Source of the DNA: Clostridium sp. DL-VIII
GTDB taxonomy: Bacteria > Bacillota > Clostridia > Clostridiales > Clostridiaceae
Assembly (NCBI RefSeq): GCF_000230835.1
Contig: NZ_CM001240.1
Span: 3,483,779-3,547,778, forward strand
Direction: 5' to 3'
DNA length: 64,000 nt
The stretch's first letter is position 1. Each line of letters begins with the position of its first letter. Both the position numbers and the translations under genes were made by a program. This document shows, piece by piece, positions 1 through 64,000 of the stretch. Under the pieces are notes generated by a model. The model did not search any database, was not told where the DNA came from, and saw only the letters and a program-made list of their open reading frames with translations.

Positions 1-8
1 TTTCTGTT

Positions 9-39
9 CAATTTTGAAAGACTAAGTCTTTCAAAATTG
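9..39 (+). other. Perfect palindromic hairpin in the 16S-23S spacer
   Basis: The 15-base arms CAATTTTGAAAGACT and AGTCTTTCAAAATTG form a perfect hairpin with almost no loop at the left edge. The same 12-base arm (CAATTTTGAAAG) recurs at 3372-3383 after 23S, so it is probably part of the rRNA processing signals. The 16S gene itself lies to the left of the window. Confidence 0.6.
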
Positions 40-43
40 CGTA

Positions 44-160
44 GCTTAGTAGCGACAAGTGCGAGGAAGCAAAAGTTTTATGAAATGAAGCGTACTTCAC
101 GTACGTGAATGAGTAAAATTTGCAGCTGACGAAACAATTGGCGGTAATAAGCAAGCAAAT
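44..160 (+). repeat. 16S-23S spacer hairpin element, copy 1
   Basis: An imperfect direct repeat of the segment at 307-423. Shared blocks are GAGGAAGCAAAA, TATGAAATGA, TTTGCAGCTGACGAA and AATAAGCAAGCAAA. Each copy folds on itself: GCAAAAGTTTTA near the left pairs with TAAAATTTGC near the right, and an inner GTAC/GTAC stem caps it. Confidence 0.6.
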
Positions 161-164
161 GTTC

Positions 165-193
165 TTTGAAAATTGCACATAGATTAATGTATA
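165..193 (+). other. 5' half of the 23S rRNA processing stem
   Basis: The strand TTTGAAAATTGCACATAG followed by ATTAATGTATA is complementary, with one mismatch and a small bulge, to 3351-3383 downstream of 23S. Such a long helix enclosing 23S is the usual RNase III processing stalk; that role is inferred from position and complementarity. Confidence 0.7.
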
Positions 194-306
194 TAAAATA
201 CAACAAAGCCAAGAATAAATATTCTTTGTGAAATGATTAAAAACAAATTGTAAGCATTCATATAGTGTATATCGCTATATACTATAAATGCGAACCAATT
301 TGCGCA

Positions 307-423
307 GCTTATTGGAGCTTAGCACGAGGAAGCAAAAAAATTATGAAATGAGCAGTACTTAAGCGTACGCGAATGAATAATTTTTGCAGCTGACGAAGTG
401 ATAAGATTCAATAAGCAAGCAAA
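307..423 (+). repeat. 16S-23S spacer hairpin element, copy 2
   Basis: The second copy of the element at 44-160 ends immediately before 23S. Its outer stem (GCAAAAAAATTAT with ATAATTTTTGC) differs in sequence from copy 1 on both arms yet still pairs, which suggests selection on the RNA fold. No tRNA gene is seen anywhere in the spacer. Confidence 0.6.
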
Positions 424-424
424 A

Positions 425-3332
<2,908 letters not shown>

Positions 3333-3350
3333 AATATAATCAAGTTGTAA

Positions 3351-3383
3351 TATACATTAAGTAACTATGTGCAATTTTGAAAG
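3351..3383 (+). other. 3' half of the 23S rRNA processing stem
   Basis: TATACATTAA, a short bulge, then CTATGTGCAATTTTGAAA pairs with 165-193 upstream of 23S, closing a long helix around the whole gene. It is the expected RNase III substrate for releasing pre-23S. Confidence 0.7.
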
Positions 3384-3492
3384 AACAAAATGTTTTTTCA
3401 AGCAAGTATGTGAATACTGAAAACCAAATGAATAGTATGAATTAAAGTTTCTTTTTAAAGGAAACACTAACTCACATTCGTTCGTTGGTGTA

Positions 3493-3530
3493 CAGTTCAT
3501 TTAACCAAATCAGAGATTTGGAATGAACTA
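3493..3530 (+). other. Hairpin immediately upstream of 5S rRNA
   Basis: Two nested stems, AGTTCATT/AATGAACT outside and CCAAATC/GATTTGG inside, form a strong hairpin ending four bases before the 5S gene. It probably marks a processing site between 23S and 5S (inference from position). Confidence 0.5.
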
Positions 3531-3533
3531 GCA

Positions 3534-3650
3534 TCTCGTGATGATGGCATAGAGGTAACACTCCTTCCCATTTCGAACAGGAAAGTTAAGGTCTATAGCG
3601 CCGATGGTACTGCATGGGAGACTGTGTGGCAGAGTAGGACGTTGCGGGGT
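3534..3650 (+). rRNA. rrf: 5S ribosomal RNA
   Basis: About 117 bases with conserved 5S features: the CCTTCCCAT and CGAACAG blocks, GGTACTGCATGGGAG, and GTGGCAGAGTAGGACG near the 3' end. The termini TCTCGT and GCGGGG pair with G-U wobbles as helix I. It closes the rRNA operon and is followed by a terminator. Confidence 0.96.
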
Positions 3651-3655
3651 AATAT

Positions 3656-3690
3656 AAAAGGTGGTTAATTAAACTACCTTTTTATTTTAC
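3656..3690 (+). terminator. Intrinsic terminator of the rRNA operon
   Basis: AAAGGTGGTT and AACTACCTTT form a stem with a short loop, followed by a T-rich tract. It lies directly after 5S. Confidence 0.8.
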
Positions 3691-3889
3691 GAAAAATTAT
3701 AATGAGTAATAGTAATTAAAGATGATTTATGTATAAGCACTTACTTTGTTCTGAACTATCCGTAGAATATATGGTAAACTGTATATAAAGAAAGTATAAG
3801 ACTAAAAAAATGATTTTATAAATTGAGAAGATAAATTGAGAAGCTAAATTAATATGCATATATTAATAAGTGATTTGGAGGTAGTTATC

Positions 3890-4525
3890 ATGAAGATTAA
3901 TGAAATTTTATTTGGTTCAAGGCCAAAATCTATTTTGAAAATAATAGAAAAAGGGAATTTAGATGAACTCAATAACTTCATAACAAATGGAGGAAATGTT
4001 AATGAAAAATATGACGACAAGAGCCTGCTTCATTTTGCTATAGATAATTGTGGAAAGAATTACTTTGAAATAATAGAGCTTTTAATTAAAAATGGTGCGG
4101 ATATAAACAGCAATCAAAGTTATTATAAAGAGATACCATTACATAGAGTCTGCGCAAGAATAAGACCTAATATGAGTGTAATTAAATTAATATTAGAGAA
4201 TGGATCTGAAGTAAACGCTGAAAATATAACAGGAAAAACTCCTATTTTTTATTGTAATTTTAGTTTTTCGGTAGAGCTTTTGAATCTTCTTCTTAATTAT
4301 CATGCAGATATCAAGCATACCGATAAGTGTAACAATACTATTTTACATGATGATTATGTAATGTGTGGTGATTTTGATGATTTCGAAGAATATTTAAAAG
4401 TTATTCTCTCTTTAGGCCTAGATATAAATTCAAAGAATAATTCTGGACAAACACCATTAAATTTATGTAAAAATAAGAAGATTGAAAGTATATTAATTGA
4501 ATATGGAGCAAAAAGAAGTGTTTAG
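3890..4525 (+). CDS. Ankyrin repeat protein
   Basis: The 211-residue protein contains four or five ankyrin-type repeats, seen as LLHFAIDN, IELLIKNGADIN, IPLHRVC, IKLILENGSEVNAENITGKT, LLLNYHADI and NSKNNSGQTPLNLC. It has no signal peptide or membrane segment, so it is probably a cytoplasmic protein-binding scaffold; the partner is unknown. The start chosen is the ATG at 3890, which has GGAGGT eight bases upstream. An upstream ATG at 3854 in the same frame has no ribosome site. The gene stands alone, with its own terminator and no operon partner, so the biological role cannot be inferred from context. Confidence 0.85.
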   Translation: MKINEILFGSRPKSILKIIEKGNLDELNNFITNGGNVNEKYDDKSLLHFAIDNCGKNYFEIIELLIKNGADINSNQSYYKEIPLHRVCARIRPNMSVIKLILENGSEVNAENITGKTPIFYCNFSFSVELLNLLLNYHADIKHTDKCNNTILHDDYVMCGDFDDFEEYLKVILSLGLDINSKNNSGQTPLNLCKNKKIESILIEYGAKRSV

Positions 4526-4528
4526 TTA

Positions 4529-4575
4529 TACCGTTAGATACCTATGTAAAAAGTGTCTAACGGTATTTTATTGAT
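4529..4575 (+). terminator. Terminator after the ankyrin gene
   Basis: Stem TACCGTTAGATAC with GTGTCTAACGGTA, an 11-base loop, then TTTTATTG. The stem is perfect apart from a G-T pair. Confidence 0.8.
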
Positions 4576-4607
4576 GATTTTATTAAGATATATAAGTAAT
4601 TAATTTA

Positions 4608-4880
4608 TTATTTTAACTTTCCATGATAATCATACACATTTGTTTTTTTATTTTTATTGGAATCAGAATATCCTGCAAATGTTGACAGTTCCGAAGTAGA
4701 ATTTAAATTATTCTTATTATTTGAATTCTTAGTATATTTTGATGGAGAAAGATGACTATTAACTTGGCGAACTTTTTTAGAATTAAAACTCGGATCAAAT
4801 TCTGATGAATGAATGTCAATTATCTTTTCAGTATCGTAAATTTTTGGAGATGGACCATCTGGCGTATTTTGTTTGCTCAT
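4608..4880 (-). CDS. Small hydrophilic hypothetical protein
   Basis: A 90-residue protein rich in Ser, Asn and Lys, starting MSKQNTPDGPSPKIYD and ending in a lysine-rich tail. The ATG at 4880 is preceded by TAGGAGTGA at good spacing; a TTG six codons earlier overlaps that ribosome site and is rejected. There is no signal peptide, membrane segment or cysteine. The composition suggests an intrinsically disordered protein, as seen for many small clostridial spore proteins, but I do not recognise the family and assign no function. The gene is monocistronic. Confidence 0.6.
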   Translation of the reverse strand: MSKQNTPDGPSPKIYDTEKIIDIHSSEFDPSFNSKKVRQVNSHLSPSKYTKNSNNKNNLNSTSELSTFAGYSDSNKNKKTNVYDYHGKLK

Positions 4881-5204
4881 AGAAATCACTCCTAACAATA
4901 ATTTTAAGATTTTTTCATATATAATATGTAGAAAAATTATATAGATAACTTTAAATAAAACATAACTATAGTATTATTATTATAAAAAAGAAGAATATCA
5001 ATACATGAAATATTAAGGAGCTTATTCCTTGGATATTTTACGATTATAAGTAAATAAATATAATTCTGTAGTATAATAATAATACACTACTAAAAATGAA
5101 GAGGTTAAGATGATTATTCAAATAAAAAATTAACAACAGAATATAAATATCTAAAAATATAGTTTGAGTGTGAAATGATCATCTTATATTAAGGAGGCGA
5201 AAAA
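4881..5204. other. Divergent intergenic region
   Basis: This AT-rich stretch must hold promoters for the minus-strand small gene and the plus-strand metallo-hydrolase. An inverted pair TAAGATGAT (about 5108) and ATCATCTTA (about 5179) brackets a 60-base loop and ends next to the AAGGAGG of the hydrolase gene. A seven-codon reading frame (ATG at 5110) behind AGAGG lies in the first arm. No further gene is seen. Confidence 0.4.
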
Positions 5205-5915
5205 ATGAAAATTTATGAAGGTTTGCATGTACTTGAATTAGGTATACAAGAAAGAAGAATGAATCCTACACTTATCTTTGACGATGAAAATGTAATTTTG
5301 ATAGATGCTGGGTTGCCTGGACAATTAGAAAACATTTATGAAGAAGTTAGAAAAGCAGGTGTGGATTTTGAAATGATAAATAAAATATTTATAACGCATC
5401 ATGATTTAGATCATATTGGCAGTTTAGCTAGTGTAACTCAGAATTCAAAGAATAAGATAGAAGTATTAGCAAGTGCTGGTGAAAAACCTTATATTGAAGG
5501 GGAAAAGACACCAATAAAATTTACAGCAGAACGTCTTAATTCTATGCCGGAAGATAAACGCAATGAAATGCTAGAACAGATTCGTAATCTTAAAACTAAA
5601 GTTGATAAGATTATTGAGGATAATGAAGAATTTAATTATTGTGGGGGAATAAAGGTAATTCATACACCAGGACATACGCCCGGTCATACTTGTTTCTATT
5701 TAAAAAAATATAAAACATTAGTAACAGGAGATGCGTTAAATGTAGTAAATGGTGAGTTAGTTGGACCAAACCCTGAATATACATTCGATATAGATGAAGC
5801 AAAGAAATCATTAAAGAAGCTTACTCAATATGATATTGAAACAGTTATATGTTATCATGGAGGTGTATTTACTAAAAATCCAAACAAGAAAATTGCAGAA
5901 CTTGTAAAAGGTTAA
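5205..5915 (+). CDS. MBL-fold metallo-hydrolase
   Basis: The 236-residue soluble protein has the metallo-beta-lactamase fold: LIDAGLPGQ near residue 35, the metal motif THHDLDHIGS at 64-73, HTPGHTPGHT near 147, GDAL near 167 and a late CYHGG. The canonical motif is HxHxDH; here the second position is Asp (HHDLDH), a variant I associate with a subgroup of Firmicutes hydrolases. It probably hydrolyses a small ester or lactone using two metal ions, but the substrate is not predictable. AAGGAGG lies nine bases before the ATG. The thioesterase gene follows after 44 bases and is probably co-transcribed. Confidence 0.85.
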   Translation: MKIYEGLHVLELGIQERRMNPTLIFDDENVILIDAGLPGQLENIYEEVRKAGVDFEMINKIFITHHDLDHIGSLASVTQNSKNKIEVLASAGEKPYIEGEKTPIKFTAERLNSMPEDKRNEMLEQIRNLKTKVDKIIEDNEEFNYCGGIKVIHTPGHTPGHTCFYLKKYKTLVTGDALNVVNGELVGPNPEYTFDIDEAKKSLKKLTQYDIETVICYHGGVFTKNPNKKIAELVKG

Positions 5916-5959
5916 AGAATTTATATATTTAATTATTCTGGAAAAAGGAGTGCTCTAAA

Positions 5960-6373
5960 TTGTATGTAAGCGAAACAAAAATTGTAGTAAGATATGCTGA
6001 AACAGATAAAATGGGTATAGTTCATCACTCTAATTATTTGATTTGGTTTGAAGCAGGCAGAACAGATTTTATTAAGGGGAGTAATATTAGCTATAGTGAA
6101 ATGGAAGAAAAGGGGATATTAATTCCTTTAGCTGAAAGTAGCTGTAAGTATATTGTTGGTGCAAAATATGAAGATGAGTTAATTATTAAAACTTGGATTA
6201 AAGAATTGACACCAGTTAAAGTAGAATTTAGCTATTCAGTAATTAGAGAAAAGGATAAAAAGGAAATTGCTAAAGGAAGTACATTACATGTTTTTGTAAA
6301 CAATGATTTTAAAATAATTAACATTAAAAAAAGTCATTCCGAGATATTTGAAAAACTACGATCTTTAGCATAA
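5960..6373 (+). CDS. Acyl-CoA thioesterase, hotdog fold (YbgC/FadM type)
   Basis: The 137-residue protein matches the 4-hydroxybenzoyl-CoA thioesterase/YbgC family in size and motif. VRYAETDKMGIVHHSNYL near the N-terminus contains the catalytic Asp (about residue 16) followed by the characteristic HxNY, then FEAGRTDF. It should hydrolyse acyl-CoA thioesters in the cytoplasm; the chain specificity is unknown. The start is a TTG at 5960 with AAAGGAG nine bases upstream; the nearby ATG at 5964 is out of frame. It probably forms an operon with the metallo-hydrolase and ends at a bidirectional terminator. Confidence 0.85.
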   Translation: MYVSETKIVVRYAETDKMGIVHHSNYLIWFEAGRTDFIKGSNISYSEMEEKGILIPLAESSCKYIVGAKYEDELIIKTWIKELTPVKVEFSYSVIREKDKKEIAKGSTLHVFVNNDFKIINIKKSHSEIFEKLRSLA

Positions 6374-6396
6374 CTTATGAATATACTAAAGTAATA

Positions 6397-6438
6397 AAAA
6401 AGCCTGCTTAAAGACATTTTTAGGCAAGCTTTTTTATT
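6397..6438. terminator. Bidirectional terminator between convergent genes
   Basis: AAAAAAGCCTGCTTAAA and TTTAGGCAAGCTTTTTT form an imperfect stem with A- and T-tracts on both sides. It serves the thioesterase (+) and the flavin reductase gene (-). Confidence 0.75.
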
Positions 6439-6444
6439 AGAAAG

Positions 6445-6951
6445 TTATTCCTTAACCAACACTTTTAATATTTCAGCAATATAAATTGTGTGATAATCTT
6501 TATCAGGATACATTGTTTCATTAAATTTTGGTTCATCAAAATTTGCAAGTTCTATATCGGTGTGATACATTTTTTTACATATCATAGTCATTTTTGCTTC
6601 TTTAAAATAAGGACTAATTTCATCGAATACAGGAGTTAGATTTGCTTTTTCTACTTTGTTTACATCTCTTCCTGAAAGACTTCCACAAATACCGAGGGCC
6701 TTCTTATAATCTTCACTAAAGAAAGATAAAGTAAAAGTATCATTTGAATCTATAAATTCTTTTGTATATCTACTTTGTCTAACATAAATTGTAGCTGAAT
6801 TTTTTCCCCAGAATACACCAAGGCTTCCCCAGCTTGCAGTCATAGTATTAAATTTGTTTTCATTTCCAGCAGTGATTAGCAGCCATTCATTGCCAATTAG
6901 TGTAAAAGGATTCATGTTTAAGTCCTTAATTTCAATTTCTTTAAAAGCCAT
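6445..6951 (-). CDS. Flavin reductase family protein (FMN-binding split barrel)
   Basis: The 168-residue protein has the flavoredoxin/flavin-reductase pattern: PFTLIGNEWLLITAGNENKFN at the N-terminus, then FNTMTASWGSLGVFWGKN, a region that contacts FMN in this family, and VRQSRYTKEF. It probably binds FMN and transfers electrons from NAD(P)H or another flavoprotein; the partner is unknown. The ATG is preceded by CAAGGAGGC at ideal spacing. The gene is monocistronic. The upstream neighbour is an insertion sequence only about 110 bases away, which could affect its promoter. Confidence 0.85.
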   Translation of the reverse strand: MAFKEIEIKDLNMNPFTLIGNEWLLITAGNENKFNTMTASWGSLGVFWGKNSATIYVRQSRYTKEFIDSNDTFTLSFFSEDYKKALGICGSLSGRDVNKVEKANLTPVFDEISPYFKEAKMTMICKKMYHTDIELANFDEPKFNETMYPDKDYHTIYIAEILKVLVKE

Positions 6952-7053
6952 TTGTTTGCCTCCTTGATAAGTAAGTTATATTTATTTTAAATCTATTATA
7001 ATTAAAGTGCCAATATAGGTTTAATCATAATAACTAAAATTATAACATACAAA

Positions 7054-7061
7054 TAATATTT
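7054..7061 (+). repeat. Left 8-bp target site duplication of the IS
   Basis: TAATATTT directly abuts the left inverted repeat and is repeated exactly at 8445-8452 after the right one. Confidence 0.9.
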
Positions 7062-8444
7062 GGCTCAACACTAAAAACTGTGCTTGACATAAAATAATTA
7101 TAAAATTAAATGAAAAATGCATTCAAATTCCTGTATTCTATAAGTGACTAATCCAATAGAATTGAAGGAGTTTAAATGCAATTACAGGATATCACTAATA
7201 TATTAAATTTACAAGGAATAAATGTTATCAATTTTATCTATGGTTTTGAAGATAGAATTTGTATTGAAATCCAACCTACAGAATATACTCAACCTTGTCC
7301 GTGCTGTAAGAGTTTTAAAATAATAAGACGAGGCTCATCTGGAATTAGAAGAGTAAGGCATCTTCCTATATTTCAAAACGAGGTAATATTAAAGGTTCCT
7401 AAAATAAGAATGTCCTGTAAGGATTGTAATGCCTCTTTTTCATGGCAATATTCATTCCTGACTGGAAAGAGTCGTTATACTAATGAATTTCAAGAGTTTA
7501 TTGCAACTAAAGTACCAGGAGCAACGGTTATTCACTGTGCTAGAACATTGAAAATACCATATTCTACAGTTGAAAGAATATATAAAAATTATATTGACTA
7601 TGTTGTTCCACAATTGCAAGCAAAAGTTATATTAGAAAGTTCTAACACTAACAAGCTTATACTTGGAATGGATGATTTTGCTATAAGGAAAGGACATAGT
7701 TATAATACTGGAATTCATGACCTTCGTAACGGAACATTACTTGAAATAATTCCAGGAAGAAAACTTGAAGAGCTTAGAAGTCATAAGACTGTAAATCCAG
7801 AACTTTTTGAGCTCCGACCTTTTGCTATAGTAATGGATTTGGCTCCATATTATCACACATTTGCAAAAGAAGTATACCCAGATGCTATACGTATTGCGGA
7901 TAGGTTTCATGTTAATAGCTATGCTATGGAAGCTCTTAGAGGCGTAAGAAAACGCATAAGTTGTGATTTAACTCCTGCGGCACGGACAGTATTGAAAAGA
8001 AATAAATCAGTACTTGAAAAACGGAATGAATATCTTACATCAAAAGAGGTTGAGATGCTCCAGCAGTTGTTGTCATTATCACCTGACCTAAAAGCAGTAT
8101 ATGAGTGGAAAGAGGAACTTATTGAGTGGTATGACTGTTGTTCAAGTGTTATACAGGCAACAAATGTATTTGATAAATGGTGTAAAAAAGGACATTCACT
8201 AAATATACCTGAGGTAGAACGTGCTTTGGTTACTTTTGAAAACTGGAGACAAGAAATAATTAACTATCATCATTGTAGATATACCAATGCCGCTGTTGAA
8301 GGTAGAAACGGTAAAATTAAAGCAATTCAACGCAGACACTATTTTACAAGGAATAAAGACTACTACAAAGGAAGAATTTTATTAGAATGTAATAACCATT
8401 TCTTGACAGCTTAAGCTGTCAAGAACATATTTTGATGTTGAGCC
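7062..8444 (+). mobile_element. ISL3-family insertion sequence, apparently intact
   Basis: The element is 1383 bp. The left end GGCTCAACACTAAAAACTG and the complement of the right end GGCTCAACATCAAAATATG form imperfect terminal inverted repeats that continue into a shared CTTGACA. An 8-bp duplication (TAATATTT) flanks both ends, the length expected for ISL3 elements. One full-length transposase gene fills the interior. The perfect ends and open frame suggest recent insertion. It landed between the flavin reductase gene and the lysR gene without breaking a recognisable frame. Confidence 0.92.
7176..8414 (+). CDS. ISL3-family transposase
   Basis: The 412-residue protein has the ISL3 plan: an N-terminal zinc ribbon (CPCC near 41, then CKDC near 88), a helix-turn-helix around residues 110-140 and a DDE catalytic domain. 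Visible catalytic segments are LGMDDFAIRKG (first Asp), IVMDLAPYY and IADRFHV (second Asp region) and VEGRNGKIKAIQRRHY (Glu). No frameshift or premature stop is present, so it is probably active. GAAGGAG precedes the ATG. The stop codon lies inside a perfect 22-base palindrome at 8402-8423 next to the right end, which may act as terminator or transposase-binding site. Confidence 0.93.
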   Translation: MQLQDITNILNLQGINVINFIYGFEDRICIEIQPTEYTQPCPCCKSFKIIRRGSSGIRRVRHLPIFQNEVILKVPKIRMSCKDCNASFSWQYSFLTGKSRYTNEFQEFIATKVPGATVIHCARTLKIPYSTVERIYKNYIDYVVPQLQAKVILESSNTNKLILGMDDFAIRKGHSYNTGIHDLRNGTLLEIIPGRKLEELRSHKTVNPELFELRPFAIVMDLAPYYHTFAKEVYPDAIRIADRFHVNSYAMEALRGVRKRISCDLTPAARTVLKRNKSVLEKRNEYLTSKEVEMLQQLLSLSPDLKAVYEWKEELIEWYDCCSSVIQATNVFDKWCKKGHSLNIPEVERALVTFENWRQEIINYHHCRYTNAAVEGRNGKIKAIQRRHYFTRNKDYYKGRILLECNNHFLTA

Positions 8445-8452
8445 TAATATTT
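8445..8452 (+). repeat. Right 8-bp target site duplication of the IS
   Basis: TAATATTT, identical to 7054-7061, immediately after the right inverted repeat. Confidence 0.9.
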
Positions 8453-8480
8453 TATTTAAAAAACTTTCCTTTATATAAAT

Positions 8481-9362
8481 TTATTTCTTTAAGAAATCGA
8501 TAAGCGTTTTTGCTGCAATAGATAAATTAGATGAATTTTTATAAATTACACCAATGTATCTAGGTGGAATCTGATGTTTAAGTGGAATTTCTATAAGTGT
8601 TTTATTTTCTAGTTCACTATCTAAAAACTCTTTTATTACAGAGGTAATTCCAAGTCCGATTTTTGCAGATTCGATTAAAAAATCCATATTACTGGCTTCA
8701 ATGTCTGGAGTGATGGATAAATTTTGCGAAGCAAAGTAGTTATCTATATGCTCGCGGGTGGCATTAGGATTTTCTAGCAACATAAATGAACCCCTATTAA
8801 AAATATCTTTTGTATTTTTAAAATTTGATTTTTCCAGATAACTATTACTTGCAACTAAGATATCATGCATTTCTTTAAGTTTAACAAATTTAACATCAAC
8901 TTTATTTGAAGTTGTTCCAATAATGCCTAAATCTAACTTTTCTTCTTGTATTAGTTTAATGGTGTCAAGAGTAGGCCGATTTATGATTTTTATTTTAAAA
9001 TCTGAATATTCTTTTGTAAACTTTTCGAATTCGGGTAAAAAATAGCTTTTACCTATAGTAGTGCTTACACCTAAATTAATATTTCCTATTTCTTTATTTT
9101 TAAGTTTTTCTAAAATATGTTCTCCTAAGCTAAGCTCGCTTAAAGCATTATTAATATGTTTGAATAATATTTCTCCTTCTGGTGTTAAAGCTACTCCTTT
9201 TGAACTTCTGGAAAATAACTTTAGATTTAGATGGTTTTCTAAAGTTTTTATTGATTTGCTTACTGCAGGCTGAGAGACAAAAAGTACTTCGGCAGCATGG
9301 GATATATTTTTATACTTTGCCACTGTAAAAAAAGTTTTATATAAATTTAAATCAATAATCAT
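8481..9362 (-). CDS. LysR-family transcriptional regulator
   Basis: The 293-residue protein has the LysR winged-helix at the N-terminus (LYKTFFTVAKYKNISHAAEV, SQPAVSKSIKTLE) and a two-lobed effector-binding domain from about residue 90. The start chosen is the ATG at 9362 with TAGGAG eight bases upstream; the ATG at 9389 lies before that ribosome site. It is divergently transcribed from the ketopantoate-reductase-like gene with about 120 bases between them, the usual LysR arrangement for regulating the neighbour and itself. The effector is not predictable from sequence. Confidence 0.88.
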   Translation of the reverse strand: MIIDLNLYKTFFTVAKYKNISHAAEVLFVSQPAVSKSIKTLENHLNLKLFSRSSKGVALTPEGEILFKHINNALSELSLGEHILEKLKNKEIGNINLGVSTTIGKSYFLPEFEKFTKEYSDFKIKIINRPTLDTIKLIQEEKLDLGIIGTTSNKVDVKFVKLKEMHDILVASNSYLEKSNFKNTKDIFNRGSFMLLENPNATREHIDNYFASQNLSITPDIEASNMDFLIESAKIGLGITSVIKEFLDSELENKTLIEIPLKHQIPPRYIGVIYKNSSNLSIAAKTLIDFLKK

Positions 9363-9484
9363 AATATAACTCCTAATTATAGTATTCATAACTAATATAT
9401 ATTTTCATTATACATCAAGATAATGTAGAATATAAATAAGTTAAGAGAAATAAGTCAAAATTGATAAGAAAGGGAGAGCACATT

Positions 9485-10408
9485 ATGAAAATTGGAATAA
9501 TAGGAATTGGTGCTATTGGAGGATATATTAGTGCAATGCTTTGTAAGAGTAAAGAAAATGTTTATATTATAGCAAAGGGTGAGACTTTAAACAGCATTAG
9601 AAATAATGGTATAACTTTAAAAAATGAACTAAATGAAAGTTTTAATGTATATCCAAGCCTTGCAACTGATAATGCAAGTGAAATTGGAATTATGGATATT
9701 ATTTTTGTTTGTGTTAAAGGATATTCTTTAAAAGCGGCAGCAAGGACTATTTTACCAATGTTAGATGAGCATACGCTGATTATTCCAATTATTAATGGAG
9801 TAGACGGAGGAAGTAAATTATACTCGTATTTAGGAAAGGGAAAAATAGTAGATGCTGTAATGTATATTAGCTCAAAGATTGAAGCGGATTGCATAATAAA
9901 ACAAACAAGTAAGAATGCTAAAATTGTAGTATCTTCAAATAGAAATCGACCTATTCATAAAAGACACTTAGAAAAAATTTATAATATTTTATCCAAAGCA
10001 AATATAATATGTGAAGTAAGAAGAGATGCTGAAGTTGCGGCTTGGAATAAATATGTTTTTAACTGTGCATTTAATGTAACAGATTCATATTATGATGTTA
10101 AAGTAAAAGGAATACTTGAAGATAAAATGAAATTTGAAACCTTTTGCAATGTGGCTAAAGAATGTGAAGAAGTTGGAAGAATTAAAGGTATTAAATTGCC
10201 ACATAATATCTATGAAACTACAATTAATACTTTAAAAAGTCTATCTAAGAAAAGCATAAGTTCTATGCATAGAGATGTTGCACGTGGCAAAAAATTTGAA
10301 CTTGAGTTATTCTGTGGAGATTTATGCCGTATGGGGAGAGATGTTGGAGTGCCAACGCCATACGCTCAAAAGGCATATGAGAAACTTAAAGTTTTGCAGC
10401 CAATGTAA
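9485..10408 (+). CDS. Ketopantoate reductase-family protein (PanE/ApbA)
   Basis: The 307-residue protein begins with a Rossmann NADP site MKIGIIGIGAIGGYISAM and contains CVKGYSLKAA near 80, the family's CVK motif, and a C-terminal helical domain with NKYVFNCAFN. Known members reduce 2-dehydropantoate to pantoate for coenzyme A synthesis, but many paralogues in Firmicutes act on unknown 2-oxo acids. No panB, panC or panD is adjacent, so panE is not assigned. The start is the ATG at 9485 behind AAGGGAG; an upstream ATG at 9461 lacks a ribosome site. It is probably regulated by the divergent LysR protein. Confidence 0.82.
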   Translation: MKIGIIGIGAIGGYISAMLCKSKENVYIIAKGETLNSIRNNGITLKNELNESFNVYPSLATDNASEIGIMDIIFVCVKGYSLKAAARTILPMLDEHTLIIPIINGVDGGSKLYSYLGKGKIVDAVMYISSKIEADCIIKQTSKNAKIVVSSNRNRPIHKRHLEKIYNILSKANIICEVRRDAEVAAWNKYVFNCAFNVTDSYYDVKVKGILEDKMKFETFCNVAKECEEVGRIKGIKLPHNIYETTINTLKSLSKKSISSMHRDVARGKKFELELFCGDLCRMGRDVGVPTPYAQKAYEKLKVLQPM

Positions 10409-10551
10409 AATTCAATATAGAATTGAGGAGTTATATTATATAATAGAGCTGCTGAAAAAGGTGGCATGGCAAAATTGATGATTTACAATAACGATAATGG
10501 ATGGAAGTACAATATTTGAATCAAAAAATAATATATAAAGTTGATAATAAT

Positions 10552-10605
10552 CTTATGTGCATCATTAAAATTATTTTTAATGAACATAAGGTTATTTTAT
10601 TTTAA
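10552..10605 (+). terminator. Terminator in the 10409-10824 gap
   Basis: CTTATGT/ACATAAG and TCATTAAAA/TTTTAATGA form a two-part stem followed by a T-rich tract. The rest of the 416-base gap between the reductase and spoIIM holds no gene I can support. Mother-cell promoters for spoIIM are expected there, but none was identified confidently. Confidence 0.7.
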
Positions 10606-10824
10606 ATAAATATTTAATTATCTACAAAAAAAATTCTATAGGTTGTCAATAAAAAAAATTGATAAAGTTAAAAAATAACCTGATTTCATAAGAAAACATT
10701 CAATTTAAAGTTAAAATTTAGATAAAATTATTTTTGTTATTTTACATATTTATCATTAAGTGTGGGAATAAATTTGAAACATTAAACATAGTATAAAGTA
10801 GAGTAACTAAAGGAGGAATAAGAG

Positions 10825-11457
10825 ATGAATTATTTAATTAGTAAACTAAATTCTACGTTTAGAGATAAGAAGACTTATTTTTTCATTGTATTAATCATGT
10901 TTTGTTTAGGGATATCTTTTGGACTTTATACTGTTAGATGCATGGGAGCATCAGATAAAAAGGATCTAGCCAATTATTTTTTTAGTTTTACGAATTCAAT
11001 AGGAAGTCAACCAGTTAATTATGGAAATTTATTTTATGAGGTTATTAAGAAAAATATATTAATCATTGTACCTATATTTATATTAGGTTTAACTTTTTTT
11101 GGAGCTCCTATAATATTAATTTTAGATTTATTAAAAGGTTTTACGCTCGGGTATACTTTTTCTTTTATCATAACCACCTTTGATGGAAAAGGAATTGGAC
11201 TAGCTTTAGCATCTGTTATTCCTCAAAATTTAATATATATTCCATGCTTTATAGCGTTAAGTGTCATCAGTTTGTCTATCTCTACAGAAAAATTTAAGGG
11301 AAAGTTCTTTAAACGCATGAATAATAAGGATCCTTTTCTAGATGGTGTATTAAATAAGTTAATTGTGGTTGGGGTACTATTTATATTTGGGATGTTAATT
11401 GAAACTTATATATCACCATCTCTAATAAGATTTGTGGCTAGAAAATTCTATTTATAA
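10825..11457 (+). CDS. spoIIM: Stage II sporulation protein M
   Basis: The 210-residue integral membrane protein has about five hydrophobic segments (roughly residues 18-38, 72-95, 98-120, 128-150, 178-198). It shows the SpoIIM pattern of a charged N-terminus, ILGLTFFGAPIILILDLLKG in the middle and LASVIPQNLIYIP. SpoIIM works with SpoIIP and SpoIID in the mother-cell membrane to thin septal peptidoglycan and drive engulfment. AAAGGAGG precedes the ATG. The xerD-like gene follows 90 bases later, an arrangement I recall from other clostridia. Expression in the mother cell is expected from family knowledge. Confidence 0.9.
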   Translation: MNYLISKLNSTFRDKKTYFFIVLIMFCLGISFGLYTVRCMGASDKKDLANYFFSFTNSIGSQPVNYGNLFYEVIKKNILIIVPIFILGLTFFGAPIILILDLLKGFTLGYTFSFIITTFDGKGIGLALASVIPQNLIYIPCFIALSVISLSISTEKFKGKFFKRMNNKDPFLDGVLNKLIVVGVLFIFGMLIETYISPSLIRFVARKFYL

Positions 11458-11546
11458 AGAAGAATATAAACATATGAAAAATTAAAAAAAGGAAAATTGA
11501 CAATTTTGTCGAATACTAATCTTAATCAATGGTATAGGAGATAATA

Positions 11547-12425
11547 ATGATAAATAGTATAAATAATTATAAAGATTATTTGTTAGAAAGTGGTAAGAGT
11601 GAAAACACTATATATGCATATGTGACTGATGTTAGTTTATACCTTAAATTTTTAAATAGAAAAAAAATTGATTTATATAAGAGTGATAAATTAACAATTA
11701 TGTCTTATATACAAAACCTCATTAACCAAGGAAAATCAGAAAGATCTATAAATAGAATAGTAATTAGCCTCAGAAATTTTTATTCATATTTAAAAAGTGA
11801 AGCATTAATAAATGAAATCCCTAAAATAGAATATAAGAGTTCTAAAAATAATAGAAAATTGCCACAGATATTAACCATTGAAGAAGTAGATAAAATAATC
11901 AGGGTAGTAGAAAAAGATTGTTCTAAAGGCATACGAGATAATGCACTATTAGAATTAATGTATGCTACTGGAATGAAAGTGTCTGAACTTATTGGATTAA
12001 ATGTAGATGATGTTAATCTTGATTTGAATTTTGTTAGATGTACAGATAACAAACATCTTGAAAGACTTATCCCTATAGGAAGAAGTGCATGCAAGGCATT
12101 AGTAGAGTATTTGAGTATACGATATAAAATAGCACAGTGCGGAGTAAATAATCTTTTTGTGAATTTAAATGGGAATAAACTTACAAGACAAGGAATCTGG
12201 AGAATTGTTAAGGAATATTCTAGAAAAGCAGGTATTGATAAAGATGTGAATCTAAATACTTTTAGGCACTCATTTGCAGTTCATTTACTTCAAAACGGAG
12301 CCAATGTTAGAGCGGTGCAGAAATTACTTGGTAACCAAGTTCTAACATACATGGACACATATTATGAAATTATAAACAACGATAAAATTAACTATATATA
12401 CATGCATACCCATCCAAGAGCTTGA
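11547..12425 (+). CDS. XerD-like tyrosine recombinase with altered active site
   Basis: The 292-residue protein aligns over its full length with XerD, from the N-terminal SAM-like domain (YLLESGKSENTIYAY) to the terminal THPRA. However, residues essential in tyrosine recombinases are changed. The arginine of the ATGLRVSEL motif is Lys144 (TGMKVSEL), the His of HxxR is Asn237 (NTFR), and the His of LLGH is Asn263 (LLGNQ). Arg240 and the nucleophile-position Tyr272 remain. It is therefore probably not a normal XerD and may only bind DNA or act with a partner. AGGAG precedes the ATG. It is likely co-transcribed with spoIIM. Confidence 0.85.
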   Translation: MINSINNYKDYLLESGKSENTIYAYVTDVSLYLKFLNRKKIDLYKSDKLTIMSYIQNLINQGKSERSINRIVISLRNFYSYLKSEALINEIPKIEYKSSKNNRKLPQILTIEEVDKIIRVVEKDCSKGIRDNALLELMYATGMKVSELIGLNVDDVNLDLNFVRCTDNKHLERLIPIGRSACKALVEYLSIRYKIAQCGVNNLFVNLNGNKLTRQGIWRIVKEYSRKAGIDKDVNLNTFRHSFAVHLLQNGANVRAVQKLLGNQVLTYMDTYYEIINNDKINYIYMHTHPRA

Positions 12426-12465
12426 TATTTAGTTGCTGACGTAAATAACATATTGAAAAAGTTGA

Positions 12466-12505
12466 GAAATTGCCACCAACATTTTAAGTCGGTGGCAATT
12501 TTATA
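12466..12505 (+). terminator. Terminator after the xerD-like gene
   Basis: Perfect stem AATTGCCACC / GGTGGCAATT with a 13-base loop and trailing TTTATAATT. Confidence 0.85.
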
Positions 12506-12686
12506 ATTAAATATATTTTTTAGATCAATAAGAAAAAATTGATAGTCATTTATAAATAATTATGAAAATAATATTACATAAATATGAAAAAAAATAAATA
12601 ATTTCATAAAATTCTAATAAATATATTTGAATGTTCTAATACATAATATATAATAAAGATAATTTAAATCATAGGAAGAGATAATA

Positions 12687-12893
12687 ATGAAATTAAGTGC
12701 AAGAAATCAGTTCAAAGGAAAAGTTTTGGAGATAAATGAAGGAGCAGTCAATGCAACAGTGAAGATAGAAATTACAAAGGATGTAGTTATTTCAGCTACT
12801 ATTTCTATGGAAGCAGTAAAAGATTTGGAATTAAAGGTTGGATCAGATGCTACCGCAGTTATTAAAGCTACATCAGTTATGATTATGGCTTAG
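12687..12893 (+). CDS. mop: Molbindin (TOBE-domain molybdate-binding protein)
   Basis: The 68-residue protein is a single TOBE/Mop domain: MKLSARNQFKGKVLEINEG, then AVNATVKIEI, MEAVKDLELKVG and the terminal ATAVIKATSVMI. Molbindins assemble as hexamers that bind molybdate or tungstate in the cytoplasm, buffering it for cofactor synthesis; they were described in Clostridium pasteurianum. The length is typical. AGGAAGAG precedes the ATG. Its position next to modCBA and before the nif cluster fits a role in storing Mo for FeMo-cofactor. Confidence 0.92.
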   Translation: MKLSARNQFKGKVLEINEGAVNATVKIEITKDVVISATISMEAVKDLELKVGSDATAVIKATSVMIMA

Positions 12894-12918
12894 TATTATA
12901 TTTGTTAATACTTAGAAA

Positions 12919-12965
12919 ACAACGAAGAATCCTTAATATAGTGATTCTTCGTTACTTTTTTGTAA
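12919..12965. terminator. Terminator after mop
   Basis: AACGAAGAATC / GATTCTTCGTT stem with an 11-base loop, followed by ACTTTTTTG. It lies between mop (+) and the 3' end of modC (-) and has an A-rich flank on the left, so it may serve both. Confidence 0.8.
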
Positions 12966-12999
12966 TACTATTTTATAAATATTGCTTTTTAAGAAAGAT

Positions 13000-14046
13000 T
13001 CAAAAGCAAAATATATTGTCCTTTGAAAAGGTTAAAGAAATGGTATCATTTAAAGAGAACGTCATATTTTTTTTCTCGAGCTTATATTCAATTAAAGTTG
13101 AAATAGGATTATCTCTATTTTTCATGTATAAAGTATATTCAAAGGGATTCTCTATAATATTATCCACCTGATATGAAAATGTGTTACTATTAGTGTTACT
13201 GTTGCAAATTTCTATATCATGGGCTCGTATGCATATATATTGAACATTTTCAGGAACTTCATTATTCACTATAAATTCATGGCCCCAATTCTCAGCGTAA
13301 ATAGTATATTTTCCAGCTTTTCTTGCTTTGGAAATATTTTTGCATCCTGTCAAAGTTGCTTCACAAAGATTTTTGGGATGTTTGAATAATTCTTTTTTCT
13401 CTCTTTTTTTTAGAGATTTACCGTTCTCATAAACAATAATATCATCACAGACTCTATATGCTTCTGCTATATCATGAGTTACAAAAATAACATTGCCATT
13501 ATAATTTTTTAACATGGACATTAATTCTTTTTCTAAATTGTTTCTTAAGTGCTGATCCAATGCGGAAAAAGGCTCATCTAACAGTAGTATGTCAGGAGAA
13601 ATTATCAGTGCTCTAGCCAAGGCAACTCTCTGCTGTTGACCTCCGGATAATTGCCATGGATAACGCTTTTCCAATCCAGAAAGACCTAGTCTTTTAATAT
13701 AATCTTTACTTAGAGCTTTTTTTTCTGTATCTTTTAGGTTAGAAACACCAATCTCAATATTATCAATGATATTCATATTCGGAAATAAAGCATAATTTTG
13801 AAATAAGTATCCAACCCTTCTATCTTGAGGAGTTAGATTAATTTTAGCATCAGAATTATAAAATATTTTGTTATTAACTACTATTTTGCCTTGAGAAGGA
13901 GCTACTAACCCAGCTATTGATTTTAAGGTCATACTTTTTCCTGAACCAGATGCACCTAAAAATCCTAAAATTCCATTTTCATGCTCAAAATGAACATCTA
14001 AATTAAAAGAGGAAAGATGCTTTTCTATATCAATATATAATGACAT
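13000..14046 (-). CDS. modC: Molybdate ABC transporter ATP-binding protein
   Basis: The 348-residue ATPase shows Walker A GASGSGKSM near 43, signature LSGGQQQRVALARAL near 134, Walker B ILLLDEPFSALD near 155 and the H-loop VTHDIAEAYR. The C-terminal 110 residues form a TOBE-like regulatory region, as in ModC/CysA. It powers molybdate import through ModB. The start at 14046 follows AAGGAGG, and the upstream in-frame extension lies inside modB. It lies two bases after the modB stop and is translationally coupled to it. Confidence 0.93.
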   Translation of the reverse strand: MSLYIDIEKHLSSFNLDVHFEHENGILGFLGASGSGKSMTLKSIAGLVAPSQGKIVVNNKIFYNSDAKINLTPQDRRVGYLFQNYALFPNMNIIDNIEIGVSNLKDTEKKALSKDYIKRLGLSGLEKRYPWQLSGGQQQRVALARALIISPDILLLDEPFSALDQHLRNNLEKELMSMLKNYNGNVIFVTHDIAEAYRVCDDIIVYENGKSLKKREKKELFKHPKNLCEATLTGCKNISKARKAGKYTIYAENWGHEFIVNNEVPENVQYICIRAHDIEICNSNTNSNTFSYQVDNIIENPFEYTLYMKNRDNPISTLIEYKLEKKNMTFSLNDTISLTFSKDNIFCF

Positions 14047-14048
14047 TG

Positions 14049-14723
14049 TTATGACCTCCTTCCCATAAGTTTTAGTTGAATCTCTGCCCAATAATTCATT
14101 AGTAATATTAAGACTAAGGATAAAACAACAATTATAATTACCCAAAGAAGCGCTTTTTCCATATCTCCACCTTCAGCAGCAAAGAATATAGCGAGAGGCA
14201 TAGTCTGAGTTTTGCCAGGAATATTTCCAGCTAACATTAAGGTTGCACCAAATTCACCTATAGCTCTAGCGAAGGATAGAACTAATCCTCCTATAATACC
14301 GGGCATAGCAAGTGGAATAGAAATTTTATAAAATATTTTAAACTCACTAAGGCCAAGAGTCCGAGCAGCAGAAAGAATGTTTATATCTATTTGTTCAAAG
14401 GCTGCACGAGTAGTTCTATACATCATTGGAAAAGATACTACGATAGCAGCTATTACTGTAGCACTCCAGCTGAAAATTATAGAAGTATTAAAAAGTTCTA
14501 ATATTTTACCAATAGGGCCATTTTTACCGCAAATCAGTAATAGAAAAAAACCTACGACAGTTGGTGGGAGAATTAATGGCAAGGTAAACAGTCCATCAAT
14601 TATTCCTTTAGATTTTCCATTAAAATTTGCCATCCAATAAGAGATTATAATACCTAAAAAAAATGTTACTACGGTTGAAAGAACAGCTGTTTCAACAGAA
14701 ATCCTTAGGGGGGCAAAATCCAT
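14049..14723 (-). CDS. modB: Molybdate ABC transporter permease
   Basis: The 224-residue inner-membrane protein has five to six hydrophobic segments and the EAA loop of binding-protein-dependent permeases (AARTLGLSEFKIFYKISIPLAMPGI), followed by ARAIGEFGATLMLAGNIPGKT, which is diagnostic for ModB/CysT-type permeases. It forms the channel through which ModA-delivered molybdate passes. TAAGGAGG precedes the start. It is second in the modA-modB-modC operon. Confidence 0.93.
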   Translation of the reverse strand: MDFAPLRISVETAVLSTVVTFFLGIIISYWMANFNGKSKGIIDGLFTLPLILPPTVVGFFLLLICGKNGPIGKILELFNTSIIFSWSATVIAAIVVSFPMMYRTTRAAFEQIDINILSAARTLGLSEFKIFYKISIPLAMPGIIGGLVLSFARAIGEFGATLMLAGNIPGKTQTMPLAIFFAAEGGDMEKALLWVIIIVVLSLVLILLMNYWAEIQLKLMGRRS

Positions 14724-14754
14724 ATTAATTCCTCCTTACATAAATATACAATAA

Positions 14755-14805
14755 AGGCACATTAAAAATATAACCATCTTCGGTTTATAAATTTTATATG
14801 TGCCT
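14755..14805 (-). other. Hairpin between modA and modB
   Basis: AGGCACAT and ATGTGCCT are perfectly complementary, with an additional AT-rich inner stem. Lying in the modA-modB gap without a strong T-tract, it may stabilise modA mRNA or attenuate modBC, giving more binding protein than transporter (inference). Confidence 0.5.
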
Positions 14806-14834
14806 AAATGTACAAAATAAATTAAATTATCATT

Positions 14835-15641
14835 TTAAGCTAAGCCATAACCATATTTCTCGAAAATCTTTTTACAGGTATCAGTATATAAGAAATCTTC
14901 AAAGGCTTTTGCAGCATCTTGATTCTTACTAGCTTTAATTATTCCAACCGGATATGTTATAGGTGAATGCTTGTCTTCCGGAACTGTGTCAATAATCTTT
15001 GCATCGTTGCTGCTTAAAGCATCGCTTTTGTATACAAACCCAATATCAGCATTACCAGAAGTTGCCCAAGCAAGGACCTCTTTTACATCTTTAGCAAAAA
15101 CGAGTTTTGGAGTTATAGCATCTTTGATACCGAGATTTTGAAAAACTTCATCTGCATATTGTCCGGCAGGAACACTTTTTGGTTCTCCAACAGCAATTTT
15201 TTTAACTTTATCAGTAGTTAAATCTGAAAGTCCTGTTAAAGTGGTATCCTTTGGACCAACCATAACTAAATCATTTTTAACTAAGTCTTTTTTAGTATTC
15301 TCAAGTAATAAGGATTTGTCATCTAAAGCTTTCATTTGGCTTTGACCTGCTGAAATAAAAATGTCACAAGGAGCACCTTGCTCTATCTGTTGTTGCAAAG
15401 AACCAGAAGCACCAAAGTTAACAGTTAAAGTAACATTAGGTTTAACTTTTTGATATTCAGCTTGGATATCAGCCATTGCTTCTTGTAAACTGGCAGCAGC
15501 TGAAATATTTAGTTCAACTGCAGGTTCGCTAGAGGAAGTGTCTTTAGATGATGTAGTTGAAGCTTTTTGTGCACTGCATGAAATAATTGATACGGATAAA
15601 ATCAAGGTCATTAATGTAGACAAAATAATTCTTTTTTTCAT
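14835..15641 (-). CDS. modA: Molybdate-binding lipoprotein
   Basis: The 268-residue protein has a lipoprotein signal peptide (MKKRIILSTLMTLILSVSIISC, cleavage before Cys22), a Ser/Thr-rich linker and a type II periplasmic-binding fold. ModA hallmarks are AASLQEAMADI, VTLTVNFGASGSLQQQIEQGAP with its anion-contacting serines, and NADIGFVYKSDA near the end. It is anchored outside the membrane and captures molybdate (possibly tungstate) for ModBC. It is the first gene of the minus-strand mod operon. The promoter must lie in 15642-15780, where no certain boxes were identified. Confidence 0.93.
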   Translation of the reverse strand: MKKRIILSTLMTLILSVSIISCSAQKASTTSSKDTSSSEPAVELNISAAASLQEAMADIQAEYQKVKPNVTLTVNFGASGSLQQQIEQGAPCDIFISAGQSQMKALDDKSLLLENTKKDLVKNDLVMVGPKDTTLTGLSDLTTDKVKKIAVGEPKSVPAGQYADEVFQNLGIKDAITPKLVFAKDVKEVLAWATSGNADIGFVYKSDALSSNDAKIIDTVPEDKHSPITYPVGIIKASKNQDAAKAFEDFLYTDTCKKIFEKYGYGLA

Positions 15642-15866
15642 AAATAAAACCTCACATTCATATATTAAATTCGATGTTGTGTTTTATAATGTTTTGCTAA
15701 GTTTTATTGTGATTTATTAATTATACTAGCATTAATTATATTAAAAATCAATATAATTAAAATATTTTAATTGTATTATCTAGTTAATAATCATATGTAA
15801 AAAATATATTTAATATATCAATTAAAATAAGAAAAGTGTTTTTAAATGTATATTTATAAAATACTA

Positions 15867-15897
15867 TTGACAAACTAATTTATGGTGTTATTATAAT
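15867..15897 (+). promoter_or_regulatory. Candidate promoter of the GTPase/ABC operon
   Basis: TTGACA at 15867-15872 and TATAAT at 15892-15897, separated by 19 bases (18 if TTATAA is used). This is the only near-consensus pair upstream of the 16205 gene and would produce a leader of about 300 bases with a terminator in it. Confidence 0.5.
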
Positions 15898-15951
15898 AAA
15901 TAAAGTTATGTTTAATCATGTTTAGCTATGTTTTAATATGGTATTATATTT

Positions 15952-16006
15952 AAGCTCTCAAAGAGGAGAATACATATGTATTAGATTCTTTGGGAGCTTT
16001 TTTTGT
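15952..16006 (+). terminator. Leader terminator with overlapping hexaloop hairpin
   Basis: AAGCTCTCAAAGA (15952-15964) pairs with TCTTTGGGAGCTT (15987-15999) before seven T's, forming an intrinsic terminator between promoter and gene. A competing hairpin TCTC-AAAGAG-GAGA (15956-15969) uses the same left arm and presents a six-base loop with A at position 1 and G at position 4. That loop is the recognition feature of ANTAR antiterminators, so a read-through switch is inferred. A two-codon frame (ATG TAT TAG) with GAGGAG sits in the terminator loop. Confidence 0.6.
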
Positions 16007-16068
16007 GAAATTTAAAAGTAAAGGAGTGAGATGAACAGATTATAATACAAGAAAAAAGTATTTATGGT

Positions 16069-16191
16069 ATGAGGATGGTATTGATAAGTGAGGGGAGTTC
16101 ATATAAATATGATATAGGTTGGGAGTTAAAAATAAAAAAACAAATTTATGAAAAGTTAAATAAAGGAAATATATTTAATTATCACAAATAA
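16069..16191 (+). CDS. Possible 40-residue small protein, start uncertain
   Basis: A frame of 40 codons (MRMVLISEGSSYKYDIGW at its start) ends 13 bases before the GTG of the GTPase/ABC gene. Its own ATG lacks a ribosome site. The strong site AAAGGAGTGAG is upstream, but the ATG there (16031) reads MNRL-stop in another frame, while the small frame stays open back to 16030. This could be a true short gene, or the remnant of a 54-residue gene after a one-base shift. I do not recognise the family. Confidence 0.3.
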   Translation: MRMVLISEGSSYKYDIGWELKIKKQIYEKLNKGNIFNYHK

Positions 16192-16204
16192 TGGGGGGAT
16201 AAGT

Positions 16205-17728
16205 GTGAAATTTGTTACATTTTCAGGACCCCCATCATCTGGAAAAACTTCTGTTATATTGAAAGCTATTGAATGTTTAAAAAGTGATGGGAAAAAAATT
16301 GGTGTAATCAAATTTGATTGTCTGACAACTTATGATGATTTACTTTATAAGAAAGCAGGAATTGATATTATGGTAGGGTTGGCTGGAAACCTTTGTCCTG
16401 ATCATTTCTATATAAGTAATATCGATGATGGTGTTAAGCATGGTATAGAAAAAGGTTTTGATTTATTAATAAGTGAAAGTGCAGGATTGTGCAATAGGTG
16501 TTCACCTCATATAAAAGATATTTTAGCAGTATGTGTGATAGATAATTTATCTGGAGTAAATACTCCAAAAAAAATTGGACCAATGTTAAAATTTGCAGAT
16601 ATTATAGTGATAACTAAAGGTGATATAGTATCTCAGGCTGAAAGAGAAGTATTTGCTTTTATGATTAGAGAAATAAATACAAAAGCAAAAATAGTATATG
16701 TTAATGGTCTTACTGGACAAGGCGCCTATGAATTAAGCTTATATCTAAAAGAAGCTAAGTCAATAGAAAGCCTTGAGGGAGAGAAATTGAGGTTTACAAT
16801 GCCATCAGCATTGTGTTCATATTGTCTAGGAGAAACAATAATAGGAGAAGATTATCAAACTGGTAATACAAAAAAAATTAATTTTCAAGAATCTAAAGGT
16901 AAAACTCAAATTAAGGAGAATTACTTGAGAGATGAAGATGAAATAAAAAAAGCAGGTAATGCAATTATTAAATCTATTACTATAATAGGTGGATATGATA
17001 AAAATAGAAAAAAGGAAGAAATAGAATTAACAATAAGCTGTGGGGAAGTAATCTGCATAGTCGGGCCAACTGGTTCAGGAAAGAGTAGGTTACTTGAAGA
17101 CATCGAGTGTATTGCAAAGGGGGATACACCAACAGGAAGGATTATAAGGATAAATGGCGAAAATATAAATGACGGGAAGCTGATTGCGGAGCTATCTCAA
17201 AATATGAATTTTGTAATGGATGTGTCAGTGGAAGAATTTATACAATTGCATGCTAAGAGTAGGGAAATTAACGGAATTACAGTAATTACTGATAAAATAA
17301 TAAAATATGCAAATGAGCTTGCAGGAGAACAGTTCGATTATGATGCGCCTATAACATCATTAAGTGGTGGACAGTCTAGAGCATTAATGATTGCGGATAC
17401 AGCGTTTTTAAGTATTTCTCCAATTGTTCTTATTGATGAGATTGAAAATGCAGGAGTAGATAGAAGCAGAGCGCTGGAGTTATTAGTTAAAGAGGGAAAA
17501 ATAGTTTTTGTATCTACTCACGATCCCATATTGGCATTGCTTGGAGATAAAAGAATAATAATAAAAAATGGAGCTATAAGTAAAATAATAACGACTCAAA
17601 AGAAAGAGAAAGATAATTTAAAGATTATGAAACAAATTGATAATAAGATGTTAGAGCTTAGAAATGCTTTAAGAAATGGAAAAATAATAGACTGGAATAT
17701 GAAAGAATATTTTGAGGAAGATGAATAA
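16205..17728 (+). CDS. HypB/UreG-like GTPase fused to an ABC-type ATPase
   Basis: The 507-residue soluble protein has two P-loop domains. Residues 1-190 resemble metallochaperone GTPases: GPPSSGKTS (9-17), ISESAGLCNRCSPH (about 88-101) and the base-recognition motif ITKGD. A cysteine segment SALCSYCLGET follows near 200. Residues 255-470 form an ABC ATPase: GPTGSGKSR, LSGGQSRAL, Walker B VLIDEIENAG and VSTHDP. There is no membrane segment. The start is GTG behind GGGGGGA. It heads a set with a soluble binding protein and a PBP-type regulator, next to mod and nif. A role in cytoplasmic metal or cofactor handling is inferred, not shown. Confidence 0.8.
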   Translation: MKFVTFSGPPSSGKTSVILKAIECLKSDGKKIGVIKFDCLTTYDDLLYKKAGIDIMVGLAGNLCPDHFYISNIDDGVKHGIEKGFDLLISESAGLCNRCSPHIKDILAVCVIDNLSGVNTPKKIGPMLKFADIIVITKGDIVSQAEREVFAFMIREINTKAKIVYVNGLTGQGAYELSLYLKEAKSIESLEGEKLRFTMPSALCSYCLGETIIGEDYQTGNTKKINFQESKGKTQIKENYLRDEDEIKKAGNAIIKSITIIGGYDKNRKKEEIELTISCGEVICIVGPTGSGKSRLLEDIECIAKGDTPTGRIIRINGENINDGKLIAELSQNMNFVMDVSVEEFIQLHAKSREINGITVITDKIIKYANELAGEQFDYDAPITSLSGGQSRALMIADTAFLSISPIVLIDEIENAGVDRSRALELLVKEGKIVFVSTHDPILALLGDKRIIIKNGAISKIITTQKKEKDNLKIMKQIDNKMLELRNALRNGKIIDWNMKEYFEEDE

Positions 17729-17813
17729 AGAGTGAAAAGGTTTCGGAAAGCAATGTTAGAGTAATGCTTTAAAGTTTTAACTGCTAATTGTATAAATGAC
17801 TGGAGGCATAAGT

Positions 17814-18767
17814 ATGGGGAAGATAAAAAATATTATTGATAAATCAGAATATGATGTACTTGGACTATTACCATGTCCTATTAAAGTACCAATAGAAGCT
17901 GAATTTAATCAAATGGTAAATAATTTGGAAAACGAGTGTGATTTTAAATATCTTGTGGAAGGTAATGCTAATTATGATGTTATGTGGATGGATGAGTCGT
18001 CGCATATACCATCTAAAGAAGAATTACCTAAAATTATTATAAGTGCTGGAGTAAATAGCTTTTATAGAGAAGATTTTAGAACAAAAGCTATACACGACCA
18101 TTACTTTGAAAAAATTAGGTTAATTGAAGAAAATAAAGATGAATTTAGTGATTTAGAAGGCAATTATTATATTATGGCATTAAACTATTTAGTTATGGTA
18201 GTGGATCTAACTAAATTAAATAACAGAGATATTCCTAAATCATGGGAAGAACTTTTAAATAGTGAGTTCAAAAAAGAAGTTGCTATAAGAGGAAAGCAAG
18301 GAAAGTATTGTGAAACAACTCTTTTAGCTATATATAAAGATTATGGTATGGATGGAATAAAAAAGTTAATGGAGCTTGTTGGTTTTGGTGGACATCCAGC
18401 AGAAATGGTAAAAAACATAGGGAAAGGACTTGAGAATTCACCAACAATAAGTGTCATTCCATATTTCTATGCAAAATTATTAAAACATAATAAAAATGCT
18501 GAAATTATATGGCCCAAAGAAGGTGCAATAGTTAGTCCGATAACTTTGCTGGTTCAAAGCGATATTACAAAAAGCTTAGAAAAAGTTGTGGAATTTTTTC
18601 TTAGTGAAGAGGTAAGAAATATATGTAAAAATGCATCATTACCACATCCAACAGATTATATAGAATATCTAAAGGAAAATAATTACAAATTAAATTGGTT
18701 AGGATGGGATTTTATAAAGAATAATAAAGTAAATAAATTATTATTAGAATTAAATTCATATTTTTAA
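17814..18767 (+). CDS. Soluble ABC-type solute-binding protein homologue without signal peptide
   Basis: The 317-residue protein resembles type II extracellular binding proteins of the iron/thiamine class (YYIMALNYLVMVVDLTKLNN, then IPKSWEELLNSEFKKEVAIRG, the usual domain-crossing region). However, it begins MGKIKNIIDKSEYDVLGLL, with no hydrophobic signal or lipobox, so it should stay in the cytoplasm. The N-terminal phrase LLPCPIKVP and HPAEMVKNIGKG near 207 may mark its own subfamily. TGGAGGC precedes the ATG at 17814; an ATG at 17796 precedes that site. It probably works with the upstream GTPase/ABC protein. The ligand is unknown. Confidence 0.75.
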   Translation: MGKIKNIIDKSEYDVLGLLPCPIKVPIEAEFNQMVNNLENECDFKYLVEGNANYDVMWMDESSHIPSKEELPKIIISAGVNSFYREDFRTKAIHDHYFEKIRLIEENKDEFSDLEGNYYIMALNYLVMVVDLTKLNNRDIPKSWEELLNSEFKKEVAIRGKQGKYCETTLLAIYKDYGMDGIKKLMELVGFGGHPAEMVKNIGKGLENSPTISVIPYFYAKLLKHNKNAEIIWPKEGAIVSPITLLVQSDITKSLEKVVEFFLSEEVRNICKNASLPHPTDYIEYLKENNYKLNWLGWDFIKNNKVNKLLLELNSYF

Positions 18768-18866
18768 TTTTGATTGGTCTAGATTAAATTAGGTAAATTA
18801 TGAATTACTAGAAATTCTTACTCCTAAATGCTAAAATAAGATATTATAGAGAAGGAGGGAAGTTCT

Positions 18867-19841
18867 ATGGATAAGGAAGAATCCCTAACAGCATTAGAAG
18901 TTGCTGAAATGTTAAAAATAACCAAAAATACTGTTTATGAATTAGTAAAAAGAGGAGAATTACCTGGCTATAAAGTAGGCAAGAAATTAAGAATAGATAG
19001 AGAAGATGTTGAGACCTATATTAATAGTCAAAAAATAAATAAGATAAATAAAAGTCAAATGACAGGATTAAAAAATGAATATTATAATGACAATGAGCAA
19101 TTTAAAGATGAAGAATTAAATAAATCAGAAAATAATAAGGATATTATAATATCAGGGCAAGATATAATTTTAGATATTTTAGCAGAAAATATAAGAGAAA
19201 AAGTTAATGATATAAGAATTTTAAGATCAAATATAGGAAGCTATGCAAGTCTTTATGATTTATACAATGATAAAATAGCTATTTCATCAGCACATTTATG
19301 GGATGGAGATACTAATGAATATAATACTGCTTTTGTTAGGAAAATGCTCCCGGGAATACCCTGTTTGCTTATTAATTTAGCTTATAGAACCGTGGGGTTT
19401 TATGTAGCTAAAGGGAATCCCTATAAGATTACTACGTGGAAGGATCTACTGAAGAGGAATGTTTCTATTGTGAATAGGGAAAAAGGATCAGGAATAAGAA
19501 TTTTGTTAGATGAAAAATTGAGAGTTAATAATATAAAGAGTGAGGAAATTAATGGATATAATACAGTTAGACAATCCCATTTCGCTGTAGCTAGAAGTAT
19601 TGCTAGAGGCGAGGGTGATGTTGGAATTGGAAATGAAAAAGCAGCAAGCCAGGTTACTAATATTGATTTTATACCAATTCAGGAAGAAAGATATGATCTG
19701 GTTATTAGAGAAGCTGATTTAAAATATCCAATATATAAATTAGTAATAAATACAATTCAAAGTAAAGAATTTAAAAGAGAAATAGAAAGTTTAGGCGGCT
19801 ATAATTTAAAGGACATTGGTAAAATACTTGCTAAAACATAA
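18867..19841 (+). CDS. Helix-turn-helix regulator with periplasmic-binding-like sensor domain
   Basis: The 324-residue protein has an excisionase/MerR-type helix-turn-helix at residues 6-53 (LTALEVAEMLKITKNTVYEL, GYKVGKKLRIDREDVETYI), a charged linker, then a PBP-like domain from about 95 (SSAHLWDGDTNEYN, MLPGIPCLLINLAYRTVGF, GSGIRILLDEKL, GEGDVGIGNEKAA). This matches the one-component regulators in which a ModA-like domain senses an anion inside the cell. Molybdate or tungstate is the plausible ligand given the mod/nif context, but this is inference. GAAGGAGGG precedes the ATG. A terminator with a hexaloop hairpin follows. Confidence 0.82.
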   Translation: MDKEESLTALEVAEMLKITKNTVYELVKRGELPGYKVGKKLRIDREDVETYINSQKINKINKSQMTGLKNEYYNDNEQFKDEELNKSENNKDIIISGQDIILDILAENIREKVNDIRILRSNIGSYASLYDLYNDKIAISSAHLWDGDTNEYNTAFVRKMLPGIPCLLINLAYRTVGFYVAKGNPYKITTWKDLLKRNVSIVNREKGSGIRILLDEKLRVNNIKSEEINGYNTVRQSHFAVARSIARGEGDVGIGNEKAASQVTNIDFIPIQEERYDLVIREADLKYPIYKLVINTIQSKEFKREIESLGGYNLKDIGKILAKT

Positions 19842-19869
19842 ATTATAATATAAAATGAATACACATAGG

Positions 19870-19902
19870 TGCAAGGGCGCAGTAATTTTACTGCGTCTTT
19901 TT
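19870..19902 (+). terminator. Terminator/attenuator before the AnfO-like gene
   Basis: CGCAGTA/TACTGCG (19878-19884 with 19889-19895) plus TCTTTTT forms an intrinsic terminator. The hairpin TGC-AAGGGC-GCA (19870-19881) overlaps its left arm and again shows a six-base loop with A1 and G4. It separates the regulator gene from anfO and may make downstream transcription conditional. Confidence 0.6.
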
Positions 19903-19935
19903 GTGTTATTTAAAAATATGAAAAGGAGTGATGTT

Positions 19936-20538
19936 ATGAATGAAATAGGTGTATTTCTTAATGAAGAAAACAATATAAGTTCCTTTGAAGATGCTAAGTA
20001 TGTAAAAATATTTGAGCAAGAAGGAAAGTGGAAGATTAAGAAGGAGATATCAATTAATAGGACAAGCAATATAAAAGGATTAAATGAAATAAGGGAAGAG
20101 TATAAGAACTTAGTAAAGCAGATGGGAGAGTGTAAAATTATAGTAGTAACTAAAGCTTTCGGAATTCCATATAGTGTTTTTTATACGGAGGATTTTAGTG
20201 TTTGGGAGCTAGAAGGAAATCCTATTGAACATTTAGATGAAATTATAAAAAAAGAAAATGATCAGGAAGAGGAAGATTCAAAGGAAGCAGAAGTAGGAAA
20301 AAAACTTACAGATGGATATTATTTGATAGATCTACAGGAATTAGAATTAATAAATCCAGAGCTATCATCTAAAAAAGCAATAATACCATATCTTCAAAAA
20401 GAGGAAGTTGAAAGAATTGAGGTGCGCTGCTGTCATGTGCCGCCGTGGTTAGTTAATAAGAAAGATAATGGAGAAATAAAACTAGAAGTTAGTGAAATCG
20501 GAAGAAATGATTACAAAGTAATAATTGAAAAAAATTAA
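19936..20538 (+). CDS. AnfO-family nitrogenase accessory protein
   Basis: The 200-residue protein fits the AnfO family as I know it. The N-terminus MNEIGVFLNEENNISSFEDA is followed by an acidic/Trp beta region, CKIIVVTKAFGIPYSVFYTE, then FSVWELEGNPIEHLDEI. After an acidic linker comes YYLIDLQELE, SSKKAIIPYL and CCHVPPWLVNK. AnfO genes are typically found downstream of Fe-only nitrogenase (anfHDGK) and have an incompletely known role there. No anfG or Fe-only structural gene occurs here; the neighbour is Mo-nitrogenase. The ATG at 19936 follows AAAAGGAG. It is followed by an unknown gene after 26 bases. Confidence 0.75.
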   Translation: MNEIGVFLNEENNISSFEDAKYVKIFEQEGKWKIKKEISINRTSNIKGLNEIREEYKNLVKQMGECKIIVVTKAFGIPYSVFYTEDFSVWELEGNPIEHLDEIIKKENDQEEEDSKEAEVGKKLTDGYYLIDLQELELINPELSSKKAIIPYLQKEEVERIEVRCCHVPPWLVNKKDNGEIKLEVSEIGRNDYKVIIEKN

Positions 20539-20564
20539 TTTTATAAGAATGGAGGAGAAGTATC

Positions 20565-21494
20565 ATGGAACAAATAAAAACTAAATATGGTGTTTTAAAT
20601 GATGCAATTGTTGCAAGCTATTATTATACTGGAGAGCCGGAAGCGTATAAAGTTGAGGAAGAAAGTAAATTGGATATTTCAGGTTATAGATTAATACCCT
20701 TATATGGTTTTTCTGATGAGAGAAGAAAAGAATTTCCACCTGTAAAAGTATTTAGGAGTGGAAATATAAAAAGCATATCGCTAAATGAATCAAATAAAAT
20801 TAATACAGTGTTAGGTGAATTTGACGTAGAAAAAATAACATTTTATGAAGAAGGGCAGATTAATAGATTATTCTTATTAGATGGAAAATTGTCTGGGTAT
20901 TGGTCAGAAGATGATGAATATAATTTAGCAAAGCCATATAAATTTGATTTTAAATTTTCATCCTTTGAAGCTAAGATAATATCACTGCATTTTTATAGAA
21001 CTAAGGAGTTAAAAAGTATCACTTTATGGCCCAAAGAAAGAATTAAATTAAATATTGATAATTATAGTTTTATAGGAAGAATAGGATTTTCATTGTATAA
21101 AAATGGAGAAATTCAATCTTGTGAACCTTTTAGACCTATTAATATAAATACGCCTATAGGAGAAATTGAGGCTTATGATATAAATGCGTTAGGAATTCAT
21201 GGTGATAGTAATTCCTTGAATTTTTATGAAGATGGATCTATTAAGTCTCTTATTACATCTACAAGTACTATAACGATTTTAACTAAAGAAGGTGATAAGA
21301 TTTTTCATTCTCCTAAGAAAATTAGATTATATTCTAATAGTGAAGTTATGGATACAATAACATTAAAACTTGAATTTAAAAATAATAAAGTAATAATAGA
21401 TGACGAGTATGAGTATAAAATTGCTGAGAATAAATTTGAAATAAAGCGGTTTGGAGAAAAAAAATTCACACTTAGTGGTGATATAAATAAGTAA
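20565..21494 (+). CDS. Beta-rich repeat protein of unknown function in the nif region
   Basis: The 309-residue protein has no signal peptide or membrane segment. It contains repeated short strands of the form F..G.IKSI: VFRSGNIKSISLN, FYEEGQINRLFLLDGKLSG, LYKNGEIQSCEPF and FYEDGSIKSLI, and two copies of an I.TxxGE segment (INTVLGEFDVEK, INTPIGEIEAYD). The pattern recalls MORN/YwqK-like beta repeats. GGAGGAG precedes the ATG. It is co-transcribed with the AnfO-like gene and lies just upstream of nifH, so a nitrogenase-related role is plausible. I do not recognise a named family. Confidence 0.65.
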   Translation: MEQIKTKYGVLNDAIVASYYYTGEPEAYKVEEESKLDISGYRLIPLYGFSDERRKEFPPVKVFRSGNIKSISLNESNKINTVLGEFDVEKITFYEEGQINRLFLLDGKLSGYWSEDDEYNLAKPYKFDFKFSSFEAKIISLHFYRTKELKSITLWPKERIKLNIDNYSFIGRIGFSLYKNGEIQSCEPFRPININTPIGEIEAYDINALGIHGDSNSLNFYEDGSIKSLITSTSTITILTKEGDKIFHSPKKIRLYSNSEVMDTITLKLEFKNNKVIIDDEYEYKIAENKFEIKRFGEKKFTLSGDINK

Positions 21495-21588
21495 GACTCA
21501 TTTAAGCTTTAAAAATACGAATATTTTTGATATATTATCAATAATATATCGTTATCATTAAAAAAGTAATAGAAATTTCAAAAAAAGC

Positions 21589-21616
21589 TTGCAAAACTAA
21601 TTATTTATGATATTAT
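21589..21616 (+). promoter_or_regulatory. Candidate nifH promoter
   Basis: TTGCAA (21589-21594) and TATTAT (21611-21616) with a 16-base spacer. No -24/-12 sigma-54 element is seen. Use of a housekeeping-like promoter fits reports for C. pasteurianum nifH. The resulting leader would be about 250 bases. Confidence 0.5.
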
Positions 21617-21667
21617 AGTTTTAATAACTAAATGAGAAACAATTTACCTATCATTAAGGCAATGAAG

Positions 21668-21713
21668 TCTAAGAATTAACTCAATGAGGAAGTTAAATCT
21701 TAGATTTTTTTTA
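21668..21713 (+). terminator. First leader terminator of the nifH operon
   Basis: TCTAAGAATTAAC (21668-21680) pairs with GTTAAATCTTAGA (21692-21704), one mismatch, followed by eight T's. The apical part reads AACTC-AATGAG-GA, again a possible six-base A1/G4 loop. The sequence AACTCAATGAGGA nearly repeats in the nifE leader. Confidence 0.7.
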
Positions 21714-21731
21714 TTATAATGAAGGACGACG

Positions 21732-21782
21732 GAGTCTATTCTATTGTAACTGTAACAAGTTAAGGAATAGATTCTTTTTTTA
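21732..21782 (+). terminator. Second leader terminator of the nifH operon
   Basis: GAGTCTATTCT (21732-21742) pairs with GGAATAGATTC (21764-21774) through two G-T pairs, with a further AACT/AGTT inner stem and a run of seven T's. Two successive terminators ahead of nifH imply control of read-through. Confidence 0.7.
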
Positions 21783-21793
21783 CAATAATTTAG

Positions 21794-22693
<900 letters not shown>

Positions 22694-22772
22694 GATAAAA
22701 AATTTGAAATGTATATGTTCAAAATAAATAACATCTAAAAGCAAAATATATAATAAAAGGAGATAGAGAGAT

Positions 22773-23099
22773 ATGTATATGATTCGTGCAATAATAAGAC
22801 CAGAAAAGGTTAGCACTGTACTTTCAGAATTATTGGATGCGGGGTTTCCAGAGGTAACTAAAATGAACGTATATGGAAGAGGTAAACAAAAAGGAATTAA
22901 AGTAGGTGAAATTCATTATGATGAATTACCTAAAGAAATGCTTTTAATTGTAGTTAAAGATGAAGATAAAGATGATGTTATAAAAGTTATAATGAGAAAT
23001 TCTAGAACAGGAGAAAAAGGTGCTTTTGGTGATGGTAAAATCTTTGTTTCACCAGTTGAAGAAGCATACACTGTAAGTAGCGGGAAAGCATTATTATAA
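22773..23099 (+). CDS. nifI1: Nitrogen regulatory PII-like protein NifI1
   Basis: The 108-residue PII-family protein starts MYMIRAIIRPEKVSTVLSEL and has the typical GFPEVTKMNVYGRG before the T-loop and GEKGAFGDGKIFVSPVEEAY at the C-terminus. With NifI2 it forms a complex that binds NifDK and switches nitrogenase off when nitrogen is plentiful, relieved by 2-oxoglutarate (known from methanogens). The T-loop is short, and the uridylylated Tyr of enterobacterial GlnB is not evident. It sits between nifH and nifD, as in archaea and clostridia. Confidence 0.95.
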   Translation: MYMIRAIIRPEKVSTVLSELLDAGFPEVTKMNVYGRGKQKGIKVGEIHYDELPKEMLLIVVKDEDKDDVIKVIMRNSRTGEKGAFGDGKIFVSPVEEAYTVSSGKALL

Positions 23100-23118
23100 A
23101 ATTAGGAGGAGTAGCTTT

Positions 23119-23502
23119 ATGAAAGAAGTTATGTGTATTATTCGTTTGAATAAAGTTAATAAAACTAAAGAAGCACTTGCTGAAGCTGGTTTCCCATCAA
23201 TTACTTGCAGAAAAGTACTTGGAAGAGGTAAAAAATCCATAGATAAGGCTTTAGTTGAAGCTTATATGGAAGCTGGGGAAATACCACCAACACCATATGG
23301 AGAAAACTTATCAGAAAGAGGAAGATTAATTCCTAAGAGATTTATTACATTAGTAGTAAAAGATGAAGAAGTAAAAACAGTAATAGATACAGTAATTGAT
23401 ATTAATTCGACTGGGACTCCAGGAGATGGAAAGATATTTGTAATACCAGTTGAAGAAGTATACAGAGTAAGAGACGGACAAGCGGGCGATGAAGCCATCT
23501 AA
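23119..23502 (+). CDS. nifI2: Nitrogen regulatory PII-like protein NifI2
   Basis: The 127-residue PII-family partner of NifI1 has a longer T-loop region (YMEAGEIPPTPYGENLSERG, residues 54-73) typical of NifI2, followed by STGTPGDGKIFVIPVEEVY. The NifI1-NifI2 complex regulates nitrogenase after translation by blocking NifH docking. TAGGAGGAG precedes the ATG. It lies 19 bases after nifI1 and 17 bases before nifD. Confidence 0.95.
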   Translation: MKEVMCIIRLNKVNKTKEALAEAGFPSITCRKVLGRGKKSIDKALVEAYMEAGEIPPTPYGENLSERGRLIPKRFITLVVKDEEVKTVIDTVIDINSTGTPGDGKIFVIPVEEVYRVRDGQAGDEAI

Positions 23503-23519
23503 TATATGGAGGTGAAAAA

Positions 23520-25106
23520 ATGAGTAAAGTAGATAGCGTTTTAGACAAATATAGTGCAAAAGTCTACAAAAATAGAAAAAAACATATGCTTGAACTTGAA
23601 CAAGAAACACAAGAGATAGATGCAAATAGAAGAACTATACCAGGAATTATGACACATAGAGGATGTTGTTATGCAGGATGTAAAGGAGTTGTTCTTGGAC
23701 CATTAAAGGATATTGTACTTTTAACTCATGGACCAATAGGATGTGGATATTATTCATGGGGAACAAGAAGAAATAAGGCTTTACCACAAAAAGGTGATGG
23801 AAACTTCATTCAATATTGTTTTAGTACAAATTTAGGTGAAAGTGATATAGTATTCGGCGGAGAAAAGAAATTAAAACAAGCAATTAAGGAAATTGTAGAT
23901 ATATTTAATCCAAAAGCAATATTTATATGTGCAACATGTCCAGTTGGATTAATTGGAGATGACCTTCCAGCTGTTGCAGAAGAAACAAAAAAATTATATG
24001 GAATTGATTGTATATCATTCCCTTGTGAAGGATATAAAGGTGTGTCACAATCAGCTGGTCACCATATTGCAAATAACAAACTTATTAAATCAGTAATAGG
24101 TACTCAAGAATACAAAACAAGCAAACATAGTGTCAATATTCTTGGAGAATATAACATAGGTGGTGACGCTTGGGAAATAGAAAGAATTCTTGATAAAATA
24201 GGCTATGAAGTAATATCTGTCATGACTGGTGATTGTAGTATTGACGATTTACGTAAAGCTCATTGTGCAGAATTAAATCTAGTTCAGTGTCACCGTTCAA
24301 TTAATTATATAGCAGAAATGATGAAAATTCAATATGGAACTGCATGGATAAAAGTTGATTTTATAGGTGTTGATTGTACAGTAAGAACTTTAAGAGATAT
24401 GGCTAAATTCTTCAATGATCCAGAAATAACAGCTAAAACTGAACAAGTAATAGCAGAAGAACTTGAAGAACTTAAAGAACCTATGGAGTATTATAGAAGC
24501 AAGCTTACTGGAAAAACTGCAGGTTTATATGTTGGTGGATCAAGGTCTCACCATTATCAAATGTTATTAAATGATTTAGGCGTAGAAACATTAATTGCAG
24601 GTTTTGAATTTGCTCATAGAGATGACTATGAAGGTAGAGAAGTTATACCAACTATAGTTGAAGATGCAGATTTAAAGAACATTGAAGTATTAGAAGTAGA
24701 AAAGATTGCTGATAAATACAGACCAGTAAAAACTGACGAGGAATTAGAAGAATTAAAGAAAGAAATAATTAACTTAGAATATTATCCAGGTATGATGAAA
24801 GATATGAAGAAAGGTACAATTGTAGTTGATGATTTAAATGAATTTGAAACTGAAGAATTCATTAAACAATTAAAAGTTGATATGTTCTTTTCTGGTATCA
24901 AGGATAAATATATCATTCAAAAAGGTGGCGTATTATCAAGACAATTGCACTCTTATGATTATAGCGGACCTTATGCAGGATTTAGAGGTGCTGTAAACTT
25001 TGGTAGAGATTTAACTATGAGTTTATATACACCAGCATGGGGATACACTGTAGCTCCATGGAAAACAGAATCAATTTTAGAAGGAACATTTGGAGGTGAG
25101 GTATAA
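23520..25106 (+). CDS. nifD: Nitrogenase MoFe protein alpha chain
   Basis: The 528-residue protein carries P-cluster cysteines (RGCCYAGCKG near 44, GPIGCGYYSW near 71 and CATCPVG near 139), the FeMo-cofactor Cys region TGDCSIDDLRKAHC near 238 and SGPYAGFRGAVNFGRD at the C-terminus. The extra segment of roughly 50 residues around 375-430 (EVEKIADKYRPVKTDEELEE) is the insertion known from the C. pasteurianum type. With NifK it forms the MoFe heterotetramer that reduces N2. GGAGGTG precedes the ATG, and the stop overlaps the nifK start by one base. Confidence 0.98.
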   Translation: MSKVDSVLDKYSAKVYKNRKKHMLELEQETQEIDANRRTIPGIMTHRGCCYAGCKGVVLGPLKDIVLLTHGPIGCGYYSWGTRRNKALPQKGDGNFIQYCFSTNLGESDIVFGGEKKLKQAIKEIVDIFNPKAIFICATCPVGLIGDDLPAVAEETKKLYGIDCISFPCEGYKGVSQSAGHHIANNKLIKSVIGTQEYKTSKHSVNILGEYNIGGDAWEIERILDKIGYEVISVMTGDCSIDDLRKAHCAELNLVQCHRSINYIAEMMKIQYGTAWIKVDFIGVDCTVRTLRDMAKFFNDPEITAKTEQVIAEELEELKEPMEYYRSKLTGKTAGLYVGGSRSHHYQMLLNDLGVETLIAGFEFAHRDDYEGREVIPTIVEDADLKNIEVLEVEKIADKYRPVKTDEELEELKKEIINLEYYPGMMKDMKKGTIVVDDLNEFETEEFIKQLKVDMFFSGIKDKYIIQKGGVLSRQLHSYDYSGPYAGFRGAVNFGRDLTMSLYTPAWGYTVAPWKTESILEGTFGGEV

Positions 25107-26470
25107 TGTTAGATTTAACTCCTAAAGAAATTAAGAAAAGAGAAGCTATTACTATTAATCCTAGTAAAACATGTCAACCTGTTGGTGCTATGTATGCAGC
25201 TCTTGGAGTTCATGGATGTATGCCACACAGTCATGGATCACAAGGATGTTGTTCATACCACAGAACAGTCTTATCTAGACATTTTAAGGAGCCAGCTATA
25301 GCAACGAGTTCATCATTTAGTGAAGGTGCCTGCGTATTTGGTGGTGGTAGTAATATTAAAACTGCTGTAAAAAATATCTTTGATATGTATGATCCAGAAA
25401 TAATTGCTGTTCACACTACATGTTTATCGGAAACTATAGGTGATGACTTAAAAGGCTTTATTGAGGATATAGATATTCCAGAAGGAAAATACGTGTTACA
25501 TGCAAATACCCCAAGTTATGTTGGATCACATATTACTGGATTTTCTAATATGGTTTCAGGTTTCATTAAAGGTTTATCTAAAACAACTGGAGTGAAAAAT
25601 GGAAAAATGTGCGTAATACCTGGATTTGTCAATCCTGGTGATATGCGTGAAGTAAAGAGATTGTTAAAACTTATGGGTGTAGATTTTACAATGTTACCAG
25701 ATACAAGTGGAGTTTTAGATGCTCCAATGACTGGAAAATATGATATGTATCCAAAGGGCGGTACAAAGATTCAAGATATTATTGAATTAGGTGACTGTGA
25801 AAAAACATTAGCCCTTGGAAGCTTTGCTTCTGAAGCAGGTGCATCTACACTTGAAAAATTATATAAAGTTCCTTATACAACTTTAAAAATGCCAATAGGT
25901 GTTGGTGCTACAGATGATTTAATTATGGAATTAAGCAAGTTTAGCAAGCAAGAAGTTCCATATGAAATTGAAGAAGAAAGAGGACAATTAGTTGATATAA
26001 TGATTGACGCTCATGCATATTATGATAAGAAAAAAGTGGCTTTATATGGAGATCCAGATGTACTAATTTCTTTATCTAAATTCTTGCTAGAACTTGGAAT
26101 GATTCCTAAGTATGTAATTACAGGAACTCCATCCAATGTATTTGAAAAGCAAATGAAAGAATTATTTGATGAATTTGGTGTTGAAGGCTGTATTGCAAAA
26201 CAAGATACTGATCTTTTTGAATTACATCAATTAATAAAGAATGAATCAGTAGATTTATTAATGGGTGGAACTCATGGTAAATATATAGCAAAAGCTGAAG
26301 ACATTCCATTAGTTAGAATTGGTTTCCCTGTATTAGACAGATACGTTCATTCTTATATGCCAACATTTGGATACAGAGGTGCTATGAGATTACTAGAATT
26401 AATGCTTGGTGCATTAATGGACAGACAGGATAGAGATTCTAAGGATGAAGATTTTGAATTAGTAATGTAA
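25106..26470 (+). CDS. nifK: Nitrogenase MoFe protein beta chain
   Basis: The 454-residue protein has P-cluster ligands in NPSKTCQPVGAMYAALGVHG, SQGCCSYHRT and HTTCLSETIGDD, and the late RIGFPVLDRYVHSYMPTFGY. It lacks the roughly 50-residue N-terminal extension of the Azotobacter beta chain, as expected for the clostridial type with a long NifD insertion. It forms the P-cluster interface with NifD. The start codon shares one base with the nifD stop (TAATG), so translation is coupled. The operon ends at the terminator near 26600. Confidence 0.98.
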   Translation: MLDLTPKEIKKREAITINPSKTCQPVGAMYAALGVHGCMPHSHGSQGCCSYHRTVLSRHFKEPAIATSSSFSEGACVFGGGSNIKTAVKNIFDMYDPEIIAVHTTCLSETIGDDLKGFIEDIDIPEGKYVLHANTPSYVGSHITGFSNMVSGFIKGLSKTTGVKNGKMCVIPGFVNPGDMREVKRLLKLMGVDFTMLPDTSGVLDAPMTGKYDMYPKGGTKIQDIIELGDCEKTLALGSFASEAGASTLEKLYKVPYTTLKMPIGVGATDDLIMELSKFSKQEVPYEIEEERGQLVDIMIDAHAYYDKKKVALYGDPDVLISLSKFLLELGMIPKYVITGTPSNVFEKQMKELFDEFGVEGCIAKQDTDLFELHQLIKNESVDLLMGGTHGKYIAKAEDIPLVRIGFPVLDRYVHSYMPTFGYRGAMRLLELMLGALMDRQDRDSKDEDFELVM

Positions 26471-26556
26471 ATTAAAATCTAAAGGTGTGCAAAATAATAT
26501 AAGTATTAACCAAAATAATACCCCTCAAATACAAGATATGTGTTGTTATAAATAAA

Positions 26557-26610
26557 CTCAATGATGAGCAATTGTATATGTTAAAGCATAGCAATTGCTC
26601 ATTTTTCTTA
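26557..26610 (+). terminator. Terminator between nifK and nifE with overlapping hexaloop hairpin
   Basis: ATGAGCAATTG (26564-26574) pairs with CAATTGCTCAT (26592-26602), then TTTTTCTT. A small hairpin CTC-AATGAT-GAG (26557-26568) with a six-base A1/G4 loop overlaps the left arm, so the two folds exclude each other. The motif AACTCAATGATGA nearly matches the nifH leader. It is either the end of nifHDK, an attenuator of nifE, or both. Confidence 0.7.
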
Positions 26611-26674
26611 TAAAAAATGTAATTTTCTTAAAGACAATAAAAAATCATTATTTAAAGAAATAAGGTAAAGCAAG

Positions 26675-26766
26675 TTAATAGTTAAGAGTTAACAATTAAC
26701 GAAAAATGCCTGAATATATAATATTTTTAATGTTAGCTGTTCGTTGTTAACTGTTAATTTTCAGGT
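26675..26766. repeat. Imperfect inverted repeat upstream of nifE
   Basis: GTTAAGAGTTAACAATTAAC with CGAA on the left pairs imperfectly with TTCGTTGTTAACTGTTAA on the right, and GCCTGAA near the centre-left is mirrored by TTCAGG at the right edge. The GTTAAC-rich composition looks like a dispersed intergenic repeat. The nifE promoter may lie just after it. No gene is present in 26471-26846. Confidence 0.4.
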
Positions 26767-26846
26767 TTTATTAAACTCTAAGCTTTTTAAATAGCATAAA
26801 ATTTCAAGAGTTTAATTTTACATTTATGAAAGGTGGTGCAAACTTT

Positions 26847-28211
26847 ATGGAAAAGAGAATAAGTAATTCGCTTCTTGAAGAAAGAGAAGATTTCGTTTGC
26901 TTTAAGGAAGGCAATAATAAAAATTCTATGAAGTGTGATGGAAATAGTGTTTCAGGTTCAGTCAGCCAAAGAGCTTGTGTTTATTGTGGTGCAAGAGTAG
27001 TTTTGAATCCAATAACTGATGCATATCACATAGTTCATGGACCAATAGGGTGTGCAAGCTATACTTGGGATATAAGAGGAAGTCTTTCAAGTGGTGAAGA
27101 TTTATATAGAAATAGTTTTTCAACAGATTTAAGTGAGCAGGATGTTATTTTTGGTGGAGAAAAGAAACTAACTGCTGCAATTGAAGGGATAATGGAAAAG
27201 CATAATCCGAAATTAATCTTTGTTTATGCTACCTGTATCGTTGGAGTAATAGGTGATGATATTAAAGCTGTTTGCAAAATAGCTGAGCAAAAGTATAAAG
27301 TACCTGTTATACCAGTAATGGCACCAGGCTTTTCAGGAAACAAATCTAAAGGTTATAAAATGGCATGCAATGCACTAATGAATTTGTTTTCAAGAAATAT
27401 ATTACCTAAAGAAAAAGGAATAAATATGCTTGGGGATTTTAATTTGGCAGGAGAAATTTGGATTGTCAAAGAGTATCTGCGCAAGATGGGCGTTAAAGTA
27501 ATATCAACTATTACTGGAGATGCAAGCTATGATAAATTAATTAAATCTAGCAGTGCAAGTTTTAATGTAGTCCAATGTGCAGGCTCCATGACATATTTAG
27601 CAAAAAGAATGGAAATGGAAATGGAAATTCCATTCGTTAAGATTAGTTTTGTTGGTTTAGAAGATACTAAAAATTCTCTGATCAGAATAGCAAGTCTTTT
27701 TGATGATGAAGAAATGATGGCAAGGACTAAAGCTTTAGTTAAAGAGGAAGAAGAAAAGATAATGCCTATTTTAAATAAATATAAAGAAAATTTAAAAGGC
27801 AAAAAGGCTGCTATATATGTAGGTGGCGGTTTTAAAGCTATATCTTTGATAAAACAATTTAATGAACTTGGAATAGACACAGTAATGGTTGGAACACAAA
27901 CTGGAAAGGAAGAAGATTATGAGATTATAAATTCCTTAGTTAATGAAGGAACTGTAATTTTAGATGATGCAAATCCTTATGAATTAGAAAAATTTATGAT
28001 TGAACAGGATGTTGATATTTTAGTAGGAGGAGTAAAGGAAAGGCCTCTTGCTTATAAATTAGGAGTAGCATTTTGCGATCATAACCATGAAAGAAAGCAT
28101 CCTCTTGGTGGCTTTATCGGAGCAGTAAATTTTGCTAAAGAGATAAATCTTTCAATAAACAGTCCTGTATGGAAATATGTAAAGGAGAGTGAAGATAATG
28201 AAGACAGCTAA
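26847..28211 (+). CDS. nifE: Nitrogenase cofactor scaffold protein NifE
   Basis: The 454-residue NifD paralogue shows RACVYCGARVVLNPITD, HIVHGPIGCASYTWD and YATCIVGVIGDD, with cysteines that hold the precursor cluster. With the NifN half of the next gene it forms the NifEN scaffold, where the NifB cluster matures by adding Mo and homocitrate. The start taken is the ATG at 26847, since the upstream ATG at 26826 lies before the AAAGGTGG ribosome site. Its last 14 bases overlap the start of nifN-B. Confidence 0.95.
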   Translation: MEKRISNSLLEEREDFVCFKEGNNKNSMKCDGNSVSGSVSQRACVYCGARVVLNPITDAYHIVHGPIGCASYTWDIRGSLSSGEDLYRNSFSTDLSEQDVIFGGEKKLTAAIEGIMEKHNPKLIFVYATCIVGVIGDDIKAVCKIAEQKYKVPVIPVMAPGFSGNKSKGYKMACNALMNLFSRNILPKEKGINMLGDFNLAGEIWIVKEYLRKMGVKVISTITGDASYDKLIKSSSASFNVVQCAGSMTYLAKRMEMEMEIPFVKISFVGLEDTKNSLIRIASLFDDEEMMARTKALVKEEEEKIMPILNKYKENLKGKKAAIYVGGGFKAISLIKQFNELGIDTVMVGTQTGKEEDYEIINSLVNEGTVILDDANPYELEKFMIEQDVDILVGGVKERPLAYKLGVAFCDHNHERKHPLGGFIGAVNFAKEINLSINSPVWKYVKESEDNEDS

Positions 28212-30897
28212 AGAAAGTTTTGTAAATCTAACTGTTAACCCATGTAAAATGTGTATGCCTATGGGAGTTGCTACAGCACTTTATGGAATTAAAAACTGTA
28301 TGACGATTTTACATGGTTCACAAGGCTGCAGCACATATATTAGAAGACATATGGCAACTCATTTTAATGAACCTGTAGATATTGCCTCATCTTCACTGAC
28401 AGAAGAAGGTACTGTGTATGGAGGGGAAAATAACTTAATTAAGGGTGTAGAAAACTTAATTAAATTATATAATCCAGAGGTAATAGGAATAGGGACAACT
28501 TGTCTTGCTGAAACCATTGGAGAAGATGTAAAAAGATTATCTAAGATATTTTATGAAAAACATCCTGAAAGTAAGATTAAATTAATACCAATACAATCTC
28601 CAGGATATGGAGGAACTCAATATGGTGGATATTTTACAGCATTAAGAGCGGTAGTTGAAAATACAGAAATGGATAGTACTAAGAATCAAAAAGTGAACGT
28701 GGTTACTGGACCAATAAGTAGTGCAGATACTAGATATTTAAAGACAATGCTAGAGGATTTTAATATAGATTATATATTACTTCCAGATATATCTGAAAAC
28801 TTAGATGGCGTTCATAGTAAAAAGTATAATAGACTGCCAAGTAATGGAACCAGTATAGACGAAATCAAACATATGGGAGGTGCCAAAGCTACAATAGAAC
28901 TTTCTACATTTATAAAGGAAGAATATTCTGTTGGCAGCTACTTAGAAAAAGCTTTTGGAGTAACAAATCATAGAATCAACATGCCTAGAGGTCTTAGAGA
29001 TACTGATAATTTCTTAAAAGTATTAGCTGAAATTTCTGGAAAAGAAATTCCAGAAAAGTATATAAAAGAACGAGGACGATATTTGGATGCTATGATTGAT
29101 TCTCATAAATATAATGCAGAAGCGAGAATAGCTATATTTGGAGAACCAGATTTTGTTTATTCTTGTGCAAGATTAGCAGTGGAAAATGGATCAGTTCCAG
29201 CTTTAATTGCAACAGCAGATGTATGCCCAGGACTTGAAAAAAGTTTGAGAAAAGAAGTTGATGAACTTTCTGATAACCTATTTGCAGAAAAATGTACAAT
29301 TTTAGATAAAGCAGACTTTAAAGATATAGAAAATTATGTACTAAATAACGATGTAAATGTCATGCTCGGAAGCTCTGATGGAAGGAGAATAGAAGAGAAA
29401 CATAAGGTGCCGTTAGTAAGGGCATCATTCCCAATACATGACAGAGTTGGCGGACAGAGAATATTATCCATTGGATATGAAGGTTCTCTTGATTTAAGCG
29501 ATAAAATTGCAAATGTTATGCTAGCTAAAACAGAATCAACGTTTAGAGAAGATTTGTATAATGAATATTATAAAGAAGAAAAAAACATAGAACTAACTGG
29601 AAAAAGTGAAGAGTTAGAACTTAAGGGGGAGAAAAAAGTGGAATTTAAAGTTGTAGATAGAAATGTAGTAGAAGAGAAGACTAAGACCCATCCTTGTTTT
29701 AGCTGTTCATCAGCTCATAAGTATGCAAGAATGCATCTTCCAATAGCTCCAAAATGTAATATAAGTTGTAATTACTGTTTAAGAAAATTTGATTGTGTCA
29801 ATGAAAGCAGACCAGGAGTTACAACAGAAGTACTATCGCCAGAAGAGGCATTTGCAAAATATAAGTTAGTAAAATCTAAAATGGATAATCTAAAGGTTGT
29901 CGGAATAGCAGGTCCAGGTGATGCACTTGCAAATTTTGATAATGTTAAAAAGACTCTTGAACTTATAAGAGAACATGATCCAGAAGTTACTTTCTGCTTA
30001 TCAACAAATGGTTTAATGCTTCCATTCTATGCTCAAGAGTTAATTGATTTAGGAGTAAGCCATGTAACAATAACTATGAATGCTATTGATCCTAAAATAA
30101 CTGCTAAGGTATATAAATTCGTAGATTATTTAGGGGTTACATATACAGGGGAAGAAGGAGCACAAATTCTTTTAAACAATCAATTGTCTGGGCTTAAATA
30201 TTTAGCTGACAGAGGTATAATGTGTAAGGTTAATATAGTGATGCTTAAAGGAATTAATGATAAGCACATAGAAGAAGTTGTTAAGAAAGTTAAAACATTA
30301 GGTGCTAGAATTACAAATATAATGCAAATGATACCTGTAAAGGGAAGTGTGTTTGAAAACATGCCTCTTACAAGCAATAAAGAAATAATGGACTTAAGAA
30401 ATAAATGCGGTGAACATTTAGAACAGATGTATCATTGTAAGCAATGCAGAGCTGATGCTATTGGATTACTTGGTGATGATCAATCTCAAAAATTTAATAA
30501 GCCTCAAATTAAGGATATAGAGGAAAAAACTCTTAGATTTGCAATAGCTTCAAAGAGTGGGGTTGGAGTAGATATGCATTTTGGACATGCAACAGAATTC
30601 CTTATTTATGAATATAAAAACGGAGATGCGAAATATATTGAAAAAAGGGATGTAGATAAATTCTGCAATGGTAAGGAAGTATGTGAAGAAGAAGAAGATA
30701 AATTTACTAAACTCTCCAAAGTAGTTAATGATTGTGCAGGAGTTATATGCCTTAGAATTGGGGATGAACCTAAAAATAAATTCAAAAATATGGGCGTAGA
30801 AGTGTTTATGACCTGTGAAACTATCGAAACTGCAGTTGTAAAAGCTGCTGAAGCCATTTTAAAGGGGACTGAGGTTAAGGAAATGCTTAGAGCATAG
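28198..30897 (+). CDS. nifN-B: NifN-NifB fusion protein with NifX-like tail
   Basis: The 899-residue protein has three parts. Residues 1-445 are NifN-like (CKMCMPMGVATALYG, HGSQGCSTYIRRH, GTTCLAETIGED). Residues about 490-770 are the radical-SAM enzyme NifB, with HPCFSC and the cluster motif CNISCNYC, which builds the 8Fe-9S-C core NifB-co. The last 115 residues (LRFAIASKSGVGVDMHFGHA) form a NifX/NafY-type cluster-binding domain. The fusion is the known C. pasteurianum arrangement. The start chosen is the ATG at 28198 with AAAGGAG ten bases upstream; the GTG at 28189 is too close to that site. Confidence 0.96.
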   Translation: MKTAKESFVNLTVNPCKMCMPMGVATALYGIKNCMTILHGSQGCSTYIRRHMATHFNEPVDIASSSLTEEGTVYGGENNLIKGVENLIKLYNPEVIGIGTTCLAETIGEDVKRLSKIFYEKHPESKIKLIPIQSPGYGGTQYGGYFTALRAVVENTEMDSTKNQKVNVVTGPISSADTRYLKTMLEDFNIDYILLPDISENLDGVHSKKYNRLPSNGTSIDEIKHMGGAKATIELSTFIKEEYSVGSYLEKAFGVTNHRINMPRGLRDTDNFLKVLAEISGKEIPEKYIKERGRYLDAMIDSHKYNAEARIAIFGEPDFVYSCARLAVENGSVPALIATADVCPGLEKSLRKEVDELSDNLFAEKCTILDKADFKDIENYVLNNDVNVMLGSSDGRRIEEKHKVPLVRASFPIHDRVGGQRILSIGYEGSLDLSDKIANVMLAKTESTFREDLYNEYYKEEKNIELTGKSEELELKGEKKVEFKVVDRNVVEEKTKTHPCFSCSSAHKYARMHLPIAPKCNISCNYCLRKFDCVNESRPGVTTEVLSPEEAFAKYKLVKSKMDNLKVVGIAGPGDALANFDNVKKTLELIREHDPEVTFCLSTNGLMLPFYAQELIDLGVSHVTITMNAIDPKITAKVYKFVDYLGVTYTGEEGAQILLNNQLSGLKYLADRGIMCKVNIVMLKGINDKHIEEVVKKVKTLGARITNIMQMIPVKGSVFENMPLTSNKEIMDLRNKCGEHLEQMYHCKQCRADAIGLLGDDQSQKFNKPQIKDIEEKTLRFAIASKSGVGVDMHFGHATEFLIYEYKNGDAKYIEKRDVDKFCNGKEVCEEEEDKFTKLSKVVNDCAGVICLRIGDEPKNKFKNMGVEVFMTCETIETAVVKAAEAILKGTEVKEMLRA

Positions 30898-30942
30898 ACA
30901 GGAAGAAATTAATTTTTTCATAAAGATTATGGGAGTGAGATT

Positions 30943-31842
30943 ATGGTAGAGATTATAGATAAGACTATAGTTGTCTTAAAGGAAATTTACGGTAGCAAAT
31001 TAAAAGAAAAAATTCCCGAAATTAAAAAGTTAATTGAACTTCTGCATACAATAGGGAGTGATTATATAGAAATCACTCCAGAACTCCATGCTGAATTATC
31101 ACCATTACCTGAAGAAATTAAATTTACCATATGCGGTAATAACATTATTGAAATAAAGGATACCAGGGATATTCATAAGGTTATTGAAGATGCAAAGAAG
31201 AACAATAGAAAATTCCGTAGAATTATTGGTCTAGATGATTTGATTTTTGATGAATATGAGAAAATATTTGTAACAATAAAAAATGTCTTTGGAGAAAATG
31301 TTGAATTGTGTATTAGAAATAAATATGATTCAGCAATAGCAATGACCTTAGAATGGATTAAATCAGGAGGGAAACAGGTTGTTACAACCTTTGCAGGAAT
31401 TGGTGGATATGCGCCTTTAGAAGAAGTTTTAGGTTCACTTATGTTTTTAGAAAAAATGAAAATGCATGGAAATCCTAAAGTACTTCCAAAAGCACTTAGT
31501 ATTTTTGAAGAAATAATAGAAACTAAACTCCACTCAAATATGCCTTTTATAGGGGAAGATATTTTTAATGTAGAATCCGGAATTCACGTAAATGGAATTG
31601 CTAAAAATCCAAGTACGTATGAACCTTATGATCCTAGTGAAATTGGAAGGAAGAGAAATATTATAATTGGAAAACATTCTGGAATTAGTTCACTAGAAAT
31701 AAAGCTTAAAGAATTAAATATACATTACAATTCTGAAAATCTGCAGATTATGCTAGATGATGTAAGAAAGGTCAGTATGCAGAAACGCAGAGGATTAAAT
31801 AATGAAGAAATTAAAGAAATTTATAAGAAATGCTGTGGATAG
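30943..31842 (+). CDS. nifV-omega: Homocitrate synthase omega subunit
   Basis: The 299-residue protein corresponds to the C-terminal part of NifV/isopropylmalate synthase-type enzymes: TFAGIGGYAPLEEVLGSL, then VESGIHVNGIAKNPSTYEPY and RKRNIIIGKHSGISSLE. It lacks the DGEQ catalytic loop, which is on the following gene. Together the omega and alpha polypeptides make homocitrate from acetyl-CoA and 2-oxoglutarate for FeMo-cofactor. The split enzyme is known from C. pasteurianum. The gene lies 45 bases after nifN-B, with GGGAGTGAG before the ATG. Confidence 0.93.
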   Translation: MVEIIDKTIVVLKEIYGSKLKEKIPEIKKLIELLHTIGSDYIEITPELHAELSPLPEEIKFTICGNNIIEIKDTRDIHKVIEDAKKNNRKFRRIIGLDDLIFDEYEKIFVTIKNVFGENVELCIRNKYDSAIAMTLEWIKSGGKQVVTTFAGIGGYAPLEEVLGSLMFLEKMKMHGNPKVLPKALSIFEEIIETKLHSNMPFIGEDIFNVESGIHVNGIAKNPSTYEPYDPSEIGRKRNIIIGKHSGISSLEIKLKELNIHYNSENLQIMLDDVRKVSMQKRRGLNNEEIKEIYKKCCG

Positions 31843-31868
31843 ATTTACCATAAGGATGGTGAGAGGCT

Positions 31869-32657
31869 ATGATTTTTGAAAAAAAATACAATAATTATAT
31901 ACGTATTGTAGATACTACATTAAGGGATGGGGAGCAATGTGCTGGACGTGCTTTTTCAATTGATGAAAAGGTAGAAATAGCAAAATATATGGATGAAAAT
32001 AATATTTATCAAATAGAAGCAGGAATACCAATTATGGGAGATATAGAAAAAGAGTGTATTAAGAGAATCTTAAATATAAGACAAAATTCATTAATATCAA
32101 CCTGGAATAGAATGAATAAAAATGATATTTTAAACTCAATAGATTGTAAACCTGATATTATTCATATTAGTGTTCCAACATCTGATATACAGATTTATTC
32201 AAATTTAAATAAAGATAAAGAATGGGTTAGGCAGAATTTAAAAGAATGTGTATTTTTGGCTAGAGATAAAAATTATGAAGTTACGATTGGATTTGAAGAT
32301 GCTTCAAGGGCAGATACAAGTTATCTTATAAGCTTATGTAAAATAGTTCGAGAAATGGGGGTAAAAAGAGTAAGATATGCAGATACAGTAGGAATATTAA
32401 TGCCCTCTTTAGTTAAAAAACCGATTAAAACAATCATTGAAGAGACTGGTATGGAGATTGAAATACATGCTCATAATGATTTTGGGATGGCAATTCCTAT
32501 TTCATTAGAAGCTGTAAAAAGTGGAGCTAAATATGTAGATTGCACTCTAGATGGTATTGGAGAAAGGTCTGGAAATTGTAATATGCAGGAATTTATTAGA
32601 GTATCTCAGGATTATCTATATAGAAATAATAACTTATCAAAAACTGGAACAAAATAA
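31869..32657 (+). CDS. nifV-alpha: Homocitrate synthase alpha subunit
   Basis: The 262-residue TIM-barrel catalytic half has VDTTLRDGEQCAGRAFSIDE near residue 14 (divalent-metal and 2-oxoacid site), EAGIPIMGDIE, RYADTVG and HAHNDFGMAI (metal-binding His pair near 198), and CTLDGIGERSGN. It ends at about the barrel boundary, complementing the omega subunit. It condenses acetyl-CoA with 2-oxoglutarate. It is the last gene of the nifE-(N-B)-V operon, 26 bases after nifV-omega, with a terminator directly behind. Confidence 0.94.
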   Translation: MIFEKKYNNYIRIVDTTLRDGEQCAGRAFSIDEKVEIAKYMDENNIYQIEAGIPIMGDIEKECIKRILNIRQNSLISTWNRMNKNDILNSIDCKPDIIHISVPTSDIQIYSNLNKDKEWVRQNLKECVFLARDKNYEVTIGFEDASRADTSYLISLCKIVREMGVKRVRYADTVGILMPSLVKKPIKTIIEETGMEIEIHAHNDFGMAIPISLEAVKSGAKYVDCTLDGIGERSGNCNMQEFIRVSQDYLYRNNNLSKTGTK

Positions 32658-32680
32658 GTATTTTGTTCCAGTTTTTGTAT
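32639..32680 (+). terminator. Terminator of the nifE-N-B-V operon
   Basis: AAAACTGGAACAAAATA and TATTTTGTTCCAGTTTT form a near-perfect stem with a tiny loop and a short T-tract. The left arm begins inside the nifV-alpha coding end. Confidence 0.85.
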
Positions 32681-32821
32681 ATACTAAATACATACAAATT
32701 AATTTATAAATTAGTGTAAAAAATAATAAGAACAGATGTTCAATTATTCTATTTATGTTATAATGGATTAAATAAAAATATAAGGGAATAGGAATTGGAA
32801 GGTGTTTAATTAGGAGAAATT

Positions 32822-35752
32822 ATGCTAAACAAATTAAGTAGTATTTTAGATAATGTTATATATTTGGATATTGAAACAACTGGGCTCGATGAAAGTTGTT
32901 CAGAAATTATAGAAATTGGTGCCGTTAAGGTTAAGGATGGAATTATTACTACGTATGAAACCTTAATTAGACCAAGAGGAAGAGTGCCTGTAAGTACTTA
33001 TAGTTTATGTAAGGGATTAAATGAAAAAGAGTTGTTAAGTGCTCCAAGTTTAAATTCAATAAGACAAGAAATCCTAGAATTTTTAGAAGATTTCCCTTTA
33101 GTATGTCATAATGCAGCCTTTGAAAAGAAATTCTTAGGTTTTCATATCCCTGAAATTAAGAATGCTATAATGGATTCAATGGAGCTTGCAGCAATTTTGG
33201 AACCATGGCGAAAAGAGTTTAATTTGGATTCATTAATAAAGGAAGTTACTAACTTAGGAAAAGATGAAAACCATAGAGGATTATCAGATTCAATTGATAC
33301 GTTAAAGGTAGTAAATGCCCTTCTATTAAGGCAATGGGCAAGAGAAGAGAAGTATATAAAGAGAAATAAATCGTTATATGAAATTATAATAAAAGAATAT
33401 AAATATCTAAATAATTGGTCATGGACTAAGTACTTATTAAAACCTCCATTTTTTACATACGAAAAACATGAATATGTAAATTATGAGGATAGTAAGAAGG
33501 AAGAGACTAACTTAAAGAAAATTCCTATAGATTATACATTATATGAGAATTTACTTGAGAATGAAGATATTTGGAATAATGGAGGAGATTTTGGTTACCA
33601 ATACAGAAAGGATCAGAAGGAATTTTCAAGAAAAATAAGAGAGAATTTTGAAAAAGGCGAGAGAATATTTATCGAAGCTCCAACAGGTAGTGGTAAGACT
33701 TTTGCATATGTAATAATAGCAGCAATAGAAACTTATTTAAATAAACAGAAGAATAGAAAAGATGATTCTAGCTTTATTATATCTACGAACACAAAAGAAC
33801 TTCAAAATCAGCTCATAGAAAGAGATATCCCAACTATACTTAAAAAGTTAAGATTAGAAGACAAATTAAAGTATGGTGCCATAAAAGGGAAAGGAAATTA
33901 TCTCTGCATAGAGCGATTGAGCAAATGTGAAGATTTTGAGTTCAGTGAAAAAGGCAATTTGACAAAGCTTTTTCTTGGAAGACTTTGTGAAAATGGAAAT
34001 TATGGAGACATGGAAAATATAAATTATTCTATGCAGAAATATTTTGAATTGGATAAATACATTAATGAAATAAATTGTGATAGTGAGCAATGCAAGCTAG
34101 ATAAATGTACAAGAGCATGTTTTTTGAGGAAGAGGTATAATGAGCTTCCAGAAGAAAATATAACTGTGATAAATCATTCATTATTATCCTGCTGGCCTTA
34201 TGGTGAAAAAAAGAAAATAAATCATATTATAATTGATGAAGGTCATAATTTAATGGAAAAATGTTATGACTTTTTTGCAGAAGAGTTTTCATATCTGCAA
34301 TTTTTAGAGCTTCTAGATATGATAGAAAAAGGGCATCCAAGTATCATAGGAATGCTTCTAAATTTAAATGCAAGTTATGGATACAGAGAAACTATAGAAA
34401 AAGATAAACTTACATATTTAGTTAGTGAAATAATAGTTAATATGAATATATTACTAAATGATTTTAGGAGCATGAGGCTTGTTAGTGGCGAATACAATTT
34501 TACGACTGAATTTTTTCTTCCAAGGGAAGAACTAAAAGGACTAACAAAAGCTATTGGAACTGAAATTTCAGTTCTAAAAGAAAGTATATATCCGCTATAT
34601 AAAATTTTAAATGACTATGTTTCTAATATTACACTGGATGATGAAGTGAGTGGAGACACGGATAATAAAAATTTATCTGATTATATAGCAAAGCTCAAAG
34701 CTAATTTCGACATGCTTGATAGATTTTTAGAAAGTTCAGTTTTTTATGCTAAAATTTTAGAAGTAGATTCTGAATATAGGGAATTTAAATTTAGGAGTGT
34801 TCCTCTGAATGTTGGGGAATTAGTCAATGAGCATATGCTTAAAGATGTGAAAAGTACAACTTTTTTATCAGCTACATTTAGAATAGAAAATTCATTTAAT
34901 AAGATAAAAAAACATTTAGGTCAGGAAAAAGCCAAAGAATTTGTCATTCCACCAACCTTCGATTTGAAAAGAAGAACAAAAATTTTTGCAATAAATGATG
35001 TAGGAAGATATGATGATTTTTCTTATATAAAAAATGTTTCAAAATTCATATATAATGTTGCACAAAAAATAAATGGCCATATACTTGTATTATTTAATAA
35101 TAATGCTAGGAGAAATGCTGTAAGTGAGGAATTAGATTTAATTACAAGGGGATCTAAAATAGAAGTTCATAATAGCAAAAAATCTGTAGCAGCTCTTAAC
35201 GATAAAAATAGACAAGTGATAATACTTGGAAGTAAGGGTTTTTTTGAAGGAATAGATATACCTGGGGATGCATTAAGCTGTGTTATGTTAGATAAAATTC
35301 CGAATTATAGTCCTGAATATCCTATTTTAAGAGCTGTAACTACATATCAGAAAAAGGGGTATCAGGATGTAAATTATCCTCAAGTATGCGTAAAAACTAA
35401 GCAGATATATGGAAGATTAATCCGAAGCACTTTTGATTATGGATACTTTATAATTTTAGATCCAGGTCAAAATTCATATACCCTTAGGAATCTAGAGAGG
35501 GACCTTGGAGGCCCAAGTATTGAAATATCATCAACATTTAAAGTACTTTCTGAAATGGAATTTGATTATAATAATTGGAGAAGAAGTAATATTAATAAAA
35601 TTATAAATTCTATTAAAAATAGCAACAAAAATATTCAAGAGGAATTCAATAACGAATCAAAGAAGCATAAGATGTTTTGGGAATTATCAAAGGTTGAGAA
35701 TGGTGAATATTTTTTTGAAAATATCAATTTTAAGTTAAATGGAAAAGTTTAA
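32822..35752 (+). CDS. DinG-family helicase with N-terminal DnaQ-type exonuclease
   Basis: The 976-residue protein begins with a DEDD exonuclease domain (VIYLDIETTGLDESCSEIIE, VCHNAAFEKKF and a late NHRGLSDSIDT, residues 10-170). The XPD/DinG-type superfamily 2 helicase follows: Walker A FIEAPTGSGKTFAYV near 280, Fe-S cysteines in YLCIERLSKC and CDSEQCKLDKCTRAC, DEGH box IIDEGHNL near 474, and QIYGRLIRS motif VI near 862. It probably resolves structured or damaged DNA (or RNA) in the cytoplasm. The domain order and length match the clostridial DinG family. TAGGAGAAATT precedes the ATG. Confidence 0.9.
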   Translation: MLNKLSSILDNVIYLDIETTGLDESCSEIIEIGAVKVKDGIITTYETLIRPRGRVPVSTYSLCKGLNEKELLSAPSLNSIRQEILEFLEDFPLVCHNAAFEKKFLGFHIPEIKNAIMDSMELAAILEPWRKEFNLDSLIKEVTNLGKDENHRGLSDSIDTLKVVNALLLRQWAREEKYIKRNKSLYEIIIKEYKYLNNWSWTKYLLKPPFFTYEKHEYVNYEDSKKEETNLKKIPIDYTLYENLLENEDIWNNGGDFGYQYRKDQKEFSRKIRENFEKGERIFIEAPTGSGKTFAYVIIAAIETYLNKQKNRKDDSSFIISTNTKELQNQLIERDIPTILKKLRLEDKLKYGAIKGKGNYLCIERLSKCEDFEFSEKGNLTKLFLGRLCENGNYGDMENINYSMQKYFELDKYINEINCDSEQCKLDKCTRACFLRKRYNELPEENITVINHSLLSCWPYGEKKKINHIIIDEGHNLMEKCYDFFAEEFSYLQFLELLDMIEKGHPSIIGMLLNLNASYGYRETIEKDKLTYLVSEIIVNMNILLNDFRSMRLVSGEYNFTTEFFLPREELKGLTKAIGTEISVLKESIYPLYKILNDYVSNITLDDEVSGDTDNKNLSDYIAKLKANFDMLDRFLESSVFYAKILEVDSEYREFKFRSVPLNVGELVNEHMLKDVKSTTFLSATFRIENSFNKIKKHLGQEKAKEFVIPPTFDLKRRTKIFAINDVGRYDDFSYIKNVSKFIYNVAQKINGHILVLFNNNARRNAVSEELDLITRGSKIEVHNSKKSVAALNDKNRQVIILGSKGFFEGIDIPGDALSCVMLDKIPNYSPEYPILRAVTTYQKKGYQDVNYPQVCVKTKQIYGRLIRSTFDYGYFIILDPGQNSYTLRNLERDLGGPSIEISSTFKVLSEMEFDYNNWRRSNINKIINSIKNSNKNIQEEFNNESKKHKMFWELSKVENGEYFFENINFKLNGKV

Positions 35753-35808
35753 GCTGCAAATTTACACGTCTTAAAGTAAGCATGTAAATTTGCAGCTTCT
35801 TTTTTAGA
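35753..35808 (+). terminator. Terminator after the DinG-like gene
   Basis: AAGCTGCAAATTTACA and TGTAAATTTGCAGCTT form a 16-bp perfect stem, then CTTTTTTAG. Confidence 0.88.
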
Positions 35809-36065
35809 AAATTAATATTATTATGTATTTCAAATATAAGTTCACTTACCCAATATAATTTTACCTACAATGTAAGTTATTACCAAAATAAAATAGAATA
35901 TAATTCAATATCTAAAAGTGGAATTGGAGGAACATGTGATAAATACGAAAAAAATGAGGATAAAAAGTGAAAATAAGTACATAATTGTGATAGAAAAGGA
36001 TTATGTAATGGTATAAAATGTAAATAAGAAATGAGAGAGAATTATATTTAAAGGAGTTGGATGTC

Positions 36066-36308
36066 ATGTTCTATTTATATTCGTTATCAATAGGATTTAG
36101 CTTTATAGTATTAATATTATTTCTAATTAGAATACTTTTAAATAAGAAAAATATTAATTTAAAAAATAGTAAATATAATAGGAAGATGTTACTTAGTTTA
36201 ATTGTTATTGCTATTGTGCCAATAATAAATATATTTTTTACTTTATCAGGAGCATATTTATCATTATTAATGAAGAAGGAAAAATTCATTGAATTTATGA
36301 ATGAATAA
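36066..36308 (+). CDS. Small membrane protein, unknown function
   Basis: The 80-residue protein has two hydrophobic segments (about residues 5-24 and 42-68) separated by a basic loop KKNINLKNSKYNRK, with a charged C-terminus. The ATG at 36066 is nine bases behind AAAGGAG; a TTG three codons earlier is too close to that site. No family is recognised. It stands alone in a gene-poor stretch near the end of the cotJC 3' part. Confidence 0.55.
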   Translation: MFYLYSLSIGFSFIVLILFLIRILLNKKNINLKNSKYNRKMLLSLIVIAIVPIINIFFTLSGAYLSLLMKKEKFIEFMNE

Positions 36309-36628
36309 TATGGTATAAATGTTCAATAAGTAGTAAGTATTAGGTAGCGTGAACTAAGGTATAATATTAACTTAAGGATATGGCCTGAGTATAACATGGA
36401 ATCAAAGAGTTCACTACTGTTTAATGTAGGTTATATATTAAACTATAGTTTCTTAGAAATCGATTTATTTGATAATTTAAAAGTATTATATTGGAATATA
36501 TGGCACAGAAAATTTATATAAATGTAGAGAATAGCATAAATTTTATTAAAAGAGGAAATAATAAAAATAAGATATCAAAGAAAATAAAATGATTTTAGAT
36601 TGCTTCAGAGAGGAATGTGTTTAAAAGA

Positions 36629-36793
36629 ATGGCAGAAAATATAGATCAGTTATTAGCTGAGTATAGAAATACAAGGGAATGTTTAGAAAGTGGATTGAAA
36701 TGGTTGCCACAAAACGAATATGCTAAATCAAAGATAGAGGTAATAAATATGATTATACGAGATTTAGAACAATTGGAAGAAAAGCTAAGTTAA
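36629..36793 (+). CDS. Small helical protein of 54 residues
   Basis: The frame encodes MAENIDQLLAEYRNTRECLE, then a Trp-containing middle (GLKWLPQNEYAKSK) and a heptad-like amphipathic C-terminus (IIRDLEQLEEKLS). The ribosome site AGAGAGG at 36607-36613 is 15 bases from this ATG, and a GTG at 36617 in frame would give 58 residues, so the start is uncertain. Codon use is like that of neighbouring genes. No family is recognised. The rest of 36309-36950 holds no other supportable gene. Confidence 0.5.
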   Translation: MAENIDQLLAEYRNTRECLESGLKWLPQNEYAKSKIEVINMIIRDLEQLEEKLS

Positions 36794-36950
36794 TATTTTA
36801 ATGTATGATAAACGTAGGAAATTTATATTATAAATTGAAAACACTAATTATAAAATAGTTTATAAGTTATTAATGTAAGAACTGCCTTAGAATGAGTTAT
36901 ATCATTTTAAGGCAGTCTTCTATTTATATAATACTTTATATAAATACAAA

Positions 36951-37324
36951 TTATTTTTTCATGCACATAGCATCTTGAACATGGTCTAAACACTCTCCAA
37001 ATCTTTGGAAGTGAACGACTTCTCTCTCTCTTAGAAAAGTTAATATTTCTTTAATTTGAGGTTCATCAGTTAGGTGTATTAAATTTTCATAAGTAGCTCT
37101 AGCTTTTTGTTCGGCAGCTAAATCTTCATGCAAATCTGCAATAGCATCGCCTTTTGCTTGTATATACGTTGCTGTCCATGGATTACCAGTTGCATCGGTA
37201 TAAAATAGCGCCTTTCTATGATCAGCATAATGTCCAGCAAGTCCAGCTTTTTTTATTTCTTCTATAGTTGCATTTTCCATAAGTTGATATACCATAGTGG
37301 CAATAATCTCAACATGAGCCATTT
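36951..37324 (-). CDS. cotJC: Spore coat protein CotJC, 3' part (interrupted gene)
   Basis: This piece encodes the C-terminal two thirds of CotJC, a manganese-catalase-like ferritin-fold coat protein: EEMAHVEIIATMVYQLMENA, AGLAGHYADHRKALFY, YIQAKGDAIADLHEDLAAEQ, REREVVHFQRFGECL. The metal-binding His and Glu residues (EMAHVE, EDLAAEQ, REVVHFQ) are all here. The 5' third lies on the same strand at 44408-44600. The two parts are separated by a 7083-bp element and meet at the core CTTCTG. Joining them gives TDIGTE-EMAHVE in frame and 188 codons in total, the normal family length. Confidence 0.92.
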
Positions 37325-38973
37325 CTTCTGCTACTATTGCTTAAAGGTAAAAGAACTTGTCGTGGACGTTCTTTACTTGAACCAATTAATATAATATCTA
37401 AAGTTCTTGTTTTACTATCCCAAACAACATATTTAACAAGACTCTTGATTAATCTTTTTTTATCCTCAAATTCTTCAACAAAATCATAGAACTTTTTAAA
37501 ATTATCTAAAATACTCAAAATTTCATCTAAAGATTCATCAGTATTTTCAATTTGTCTATTGGCTGATGATAAGTGATAAATTAATGAATTAAGTTCTTTA
37601 TTTCTGTCTGTAAGCTTTTTTAGTTCTATTTTAAATGGTTCAAGTAATTCTGGATCATTATCAAGATAAATCATTTTTGATACTAAATTATTAATACATT
37701 TCTTATTGCCTTCAATTTCTTTTGTAAAGTAAGTAAGCTCAGATTGATCATTAATTTGGATTATATTTTTTTTCTTGAGTTCCTCATAATTTTTTATTAT
37801 ATCTTCATGAGTTAATGATTTTAAGGTGGTCACCACGTAATCTTCAGCATCATAGGCATTCAGTGAATCATTACTGCAATTATTAGCGTTAGAATTCCGT
37901 AAATTACATGAATAATACCTATATGTATATTTGCCATTTAAATTTTGCCTAGGAGCCATAGCTGAGTTACATTCTTTACATATAACTAATCCTGATAATA
38001 AAGCTTGTTGACTTGTTCCTTTCCTATTGGATGTATTAGATTCTTTTATTTCATCAGCAATCATTTGGCATTTAAGCCACGTATCACTAGAAATTATTCC
38101 TGGATGTTCGCCAACAGAGATAATCCACTTTTTAATTGGAGCAAAGCCTCCTTTTTCAGTTCGTCTATTATAAGCCATAACGCCATTAATACCATTTATG
38201 TTTTCATATCCAAATACTTCGGCACCACACATTTTAAAATAATTTAATATTTTTTTATCTGCAATTGAATAAGTAGGATTATTAATAGTCTGCTTAACTA
38301 GATTTCTTGAAAAAAGAGAGCCTTTTCTGCTAAGTATCCCTTTGCTTTCTAATAATCTACTTACTTTTTGATAACTTTTGTATTTCATGAATAATTCAAA
38401 AACAAGTTTGGGAATATGACTTTCAGCAGGATTAACTTCAAGAATATGTTTTTTTCTATTTCTACCATTTAAGTTGTTATTAAGGATTTCAATAGATTTA
38501 TAACCAAGTGGAGGAGGACCACCAAGCCATCTTCCAGTCTTTGATAATTCTCGTAAGTTATCTTGTATGCGTTCAGCAATTGTTTCCCTTTCAAGCTGAG
38601 CGAAAGTAGCAGAAATGTTCAACATAGCTCTACCCATAGCAGAAGAGGTGTCAAATTGCTCCCTAATTGATATAAATGCTATATCATATTCATTTAATAC
38701 TTCTATAGTGCTTGCAAAATCACCAACATTTCTAGATATCCTATCAAGTCGATAGCATATAAGATGAGTGAATTCTTTAGACTTTATATCTTTCATAAGT
38801 TTCTGAAATTTAGGCCTGTTCGTATTACCACCAGAAAAACCTTCATCTTCATAAATTTCATATTCATCTATGCCAATACTTTTAGCATATTGTATACACA
38901 TATTAATTTGATTATCTATAGATTCACCCTTTTCAGTGAACTTACTTTTACGAGAATATATTGCTGCTTTCAA
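37309..38973 (-). CDS. Large serine recombinase of the cotJC element
   Basis: The 554-residue protein has a resolvase catalytic domain: YSRKSKFTEKGESIDNQ with nucleophile Ser10, then YEDEGFSGGNTNRP, ICYRLDRISRN and ATFAQLERETIAERI. It has the Recombinase domain start GPPPLGYK near 158, a zinc ribbon (CKECNSAM near 333, later YYSCNLRN and NCSND) and a coiled-coil region near 430-480. It catalyses site-specific integration and excision. The start is a TTG behind AAAGGA. The last seven codons overlap the att core and cotJC sequence; on the excised circle they would be replaced by a tail SNNDVKVETLF from the other junction, so the enzyme stays intact. Confidence 0.95.
   Translation of the reverse strand: MKAAIYSRKSKFTEKGESIDNQINMCIQYAKSIGIDEYEIYEDEGFSGGNTNRPKFQKLMKDIKSKEFTHLICYRLDRISRNVGDFASTIEVLNEYDIAFISIREQFDTSSAMGRAMLNISATFAQLERETIAERIQDNLRELSKTGRWLGGPPPLGYKSIEILNNNLNGRNRKKHILEVNPAESHIPKLVFELFMKYKSYQKVSRLLESKGILSRKGSLFSRNLVKQTINNPTYSIADKKILNYFKMCGAEVFGYENINGINGVMAYNRRTEKGGFAPIKKWIISVGEHPGIISSDTWLKCQMIADEIKESNTSNRKGTSQQALLSGLVICKECNSAMAPRQNLNGKYTYRYYSCNLRNSNANNCSNDSLNAYDAEDYVVTTLKSLTHEDIIKNYEELKKKNIIQINDQSELTYFTKEIEGNKKCINNLVSKMIYLDNDPELLEPFKIELKKLTDRNKELNSLIYHLSSANRQIENTDESLDEILSILDNFKKFYDFVEEFEDKKRLIKSLVKYVVWDSKTRTLDIILIGSSKERPRQVLLPLSNSSRRNGSC
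37325..37330 (+). other. Recombination core at the recombinase-side junction
   Basis: CTTCTG (CAGAAG on the coding strand of cotJC) is identical to 44408-44413. Everything to its left continues cotJC and everything to its right belongs to the element. The true crossover lies somewhere within these six bases. Confidence 0.85.
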
Positions 38974-39290
38974 TCTGAATCAATCCTTTCTAGAGCTTAT
39001 AGTAATTAAATTTAAATACTTATTTATAGTTATCTTATTAGGATGGGAGGGGATAAATGACCTAATATAGATATTTATAAAGGTGTAATTTTTTAGAATA
39101 CAATTATAAGTTCTAGAAAATATTTTTGTTATTATATGCTAATGCATACTTAAGGAAATTTAAAGATGGATCGTTGAACTATTTAAGAATAAAATATTAA
39201 TTTAATATGTATGTTATAGTAATTACAATATTTTACTGAAAATAAATAGAGATTGTATATGGCACTGTTTTTTGAAAGGAGTAAAGATAA
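38974..39290. other. Divergent control region inside the element
   Basis: This 317-base AT-rich gap lies between the recombinase gene (-) and the FtsH-ectodomain-like gene (+). A mother-cell promoter for the recombinase would be expected here; I could not identify convincing sigma-E or sigma-K boxes by eye. A strong ribosome-like site GGGAGGGG at 39045 is followed by ATG ACC TAA and therefore by no gene. Confidence 0.35.
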
Positions 39291-39746
39291 ATGCATAAAA
39301 ATAAACGCAAGGTTATGAAAATGGTTGTTATATTTCTTACAATATTAGTAGTCTTTCTAATTGGATTTAACTATTTAAGAAAACCAAATACAACTAAAGA
39401 GATTAGCTACAATCAGTTCATGAGTCTACTAGATGAGAATCAAGTTTCAAAAGTTGTTATAATGGATGAGGAAATAAAAATAACACCAAGAGATAATTCA
39501 GAATACAAAGCTAAAACACTATATACACTTAATATAGATGATGGAAACTTGATAGCTAAGCTTCAAAAATTAAAGGTAAATTACGATATCATAACACAAG
39601 TAAGATCCACAATTGTAAGCAAATTAATTGCATTAGTTATTATTTTGTTGTTTGTATATTTTATTTTGAGAAATAAATCATTAAAAAGTGATAAGAAAAG
39701 ACTGTTAATTAAAATAAGAAATTTAGAAGATAAGGATAATATTTAA
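39291..39746 (+). CDS. Membrane protein resembling the FtsH extracytoplasmic domain only
   Basis: The 151-residue protein has a hydrophobic N-terminal segment (KMVVIFLTILVVFLIGFNYL), then ISYNQFMSLLDENQVSKVVI, DEEIKITPRD and YTLNIDDGNLIAKLQKLKVN, which match the FtsH periplasmic/extracytoplasmic domain. A second membrane segment (SKLIALVIILLFVYFIL) follows, then a short basic tail. The AAA+ ATPase and zinc protease of FtsH are absent. It could be a truncated relic or a decoy subunit that alters FtsH activity; the latter is speculation. GAAAGGAG precedes the ATG. Confidence 0.72.
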   Translation: MHKNKRKVMKMVVIFLTILVVFLIGFNYLRKPNTTKEISYNQFMSLLDENQVSKVVIMDEEIKITPRDNSEYKAKTLYTLNIDDGNLIAKLQKLKVNYDIITQVRSTIVSKLIALVIILLFVYFILRNKSLKSDKKRLLIKIRNLEDKDNI

Positions 39747-40031
39747 GTTAATTTCTACCTACTTCAAAGCACTGCAAGTCAAAATAGTAAACTATTATAA
39801 ATAATATAGGTGAAAATAAAAAAATAAGATAATTTATCGAAAAGTCATGTATATACTTACTAATTTTAAATATTAATGCTATTTGACTTCTTGGAGCATT
39901 TGTAGAAATGCAGATGCTCCTTAATATTAATAAAATATTATATTAAATAGTTAAATGTAAATGATTAACAATTCGATTTTATTATGATATAGTAGATTTA
40001 ATGAGTAATAAATTATACGAGGAGAGTTATA

Positions 40032-40658
40032 ATGATTACAGCTGATCAATTAATGATTTTAAAAGAGAATGATATACAGAATATATCTAAAGTTATTAAC
40101 AAAAATGACATATCACAATTTGTTGAATGGCTATCTGAAAAAAATGATAAAGTAAGATATAATTCATTGTTACTGCTAGAGAATTACTCAGCATATTTTA
40201 AGGACGTATACTTCTTTTGGGATGTATTTATAGAAAAACTTAGGAACAAAAATTCATATCAAAGAATTATCGGATTAAAGCTTATTGCAGATAATGTAAA
40301 GTGGGATGAAGATAATAAGTTTGAAAAAATATTTGATGAATATTTTAATTTTCTAAATGATGATAAATTAATAATAATACGGCAAGGATTACAATCAATA
40401 CAAAATATAATTCCATATAAGGAGCATTTAAATAATAGAATCGCAAATAAGATTATGTCTTTAAACATTTGGAATCTTAGAGAAACAATGAGAAAACCTA
40501 TATTGATGGACATATTGAATGCTCTAATATTGATTAAAAAGAATCAAGCAAATGATGAGATAGACAACTATATTATTAATGCTGTTTCAGGTGGTGTTTT
40601 GGACAAAAAGACTAAAAAACAAATTGCATCAGATTTACAATTACCGCTCATATTCTGA
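40032..40658 (+). CDS. HEAT/ARM-like helical repeat protein, unknown function
   Basis: The 208-residue all-helical protein has repeats in the style of HEAT proteins: FVEWLSEKNDKVRYNSLLLL, DVFIEKLRNKNSYQRIIGLKL, DEYFNFLNDDKLIIIRQGLQ and DILNALILIKKNQ. It has no signal peptide or membrane segment and probably mediates protein contacts. GAGGAGAG precedes the ATG. A terminator follows at 40678. The role in the element is unknown. Confidence 0.6.
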   Translation: MITADQLMILKENDIQNISKVINKNDISQFVEWLSEKNDKVRYNSLLLLENYSAYFKDVYFFWDVFIEKLRNKNSYQRIIGLKLIADNVKWDEDNKFEKIFDEYFNFLNDDKLIIIRQGLQSIQNIIPYKEHLNNRIANKIMSLNIWNLRETMRKPILMDILNALILIKKNQANDEIDNYIINAVSGGVLDKKTKKQIASDLQLPLIF

Positions 40659-40677
40659 AGATATAATGAGTTTTATA

Positions 40678-40716
40678 ATACCTCAATATTCAAAATTGAA
40701 TTTGAGGTATTTTTTA
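40678..40716 (+). terminator. Terminator after the HEAT-like gene
   Basis: ATACCTCAA / TTGAGGTAT stem with an inner TTCAA/TTGAA pairing and TTTTTT after it. Confidence 0.8.
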
Positions 40717-40766
40717 GGCTTACAGCCGCAGAGCAAGCCACCCGTTTGACAGGTGGTCCTGACTTA
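40716..40766. repeat. GC-rich hairpin island, possible transposon-end remnant
   Basis: AGGCTTACAGCCGCAGAGCA followed by CCACC-(9 bases)-GGTGG stands out as GC-rich in a very AT-rich background. Short subterminal hairpins of this kind occur at IS200/IS605-type ends, but no tnpA or tnpB remains, so the origin is uncertain. Confidence 0.3.
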
Positions 40767-40878
40767 ATAGAATAATAGTTAAAAATACTATAAGCAAAAG
40801 CAAATTTGTAAAAAGAATTGTTAGGAACTATTTTTTTATATTTGCATATTATAAAAGCAAATATAATGGAGGAATAAG

Positions 40879-41055
40879 ATGAAATCTAAGCAAGCTATAA
40901 CAGTGAGAGTTCATTACCCAGAAACAGTAGAAGGAATAGAGCTACTAAAGAAGTCTCAAGCAGAAGCTATGATTGATATTTTAGAAAAACAGCTAGGAGA
41001 AAAAAAAGTAGACGAATTATTTGAATATATGAAAAAGAAAATTAAAAAAACTTAG
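40879..41055 (+). CDS. 58-residue helical protein
   Basis: The protein reads MKSKQAITVRVHYPETVEG at the start, a short beta strand, then amphipathic helices (LLKKSQAEAMIDILEKQLG, VDELFEYMKKKIKKT). An excellent ribosome site GGAGGA precedes the ATG at 40879. A small basic strand-helix protein inside an element run by a serine recombinase is a candidate recombination directionality factor or DNA-binding regulator, but sequence alone does not show this. Confidence 0.6.
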   Translation: MKSKQAITVRVHYPETVEGIELLKKSQAEAMIDILEKQLGEKKVDELFEYMKKKIKKT

Positions 41056-41216
41056 TAAAAAAGCTGATTAGACTCATGAATTTAAACAATATTAAATATT
41101 AAGTATATTATATTAAATTGTATTATGGAACTTATCTTTTATTATAAATTTTCTTAAATTCGACTTTTTAGGACGGAAAATGAAATTTTTGAATGTATAT
41201 TATATTGAAAGGATAA

Positions 41217-41257
41217 ATTCCAATAACAGTACCCCTTATTATGTCATTGGAATTACT
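41217..41257. other. Small inverted repeat
   Basis: ATTCCAATAACAG with TGTCATTGGAAT around a loop of about 15 bases. It may be a weak terminator for the 58-residue gene. The rest of 41056-41725 apart from the repeat below holds no gene I can support. Confidence 0.35.
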
Positions 41258-41280
41258 CCTATTATATACCTATATTTATT

Positions 41281-41387
41281 AAATGAGGCTGTCGCACAAT
41301 GAATAAAAACCACAATATGTTGTATTAGATTTTTAAATTTCAAAACAACATATTGCGGCTGCATTTCTTAATGCGACAGCCCCATTT
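41281..41387. repeat. MITE-like palindromic repeat
   Basis: A 107-base sequence with terminal inverted repeats AAATGAGGCTGTCGCA and TGCGACAGCCCCATTT and a second inner match ACAATATGTTGT / ACAACATATTG. It codes for nothing. GGCTGTCGCA-type ends resemble those of transposase-bearing insertion sequences, so a miniature non-autonomous derivative is likely. No clear target duplication was identified. Confidence 0.5.
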
Positions 41388-41725
41388 GTTATTATTGTAG
41401 TAAAATATATAGTACTTCATATGGTTAATTTAAATATATGCTTGATAGGCATGTGAAATGATTTATATAAATAAACATATATACATCTTGAAAGCACAAA
41501 ATAGTGATTATAATTATATATTGTGGTATAGAATAAAAACTTTATATAAACTCATTGATAGAACTATTCTGAATTTTGTATAAGAAAAATTTTACAGATA
41601 TTAATATTACAATGGAAACATATATCGTATTAAAAATTATACTAAGATATATGTATATATAAAATTACGAATTATTCAAATGATTATCTTATATTAAATT
41701 TAGAAGTACAAAGGAGTTGTATTGA

Positions 41726-42085
41726 ATGAGGAAATATTTTAATTCTACTAGATGTACCAAAGATTCATGTGAATTATGTAGAACAATTAATGCAGATCCA
41801 ATAGATATGGAAAGACATGGTGCGAAATTAGTTACAGCAAAAGTAAAAATAAATAATGTATGCCTTGGAAAAAAAGTTGCTGTTGCATGTGTTGTATATG
41901 ATGAAAATAATAAAATACTTGCATTTAAAGGGTTTATTACAACGGTTTCTAGAGATGCTAGTAGTACAAAGTCATGTGGAACTATTGAACGTGATATAGT
42001 ATTTGTGATTCCAGAAAATTATAGTTGTGATCTTGATAAATTAAATGTCCGCACCAAAGCAAACTATATATATCCATGTGAATAA
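41726..42085 (+). CDS. Cys-rich protein, possibly spore-related
   Basis: The 119-residue protein has cysteines at both ends (TRCTKDSCELCRTI near 9-22, SCGTIERD, NYSCDLD, YPCE at the end) around a beta-rich core KVKINNVCLGKKVAVACVVY, DENNKILAFKGF. It lacks a signal peptide. The core phrase recalls a domain in clostridial surface or exosporium proteins, an impression I cannot verify here. Disulfide crosslinking in a spore layer would fit an element that excises during sporulation. AAAGGAG precedes the ATG, and a strong terminator follows. Confidence 0.55.
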   Translation: MRKYFNSTRCTKDSCELCRTINADPIDMERHGAKLVTAKVKINNVCLGKKVAVACVVYDENNKILAFKGFITTVSRDASSTKSCGTIERDIVFVIPENYSCDLDKLNVRTKANYIYPCE

Positions 42086-42099
42086 GGATAGGTAACAAT

Positions 42100-42152
42100 A
42101 AAACACTTGTAAGATAGAATTTTATTCATCCATCTTACAAGTGTTTTATTGT
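42100..42152 (+). terminator. Terminator after the Cys-rich gene
   Basis: AAAACACTTGTAAGAT pairs perfectly with ATCTTACAAGTGTTTT around a 15-base loop. A- and T-tracts on both sides. Confidence 0.85.
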
Positions 42153-42324
42153 TAATTTAATATTCTATTTACCTAATTAATATTATATTTTTGGTTAAAT
42201 AAACAAACTTCTATATTATGTTATAATTTATACATTGATATGATAATATAAAAATATGATATTAGTTTAAATTTGAGTAAATGGGAATATAAAAAATACA
42301 ATTAATAGAAGGAAGGATACAATA

Positions 42325-43476
42325 GTGGAATTAGAAAAAAAAATTAGAAACAAAATTGCTATTATTATAGTATTAGCGTTTGTACTTTATATAGTATTTA
42401 ATTATTGGAGCAATATTACAGGCATATTAACAGAAATATATGATTTGGTTTTTCCATTTATTTTAGGAGGATGTATTGCATTTATTCTAAATATTCCAGT
42501 TACATTTTTTTCTCAAAAGCTATTACATTTACCTAATAATAGTATAGGAAAGATAATTAAGAAACATATCACAGCTATAAGTATAATAATTTCATGCATC
42601 ATTATAATAGTAATTTTTACATTAATTTCAGCAATAATTATTCCCAATATTATTGAAACCGCTAAAATATTGCCAATTGCTTTTGATGGATCAGTAACAA
42701 TGTTCCAAAAATGGTTGGATGGCAATAGCTGGCTATCTAATAATTTTATGGATTTAATTAATAATGCAGGAATTGATTGGAACAACATTTTAAATAATGT
42801 GAAGTCAACTATTTTTAATGGCATGAGTTCAGCATTAATATCAACAATAGAAGCAGCAACTGCTTTTGCAAGTACTACTTTAGAACTTATATTGGGATTT
42901 ATATTTGCTATATATTTATTAGCAGAAAAGAATAAGTTGGGAAGCCAATTTAAGAAAGCATTGTATGCTTTTATGAAAAAAGAAAAAGTAGATTCTATTT
43001 TGTCTGTATTAAAATTTACAAGTTTGACATTTTCAAATTTTTTTATAGGCCAATGTACTGTATCTGCAATTTTAGGAATAATGTTTTTGATTGCAACTAT
43101 GGTACTAAGAGTACCATATGCTTTAGTAATTAGTATCTTAATTGCTATTTTATCTATTATCCCTGTATTAGGTTCAGCAATTGGATGTATCTTAAGTGTA
43201 TTATTAATTGTAATGGTTAATCCCGTGAAGGCAGTAATTTTTTTACTTGTTTTTTTAGTAATCAAACAAATAGAGGATAATTTAATTTATCCCAAAATCG
43301 TAGGAAGCTCAGTAGGGTTACCAGCTATTTGGGTATTAGTAGCAATTACTTTAGGAGGCAAATTATTAGGTGTAGCTGGCATGATTATATTTATTCCTAT
43401 TTCCTCAGTTGCTTATGTCTTGTTTCGTAAAGAAGTATATATAAGATTAAAAAGAAAAGGTATAGAAATGGAGTAA
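42325..43476 (+). CDS. AI-2E-family transporter (PerM/YtvI-like membrane protein)
   Basis: The 383-residue protein has about seven to eight hydrophobic segments and the family pattern FPFILGGCIAFILNIPVTFF near the N-terminus, LGFIFAIYLLAEK in the middle, then IPVLGSAIGCILSVLLIV and VGLPAIWVLVAITLGG. Family members are assigned to AI-2 export, Na+/H+ exchange or, for YtvI, sporulation; the substrate here is unknown. The start is GTG behind GAAGGAAGG. It is the largest cargo gene of the cotJC element. Confidence 0.85.
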   Translation: MELEKKIRNKIAIIIVLAFVLYIVFNYWSNITGILTEIYDLVFPFILGGCIAFILNIPVTFFSQKLLHLPNNSIGKIIKKHITAISIIISCIIIIVIFTLISAIIIPNIIETAKILPIAFDGSVTMFQKWLDGNSWLSNNFMDLINNAGIDWNNILNNVKSTIFNGMSSALISTIEAATAFASTTLELILGFIFAIYLLAEKNKLGSQFKKALYAFMKKEKVDSILSVLKFTSLTFSNFFIGQCTVSAILGIMFLIATMVLRVPYALVISILIAILSIIPVLGSAIGCILSVLLIVMVNPVKAVIFLLVFLVIKQIEDNLIYPKIVGSSVGLPAIWVLVAITLGGKLLGVAGMIIFIPISSVAYVLFRKEVYIRLKRKGIEME

Positions 43477-43599
43477 ATTAATTGCTGCCTCTTACTTTAT
43501 TGAGAATAGTTTATTGGTATAAAAAGAAAAGTTATAGCAGTAAAAGTGAAAGAATTAAATATGTATCTTTTAAGCATGATAATAGGTGTTTTAAGAAAA

Positions 43600-43706
43600 A
43601 TGTAATTATTTATTAAATTATTATGCTATTATTAGGTTGTAATAAGTATAATTCCCTAGAAGATAAAAAAGACACAAATCTAGTACCAAAAAATAATGAT
43701 AGTTAA
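43600..43706 (+). pseudogene. Possible remnant of a small lipoprotein gene
   Basis: From 43623 the frame reads MLLLGCNKYNSLEDKKDTNL and stops after 27 codons; LLLGC looks like a lipobox. From 43600 another frame begins with ATG followed at once by TAA, then LFIKLL. Joined across a frameshift they would make a normal lipoprotein signal peptide. The terminator following it supports a former gene. No ribosome site is seen. Confidence 0.3.
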
Positions 43707-43740
43707 CAGTAGAAATATTGTTTGCTATCATTATTTTTCT
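43692..43740 (+). terminator. Terminator after the lipoprotein remnant
   Basis: AATAATGATAG / CTATCATTATT perfect 11-bp stem followed by TTTCT. The remainder of 43477-43900 shows no other gene. Confidence 0.7.
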
Positions 43741-43900
43741 AAATGATATAAGTATGCTTTAATTTTTATTTAAATAATTTTTCACTTTTGAATATATTTA
43801 TAATAAGAAATCCTAACGATAATTTTTAATGAATTTTTTATAACATAATTAATTATAAATATTTATTTTAAATTAATTAAATCAGGAGGGAGAATTTTTA

Positions 43901-44188
43901 ATGTTAAAAAGTATAAAGAAATCAGTCAGCCAATCTGGTAGGAATGCAAAGGAAGCAGCTAAAGCTGCTAGAAAGAGATCGATAGAAGAAGCTAAGGCTA
44001 ATATAGAAATGGGGGCAAAAGCAACTAACAGATCGAAGGAAGAAGCAAGAAGAATGGCAGAAGAAGCACAGAAAAATGCTCAAGAGAAAGGAAAAAGACA
44101 AGCAAAAGCAATGACAGAAGCATCACGAATTGCAGAAAAAAAAGCAAAGGAAATAGCTAAAAAAGTAGAAGATAGAAAAAAAGTATGA
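43901..44188 (+). CDS. Highly basic Lys/Ala-rich helical protein
   Basis: The 95-residue protein is almost entirely Ala, Lys, Glu and Arg in an extended amphipathic helix: KEAAKAARKRSIEEAKANIE, EEARRMAEEAQKNAQEKG, AEKKAKEIAKKVEDRKK. Composition resembles histone-H1-like or LEA-like proteins and suggests nucleic-acid binding or a protective role in spores. It has no cysteine or membrane segment. CAGGAGGGAG precedes the ATG. It is the last gene before the cotJC 5' junction and is transcribed towards it. Confidence 0.6.
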   Translation: MLKSIKKSVSQSGRNAKEAAKAARKRSIEEAKANIEMGAKATNRSKEEARRMAEEAQKNAQEKGKRQAKAMTEASRIAEKKAKEIAKKVEDRKKV

Positions 44189-44290
44189 AAGACTGTATGA
44201 AAAGTTTTTCGTAAGCATCTTTTCATGATAATAGTCTAATAGAGTATGCGAAAGTTTTTCTGTAAATAGCTTTCTATAAATAAGAATTTA

Positions 44291-44335
44291 GTAGGATATA
44301 TGGCTCAATTACAAGCCATATATCTTATTTTTAGT
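44291..44335 (+). terminator. Terminator near the right end of the element
   Basis: GATATATGGCT / AGCCATATATC perfect stem with an eight-base loop, then TTATTTTTAG. It prevents plus-strand transcription from running antisense into cotJC. Confidence 0.8.
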
Positions 44336-44407
44336 TGTATGTTAATAAATCATGTATGTTTTTTATGAATATTTTAGAAAAGTGTTTCTACTTTTACGTC
44401 ATTGTTG

Positions 44408-44413
44408 CTTCTG
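44408..44413 (+). other. Recombination core at the cotJC 5' junction
   Basis: CTTCTG, identical to 37325-37330. Left of it the cotJC frame runs out after four foreign codons (last residues ATMT). Right of it is cotJC coding sequence. Confidence 0.85.
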
Positions 44414-44600
44414 TGCCTATATCAGTTAGTAATCCTTTTGATTTGCCTGTTGGCATTGTATAGCGTTGATCGAGATATCTTAAAGCAGCACTTAACTCTC
44501 CATCCGGACCACCATATTGTGTTATTAAATATTTGGCCATATTAAGATCTTTACATTTAAGATTTACAGGATATTCCAAGGTTTTTACATAGTACCACAT
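44408..44600 (-). CDS. cotJC: Spore coat protein CotJC, 5' part (interrupted gene)
   Basis: This piece encodes MWYYVKTLEYPVNLK, MAKYLITQYGGPDGELSAAL, RYLDQRYTMP and GLLTDIGTE, the N-terminal third of CotJC. In the integrated state the frame continues into the element for ATMT and stops at 44394, giving a 68-residue product without metal ligands. The start ATG at 44600 is 11 bases behind GGAGG. The gene follows cotJB by 15 bases, so transcription of the cotJ operon is intact and only the coding sequence is interrupted. Confidence 0.92.
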
Positions 44601-44615
44601 AAACTCATATTCCTC

Positions 44616-44867
44616 CTATTTATAATTTTCCCATGGCCAAGGCTGATCAACCCATGCTTTTGGATTTTCTACAAAAGCTGAACCGAAATTTGTTAAAGGG
44701 CCACAATTTTTTTCATATTCATTAATTAAGCTAGTCAATTTACAAGATACTTTGGAATAATCTTCTCTAGCATTCTTATCTTCTGGAAAATTATCAAGGA
44801 ATAAATTTAGCTCTACGGCACAAAACTGATATATCATTATACTATTTAACATATCTCTCGGACTCAT
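44616..44867 (-). CDS. cotJB: Spore coat protein CotJB
   Basis: The 83-residue protein matches CotJB: an N-terminal helix LNSIMIYQFCAVELNLFLDN followed by PEDKNAREDYSKV and the characteristic C-terminal GPLTNFG and PWPWENYK. It is a small coat component that in Bacillus works with CotJA and CotJC. AGGTGAT-type ribosome site upstream. It is the middle gene of cotJABC, six bases after cotJA. Confidence 0.92.
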   Translation of the reverse strand: MSPRDMLNSIMIYQFCAVELNLFLDNFPEDKNAREDYSKVSCKLTSLINEYEKNCGPLTNFGSAFVENPKAWVDQPWPWENYK

Positions 44868-44873
44868 ATACTA

Positions 44874-45110
44874 TCACCTCTCATATTTAATTTTTTTATA
44901 TTCATAGTTGGGCATATAGCCTTTTTCACAGCCGTATTCACAGTCGTGATCATGGTGATGGTGATCGTGGTATGGTCTATATAGATCTTTAAATATTGTT
45001 CCTTTAGAAAATCCTTCTTTGCAAGAAAAGAGATTTTCATATTTTTGAGGTAATATATATGCACGAGCATATTCTTTTTGTTTACACATACAGTCATCAT
45101 GTCTGTACAT
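44874..45110 (-). CDS. cotJA: Spore coat associated protein CotJA
   Basis: The 78-residue protein contains the CotJA core ARAYILPQKYENLFSCKEGF, SKGTIFKDLYRPY, followed by a His/Asp-rich stretch (HDHHHHDHD near 48-56) that could bind metal and a Tyr/Lys-rich tail. AAGGAGTG precedes the ATG at 45110. An overlapping longer frame starting at 45121 has no coat-like sequence and is rejected. The gene opens the cotJ operon; a mother-cell sigma-E promoter is expected in 45111-45290. CATAAATT on the minus strand near 45155 is only a weak -10 candidate. Confidence 0.85.
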   Translation of the reverse strand: MYRHDDCMCKQKEYARAYILPQKYENLFSCKEGFSKGTIFKDLYRPYHDHHHHDHDCEYGCEKGYMPNYEYKKIKYER

Positions 45111-45410
45111 AAGGGGTTCACTCCTTCATTAGTGGCTTACTTACTTAATAATTAATTTATGCATGATGTGAAATTATTGTGATAAATAAAAAGGAGAATT
45201 TTGGATTTTTTTGCAGATGATTGTTATATAAAGTTATATAAGATAACTAGTTTAATTATATAGGACCTTATCCAAGTATTTTACTTAAAACTTGACAAAT
45301 AACATTTATAGATATAAGGTCAACACATGAGTAAGATTTTAGAATTTCCTGTTCAGAGATTATATACAATGGTATTAGAAAATAAATTATTATGAGAGTA
45401 GGAGAATATT

Positions 45411-45950
45411 ATGAAAAAATTACTGGTTGTGATTGATTATCAAAAAGATTTTGTTGATGGTGCATTGGGATTTAAGAAGGCTGAGACTTTAGAAGAAGGA
45501 ATATATATAAAAGTGAAAAAGTACTTAGACAATGACAATAAGGTATTATTTACTTATGACACTCATTTTGAGAATTACTTGGAAACAAGGGAAGGAAAAA
45601 GCTTGCCAGTTCCACATTGTTATATTCATACTGATGGGCATGAATTATATGGGAAATTGAAGGAATTTGTGGGATCTGAAAATACTATGCATTATAATAA
45701 GAGTGCTTTTGGAATAGCTCCAAAAGATATGCTTAAAATAGCGTCAGAACTTGGAGAAGATTTGGATGAAATAGAATTTGTAGGTGTTGTAACTAATATG
45801 TGTGTTATAAGCAATGTTATAATATTTCAAGCTCAATATATAAATGCTAATTTGACTGTCGATGGAACACTTTGCGCAAGCTTTGACGAAAGTTTGCATA
45901 ATAAGGCTCTAGACGTTATAGAAGCACTTAGTGTAAAGGTAATAAGATAA
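45411..45950 (+). CDS. Cysteine hydrolase (nicotinamidase/isochorismatase-like)
   Basis: The 179-residue soluble protein has the isochorismatase-like triad: Asp in VVIDYQKDFVDGALG near 9, Lys near NKSAFGI, and nucleophile Cys in GVVTNMCVISNVI near 131. THFENYLETREGKSLPVPHC resembles the metal-site region of nicotinamidases. It may hydrolyse nicotinamide or a related amide; the substrate is not certain. TAGGAGAA precedes the ATG. The gene is monocistronic with its own terminator. Confidence 0.85.
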   Translation: MKKLLVVIDYQKDFVDGALGFKKAETLEEGIYIKVKKYLDNDNKVLFTYDTHFENYLETREGKSLPVPHCYIHTDGHELYGKLKEFVGSENTMHYNKSAFGIAPKDMLKIASELGEDLDEIEFVGVVTNMCVISNVIIFQAQYINANLTVDGTLCASFDESLHNKALDVIEALSVKVIR

Positions 45951-46009
45951 TATCATTAATAAATATAAAACTCTAACTATATATCTTAACCTTATGCAGT
46001 CCGGCTATT

Positions 46010-46048
46010 TATTTTAATAAAACATTAAAATAAATAGCCTTTTTAATT
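46010..46048 (+). terminator. Terminator after the cysteine hydrolase gene
   Basis: GGCTATTTATTTTAAT / ATTAAAATAAATAGCC perfect stem with a short loop and TTTTTAA. Confidence 0.85.
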
Positions 46049-46124
46049 TGTGACAATAAGTATATTATAATAGGTGAATACAGAAAAAATAGGTGATTAA
46101 TTAGAGTTGTGTAAGGAGATTAGT

Positions 46125-46919
46125 ATGGACGATAAAATAGTTGAAAAATATTATGATTGGTTTAATTCATATGTTAAGAAATTTTACGGAGAAGATAGTG
46201 TAGTAAATCAAAATATAGAGCTTAAAGCGAAACATACTTTGAACGTTGCAAAACATTGTGTGAATATAGCTAAGTCTCTAAATTTATCAGAAGATGAAAT
46301 TAACACAGCAGAAATAATAGGTTTATTTCATGATGTAGGGCGATTTGAACAATTTAAAACATATAAAACATTTAAGGATTTTATATCTGTAAATCACGCA
46401 TCTCTTGGAATTAAGGTTTTAAAAGAAAACAAGGTATTAGATGAGTTAAAAGAATGGAGGAAAAAAACTATTATGAAGGCTATAGGTCTTCATAATACGA
46501 AGGAACTACCAGAAGCATTAAATGAAGAAGATAAGGTGTTTTGTAAACTGATTAGAGATGCTGATAAGCTGGATATCTTTAGAATAATTGCTGAATATGA
46601 GCAAGAGCGAAAAGAGAATCCCAATCCTGCTTTGGATAATTTACCTTTTACATCAGGTTATAATAGTGAATTTTTAGAAGATATTCTCTCTGGAAAAAGA
46701 ATTAGCAATTCTTCATTAAAAAATTATAATGATAGGAAATTATATGAATTAAGTTGGATAAAAGATTTGAATTATTTTGCTTCTTTTAATTATATAAGAG
46801 AGAAAAAAGTTTTAAAAATATTAATTAACTGTTTGCCAGAAAATGAAGAGATTAATCACATTTATGAGCATCTTAAGCAATATATAGAAAAATTTAGTGT
46901 GAAAAAAGAAAAAATCTAA
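46125..46919 (+). CDS. HD-domain phosphohydrolase
   Basis: The 264-residue protein has an HD metal-binding domain: KHTLNVAKHCVNIAKSLNLS, then IIGLFHDVGRFEQF (the HD pair near residue 66), VNHASLGIKVL and IRDADKLDIFRI. It probably hydrolyses a nucleotide or phosphate ester. The substrate is not evident, and there is no RelA or GYP motif. The start is the ATG at 46125 behind AAGGAG; an upstream in-frame TTG is not supported. The gene stands alone. Confidence 0.85.
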   Translation: MDDKIVEKYYDWFNSYVKKFYGEDSVVNQNIELKAKHTLNVAKHCVNIAKSLNLSEDEINTAEIIGLFHDVGRFEQFKTYKTFKDFISVNHASLGIKVLKENKVLDELKEWRKKTIMKAIGLHNTKELPEALNEEDKVFCKLIRDADKLDIFRIIAEYEQERKENPNPALDNLPFTSGYNSEFLEDILSGKRISNSSLKNYNDRKLYELSWIKDLNYFASFNYIREKKVLKILINCLPENEEINHIYEHLKQYIEKFSVKKEKI

Positions 46920-47041
46920 AGTTATCTAGTAGAAGGTATTAATACTACTTTTGTTAACATTTTAATAGATTATAATTTGTGGTATTGGTTAATATATTAC
47001 TGCCAAGCAAAATTTATTAAATTTAAGGGAGGTAGATATAT

Positions 47042-47248
47042 ATGTCTAATAATAGTGGAAGAAACAGAACATTAATACCAGAAGCAAAACAAGGTTTAAA
47101 TTCTTTAAAAACTGAGGTGGCTTCAGAAATAGGATTAAGTAACTATGAGAGCACAGATAAAGGAAACCTTTCTTCAAGACAAAATGGAAGCGTTGGCGGT
47201 TTCATGGTTAAACACATGATTGAAAGCTATGAACAAGGCTTAAAATAA
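47042..47248 (+). CDS. Small acid-soluble spore protein, alpha/beta type
   Basis: The 68-residue protein has the alpha/beta SASP signature: LKTEVASEIGLSNY, where GPR protease cuts after the Glu in TEVASE, then GNLSSRQNGSVGGFMVKHMI. These proteins saturate forespore DNA, protect it from UV and are degraded at germination. GGGAGGTAG precedes the ATG. A forespore sigma-G promoter is expected upstream. A terminator follows at 47328. Confidence 0.93.
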   Translation: MSNNSGRNRTLIPEAKQGLNSLKTEVASEIGLSNYESTDKGNLSSRQNGSVGGFMVKHMIESYEQGLK

Positions 47249-47327
47249 TAAGTAAGCTAAAAACATAGCGAATAACTATTTCTCCAAAGGCTGTGATTCC
47301 TTTCCTCACAGTTAATAAAGGCTAGTA

Positions 47328-47375
47328 GGATATATATATTATAATAGTATATTTGTTCTACTGGCTTTTTATATT
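47328..47375 (+). terminator. Terminator after the SASP gene
   Basis: GGCTAGTAGGATATA and TATATTTGTTCTACTGGC pair imperfectly before TTTTTATA. A weaker hairpin CTGTGA/TCACAG precedes it. Confidence 0.65.
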
Positions 47376-47467
47376 TAAAATAAGTATTTTACAGAACGGC
47401 ATCTATTAAAATTAAGAAGTTATTTTAATGATAATTTATAATGTTAGATACTCTCTATTTTAATTGT

Positions 47468-47496
47468 TTGACAAAATATATTTAAGAGTATATAAT
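47468..47496 (+). promoter_or_regulatory. Consensus promoter of the marR-ABC operon
   Basis: TTGACA (47468-47473) and TATAAT (47491-47496) with an ideal 17-base spacer, 70 bases before the marR start. Confidence 0.8.
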
Positions 47497-47498
47497 TT

Positions 47499-47544
47499 AT
47501 TTCGAAAGCGAAATATTCGATAGTGAAATATTCTAAATCGAAAT
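47499..47544 (+). promoter_or_regulatory. Likely MarR operator
   Basis: ATTTCG-AAAG-CGAAAT (47499-47514) is a perfect inverted repeat directly after the -10 box. GAAATATTC then occurs twice more before a final TCGAAAT at about 47538. The position suits autorepression by the MarR protein (inference). Confidence 0.6.
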
Positions 47545-47565
47545 AAATTCTAGGGAGTGGGGAAT

Positions 47566-48009
47566 ATGGAAAGTATTAATGAAAGCATAGAAGTCGCAAG
47601 GTTATTTCAAGAAGTAATGGGTTTATTCAGAAATAATATGAAGAAAATAATTAAAGGAACTGGTATGTCAATGCCTCAAGGTATGATTATGGGGCTTTTA
47701 GCTCACAATAAAAAAATGAAGGTCACAGAATTAAGTAATCATCTTCATTTATCAAACAGTACAGTATCCGGACTTATAGATAAGCTTGAAGCACAAGAAA
47801 TGGTTATTAGAGAACGAAGTGAAGAAGACAAAAGAGTTGTGTATGTGAGTATATCCCCTAAATCTGAAGAGCTATATAAAAATTTTCATAAAAAGATAGA
47901 AAAGAATATTGAAAATATATTAAGCAAGGGAAACACAGAAGAACTTAATAAAATTTTTGAAGGATTATATATTTTAAAAAAGCTTTTAAACGAGCAGGAA
48001 AAAGAATAA
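47566..48009 (+). CDS. MarR-family transcriptional regulator
   Basis: The 147-residue protein has a MarR winged helix: MGLLAHNKKMKVTELSNHLH, LSNSTVSGLIDKLEAQEMVI and the wing RERSEEDKRVVYVSIS. It probably represses this operon through the inverted repeats downstream of the promoter and is released by a drug-like ligand. The ATG at 47566 is behind GGGAGTGGGG; a GTG at 47557 lies inside that site. It is followed after 21 bases by two ABC exporter genes. Confidence 0.9.
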   Translation: MESINESIEVARLFQEVMGLFRNNMKKIIKGTGMSMPQGMIMGLLAHNKKMKVTELSNHLHLSNSTVSGLIDKLEAQEMVIRERSEEDKRVVYVSISPKSEELYKNFHKKIEKNIENILSKGNTEELNKIFEGLYILKKLLNEQEKE

Positions 48010-48030
48010 TAATTAAAGGAGAAAGCGCTA

Positions 48031-49806
48031 ATGATAAAATTGTTCAAATTTTTAAAACAATATGCAATTCATATAACAATAATAGTTTTATTAACTTTTA
48101 CACAAGTACTTGCAAACTTGTATTTGCCTACACTGATGGCGGATATAGTTGATAAAGGAATTGTTCAAAAGGACGTAGTTCAAACTATCTCATTTTGGGG
48201 CTATACTGGAGAATATAAGGGAGTAGATTATATTTTAAGGATAGGAGCAATTATGCTGCTTGTTTCTTTAGGCGGTGCAATTTGTTCAATTGTCTCTTCA
48301 TTTCTATCATCAAGAACAGCTATAGGATTTGCAAGAATAATTCGTAATAAGTTATTTGCAAAGGTTGAAAGTTTTTCACTACATGAATTTGATAAACTTG
48401 GAACAGCAACTTTAATAACAAGAACAACAAATGATGTTACGCAAGTTCAATCAGTGATGGTTATGATGTTTTCAATTATGCTTTTTGCACCATTAACAGC
48501 TTTAGGCGGAGTTTTTATGGCCTTAAGAGAAGATAAAACTTTGACATGGATATTTGCGGTAGTAATTCCACTACTTGCAATTATCATTTTACTTACTCTA
48601 AAATTTGCAATGCCTCTATTTAAATTGATGCAGGTTAAAATAGATAAGTTAAATTTAGTATTACGTGAGCATCTTACAGGAATTAGAGTAGTTCGTGCTT
48701 TTAATCGTATTAATACTGAAAAAGTTAGATTTGATGATGCAAATAGAGATTTAATGGATAATGCTATAAAGGTAAATAAAATAATGGCAATTTTAATGCC
48801 AATAATGATGCTTATAATGAATGTTACAACAGTTTCAGTAATTTGGTTTGGAAGCATAAGAATAGATTCAGGAAGCATGGAAGTTGGTTCGTTAATAGCA
48901 TTTATGCAATATGGAATGCAGATTTTATTTGGATTTTTAATGCTTGGTATGGTATTTATAATGATTCCAAGAGCACAAGCTTCAGCAGTTAGAATAAATG
49001 AAGTATTAGACATGAAATCGGAAATTTTAGATCCAGAAAAGCCAGTGATAAATGAAAATGAAGGTGGTTATGTTGAATTTAAAGATGTAAGCTTTAGATA
49101 TCCAGGTGCGGAACAAGATGCTATTAGTAATATATCATTTAGTGCTAAGCCTGGAGAAGTAACAGCTATAATAGGCGGTACTGGTTCTGGAAAATCAACA
49201 TTAATAAATATGATACCGCGTTTTTATGATGTAACTAATGGAGAAGTTCTTGTAGATGGTATTGATGTTAGACAGATGAGTCAAGAAAGTATAAGAGCTA
49301 AAATAGGATTTGTTCCTCAAAAAACTGTTCTTTTTTCTGGAACTATTGCTGAAAATATCAAATATGGTAAGGATGATGCTTCCGTAGAAGAAATTAGACA
49401 TGCAGCAGCTGTAGCTCAAGCAGCAGATTTCATAAATGGAATGGAAGATGGATATGATCATATAATAGCACAAGGAGGAACTAATGTATCAGGAGGACAG
49501 AAACAGCGTTTATCAATAGCGCGTGCTCTTGTTAGGAAGCCGGAAATATATGTTTTTGACGATAGTTTCTCAGCACTTGATTTTAAAACTGATGCAAAAC
49601 TTCGTGCAGCACTAAAAAATGAGACTTCTAAATCTACAGTAATCATTGTTGCTCAAAGAGTAGCAACTGTTATGGATGCGGATAGAATTATGGTTTTAGA
49701 TGAAGGCAAAATTGCTGGTATTGGAACTCATAAGGAACTATTAAATAGCTGCAAAGTATATTCTGAGATTGTTTCATCACAACTATCAGAGGAGGAATTA
49801 TCATGA
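48031..49806 (+). CDS. Heterodimeric ABC exporter subunit (degenerate ATP site)
   Basis: The 591-residue half-transporter has six N-terminal membrane segments (residues 15-310) and an ATPase domain: Walker A IGGTGSGKSTLINM near 382, Q-loop FVPQKTVLFSGT, signature VSGGQKQRLSIARAL and Walker B IYVFDDSFSALD. The residue after the Walker B Asp is Asp instead of the catalytic Glu. This non-hydrolytic site is typical of one subunit of heterodimeric multidrug exporters (LmrC/YheI type). AAAGGAG precedes the ATG, and the stop overlaps the next gene (ATGA). Confidence 0.92.
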   Translation: MIKLFKFLKQYAIHITIIVLLTFTQVLANLYLPTLMADIVDKGIVQKDVVQTISFWGYTGEYKGVDYILRIGAIMLLVSLGGAICSIVSSFLSSRTAIGFARIIRNKLFAKVESFSLHEFDKLGTATLITRTTNDVTQVQSVMVMMFSIMLFAPLTALGGVFMALREDKTLTWIFAVVIPLLAIIILLTLKFAMPLFKLMQVKIDKLNLVLREHLTGIRVVRAFNRINTEKVRFDDANRDLMDNAIKVNKIMAILMPIMMLIMNVTTVSVIWFGSIRIDSGSMEVGSLIAFMQYGMQILFGFLMLGMVFIMIPRAQASAVRINEVLDMKSEILDPEKPVINENEGGYVEFKDVSFRYPGAEQDAISNISFSAKPGEVTAIIGGTGSGKSTLINMIPRFYDVTNGEVLVDGIDVRQMSQESIRAKIGFVPQKTVLFSGTIAENIKYGKDDASVEEIRHAAAVAQAADFINGMEDGYDHIIAQGGTNVSGGQKQRLSIARALVRKPEIYVFDDSFSALDFKTDAKLRAALKNETSKSTVIIVAQRVATVMDADRIMVLDEGKIAGIGTHKELLNSCKVYSEIVSSQLSEEELS

Positions 49807-51731
49807 GTGAAAATCGTAATAAAGGAAACAGAAGACAAGGCGGTTTTGGCGGGGGACCAATGGGCTCTTTTGCACGTGGACCAGTAGTTAAAGCAAAAGA
49901 TTTCAAAGGAACGTTAAAAAGACTTTTAAATTATCTGAAACCGCAAAGAATGAATTTTATATTAGTTTTTATATTTGCCATAATGAGCACTATATTCAAT
50001 ATAGTAGGACCTAAAATATCAGGTAAAGCTATAACTAAATTAGTCGAAGGTATAGTAGGTAAATACACTGCAATAGCTCAAAATACTCAATTGCTTAAAG
50101 CGGGAAGGCCAGCGAATATTGAAGTACCAGGGATAGACTTTAGTTATATAGGAAATATTCTCTTATTACTTTTAGGATTATATCTAATCAGTACAATTTT
50201 TGGTTTTCTTCAACAATATATTATGGCAGGTGTGGCTCAAAAGACTGTTTATAATTTAAGAAAAGAAGTTGAAGATAAAATTTCACGTTTACCTCTCAAA
50301 TTTTTTGATTCAAGAACTCATGGTGAAATTTTAAGCCGTGTAACAAATGATGTTGATAATATTGCAACAACATTGCAACAAAGTCTTACACAACTTATTA
50401 CTTCTTTAGTTACAATAGTTGGAATTATTATAATGATGTTAACTATAAGTCCATTGCTTACATTAGTAGTAGTTTTGACATTACCTCTTTATATTGGTAT
50501 AACTACCTTAATTGCAAAGTATTCTCAAAAATATTTTGCAGCTCAGCAAAAAGAAATTGGAGCTCTTAATGGTCACGTAGAAGAAATGTATACAGGTCAT
50601 AAAATTGTTAAGGTTTTTGGTCATGAAAGAGATTCAATTAAAGAGTTTCAAAATATTAATGATAGACTTTATAAAGCTGGATGGAAAGCACAGTTTATAT
50701 CCGGCGTAATAATGCCAATGATGAGATTTGTAAGTAATATAGGTTATGTGATAGTTTGTGTTGTCGGTGGATATTTGGCTACATTAGGTAAAATTAGTAT
50801 TGGTGATATACAAGCGTTTATTCAATATTCTAATCAATTTACGCAGCCTATAGTTCAAACAGCTAATATTGCTAATGTAATTCAATCTACAATAGCATCT
50901 GCAGAACGTGTATTTGAACTTTTAGATGAAGATGAAGAAGTGCCTGATTCAGTAGATGCGAAGGTTATAGAATTTCCTAAAGGTGATGTTAAATTCAATA
51001 ATGTTGATTTTAGTTACAAGAAGGAAGAACCACTTATTGAAGATATGAACGTGGATGTAAAACAGGGTCATACAATTGCAATTGTTGGACCAACTGGAGC
51101 AGGCAAAACTACTCTTGTTAATCTGCTAATGCGTTTTTATGAGATAAATTCTGGCAGCATAACAATAGATGGGATTGATATAAAAGATATAAAACGAGGA
51201 GCGCTTCACAATATGTTTGGAATGGTTCTTCAGGATACATGGTTATTTAATGGTACTATAATGGATAATATTGCTTATGGAAGAGAAGGAGCTACAGAAG
51301 AAGAAATAATTCAGGCAGCAAAAGCAGCTCATGCTCATCATTTTATAAAAACTCTTCCAAATGGATATAACACAATATTAAATGAAGAAGCTTCAAATAT
51401 ATCTCAAGGTCAAAAGCAGCTTCTAACTATTGCCAGAGCAATACTTGCGAATCCTACAATAATGATACTTGATGAGGCTACAAGCAGTGTTGATTCAAGA
51501 ACAGAAGTATATATTCAAAAAGCTATGAATAATCTTATGAAAAATAGAACAAGTTTTGTAATTGCTCATAGACTTTCTACAATCAGAGATGCTGAGTTAA
51601 TACTTGTTATGAATAAAGGAAGTATAATTGAAATGGGTAATCATCAAGAGTTGTTAGATAAAAATGGCTTTTATGCTGATCTTTATAATAGCCAGTTTAG
51701 CGGAGGCAATTTAGATAGCGATGTAATATAA
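49803..51731 (+). CDS. Heterodimeric ABC exporter subunit (active ATP site)
   Basis: The 642-residue partner of the preceding subunit has a Gly/Arg-rich N-terminus (NRRQGGFGGGPMGSFARG), six membrane segments and an ATPase with Walker A VGPTGAGKTTLVNL, signature ISQGQKQLLTIARA and canonical Walker B IMILDEATSSVD with the catalytic Glu. An insertion between the first two membrane segments makes it longer, as in LmrD/YheH-type subunits. The pair probably exports hydrophobic drugs or peptides under MarR control. Translation is coupled by a 4-base overlap. Confidence 0.92.
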   Translation: MSENRNKGNRRQGGFGGGPMGSFARGPVVKAKDFKGTLKRLLNYLKPQRMNFILVFIFAIMSTIFNIVGPKISGKAITKLVEGIVGKYTAIAQNTQLLKAGRPANIEVPGIDFSYIGNILLLLLGLYLISTIFGFLQQYIMAGVAQKTVYNLRKEVEDKISRLPLKFFDSRTHGEILSRVTNDVDNIATTLQQSLTQLITSLVTIVGIIIMMLTISPLLTLVVVLTLPLYIGITTLIAKYSQKYFAAQQKEIGALNGHVEEMYTGHKIVKVFGHERDSIKEFQNINDRLYKAGWKAQFISGVIMPMMRFVSNIGYVIVCVVGGYLATLGKISIGDIQAFIQYSNQFTQPIVQTANIANVIQSTIASAERVFELLDEDEEVPDSVDAKVIEFPKGDVKFNNVDFSYKKEEPLIEDMNVDVKQGHTIAIVGPTGAGKTTLVNLLMRFYEINSGSITIDGIDIKDIKRGALHNMFGMVLQDTWLFNGTIMDNIAYGREGATEEEIIQAAKAAHAHHFIKTLPNGYNTILNEEASNISQGQKQLLTIARAILANPTIMILDEATSSVDSRTEVYIQKAMNNLMKNRTSFVIAHRLSTIRDAELILVMNKGSIIEMGNHQELLDKNGFYADLYNSQFSGGNLDSDVI

Positions 51732-51736
51732 AATTT

Positions 51737-51778
51737 AAAACCTATGTTTAGCAAAATCTAAACATAGGTTTTGTTTTT
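51737..51778 (+). terminator. Terminator of the marR-ABC operon
   Basis: AAAACCTATGTTTAG / CTAAACATAGGTTTT perfect stem with a seven-base loop, then GTTTTTTC. Confidence 0.88.
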
Positions 51779-51876
51779 TCATAATCGTTAATAAAAAATG
51801 CTGTATATGATTATTTTATAATGCTAAAATATATATAATAAAGAAAATTTGGAGGTATTATAGATAATATAAATAA

Positions 51877-52158
51877 GAATTTAACAATAAGGTTGGACAA
51901 ATTATGTATACATATGAATGGAGTGATTGGAGAAATGGAATGTTTCTCTGGGTTCAAAGTGTATATGTTGATGAGGAGTATAGAAGAAACTGTATATTTA
52001 AAGAGTTATATGCTTATGTTAAAAATACATGTGATAAGAATAAAGAATTAGCAGGAATCAGGTTATATGTTGAAAAAGAAAATCACAATGCTAAAGCTAC
52101 ATATGAGCCCTTGGGAATGAGTGAATGCAATTATCACATGTATGAATATGAAAAATAG
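51877..52158 (+). pseudogene. N-terminally truncated GNAT acetyltransferase
   Basis: The open segment encodes only the C-terminal half of a GNAT enzyme: VGQIMYTYEWSDWRNGMF, VQSVYVDEEYRRNCIFKELY (acetyl-CoA loop, degenerate) and KENHNAKATYEPLGM. A complete protein would need about 60 more residues before VGQIM. A good ribosome site GGAGGT exists at 51851, but the codons behind it run into stops, so the 5' part seems deleted. The usual RGxG in the CoA loop reads RRNC. It is most likely non-functional. Confidence 0.7.
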
Positions 52159-52246
52159 AATGAAATTAGTACAATAAATTTGAATAGAAGGGATGTGAGT
52201 ATTTAAAGAGAGATGAAGAAAATTAATCTTTCTTTAAAAGAGTATT

Positions 52247-53047
52247 ATGGAAAAGAAAAAAATAGTAAGAGATGGACATATTCATTCACCATATTGTCCT
52301 CATGGAACTAAAGATGATTTTGAATTATACATAGAAAAGGCATTAAGAGAAGGAATAGAAGAAATGACTTTTACTGAACATATGCCTTTTCCAGGGTATT
52401 TTATAGAAGATAAAGAATTTTTAGATGAATGTGCTCCAAATGATGAAGCTATAACCATGTATTTTGGAGATGTTGAAAGGCTAAAAGAAAAATATTCAGC
52501 AAAGATAAAAATAAATTTAGGTTTAGAAGTAGATTTTATTGAAGGATATGAAGAGAAGACAAAGAATCTTTTAAATACTTATGGTCCAAAGCTTGATGAT
52601 GGATTGCTTTCTGTACATTTCATAAAAATAGGAGATGAATATATAGCGATTGATGGAAAAGATGGATTTGAGGCAGCTTTAAAAGCCTTGGGGACTACAG
52701 AAAAAGTTTATAATGCATATTATGAGACTTTACTTAAAGCAGTAAAAGCAGATTTAGGAAAATATAAGCCGCACCGCATTGGACATCCAAACTTAATAAG
52801 AATATTTAATAATTTATATCCGATAGAATATAAAAACAAAGAGCTTTTAGAAGAAATAGTAAAGGAAATTAAAAATAGAGATTATGAAGTGGATGTAAAT
52901 ACAGCTGGCCTTAGAAAACCATATTGTGGTGAAATATATGTATCTGGCATTTTTAAAGAATTGGTAGATCAATATGATGTAAAAAAAGTTTATGGGTCAG
53001 ATTCTCATACAGCCAGTGATGTTGGAAGAGATTTTGATAAGGAATAG
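52247..53047 (+). CDS. PHP-domain histidinol-phosphatase family protein
   Basis: The 266-residue protein has PHP metal ligands in RDGHIHSPYCPHGTKDD near 8-24, FTEHMPFP near 47, LGLEVDFIEGYE and the late YGSDSHTASDVGRD. This fits the HisJ/HisK class that removes phosphate from histidinol phosphate; other PHP phosphoesterases remain possible. No his genes are adjacent. The ribosome site before the ATG is weak (AAAGAG). Confidence 0.82.
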   Translation: MEKKKIVRDGHIHSPYCPHGTKDDFELYIEKALREGIEEMTFTEHMPFPGYFIEDKEFLDECAPNDEAITMYFGDVERLKEKYSAKIKINLGLEVDFIEGYEEKTKNLLNTYGPKLDDGLLSVHFIKIGDEYIAIDGKDGFEAALKALGTTEKVYNAYYETLLKAVKADLGKYKPHRIGHPNLIRIFNNLYPIEYKNKELLEEIVKEIKNRDYEVDVNTAGLRKPYCGEIYVSGIFKELVDQYDVKKVYGSDSHTASDVGRDFDKE

Positions 53048-53280
53048 TTAGAGAATTGAGTAGTTCGCAATAAATATTTTTCAATGAGGCAAAAAATGGA
53101 TACAATAAGTTGAAATTTTAAGTATTAAAATTGATAGAAAAGCAAATATTTATTTAATGGATAGAGAAAACTTCTCAAGATATTTAAATGCTCTATAAGT
53201 TTTTATATTGACAATGGCAGGAAATATAGATATTATTATCAATAAAATATCTATAAATTGTGAAGAAGGAGTAAGATAAA

Positions 53281-54789
53281 ATGGCATATTATTTTAATGA
53301 ACCGTCACATACTTTTGGAGAATATTTATTAGTTCCTGGATATTCCTCAAAGGACTGTATTCCACAAAATGTAAACTTAAAAACACCACTTGTTAAATTT
53401 AAAAAAGGGGAAGAACCATCTCTAAGCATTAATATTCCTTTAGTTTCAGCAATCATGCAATCAGTATCAGATGATAAAATGGCAGTTGCTTTAGCAAAAG
53501 AAGGAGGAATTTCTTTTATATATGGCTCTCAATCAATTGAAGATGAAGCGGCTATGGTTGCAAGAGTTAAAAATTATAAATCTGGATTTGTTACAAGTGA
53601 TGCAAACCTTAAACCAGATACTACACTTGCGGAAGTCATTGACTTAAAGGAAAAAACCGGTCACTCTACTATGGCGGTAACTGAAGATGGAACTCCTAAT
53701 GGAAAGCTCCTTGGTATAGTTACAAGCAGAGATTATAGAATAACTCGAATGGACTTAAACACCAAAGTTTCAGAATTTATGACACCTTTTGATGAACTGA
53801 TTTATGCTGATGCTAATATAAGCTTAAAGGAAGCAAATAATATTATTTGGGATAATAAGTTGAATATGCTGCCATTAGTTGATAAAGATCAAAAACTAAA
53901 GTATATGGTGTTTAGAAAAGATTACTCAGCTAATAAGGAAAACTCAAAGGAGCTTATTGATTCACAAAAAAGATATATGGTAGGAGCAGGGATTAATACT
54001 AGAGATTATGCAGAAAGAGTACCAGCTTTAATTGAAGCAGGAGCTGATGCATTATGTATTGATTCATCTGAAGGTTTTTCCGAGTGGCAGAAAATAACAA
54101 TAGATTATATACATAAAAACTTTGGTGAAAATATTAAAGTTGGTGCTGGAAATGTTGTTGATAGAGAGGGTTTCTTATTCTTAGCTGAAGCAGGAGCTGA
54201 TTTTATTAAAGTTGGCATAGGTGGAGGTTCAATTTGTATAACACGTGAGCAAAAAGGAATTGGTCGTGGTCAGGCAACATCACTTATAGATGTAGTAAAG
54301 GCTAGAGATGAATACTTCGAAAAGACAGGAGTTTATATACCTGTATGCTCAGATGGTGGTATTGTTCATGATTATCATATGACTTTAGCCTTAGCTATGG
54401 GAGCAGATTTTATTATGCTTGGAAGATATTTTTCTAGATTTGATGAAAGTCCAACTAATAAAGTTAATATTAATGGAAACTATATGAAGGAGTATTGGGG
54501 AGAAGGATCTAATAGAGCAAGAAATTGGCAAAGGTATGACCTCGGTGGAGATAAAAAGCTATCTTTTGAAGAAGGCGTAGATTCCTATGTGCCATATGCA
54601 GGAAGTCTAAAGGATAATGTTACAATATCCTTAAATAAAGTAAAATCTACAATGTGTAATTGTGGAGCGCTTACTATCCCTGAATTACAGGAAAAGGCAA
54701 AGATAACATTAGTTTCTGCAACCAGTATTGTAGAAGGAAGTTCACATGATGTAGTATTAAAAGATAATCATTATAATGCTCAACAATAA
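53281..54789 (+). CDS. guaB: Inosine-5'-monophosphate dehydrogenase
   Basis: The 502-residue TIM-barrel enzyme contains a CBS-domain insertion (residues 95-220, with [16 protein letters not shown] and [14 protein letters not shown]) and the catalytic loop [17 protein letters not shown] with nucleophile Cys near 318. [21 protein letters not shown] and [13 protein letters not shown] follow. It oxidises IMP to XMP with NAD+, the first committed step to GMP. It is longer and somewhat divergent from the usual 485-residue clostridial GuaB, so it might be a second copy. GAAGGAG precedes the ATG. Confidence 0.88.
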
Positions 54790-54847
54790 TTAACATGACA
54801 TGATAATTTTGAAATAAGCATTTAATTTATTGTTAAATTTTTAAGCT

Positions 54848-54876
54848 GTGGAGTAATATCCGCAGCTTTTTTGCAT
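54848..54876 (+). terminator. Terminator after the IMP dehydrogenase gene
   Basis: AAGCTGTGGA / TCCGCAGCTT stem (one G-T) with a short loop and TTTTTTG. Confidence 0.85.
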
Positions 54877-55026
54877 GTAAGTCTAGGTAAACAAACCAAG
54901 ATATTTTCTATTTTAGTAAACATGATTAATAAAAGCTTTTTTATGGTAAAGTATGATGCTATAATGAAAAAAAGGCCTATATTGGAATGAATAGATGAAT
55001 TTAGCGGCAACATACGGAGGGGACAG

Positions 55027-56283
55027 ATGAAAGAGAATTTAAAAGTTACATTAAGACAAATGATAACAATCATACATAGGGCTATTAATTCAACAGAGAC
55101 AAAACTTTTGAACCATGGAGAAAAAGTTGCATATATAATGTTGAATTTATTAAGAGCAGAAGGAAATTATAGTGATGAAGAAATCATTAATATTTGTGCT
55201 ATATCTATATTTCATGATATAGGTGCATATAAGGTAGGAGAAAGTGATAAATTAGCAGAAATTGATCAATCAACAACGCCATTTGAACATGCTATTTATG
55301 GCTCATTATTTATAAAATATTTTTCACCTCTTAGTGACTTATATGAAATAGTATTAACTCATCATTTTTCACATAAATTCTTCAAAAGAAAGAATATGAA
55401 AGTAATATCTAAAGAAGGATTATTGCTAAACTTTGCAGATGATATAGATTTTGTATATCAAAATGAGAAGACTTCAGTTAAAAGTTACATATTAGGAAGG
55501 CAAAATGATTATTTAAAAGAGCATATTTCGTTATTTGTAGAAGCAGATAAAAGATTTGATTTTTTAAATAAGATTTTTAATGGTTCATATGTTGAGGAAT
55601 TATACGGATTTTTTGATAGCAAAGTCCTTAGTAGAGAAGAAGTAATAGCATATAGTAAAATGCTAGCATATTGTATCGATTTTAGAAGTGAAGCAACTGT
55701 TAAACATACAATAATTGTTGAAGCTATAAGTTATCAAATAGCTAAATTGTTTGACATAAACAAAGAAAGTCTACTAAAAATAAAACTTGCTGCAGCACTT
55801 CACGATATAGGTAAGATAGGAATTTCAGTAGATATATTGGAAAAACCAGGAAAACTTACAGATGAAGAATTTGAAATTATGAAAAGCCATGCAATTATAG
55901 GATATAATATACTAAGTGATTTAAATATAGATGATATAAGAGATATTGGTACCCTTCATCATGAAAAATTAGATGGAACAGGATATCCTTTTGGTCTAAG
56001 AGAAAAAGAGATTACTAAGGAAATGAGGATTGTAGCAATAAGTGATATTGTTAGTGCACTAATTGGAATTAGAAGCTATAAAAACGAATTTGATAAAGAT
56101 AACGTAATTAAAATACTTAAAAATATGATAAATCTTAATAAAATAGATTCTAGTATAACAAATTTATTTATAAAAAATTATGACTATATTATTGAAAAGG
56201 CATTGGAGGATTCTAAAGACTTGATGGACAAGTATTTAAATTTAAATGATGAATATAGAGAGCTATTAAATTATTATGCCTAA
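55027..56283 (+). CDS. HD-GYP-type phosphodiesterase
   Basis: The 418-residue protein has two HD modules. The first (residues 30-180) carries IFHDIGAYKVGESD and LTHHFSHKF. The second, near 235-390, carries AAALHDIGKIGISVDILEKP, SHAIIGYNIL and LHHEKLDGTGYPFGL, the HD-GYP motif. It probably degrades cyclic di-GMP or a related cyclic dinucleotide. There is no membrane segment and no receiver domain. GGAGGGGAC precedes the ATG. It is a single gene upstream of a two-component system. Confidence 0.87.
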   Translation: MKENLKVTLRQMITIIHRAINSTETKLLNHGEKVAYIMLNLLRAEGNYSDEEIINICAISIFHDIGAYKVGESDKLAEIDQSTTPFEHAIYGSLFIKYFSPLSDLYEIVLTHHFSHKFFKRKNMKVISKEGLLLNFADDIDFVYQNEKTSVKSYILGRQNDYLKEHISLFVEADKRFDFLNKIFNGSYVEELYGFFDSKVLSREEVIAYSKMLAYCIDFRSEATVKHTIIVEAISYQIAKLFDINKESLLKIKLAAALHDIGKIGISVDILEKPGKLTDEEFEIMKSHAIIGYNILSDLNIDDIRDIGTLHHEKLDGTGYPFGLREKEITKEMRIVAISDIVSALIGIRSYKNEFDKDNVIKILKNMINLNKIDSSITNLFIKNYDYIIEKALEDSKDLMDKYLNLNDEYRELLNYYA

Positions 56284-56382
56284 GTAGTTATTAAAACTTA
56301 ATAAAAAATCAAAGGATTGTTTTGTTATTTAAAAAGAATTTTTTATTGCAAGATAATCTTTTTTATTATTGATTTAAGAAAA

Positions 56383-56438
56383 CTTTAGAAATTCTTTAGA
56401 AAGTTCTCATAGTTATTTTTATATTAGTTGTATATAAT
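56383..56438 (+). promoter_or_regulatory. Candidate response-regulator box and promoter before the regulator gene
   Basis: CTTTAGAAATT at 56383 and CTTTAGAAAGT at 56394 form an 11-bp-spaced direct repeat, the geometry used by OmpR/PhoB-type regulators. TATAAT follows at 56433-56438 without a good -35 box, as in activated promoters. The same arrangement precedes the kinase gene. Confidence 0.55.
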
Positions 56439-56540
56439 TTTAATATATTCAAAAGTATTAGGTAAGTATAGACAAATTAAATATACATAATAGAAGTGAA
56501 AGTTTTCATTTATGAATTAAATATGTAAGGATGTAAAATA

Positions 56541-57248
56541 ATGATGAATTTATATAATGTTTTAATTGTGGAAGACGAAAAGGAAATATGTGATGGTATT
56601 GAAATCTATTTGAAGAATCAAGGATATAATGTATTTAAGGCTGGTAATGGTGAAGAAGGACTTGAAATTATTAAGAAGGTAGATCTGCATTTGTCCATTG
56701 TAGACATTATGATGCCTAAAATGGATGGAATAACTATGGTCATGAAACTTCGTGAAAATTATGATTTTCCTGTAATAATGCTCACAGCTAAATCAGAAGA
56801 AATGGATAAAATAATGGGGCTCAATATTGGGGCTGATGATTATGTGACTAAGCCATTTAATCCAATGGAGCTATTAGCTAGGGTGAATTCGCAGCTTAGG
56901 AGGTATTCTAAGTACTTAAGTGTATTAAATAATTTCGAAGAAAAAAATAATAACTTCACAATTGGGGGATTAGAATTAAATACAGATACTAAAGAAGTAT
57001 TTTTGGATGGTGAGTTAGTGAAATTTACTCCTATTGAATTTAAAATATTGCATCTATTAATGAAAAATGCAGGAAAGGTTTTTTCAGCAGAGGAAATTTA
57101 TGAAAGAGTATGGAATGAAGCCGCTATTAATACAGATACCGTAATGGTTCACATCAGAAATATCAGAGAAAAGATAGAGATTGATTCCAAAAATCCTAAA
57201 TATTTAAAAGTAGTCTGGGGAATTGGATACAAAGTTGAAAAACAATAA
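56541..57248 (+). CDS. OmpR/PhoB-family response regulator
   Basis: The 235-residue protein has a receiver domain (acidic pair EDE near 11-13, phosphorylation site DIMMPKMDG with Asp near 55, LTAKSEE, and Lys in VTKPFNP) and a winged-helix DNA-binding domain from about 135 (LVKFTPIEFKILHLLMKNAG, VMVHIRNIREKIE, YLKVVWGIGYKVE). It acts with the downstream kinase. The ATG at 56541 is behind TAAGGATG. Confidence 0.93.
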   Translation: MMNLYNVLIVEDEKEICDGIEIYLKNQGYNVFKAGNGEEGLEIIKKVDLHLSIVDIMMPKMDGITMVMKLRENYDFPVIMLTAKSEEMDKIMGLNIGADDYVTKPFNPMELLARVNSQLRRYSKYLSVLNNFEEKNNNFTIGGLELNTDTKEVFLDGELVKFTPIEFKILHLLMKNAGKVFSAEEIYERVWNEAAINTDTVMVHIRNIREKIEIDSKNPKYLKVVWGIGYKVEKQ

Positions 57249-57350
57249 TAATAACGAATTAAAAGGTAACATTAACTAATTTTTGTTACCTTTATTTAAT
57301 TTGGAAAATTTATTTTTGGTATAATAATTTTAAATTATCATTTATGATTT

Positions 57351-57406
57351 CTTTAGAATTTCTTTATTTTTATAGTCCGAAATTCTTAAAGATATTGAAT
57401 TATAAT
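57351..57406 (+). promoter_or_regulatory. Candidate response-regulator box and promoter before the kinase gene
   Basis: CTTTAGAATTT at 57351 and CTTTATTTTTA at 57362 repeat with an 11-bp period, and TATAAT lies at 57401-57406. Distance and sequence match the box at 56383, suggesting that both genes are controlled by their own regulator. Confidence 0.5.
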
Positions 57407-57518
57407 AAGATTAATACTCGAGTAAAAAATAAAAATTATTAGATTTTACAATGCTTTAAATTATAGTGCAACATGTAAGTTTGAAATGGAAATTAATAGA
57501 GTTTAAAGGAGTTATATA

Positions 57519-59696
57519 ATGAGTGATATAAATAATAAAATACAATTAAAAAAGGGTATAAGAACTTATAGTAAGAATATAATATCGTTTTTAATATTTA
57601 TAATAATGTCTATTGGAATTTTTAGTATGTATCCTAAAATAGAAGAATTGACAAGGGAGGAGCCTTCAGTTCCTTATGAGAATCATGAATTGTTAGAAGA
57701 TATTTATAAGAGTAATTATGTATTATATAAAGATATAATAAATCAAAAAAATGGCGAAGAACAAACTGGAGATGAAATATATATAGGAGCTACAGACAAA
57801 GCATATACTAATGATATAAATGTAATTCGTAATTTTAATTATGAATTAAGCTCTTGGAAAGACGATTTAAACAATGGTCTAAGGAATCTTGATTATTTAG
57901 TTTATCTAAATGATACCTCTCAAAATAAGACTAATACTAATAATAATTTAAATATGTTAGTTAATGGTGCTAGCGATAGTAACCTAAAAGATAAATATGC
58001 ATGGTACATGATTATAAAATATGATCAAAATGGCGCAATTTCAATTAATAATGTTTATGGCGCTGATGAAAATACAATAAAAAATACATTCTCATCATTT
58101 AATTTGAGAAATATATGGGGTTACAATATTGATGGAGATAAGAATATTAAAATAAATCCTATTAAAAATGTAACTTTTGTTTATGCTATTTCTAAAGATT
58201 TAAAGTATTCAGATAATATAAGTGTAATAGTAGATAATTCCTTAAATAAAGTGAATACTAGTGTTTTTCATAAAATAATAACAATAATATTATTTTGTGC
58301 ATTAGTATTAGGATTATTGATCCCATATAAAAGAGGTAACAATATTCTTGGAATTAATGTTTTCTTTAAAATACCACTTGAAATTAATTGTATTATATTT
58401 GGATTTGGAGCTTTATTTTCGTTGTTTATTTCTCAAGAGGTTATTTTAGAAACCTTAAAAGGCAGGCTTGCAAAAGATCTGATGGGGCAATATATTACAG
58501 CTAATATTGCAAATCCAACAGCAATTGTGGTAAACATCATTATTTGGACATTAATCTTGTATTTCATTTTTGCAGGGGATATGCTATTAAAGTATATATT
58601 TAATACTGGAATAGTTAAATATTTCAAGGAAAAATCATTAGTGATTAAAATATTCAAATTATTAAAAAAGCTTACTGAGAGCCTAATTGATTATGTAGAA
58701 CATGTAGATTTAACTGATAAGTCTAACAAAGTCATTATAAAAGTTCTTTTAATAAATTTTGTGATATTATCAATAATATCTATAATATGGTTCTTCGGAA
58801 TAGCAGCATCAATATTGTATTCAATGGTATTATTTATTATGCTTAGAAAATATGTAGATAACGTAAGGATGAAATTCAAAATACTTTTAAAGGCTACGAA
58901 TCAAATTGCGGATGGAAATCTTGATGTAGAAATAAATGAAGATTTGGGGTTATTTAATCCATTTAAAGAACAAATAAAAATTATACAAAAAGGTTTTAAA
59001 CGTGCAGTAGATGAGGAAGTTAAAAGTCAAAAGATGAAGACAGAACTGATATCGAATGTATCACATGATTTGAAAACACCTCTAACTTCAATAATAACTT
59101 ATGTAGATTTATTAAAAAATGAAAATATATCTGAAGAAGAACGCCGGTTATATATAGATACTATTGATAAAAAATCTCAGAGATTAAAATTTTTAATAGA
59201 AGATTTATTTGAAGTAAGTAAAGCTACTAGCGGTGATATTAAACTTAATTTAGTGAATGTGGATATAGTAGAGCTAATGAAACAGACTCAAATAGAATTA
59301 GAGGATAAAATAAGAAATTCTGATTTAAGAATAAAAAATAATTTTCCAAGTTCTAAAATCATACTAAAACTTGATGGTCAAAAGACTTTTAGAATTTTTG
59401 AAAATCTATTAAATAATATTACCAAATATGCAATGAAAGGTTCTAGAGTATATGTAGACATAGTTGAAAATGATGAAAATGTAGAAATTGTTATGAGAAA
59501 TATGTCTGCTGAAGAAATAACATTCAATGCTTTTGATATTGCAGAAAGATTTCAAAGGGGAGATAAATCTAGAAATACGGATGGTTCGGGGCTTGGCCTT
59601 GCAATTGCAAAGAGTTTTATAGAAGTTCAAGGAGGTAGATTTGATATAGAAATAGATGGAGATTTATTTAAAGTTATAATTCAATTTAGGAAATAA
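57519..59696 (+). CDS. Membrane sensor histidine kinase
   Basis: The 725-residue kinase has one membrane segment near 18-38, a roughly 205-residue extracytoplasmic sensor region, then about five more membrane segments (near 248-266, 285-307, 337-358, 407-440). The cytoplasmic kinase part shows the H-box NVSHDLKTPLTSIITYVDLL near 514, N-box ENLLNNITKYAMKGSR and G-box GDKSRNTDGSGLGLAIAKSF. The large multi-pass sensor module is unusual next to a simple OmpR-type regulator. The ligand is unknown; cell-wall genes follow downstream. AAAGGAG precedes the ATG. Confidence 0.92.
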   Translation: MSDINNKIQLKKGIRTYSKNIISFLIFIIMSIGIFSMYPKIEELTREEPSVPYENHELLEDIYKSNYVLYKDIINQKNGEEQTGDEIYIGATDKAYTNDINVIRNFNYELSSWKDDLNNGLRNLDYLVYLNDTSQNKTNTNNNLNMLVNGASDSNLKDKYAWYMIIKYDQNGAISINNVYGADENTIKNTFSSFNLRNIWGYNIDGDKNIKINPIKNVTFVYAISKDLKYSDNISVIVDNSLNKVNTSVFHKIITIILFCALVLGLLIPYKRGNNILGINVFFKIPLEINCIIFGFGALFSLFISQEVILETLKGRLAKDLMGQYITANIANPTAIVVNIIIWTLILYFIFAGDMLLKYIFNTGIVKYFKEKSLVIKIFKLLKKLTESLIDYVEHVDLTDKSNKVIIKVLLINFVILSIISIIWFFGIAASILYSMVLFIMLRKYVDNVRMKFKILLKATNQIADGNLDVEINEDLGLFNPFKEQIKIIQKGFKRAVDEEVKSQKMKTELISNVSHDLKTPLTSIITYVDLLKNENISEEERRLYIDTIDKKSQRLKFLIEDLFEVSKATSGDIKLNLVNVDIVELMKQTQIELEDKIRNSDLRIKNNFPSSKIILKLDGQKTFRIFENLLNNITKYAMKGSRVYVDIVENDENVEIVMRNMSAEEITFNAFDIAERFQRGDKSRNTDGSGLGLAIAKSFIEVQGGRFDIEIDGDLFKVIIQFRK

Positions 59697-59931
59697 GCTA
59701 ATAAACATTTTTGAATATTTTTCATTAAGTTGTAAATAAAATACTTTATGGTTAAAATAAATTCTTTCTATTTTTGTCTTTTATATATGTTGCAATAATA
59801 AAATTATATTTAGGATGTCTATCTGCTAAGTAAATATCTAAATGTTAAATGTAGAAAATCAATTGCAACATATATATATACTTTATGTTATAATATTATG
59901 AGCAAATTTTAGTTTATGGAGGAGATATAAT

Positions 59932-60117
59932 ATGTTTACTAAAGAGGAACTTCTTGTAATTGAAGATGCCTTAAAAATAGCAGATGCTGAGTATATAAAA
60001 CTCATAGATGAAAATAAAAATAATAAAAATAGAATGGTTGCTTTTAATAGAAAGCAGAAAAAATTATGGTTAGTTCAAAATAAATTGAAAAAGCTTATAG
60101 AGGAGCAGAACATATGA
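59932..60117 (+). CDS. Small charged helical protein
   Basis: The 61-residue protein, MFTKEELLVIEDALKIADAE followed by Lys/Asn-rich helices ending KLKKLIEEQNI, is a probable two-helix coiled coil. GGAGGAG precedes the ATG. Its stop overlaps the start of the next gene by four bases (ATGA), so the two small proteins are made together. No family is recognised. Confidence 0.65.
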   Translation: MFTKEELLVIEDALKIADAEYIKLIDENKNNKNRMVAFNRKQKKLWLVQNKLKKLIEEQNI

Positions 60118-60455
60118 AAGAGTTATTTAAAGTTAAAGATTTAGTATTTTATGAAGATGAGTTTGTTGATAATATAGATGATTATGAAGATATACTAGAA
60201 ATTATTCAAGAGTTAAGTCCTGATTTAGATTATGAATTAATTGAAGTTGCAGGGGCAAATGGATGTTGTGATAAAACCAAAAAGAATTACTTAGTTGAGA
60301 TAATTGGATATATTGATGAAAATGATGAATTTATAACTAAAGAAGAAAGAGATGCCATGGGAGTCATGGCTCTTAATAAGAAATTCGACTTATTTGTTAT
60401 AACAGTTCATAAATGCACAGCTTGTAATAAGTGGGTAATTTCGTTGTTAGAATAA
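60114..60455 (+). CDS. Hypothetical protein with cysteine pairs
   Basis: The 113-residue acidic protein contains GANGCCDKTKKN near 50 and HKCTACNKW near 102, so a CC and a CxxC pair that might bind metal or form disulfides. It has no signal peptide. It is translationally coupled to the preceding small helical gene. No family is recognised and no function is assigned. Confidence 0.65.
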   Translation: MKELFKVKDLVFYEDEFVDNIDDYEDILEIIQELSPDLDYELIEVAGANGCCDKTKKNYLVEIIGYIDENDEFITKEERDAMGVMALNKKFDLFVITVHKCTACNKWVISLLE

Positions 60456-60693
60456 AACTACATATATTTATTATTTTATAGTAAATTTATAATTAAAAAA
60501 TCGAGTAGCAAATCGAATATAAAATTAATTTGAGTTATGGGAATAAATTGAGCTTTAACATGAAAGCCATCCTATTAAAAAATAATTTTATAATTTCGAT
60601 TTGTTATTTTTTTTGTATACAAAAGATTAGCGTACATAGTATGGCTACTCTTGGGACAGTATATATTTATATGGTTTAAGGTGGTGAATATAG

Positions 60694-61599
60694 ATGAAGA
60701 AATGTAATGCTTTTATAATATGTTTATTGATAATTTGCAACATACCAATTGTAGCAGCTGCCTCTGATGATAAAAATTATAATGTTGAGATGAAACAGGA
60801 TATTTTAATACTTATGTTAGCATATCCAGAATACGTTGTTGGCGTAGAAAAAAAGAGTGATGATGAAGTTTATTTAATTATGAAATCTGGTAAAAAAATT
60901 ATTTATGATGACAAAAAGCAGAAGAATTATGAAGAGAAATTTGGAAATCCAGATATTCAAGATATGTTAGAACAAGATTATCCTTTAGGAACTATAACTG
61001 ATATTATGGATAAAGATTTTAATCCTGGAAGAACTAGGCATTATGGTCTTTTGGGTGAGGTTTATGGAAATTCTAAAGGTGCTGTAGAAAAAAATTTAGC
61101 CAGCTTGAAATATGGATATACAAATTATCAATTTAATAGCAAAAATAGTGCAAATACATCATTAGAAGCTGCTCTAAAAGAATTAATGCCTCTTGCAAAA
61201 ACTCGCGGCGATATTGGAAGTATTCTTTATCCAGCCAGTGGAACTTTCAACTATAGAGTTATATCAGGTACTGGAATGTTAAGTCCACATTCTTATGGTA
61301 TTGCAATTGATTTAAAAAGTGATAAAAGAGATTATTGGAAGTGGAGTTCGAGAGAAGGCGGGAAGAAGAGACTATCAGAATACCCAAAAGAATTAATAGA
61401 CGCTTTTGAGAAAAATAATTTTGTATGGGGTGGAAAATGGGGTCACTTTGATATTTTACATTTTGAATATAGACCAGAAATAATATTAAAAGCTAAATAT
61501 TTTCCTAATTGTGATAGCAATAATGAATGGTATGAAGGCGTCCCTTTGGATGAGAATACAAAAAGATGTATTGAAATAATAAGTAATTCACTACAGTAG
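60694..61599 (+). CDS. Secreted M15-family peptidoglycan peptidase
   Basis: The 301-residue protein has an N-terminal signal peptide (CNAFIICLLIICNIPIVAAA) and an M15 metallopeptidase domain. Zinc ligands are visible in SPHSYGIAIDLKSDKRDYW (His and Asp near 197-204) and GGKWGHFDILHFEYRPE (His near 262), with the catalytic region WGGKWG. Such enzymes cut D-Ala-D-Ala or L-Ala-D-Glu bonds in the cell wall. Their length and the HxxxxxxD spacing fit. AAGGTGGTG precedes the ATG. The amidase-domain gene follows after 31 bases. Confidence 0.87.
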   Translation: MKKCNAFIICLLIICNIPIVAAASDDKNYNVEMKQDILILMLAYPEYVVGVEKKSDDEVYLIMKSGKKIIYDDKKQKNYEEKFGNPDIQDMLEQDYPLGTITDIMDKDFNPGRTRHYGLLGEVYGNSKGAVEKNLASLKYGYTNYQFNSKNSANTSLEAALKELMPLAKTRGDIGSILYPASGTFNYRVISGTGMLSPHSYGIAIDLKSDKRDYWKWSSREGGKKRLSEYPKELIDAFEKNNFVWGGKWGHFDILHFEYRPEIILKAKYFPNCDSNNEWYEGVPLDENTKRCIEIISNSLQ

Positions 61600-61630
61600 A
61601 AAGAGATTATTTTGAAAGGGGTATTTAAAT

Positions 61631-62740
61631 ATGCAACTCTCTAAAAATAAAAGAGCCTTGTTTATAATAAATAATATTATTATTGCTACTTTGCTTTTTT
61701 CATTGTTTAACTTTAGAAATAAAGTAGCATTAGCAGATACTATATCAAAAGAGGATGCTCAAAATATAATAGAAAATATTTTTCAGATTAAGAATAAAGC
61801 AATATTAAGTAAAGACTTAGATTCCATACAATCTTTATATGCTACTGACACTAGATATGGCCAATGGGCATTTGAATATGAAGAAAAAAGAGTGAAATAT
61901 ATAAATAACTGGGCAGAAAAACAAGGTATTAAATTTGTTGATATAGTACCTAAAGTTGTAGTTAGAAAATCTACGATTAAAGAAGATAAATGTTCTTTTA
62001 ACATAACTTGTAATACTGAGTATAAATACATATACCCAAGTGAACCTTGGAAAATTAATAGCTCAAGGCTTGGAACATATCATTCCTTTCAATTAGCCAA
62101 GAGAGGTGATGCGTGGATAATCACTAAAGAATGGTATACGGATCCTTTTGCAGACTCATTAAGCCTAGAATCAATTAAGGCTGATGCAATTAAGGAATAT
62201 ATAAAAGCTCAACCATCAAGAGATATATCTGATATCAGTGAAAGAAGAAAAGGCGCTAAAGAATATGCAGAAAAATATTGTGGAGCTGCATCAATTGAAG
62301 AATATGGATTTAAGTATAACAATAAATATAGAAATTTTAATTCTCAAGGAGGTGATTGCGCGAATTTTGCTTCACAAGTATTACATGAAGGAGCTAAGTT
62401 TAAGGAAACTTCTGTATGGAATTATGATAAGGGAGATGCCACAGGACCATGGGTTAATGCGGATAAATTTACTTATTATATGATAAATAGCGGAAGAGCT
62501 TCAGTTATAGCTAAAGGAAGTTATGAAAAGGTATATAAAGCCTCTTATAAATTGCTTCCGGGAGATTTTGTGGCATATGAGAAAAAAGGAGATATAACGC
62601 ATGTTTCAGTAGTTACAGGTGTTGATTCAAAAGGTTATACGTTAGTGACATGTCATAATTCTGATAGAAATAATGTTCCATGGGACTTGGGGTGGAGTGA
62701 CAAAAAAATAAAATTTTGGTTAATTAAAGTAAATTGTTAA
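61631..62740 (+). CDS. Exported protein with a putative amidase domain
   Basis: The 369-residue protein has a hydrophobic N-terminus (FIINNIIIATLLFSLFNF, signal peptide or anchor), a middle region with SLYATDTRYGQWAFEYEEKR, and a C-terminal Amidase_6-type CHAP-like domain. Catalytic Cys is in GGDCANFASQVLHEGA near 238, and His in DITHVSVVTGVD near 326. It probably acts on peptidoglycan peptides or gamma-glutamyl bonds outside the cell. GAAAGGGG precedes the ATG. It lies in an apparent operon with the M15 peptidase and ends at a terminator. Confidence 0.85.
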   Translation: MQLSKNKRALFIINNIIIATLLFSLFNFRNKVALADTISKEDAQNIIENIFQIKNKAILSKDLDSIQSLYATDTRYGQWAFEYEEKRVKYINNWAEKQGIKFVDIVPKVVVRKSTIKEDKCSFNITCNTEYKYIYPSEPWKINSSRLGTYHSFQLAKRGDAWIITKEWYTDPFADSLSLESIKADAIKEYIKAQPSRDISDISERRKGAKEYAEKYCGAASIEEYGFKYNNKYRNFNSQGGDCANFASQVLHEGAKFKETSVWNYDKGDATGPWVNADKFTYYMINSGRASVIAKGSYEKVYKASYKLLPGDFVAYEKKGDITHVSVVTGVDSKGYTLVTCHNSDRNNVPWDLGWSDKKIKFWLIKVNC

Positions 62741-62747
62741 TTATAAT

Positions 62748-62784
62748 AAGCTTTAGGAAAGATATATTCCTAAAGCTTTACTAA
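62748..62784 (+). terminator. Terminator after the amidase-domain gene
   Basis: AAGCTTTAGGAA / TTCCTAAAGCTT perfect 12-bp stem with a short loop and TACT. The T-tract is short, so efficiency may be moderate. Confidence 0.65.
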
Positions 62785-62890
62785 TATTAGCATAATCATC
62801 TTTACCTATTTTATAATAATATAGTATAATACAATTCAAAGATTAATTTACAATAGGGGGAGGCAGGAATAAATCCTAAATATTCTTGCT

Positions 62891-63454
62891 ATGATACATA
62901 TGGAAAAGATGATTTTAAAGCGAAAAGATGGAAAGAATATAGAGGCTGAATTAAAAGAATTAGACTTAAGTCACGTAAATAAGATAATGAAGCTTCAAGA
63001 TGAAATTTACGAAGGATTGGTTAATAAAGATTTTTATTCTTGTTCTAAACAAGAAGAATTTGAAGATATCATAAATGAAAAGGGAAAGATTATAGGATTA
63101 TTTACTCATGATAATAATGAGTTGATAGCTATAGGTGTTTATGTTGAATATGGTTTAGAGGAAGAAAACTATGGGTATGATATTCAAATTAAAGGTGAGG
63201 AACTCTTAAAAGTTGGGCAAATTGAATCAACATTAGTTGCTGAAAATTATAGAGGAAATAAGCTTCAAAAGAAAATATGTGAACATCTTGAAAAAATAAG
63301 TAAAGCTAAAGATATTAAGTATATTTGTGCAACTGTTGCACCTGATAATAAGTATAGTTTAAATACATTTATTGAACTCGGATATAAAATCTTAATTGAA
63401 AAACTAAAATATGGTGGATTAAAAAGATATGTTTTAATGAAAAAATATTTATAA
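62891..63454 (+). CDS. GNAT-family N-acetyltransferase
   Basis: The 187-residue protein has a GNAT fold: an N-terminal strand-helix region, VGQIESTLVAENYRGNKLQK with the RGNxLQ acetyl-CoA loop near 115-128, and VAPDNKYSLNTFIELGYK near 155. The substrate is unknown. The start is uncertain: ATGs at 62891 and 62900 are both far from the strong site GGGGGAGG at 62857, whose own frame gives no product. The gene appears to be a single transcription unit. Confidence 0.8.
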   Translation: MIHMEKMILKRKDGKNIEAELKELDLSHVNKIMKLQDEIYEGLVNKDFYSCSKQEEFEDIINEKGKIIGLFTHDNNELIAIGVYVEYGLEEENYGYDIQIKGEELLKVGQIESTLVAENYRGNKLQKKICEHLEKISKAKDIKYICATVAPDNKYSLNTFIELGYKILIEKLKYGGLKRYVLMKKYL

Positions 63455-63689
63455 CATAATTTATAATTTTATTAATATACCATAATAAGAATAAATTTAT
63501 ATTTGAGGAAATATATAAGCCGAAATGAATTATTTGAAAATAAATAATATATTTTTAAAAAAAGTATTGATTTATGGATAATTTTGAAATATAATAAAGC
63601 ACATAAGATAGTTAGTAACAAATTAATAGGAATTTAATATTTTATATATAGATTTATAAATGCAATGATGAAGAAAAGTAAATTCAAAT

Positions 63690-63975
63690 AGGTGATTTTT
63701 AGAGAGCAGATGATGGTGGAATATCTGTATGAGTCTTGAATTGAAAGAACACTTCGGAGTAATTAACTGAAATTTTAAGTGACTAATCTAAGTGATTGTA
63801 GTGCATAATAAAGAGTAGGCTTAATCGGGTCCACACCGTTAAAAGTGGAGGGTATAAAATTATGTGTTATATATTTTTGTACTTGTTTGAGGTGAGTTTT
63901 TATATAAACTAACTAGGGTGGTACCGCGAAGTATTCTCGTCCCTATGCATAAGCATAGAGACGAGTTTTTTTTAT
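63690..63975 (+). promoter_or_regulatory. T-box riboswitch leader (gene beyond the right edge)
   Basis: The region has T-box architecture: a stem I segment beginning near AGAGAGCAGATGATGG, the conserved AGGGTGGTACCGCG at 63914-63927, whose bases pair with the uncharged tRNA acceptor end, and a terminator (CTCGTCCCTATGC with GCATAGAGACGAG, then eight T's) at 63936-63975. Aligning CACTTCGGAG to the usual specifier context suggests AAC (Asn) at 63748-63750, which would point to an asparagine-related gene; this is tentative. The regulated gene is outside the window. Nothing else is seen in 63455-63690. Confidence 0.9.
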
Positions 63976-64000
63976 AAATTTATATTTAAAGTAGCTAAAA

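What the first reader, a model, noticed from the sequence alone, without database searches (positions are those of the whole stretch)
36951..44600. cotJC is split by a 7083-bp excisable element whose removal restores the gene exactly
Seen directly: the N-terminal third of CotJC (44408-44600) and the C-terminal part (36951-37324) lie on the same strand, separated by foreign DNA. Each breakpoint carries CTTCTG. Joining at this core gives TDIGTE-EMAHVE, 567 bases, 188 codons plus stop, no frameshift. A large serine recombinase abuts one junction. Known precedents are the sigK skin elements and phage-derived elements in other spore genes. Inference: mother-cell-specific excision makes functional CotJC during sporulation while vegetative cells carry the split gene.
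Basis: partly seen in the sequence, partly recalled or inferred. Interest (0 to 1): 0.95.

Follow-up and report, generated by a model that had tools for sequence, protein, structure and literature searches.

The report
Excisable DNA element splitting spore-coat gene
In this Clostridium a 7-kb piece of mobile DNA sits inside a spore-coat gene and carries the enzyme, and probably the sporulation-timed helper, to cut itself out again; related pieces split the same gene in other Clostridium species.

Summary
cotJC lies in two same-strand parts (44410-44600, 36951-37326) 7083 bp apart; together 567 nt, in frame. A large serine recombinase (LSR) frame runs across one junction.

It is no isolated accident. 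Of 60 genomes of the genus with CotJC (68 searched), 14 have a split copy, in two regions of the gene; 12 of them show no intact copy. Seven share this breakpoint with related LSRs (C-side junction visible in six). Besides the LSR, one small ORF (here 40879-41055) is shared by the six elements compared; a sigma-K-type promoter precedes it in 6 of 6, and the cotJ operon has one. Outside the rows used for its profile, 8 of 9 relatives lie beside LSRs, in elements adjoining cut yabG and other genes. I read it as the recombination directionality factor (RDF).

Best reading: a skin/gin/yin-type element excised in the mother cell when sigma-K turns on cotJ. LSRs are less diverged than their hosts: repeated horizontal insertion. 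No excised molecule was seen. The kind is known; the cotJC target and the scale appear new.

The parts
44410..44600 (-). cotJC 5' part (codons 1-63 plus two bases of codon 64); the frame runs on into the element and stops at 44394
36951..37326 (-). cotJC 3' part with stop codon
44410..44411 (-). probable crossover dinucleotide GA, junction on the cotJC 5' side
   Evidence: comparison of seven elements; the role of a central dinucleotide is recalled from serine integrases in general
37327..37328 (-). probable crossover dinucleotide GA, junction on the cotJC 3' side
   Evidence: comparison of six elements
37347..37353 (-). element-side arm CTTTTAC, 18 nt from the core
   Evidence: mirrored by the arm at 44391-44397
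44391..44397 (-). element-side arm GTAAAAG, 12 nt from the core, inverted copy of the other arm
37309..38973 (-). large serine recombinase, 554 aa (Resolvase, Recombinase, Zn_ribbon_recom); frame crosses the core and ends inside cotJC
40879..41055 (+). 58-aa ORF, candidate recombination directionality factor
40827..40853 (+). sigma-K-type promoter (AC-N16-CATA-N3-TA) 52 nt upstream of the 58-aa ORF, with the dyad ATATTTGC-N11-GCAAATAT over its -10
45153..45180 (-). sigma-K-type promoter motif (AC-N17-CATA-N3-TA) upstream of the cotJ operon
44874..45110 (-). cotJA, uninterrupted (name from operon order, recalled; no family search)
44616..44867 (-). cotJB, uninterrupted (name from operon order, recalled; no family search)
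39291..39746 (+). cargo: FtsH extracellular-domain protein, 151 aa
40032..40658 (+). cargo: 208-aa protein of unknown family
41726..42085 (+). cargo: 119-aa protein of unknown family, with DNA relatives elsewhere in other genomes of the genus
42325..43476 (+). cargo: AI-2E family transporter, YtvI-like (below that family's cut-off)
43901..44188 (+). cargo: 95-aa Lys/Ala-rich protein of unknown family

Best explanation
The 7083-bp stretch is a sporulation-gene-intervening element of the skin/gin/yin kind. An LSR integrated it at a conserved Mn-catalase motif of cotJC. In growing cells cotJC is split. When sigma-K becomes active in the mother cell, it transcribes the cotJ operon and also the element's 58-aa RDF. 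The RDF turns the LSR to excision across the GA cores, the gene is closed in frame and full-length CotJC can be made; the altered mother-cell chromosome is then lost, while the spore keeps the element. Shown: the split, its frame, uninterrupted relatives, repeated insertion, conservation of the LSR and the 58-aa ORF, and conservation of the promoter motif. Inferred: that the ORF is the RDF, that sigma-K drives it, and that excision takes place in the mother cell.
For: Same breakpoint in seven genomes with related LSRs; intact alleles in relatives. Of the window element's ORFs of 45 aa or more, only the LSR and the 58-aa ORF have relatives in the other elements, apart from antisense shadows of the LSR; both occur in all six elements that could be compared (for G032 and G023 only parts of the element were at hand). 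AC-N16/17-CATA-N3-T(A/G) lies 45-53 nt upstream of that ORF in 6 of 6; sliding 100-nt windows of the same loci have it in 94 of 11848. A profile of the ORF, built from seven rows that came from LSR loci, hits 16 places in 14 of 68 genomes; 15 of 16 lie within 16 kb of an LSR, upstream of it on the opposite strand; of the 9 places not used for the profile 8 do. CATA-N3-T stands 34-57 nt upstream of the matched stretch in 15 of 16; background for 30-60 nt upstream: 1477 of 21220 positions, 59 of 485 ORF starts. These LSRs adjoin a cut yabG (G050; N and C parts 37.5 kb apart on one contig) and other cut genes. cotJ operons: motif 510-678 nt upstream of cotJC in 16 of 22 loci. The window's genome has an intact sigK. 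Literature: C. difficile cotCB, cotD and a YabG-like protease are sigma-K-dependent (PMC3789822, passages); yin in C. botulinum yabG excises and has a predicted sigma-K promoter for its RDF candidate (PMC10747680, abstract and sections 3.1, 3.3); the skinCd RDF CD1234 is mother-cell-controlled (PMC5025042, abstract and one section).
Against: No excised or joined molecule was seen. The sigma-K motif alone is not rare: 4 in the window against 3.3 expected; four of the six promoters come from close relatives, so there are about three independent cases; I noticed the motif before testing it. The LSR's own upstream region shows no clear sporulation promoter. The AC box is missing in 5 of 16 members of the ORF family, and the FAD-oxidoreductase target shows no sigma-K motif in the 2.7 kb upstream examined in one genome. 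Part of the ORF-LSR linkage is circular because seven of the 16 places built the profile. LSR dS (0.46-0.79) is below dS of a neighbouring host gene (1.05-1.99) in the same pairs, so purifying selection on the halves cannot be credited to the split state. One of the 14 splits (G006) has two stop codons in the adjoining LSR. The model of the 58-aa ORF (two helices, pLDDT 86) matches no solved fold at E<=0.001.
Confidence: 0.78

Rival explanations
1. A selfish integrative element that excises at low frequency at any growth stage, so that the population is a mosaic of split and whole cotJC without strict developmental control.
For: LSRs spread horizontally; no clear sporulation promoter was seen at the LSR; joined and circular yin forms were found at all time points (PMC10747680, section 3.3).
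Against: The conserved sigma-K-type promoter on the only other conserved gene, and insertion of the same LSR/ORF family in other genes with sigma-K-type promoters.
Confidence: 0.14
2. A dead gene: the insertion inactivated cotJC, which is dispensable, and nothing restores it.
For: Related pseudogene-like copies exist (G062 deletion, G030 one stop, G026 second copy two stops), and one element (G006) has stop codons in its LSR.
Against: Both parts and the LSR are open and the lengths fit in frame; the N-side break is the same in 7 of 7 elements and the C-side break in the 6 where it is visible; the RDF candidate is conserved. The halves show no decay, but recent insertion could also explain that.
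Confidence: 0.06
3. Assembly artefact.
For: In seven of the 14 split genomes N and C parts lie on different contigs.
Against: The window's genome is one 6.48-Mb contig; the same junction type recurs in independent assemblies, including the named records Clostridium sp. LS and C2-6-12.
Confidence: 0.02

Closest known systems
yin element in yabG of C. botulinum V73 (PMC10747680; abstract, passages, sections 3.1 and 3.3 read)
   Same: Late mother-cell gene split, LSR beside one part, small RDF candidate with a predicted sigma-K promoter, excision and circle shown by PCR
   Different: Other target gene; a predicted prophage, whereas the window element is 7.1 kb without detected phage structural genes; that paper reports yin as unique
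skin in sigK of C. difficile (PMC5025042; abstract and one section read)
   Same: LSR plus small RDF, RDF under mother-cell control
   Different: RDF under sigma-E and SpoIIID; target is the sigma factor itself; here sigK is intact and a gene behind a sigma-K-type promoter is the target
gin in gerE of B. cereus (PMC5595907; abstract and passages read)
   Same: Element without phage genes that splits a mother-cell gene, with serine recombinases
   Different: 28.6 kb with three recombinases; Bacillus; other target
SPbeta in spsM of B. subtilis (PMC4191935; passages read)
   Same: Site-specific recombinase and second factor (SprA, SprB), reconstitution in the mother cell, reduced remnants in relatives
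   Different: Active phage, other target, Bacillus
Prophage phi027 beside cotG of C. difficile (PMC11222575, PMC12122855; passages read)
   Same: Phage attachment site next to a CotJC homologue
   Different: Described as adjacent to the gene (gene downstream of attR), not as splitting it in frame

Membership tests
Sporulation-gene-intervening element (skin/gin/yin kind) | Sporulation gene cut into two same-strand parts with precise junctions and matching frame | tested here: met
   that cotJC is a sporulation gene rests on its family and on PMC3789822 for C. difficile homologues
Sporulation-gene-intervening element (skin/gin/yin kind) | Uninterrupted alleles in relatives | tested here: met
   G004, G005, G050, G058, G014, G015, G024, G020, G003 and others
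Sporulation-gene-intervening element (skin/gin/yin kind) | Site-specific recombinase encoded in the element beside a junction | tested here: met
Sporulation-gene-intervening element (skin/gin/yin kind) | Directionality factor encoded in the element | tested here: inconclusive
   58-aa ORF conserved and LSR-linked in 15 of 16 places, 8 of 9 outside the profile rows; biochemistry untested
Sporulation-gene-intervening element (skin/gin/yin kind) | Mother-cell control of recombinase or directionality factor | tested here: inconclusive
   Conserved sigma-K-type promoter motif, 6 of 6; expression untested
Sporulation-gene-intervening element (skin/gin/yin kind) | Excision and circle formation during sporulation | not testable with these tools
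   No reads of sporulating cells were available
Temperate prophage | Phage structural and packaging genes in the element | tested here: not met
   No PHROG or Pfam structural family among the 7 window-element proteins tested; the larger elements of relatives were not tested
CotJC / Mn catalase | PF05067 match over both parts | tested here: met
   PDB alignment of an intact relative
CotJC / Mn catalase | Complete di-Mn ligand set in one chain | tested here: inconclusive
   As split, E35 lies in the N part and E65, H68 in the C part, by alignment of a relative with 1jku; ligand identity is recalled and the closed gene was not built

The most novel reading that the evidence does not exclude
Clostridium species carry a guild of sigma-K-timed DNA introns. 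LSR elements that share one RDF family and a sigma-K-type RDF promoter repeatedly colonise genes with sigma-K-type promoters (cotJC, yabG, an NMT1-like lipoprotein gene), sometimes two elements in one gene, so that part of the late mother-cell gene set is assembled by programmed DNA deletion.
Probability: 0.55. Interest if true: 0.86.

Novelty: new member of a known kind. Interest (0 to 1): 0.76.

Why it matters
Developmental DNA excision in spore formers is known from a handful of genes and is usually told as isolated cases. Here one gene is split in 14 of 60 genomes of a genus, a second gene lies cut next to an LSR in 15 of 55, and the same small protein with a sigma-K-type promoter recurs beside the recombinases. 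That makes it testable whether mobile elements track a developmental regulon as a refuge: a cell type whose genome is discarded carries little cost of excision. It also warns that spore-coat genes annotated as missing or broken in Clostridium may be whole in the mother cell, and it offers a set of natural LSR/RDF candidate pairs with mapped sites.

Tried and rejected
Rejected: a single old, vertically inherited split. LSR dS among G000, G025, G032 and G023 is 0.46-0.79 against 1.05-1.99 for a long neighbouring gene (dinG by recall) in the same six pairs, and G032 (split) and G050 (intact) have 99% identical cotJC. dS of the short cotJC N part overlaps the LSR range (0.54-1.21), and the method is a simple one near saturation. 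This also removed my plan to use dN/dS of the halves as proof of function. Rows dropped there: the neighbour was not found as a long frame in G034, G005 and G015, and the G004 frame was a wrong gene (22% identity), so it is ignored.

Rejected: reading all short cotJC matches as insertions. G062 (internal deletion), G030 (stop codon), G026 second copy (two stops) and G079 (deletion) are pseudogene-like; G100 ends at contig ends and is undecided.

Led nowhere: a sporulation promoter at the LSR; a fold match for the 58-aa ORF or a sequence match in PDB (best E 0.04); defence families among seven element proteins (none); close phage records (one record at 37.9%). Printed reports of a cotJC split: none seen in the listings (listings, and passages of the papers named; most subscription papers and all preprints are outside that library). 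The viral-contig scan gave two loci: one ends in cotJC (L127), the other (L128) was not analysed. The listing was cut, so counts outside the genus are lower bounds. The C piece of the lipoprotein gene in G014 was not found within the 23 kb fetched; for that gene the C part was located only in the window's own genome.

Full report
What is there. On the minus strand the window has cotJA, cotJB (names recalled) and then the first 191 nt of cotJC (44600-44410); the remaining 376 nt lie at 37326-36951, with 7083 bp between the cores. Both parts match the Mn-catalase family in adjoining stretches of the profile. No intact CotJC is found elsewhere in the 6.48-Mb single-contig genome; the only other hit is a 29% relative in a longer frame. 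By alignment of an intact relative with solved Mn catalases the N part keeps E35 while the C part keeps E65 and H68, so neither half should form the metal site alone; that these are ligands is recalled.

Breakpoints. Related genomes G025, G032, G023, G034, G053 and G035 are cut at the same codon; in G035 the C side is at a contig end. Compared across them, the shared core shrinks to GA. Element ends next to the core are similar, with inverted arms CTTTTAC/GTAAAAG 18 and 12 nt from the core in the window. The six-base word in the finding is therefore partly a feature of this genome. Size varies: 7.1 kb here, about 58 kb in G025, 39 kb in G034, 41 kb in G053. In G035 the LSR faces the N part instead of the C part, at contig ends.

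A recurrent target. Of 68 genomes of the genus 60 have a CotJC C-part match at E<=1e-30. Split: seven at this site; G012 a few bases further on; G006, G048, G009, G038, G033 and G045 around codon 108, not all at the same base. That is 14 of 60. G038 and G033 have an intact second copy, so 12 of 60 have a split copy and no intact one in the search. N and C parts lie on one contig in seven of the 14 (G000, G025, G034, G053, G012, G006, G038), on different contigs in the rest. In another genus of the family G095 (3.5 kb between the parts) and G101 (different contigs) are split at the same GTEE motif, next to a recombinase-like ORF read by eye, without a family search. The family search covered 206 genomes, but its listing was cut.

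The engine. The LSR (554 aa) has the resolvase, recombinase and zinc-ribbon domains. Its frame crosses the core and ends inside cotJC, so its last residues are encoded by the host gene while integrated and must change on excision; the frames of G032, G023 and, with a longer tail, G025 also cross it, while that of G034 ends before. That may matter because the extreme C-terminus of the integrase SprA has been proposed as a directionality switch (title seen in the reference list of PMC10747680; not read).

The helper. Comparing the ORFs of 45 aa or more of the window element with those of the other elements leaves two true shared genes: the LSR and a 58-aa ORF at 40879-41055 (79-81% identical in G023, G032 and G025; 28-32% in G034 and G053; the G035 contig stops early; G032 and G023 elements were only partly at hand). 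AC-N16/17-CATA-N3-T(A/G) stands 45-53 nt upstream in 6 of 6; 94 of 11848 sliding 100-nt windows have it. AC as -35 and a CATATAAT-like -10 are given for C. difficile sigma-K (PMC3789822, passages); the spacing rule is recalled from B. subtilis. In the four close relatives, the window included, a dyad (ATATTTGC-N11-GCAAATAT) covers the -10. A profile of the ORF found 16 places in 14 of 68 genomes; 15 lie upstream of an LSR on the opposite strand within 16 kb. Seven of the 16 are the profile's own rows, which came from LSR loci; of the other nine, eight are LSR-linked. CATA-N3-T stands close upstream in 15 of 16; the exception, G021, has neither an LSR within the 12 kb fetched nor the box. The fuller AC-N15-18-CATA-N3-T is present in 11 of 16. 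The ORF is predicted as two helices.

Other targets of the family. The LSRs beside these ORFs outside cotJC adjoin N parts of an NMT1-like lipoprotein gene (G006, G014, G009, G050, G034), yabG (G050), and a piece of an FAD-oxidoreductase gene (G018, G019, G026). yabG of G050 is in two pieces 37.5 kb apart on one contig, and whole in G000, G032 and G004. The lipoprotein gene has AC-N17-CATA-N3-TA upstream in the five split loci aligned, yabG AC-N16-CATA-N3-TA; for the oxidoreductase no motif was found in the one genome searched. Of 30 LSR places kept as loci L008-L037 (one each from 30 of the 42 genomes with a match), 23 adjoin cotJC (8), the lipoprotein gene (9), yabG (1) or the oxidoreductase (5); 7 were not assigned. 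The lipoprotein frame is short with an LSR within about 1 kb in 15 of 55 genomes, the window's own among them, where N and C parts are 2.9 kb apart. For cotJ itself the motif lies 510-678 nt upstream of cotJC in 16 of 22 loci; four of the misses had under 510 nt of sequence, G025's only hit is at 287, and G095 has none in 1000 nt. Only in the window did I check that it lies upstream of cotJA.

History. LSR dS is lower than dS of the neighbouring gene in all six pairs of the four split genomes examined, and G032 and G050, with 95.4% identical neighbour and 99% identical cotJC, differ in having the element. Elements therefore arrive horizontally and repeatedly. The window element has no phage structural gene among the proteins tested; its AI-2E, FtsH-ext and 119-aa genes have DNA relatives elsewhere in the genus. 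It looks like a reduced or non-phage element that kept the LSR and the 58-aa gene.

How it most likely works. Sigma-K, whose gene is intact here, switches on cotJ and the 58-aa gene together; the small protein turns the LSR to excision and the gene is closed as its message is needed. The same logic was proposed for yin (PMC10747680, section 3.1), where closure was shown by PCR and sequencing and rose with sporulation, but was also detectable at all time points (section 3.3). Steps not shown here: expression, excision, cell type.

Known or new. The kind is known: skin, SPbeta/spsM, vfbin, vrin, gin, yin. I saw no report of cotJC as a target in nine library searches (with the word cotJC; related: 9, 21, 30, 90, 92); phi027 sits beside a CotJC homologue in C. 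difficile (passages). The yin paper states that no other insertion in yabG was found in public databases by November 2023; G050 would be one.

Noticed in passing
own genome G000:C1:1671516-1675460 (L200:1016-4960), outside the window: A second split gene in the same genome: an NMT1/SsuA-like lipoprotein gene in two same-strand parts 2.9 kb apart, with an LSR (38% identical) between them.
   Followed up: partly
L177; G050:C53:36878-75201: yabG in two pieces 37.5 kb apart beside an LSR and a relative of the 58-aa ORF; intact in G000, G032 and G004.
   Followed up: yes
L175, L210 (G014) and L176, L212 (G009): The lipoprotein gene appears cut twice: N piece and middle piece each adjoin a different LSR; the C piece of G014 was not found within 23 kb.
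   Followed up: partly
L180, L208 (G018:C3:212643-217104): FAD-oxidoreductase gene with two apparent breaks, each beside an LSR, one just after the GGGWSG motif; no sigma-K motif in the 2.7 kb upstream searched.
   Followed up: partly
window 37309-37326: The LSR reading frame ends inside cotJC, so its C-terminal residues would differ between integrated and excised forms.
   Followed up: partly
window 56794: A second exact copy of the 12-base word CAGAAGAAATGG, which matches uninterrupted sites, lies elsewhere in the window.
   Followed up: no
L068 (G006:C1:3329098-3330735): The LSR next to one split cotJC (107 kb between the parts) carries two stop codons, so that split may be permanent.
   Followed up: no
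L096 (G035:C209): LSR adjoins the cotJC N part instead of the C part, opposite to the other site-1 elements; contig ends limit the reading.
   Followed up: no
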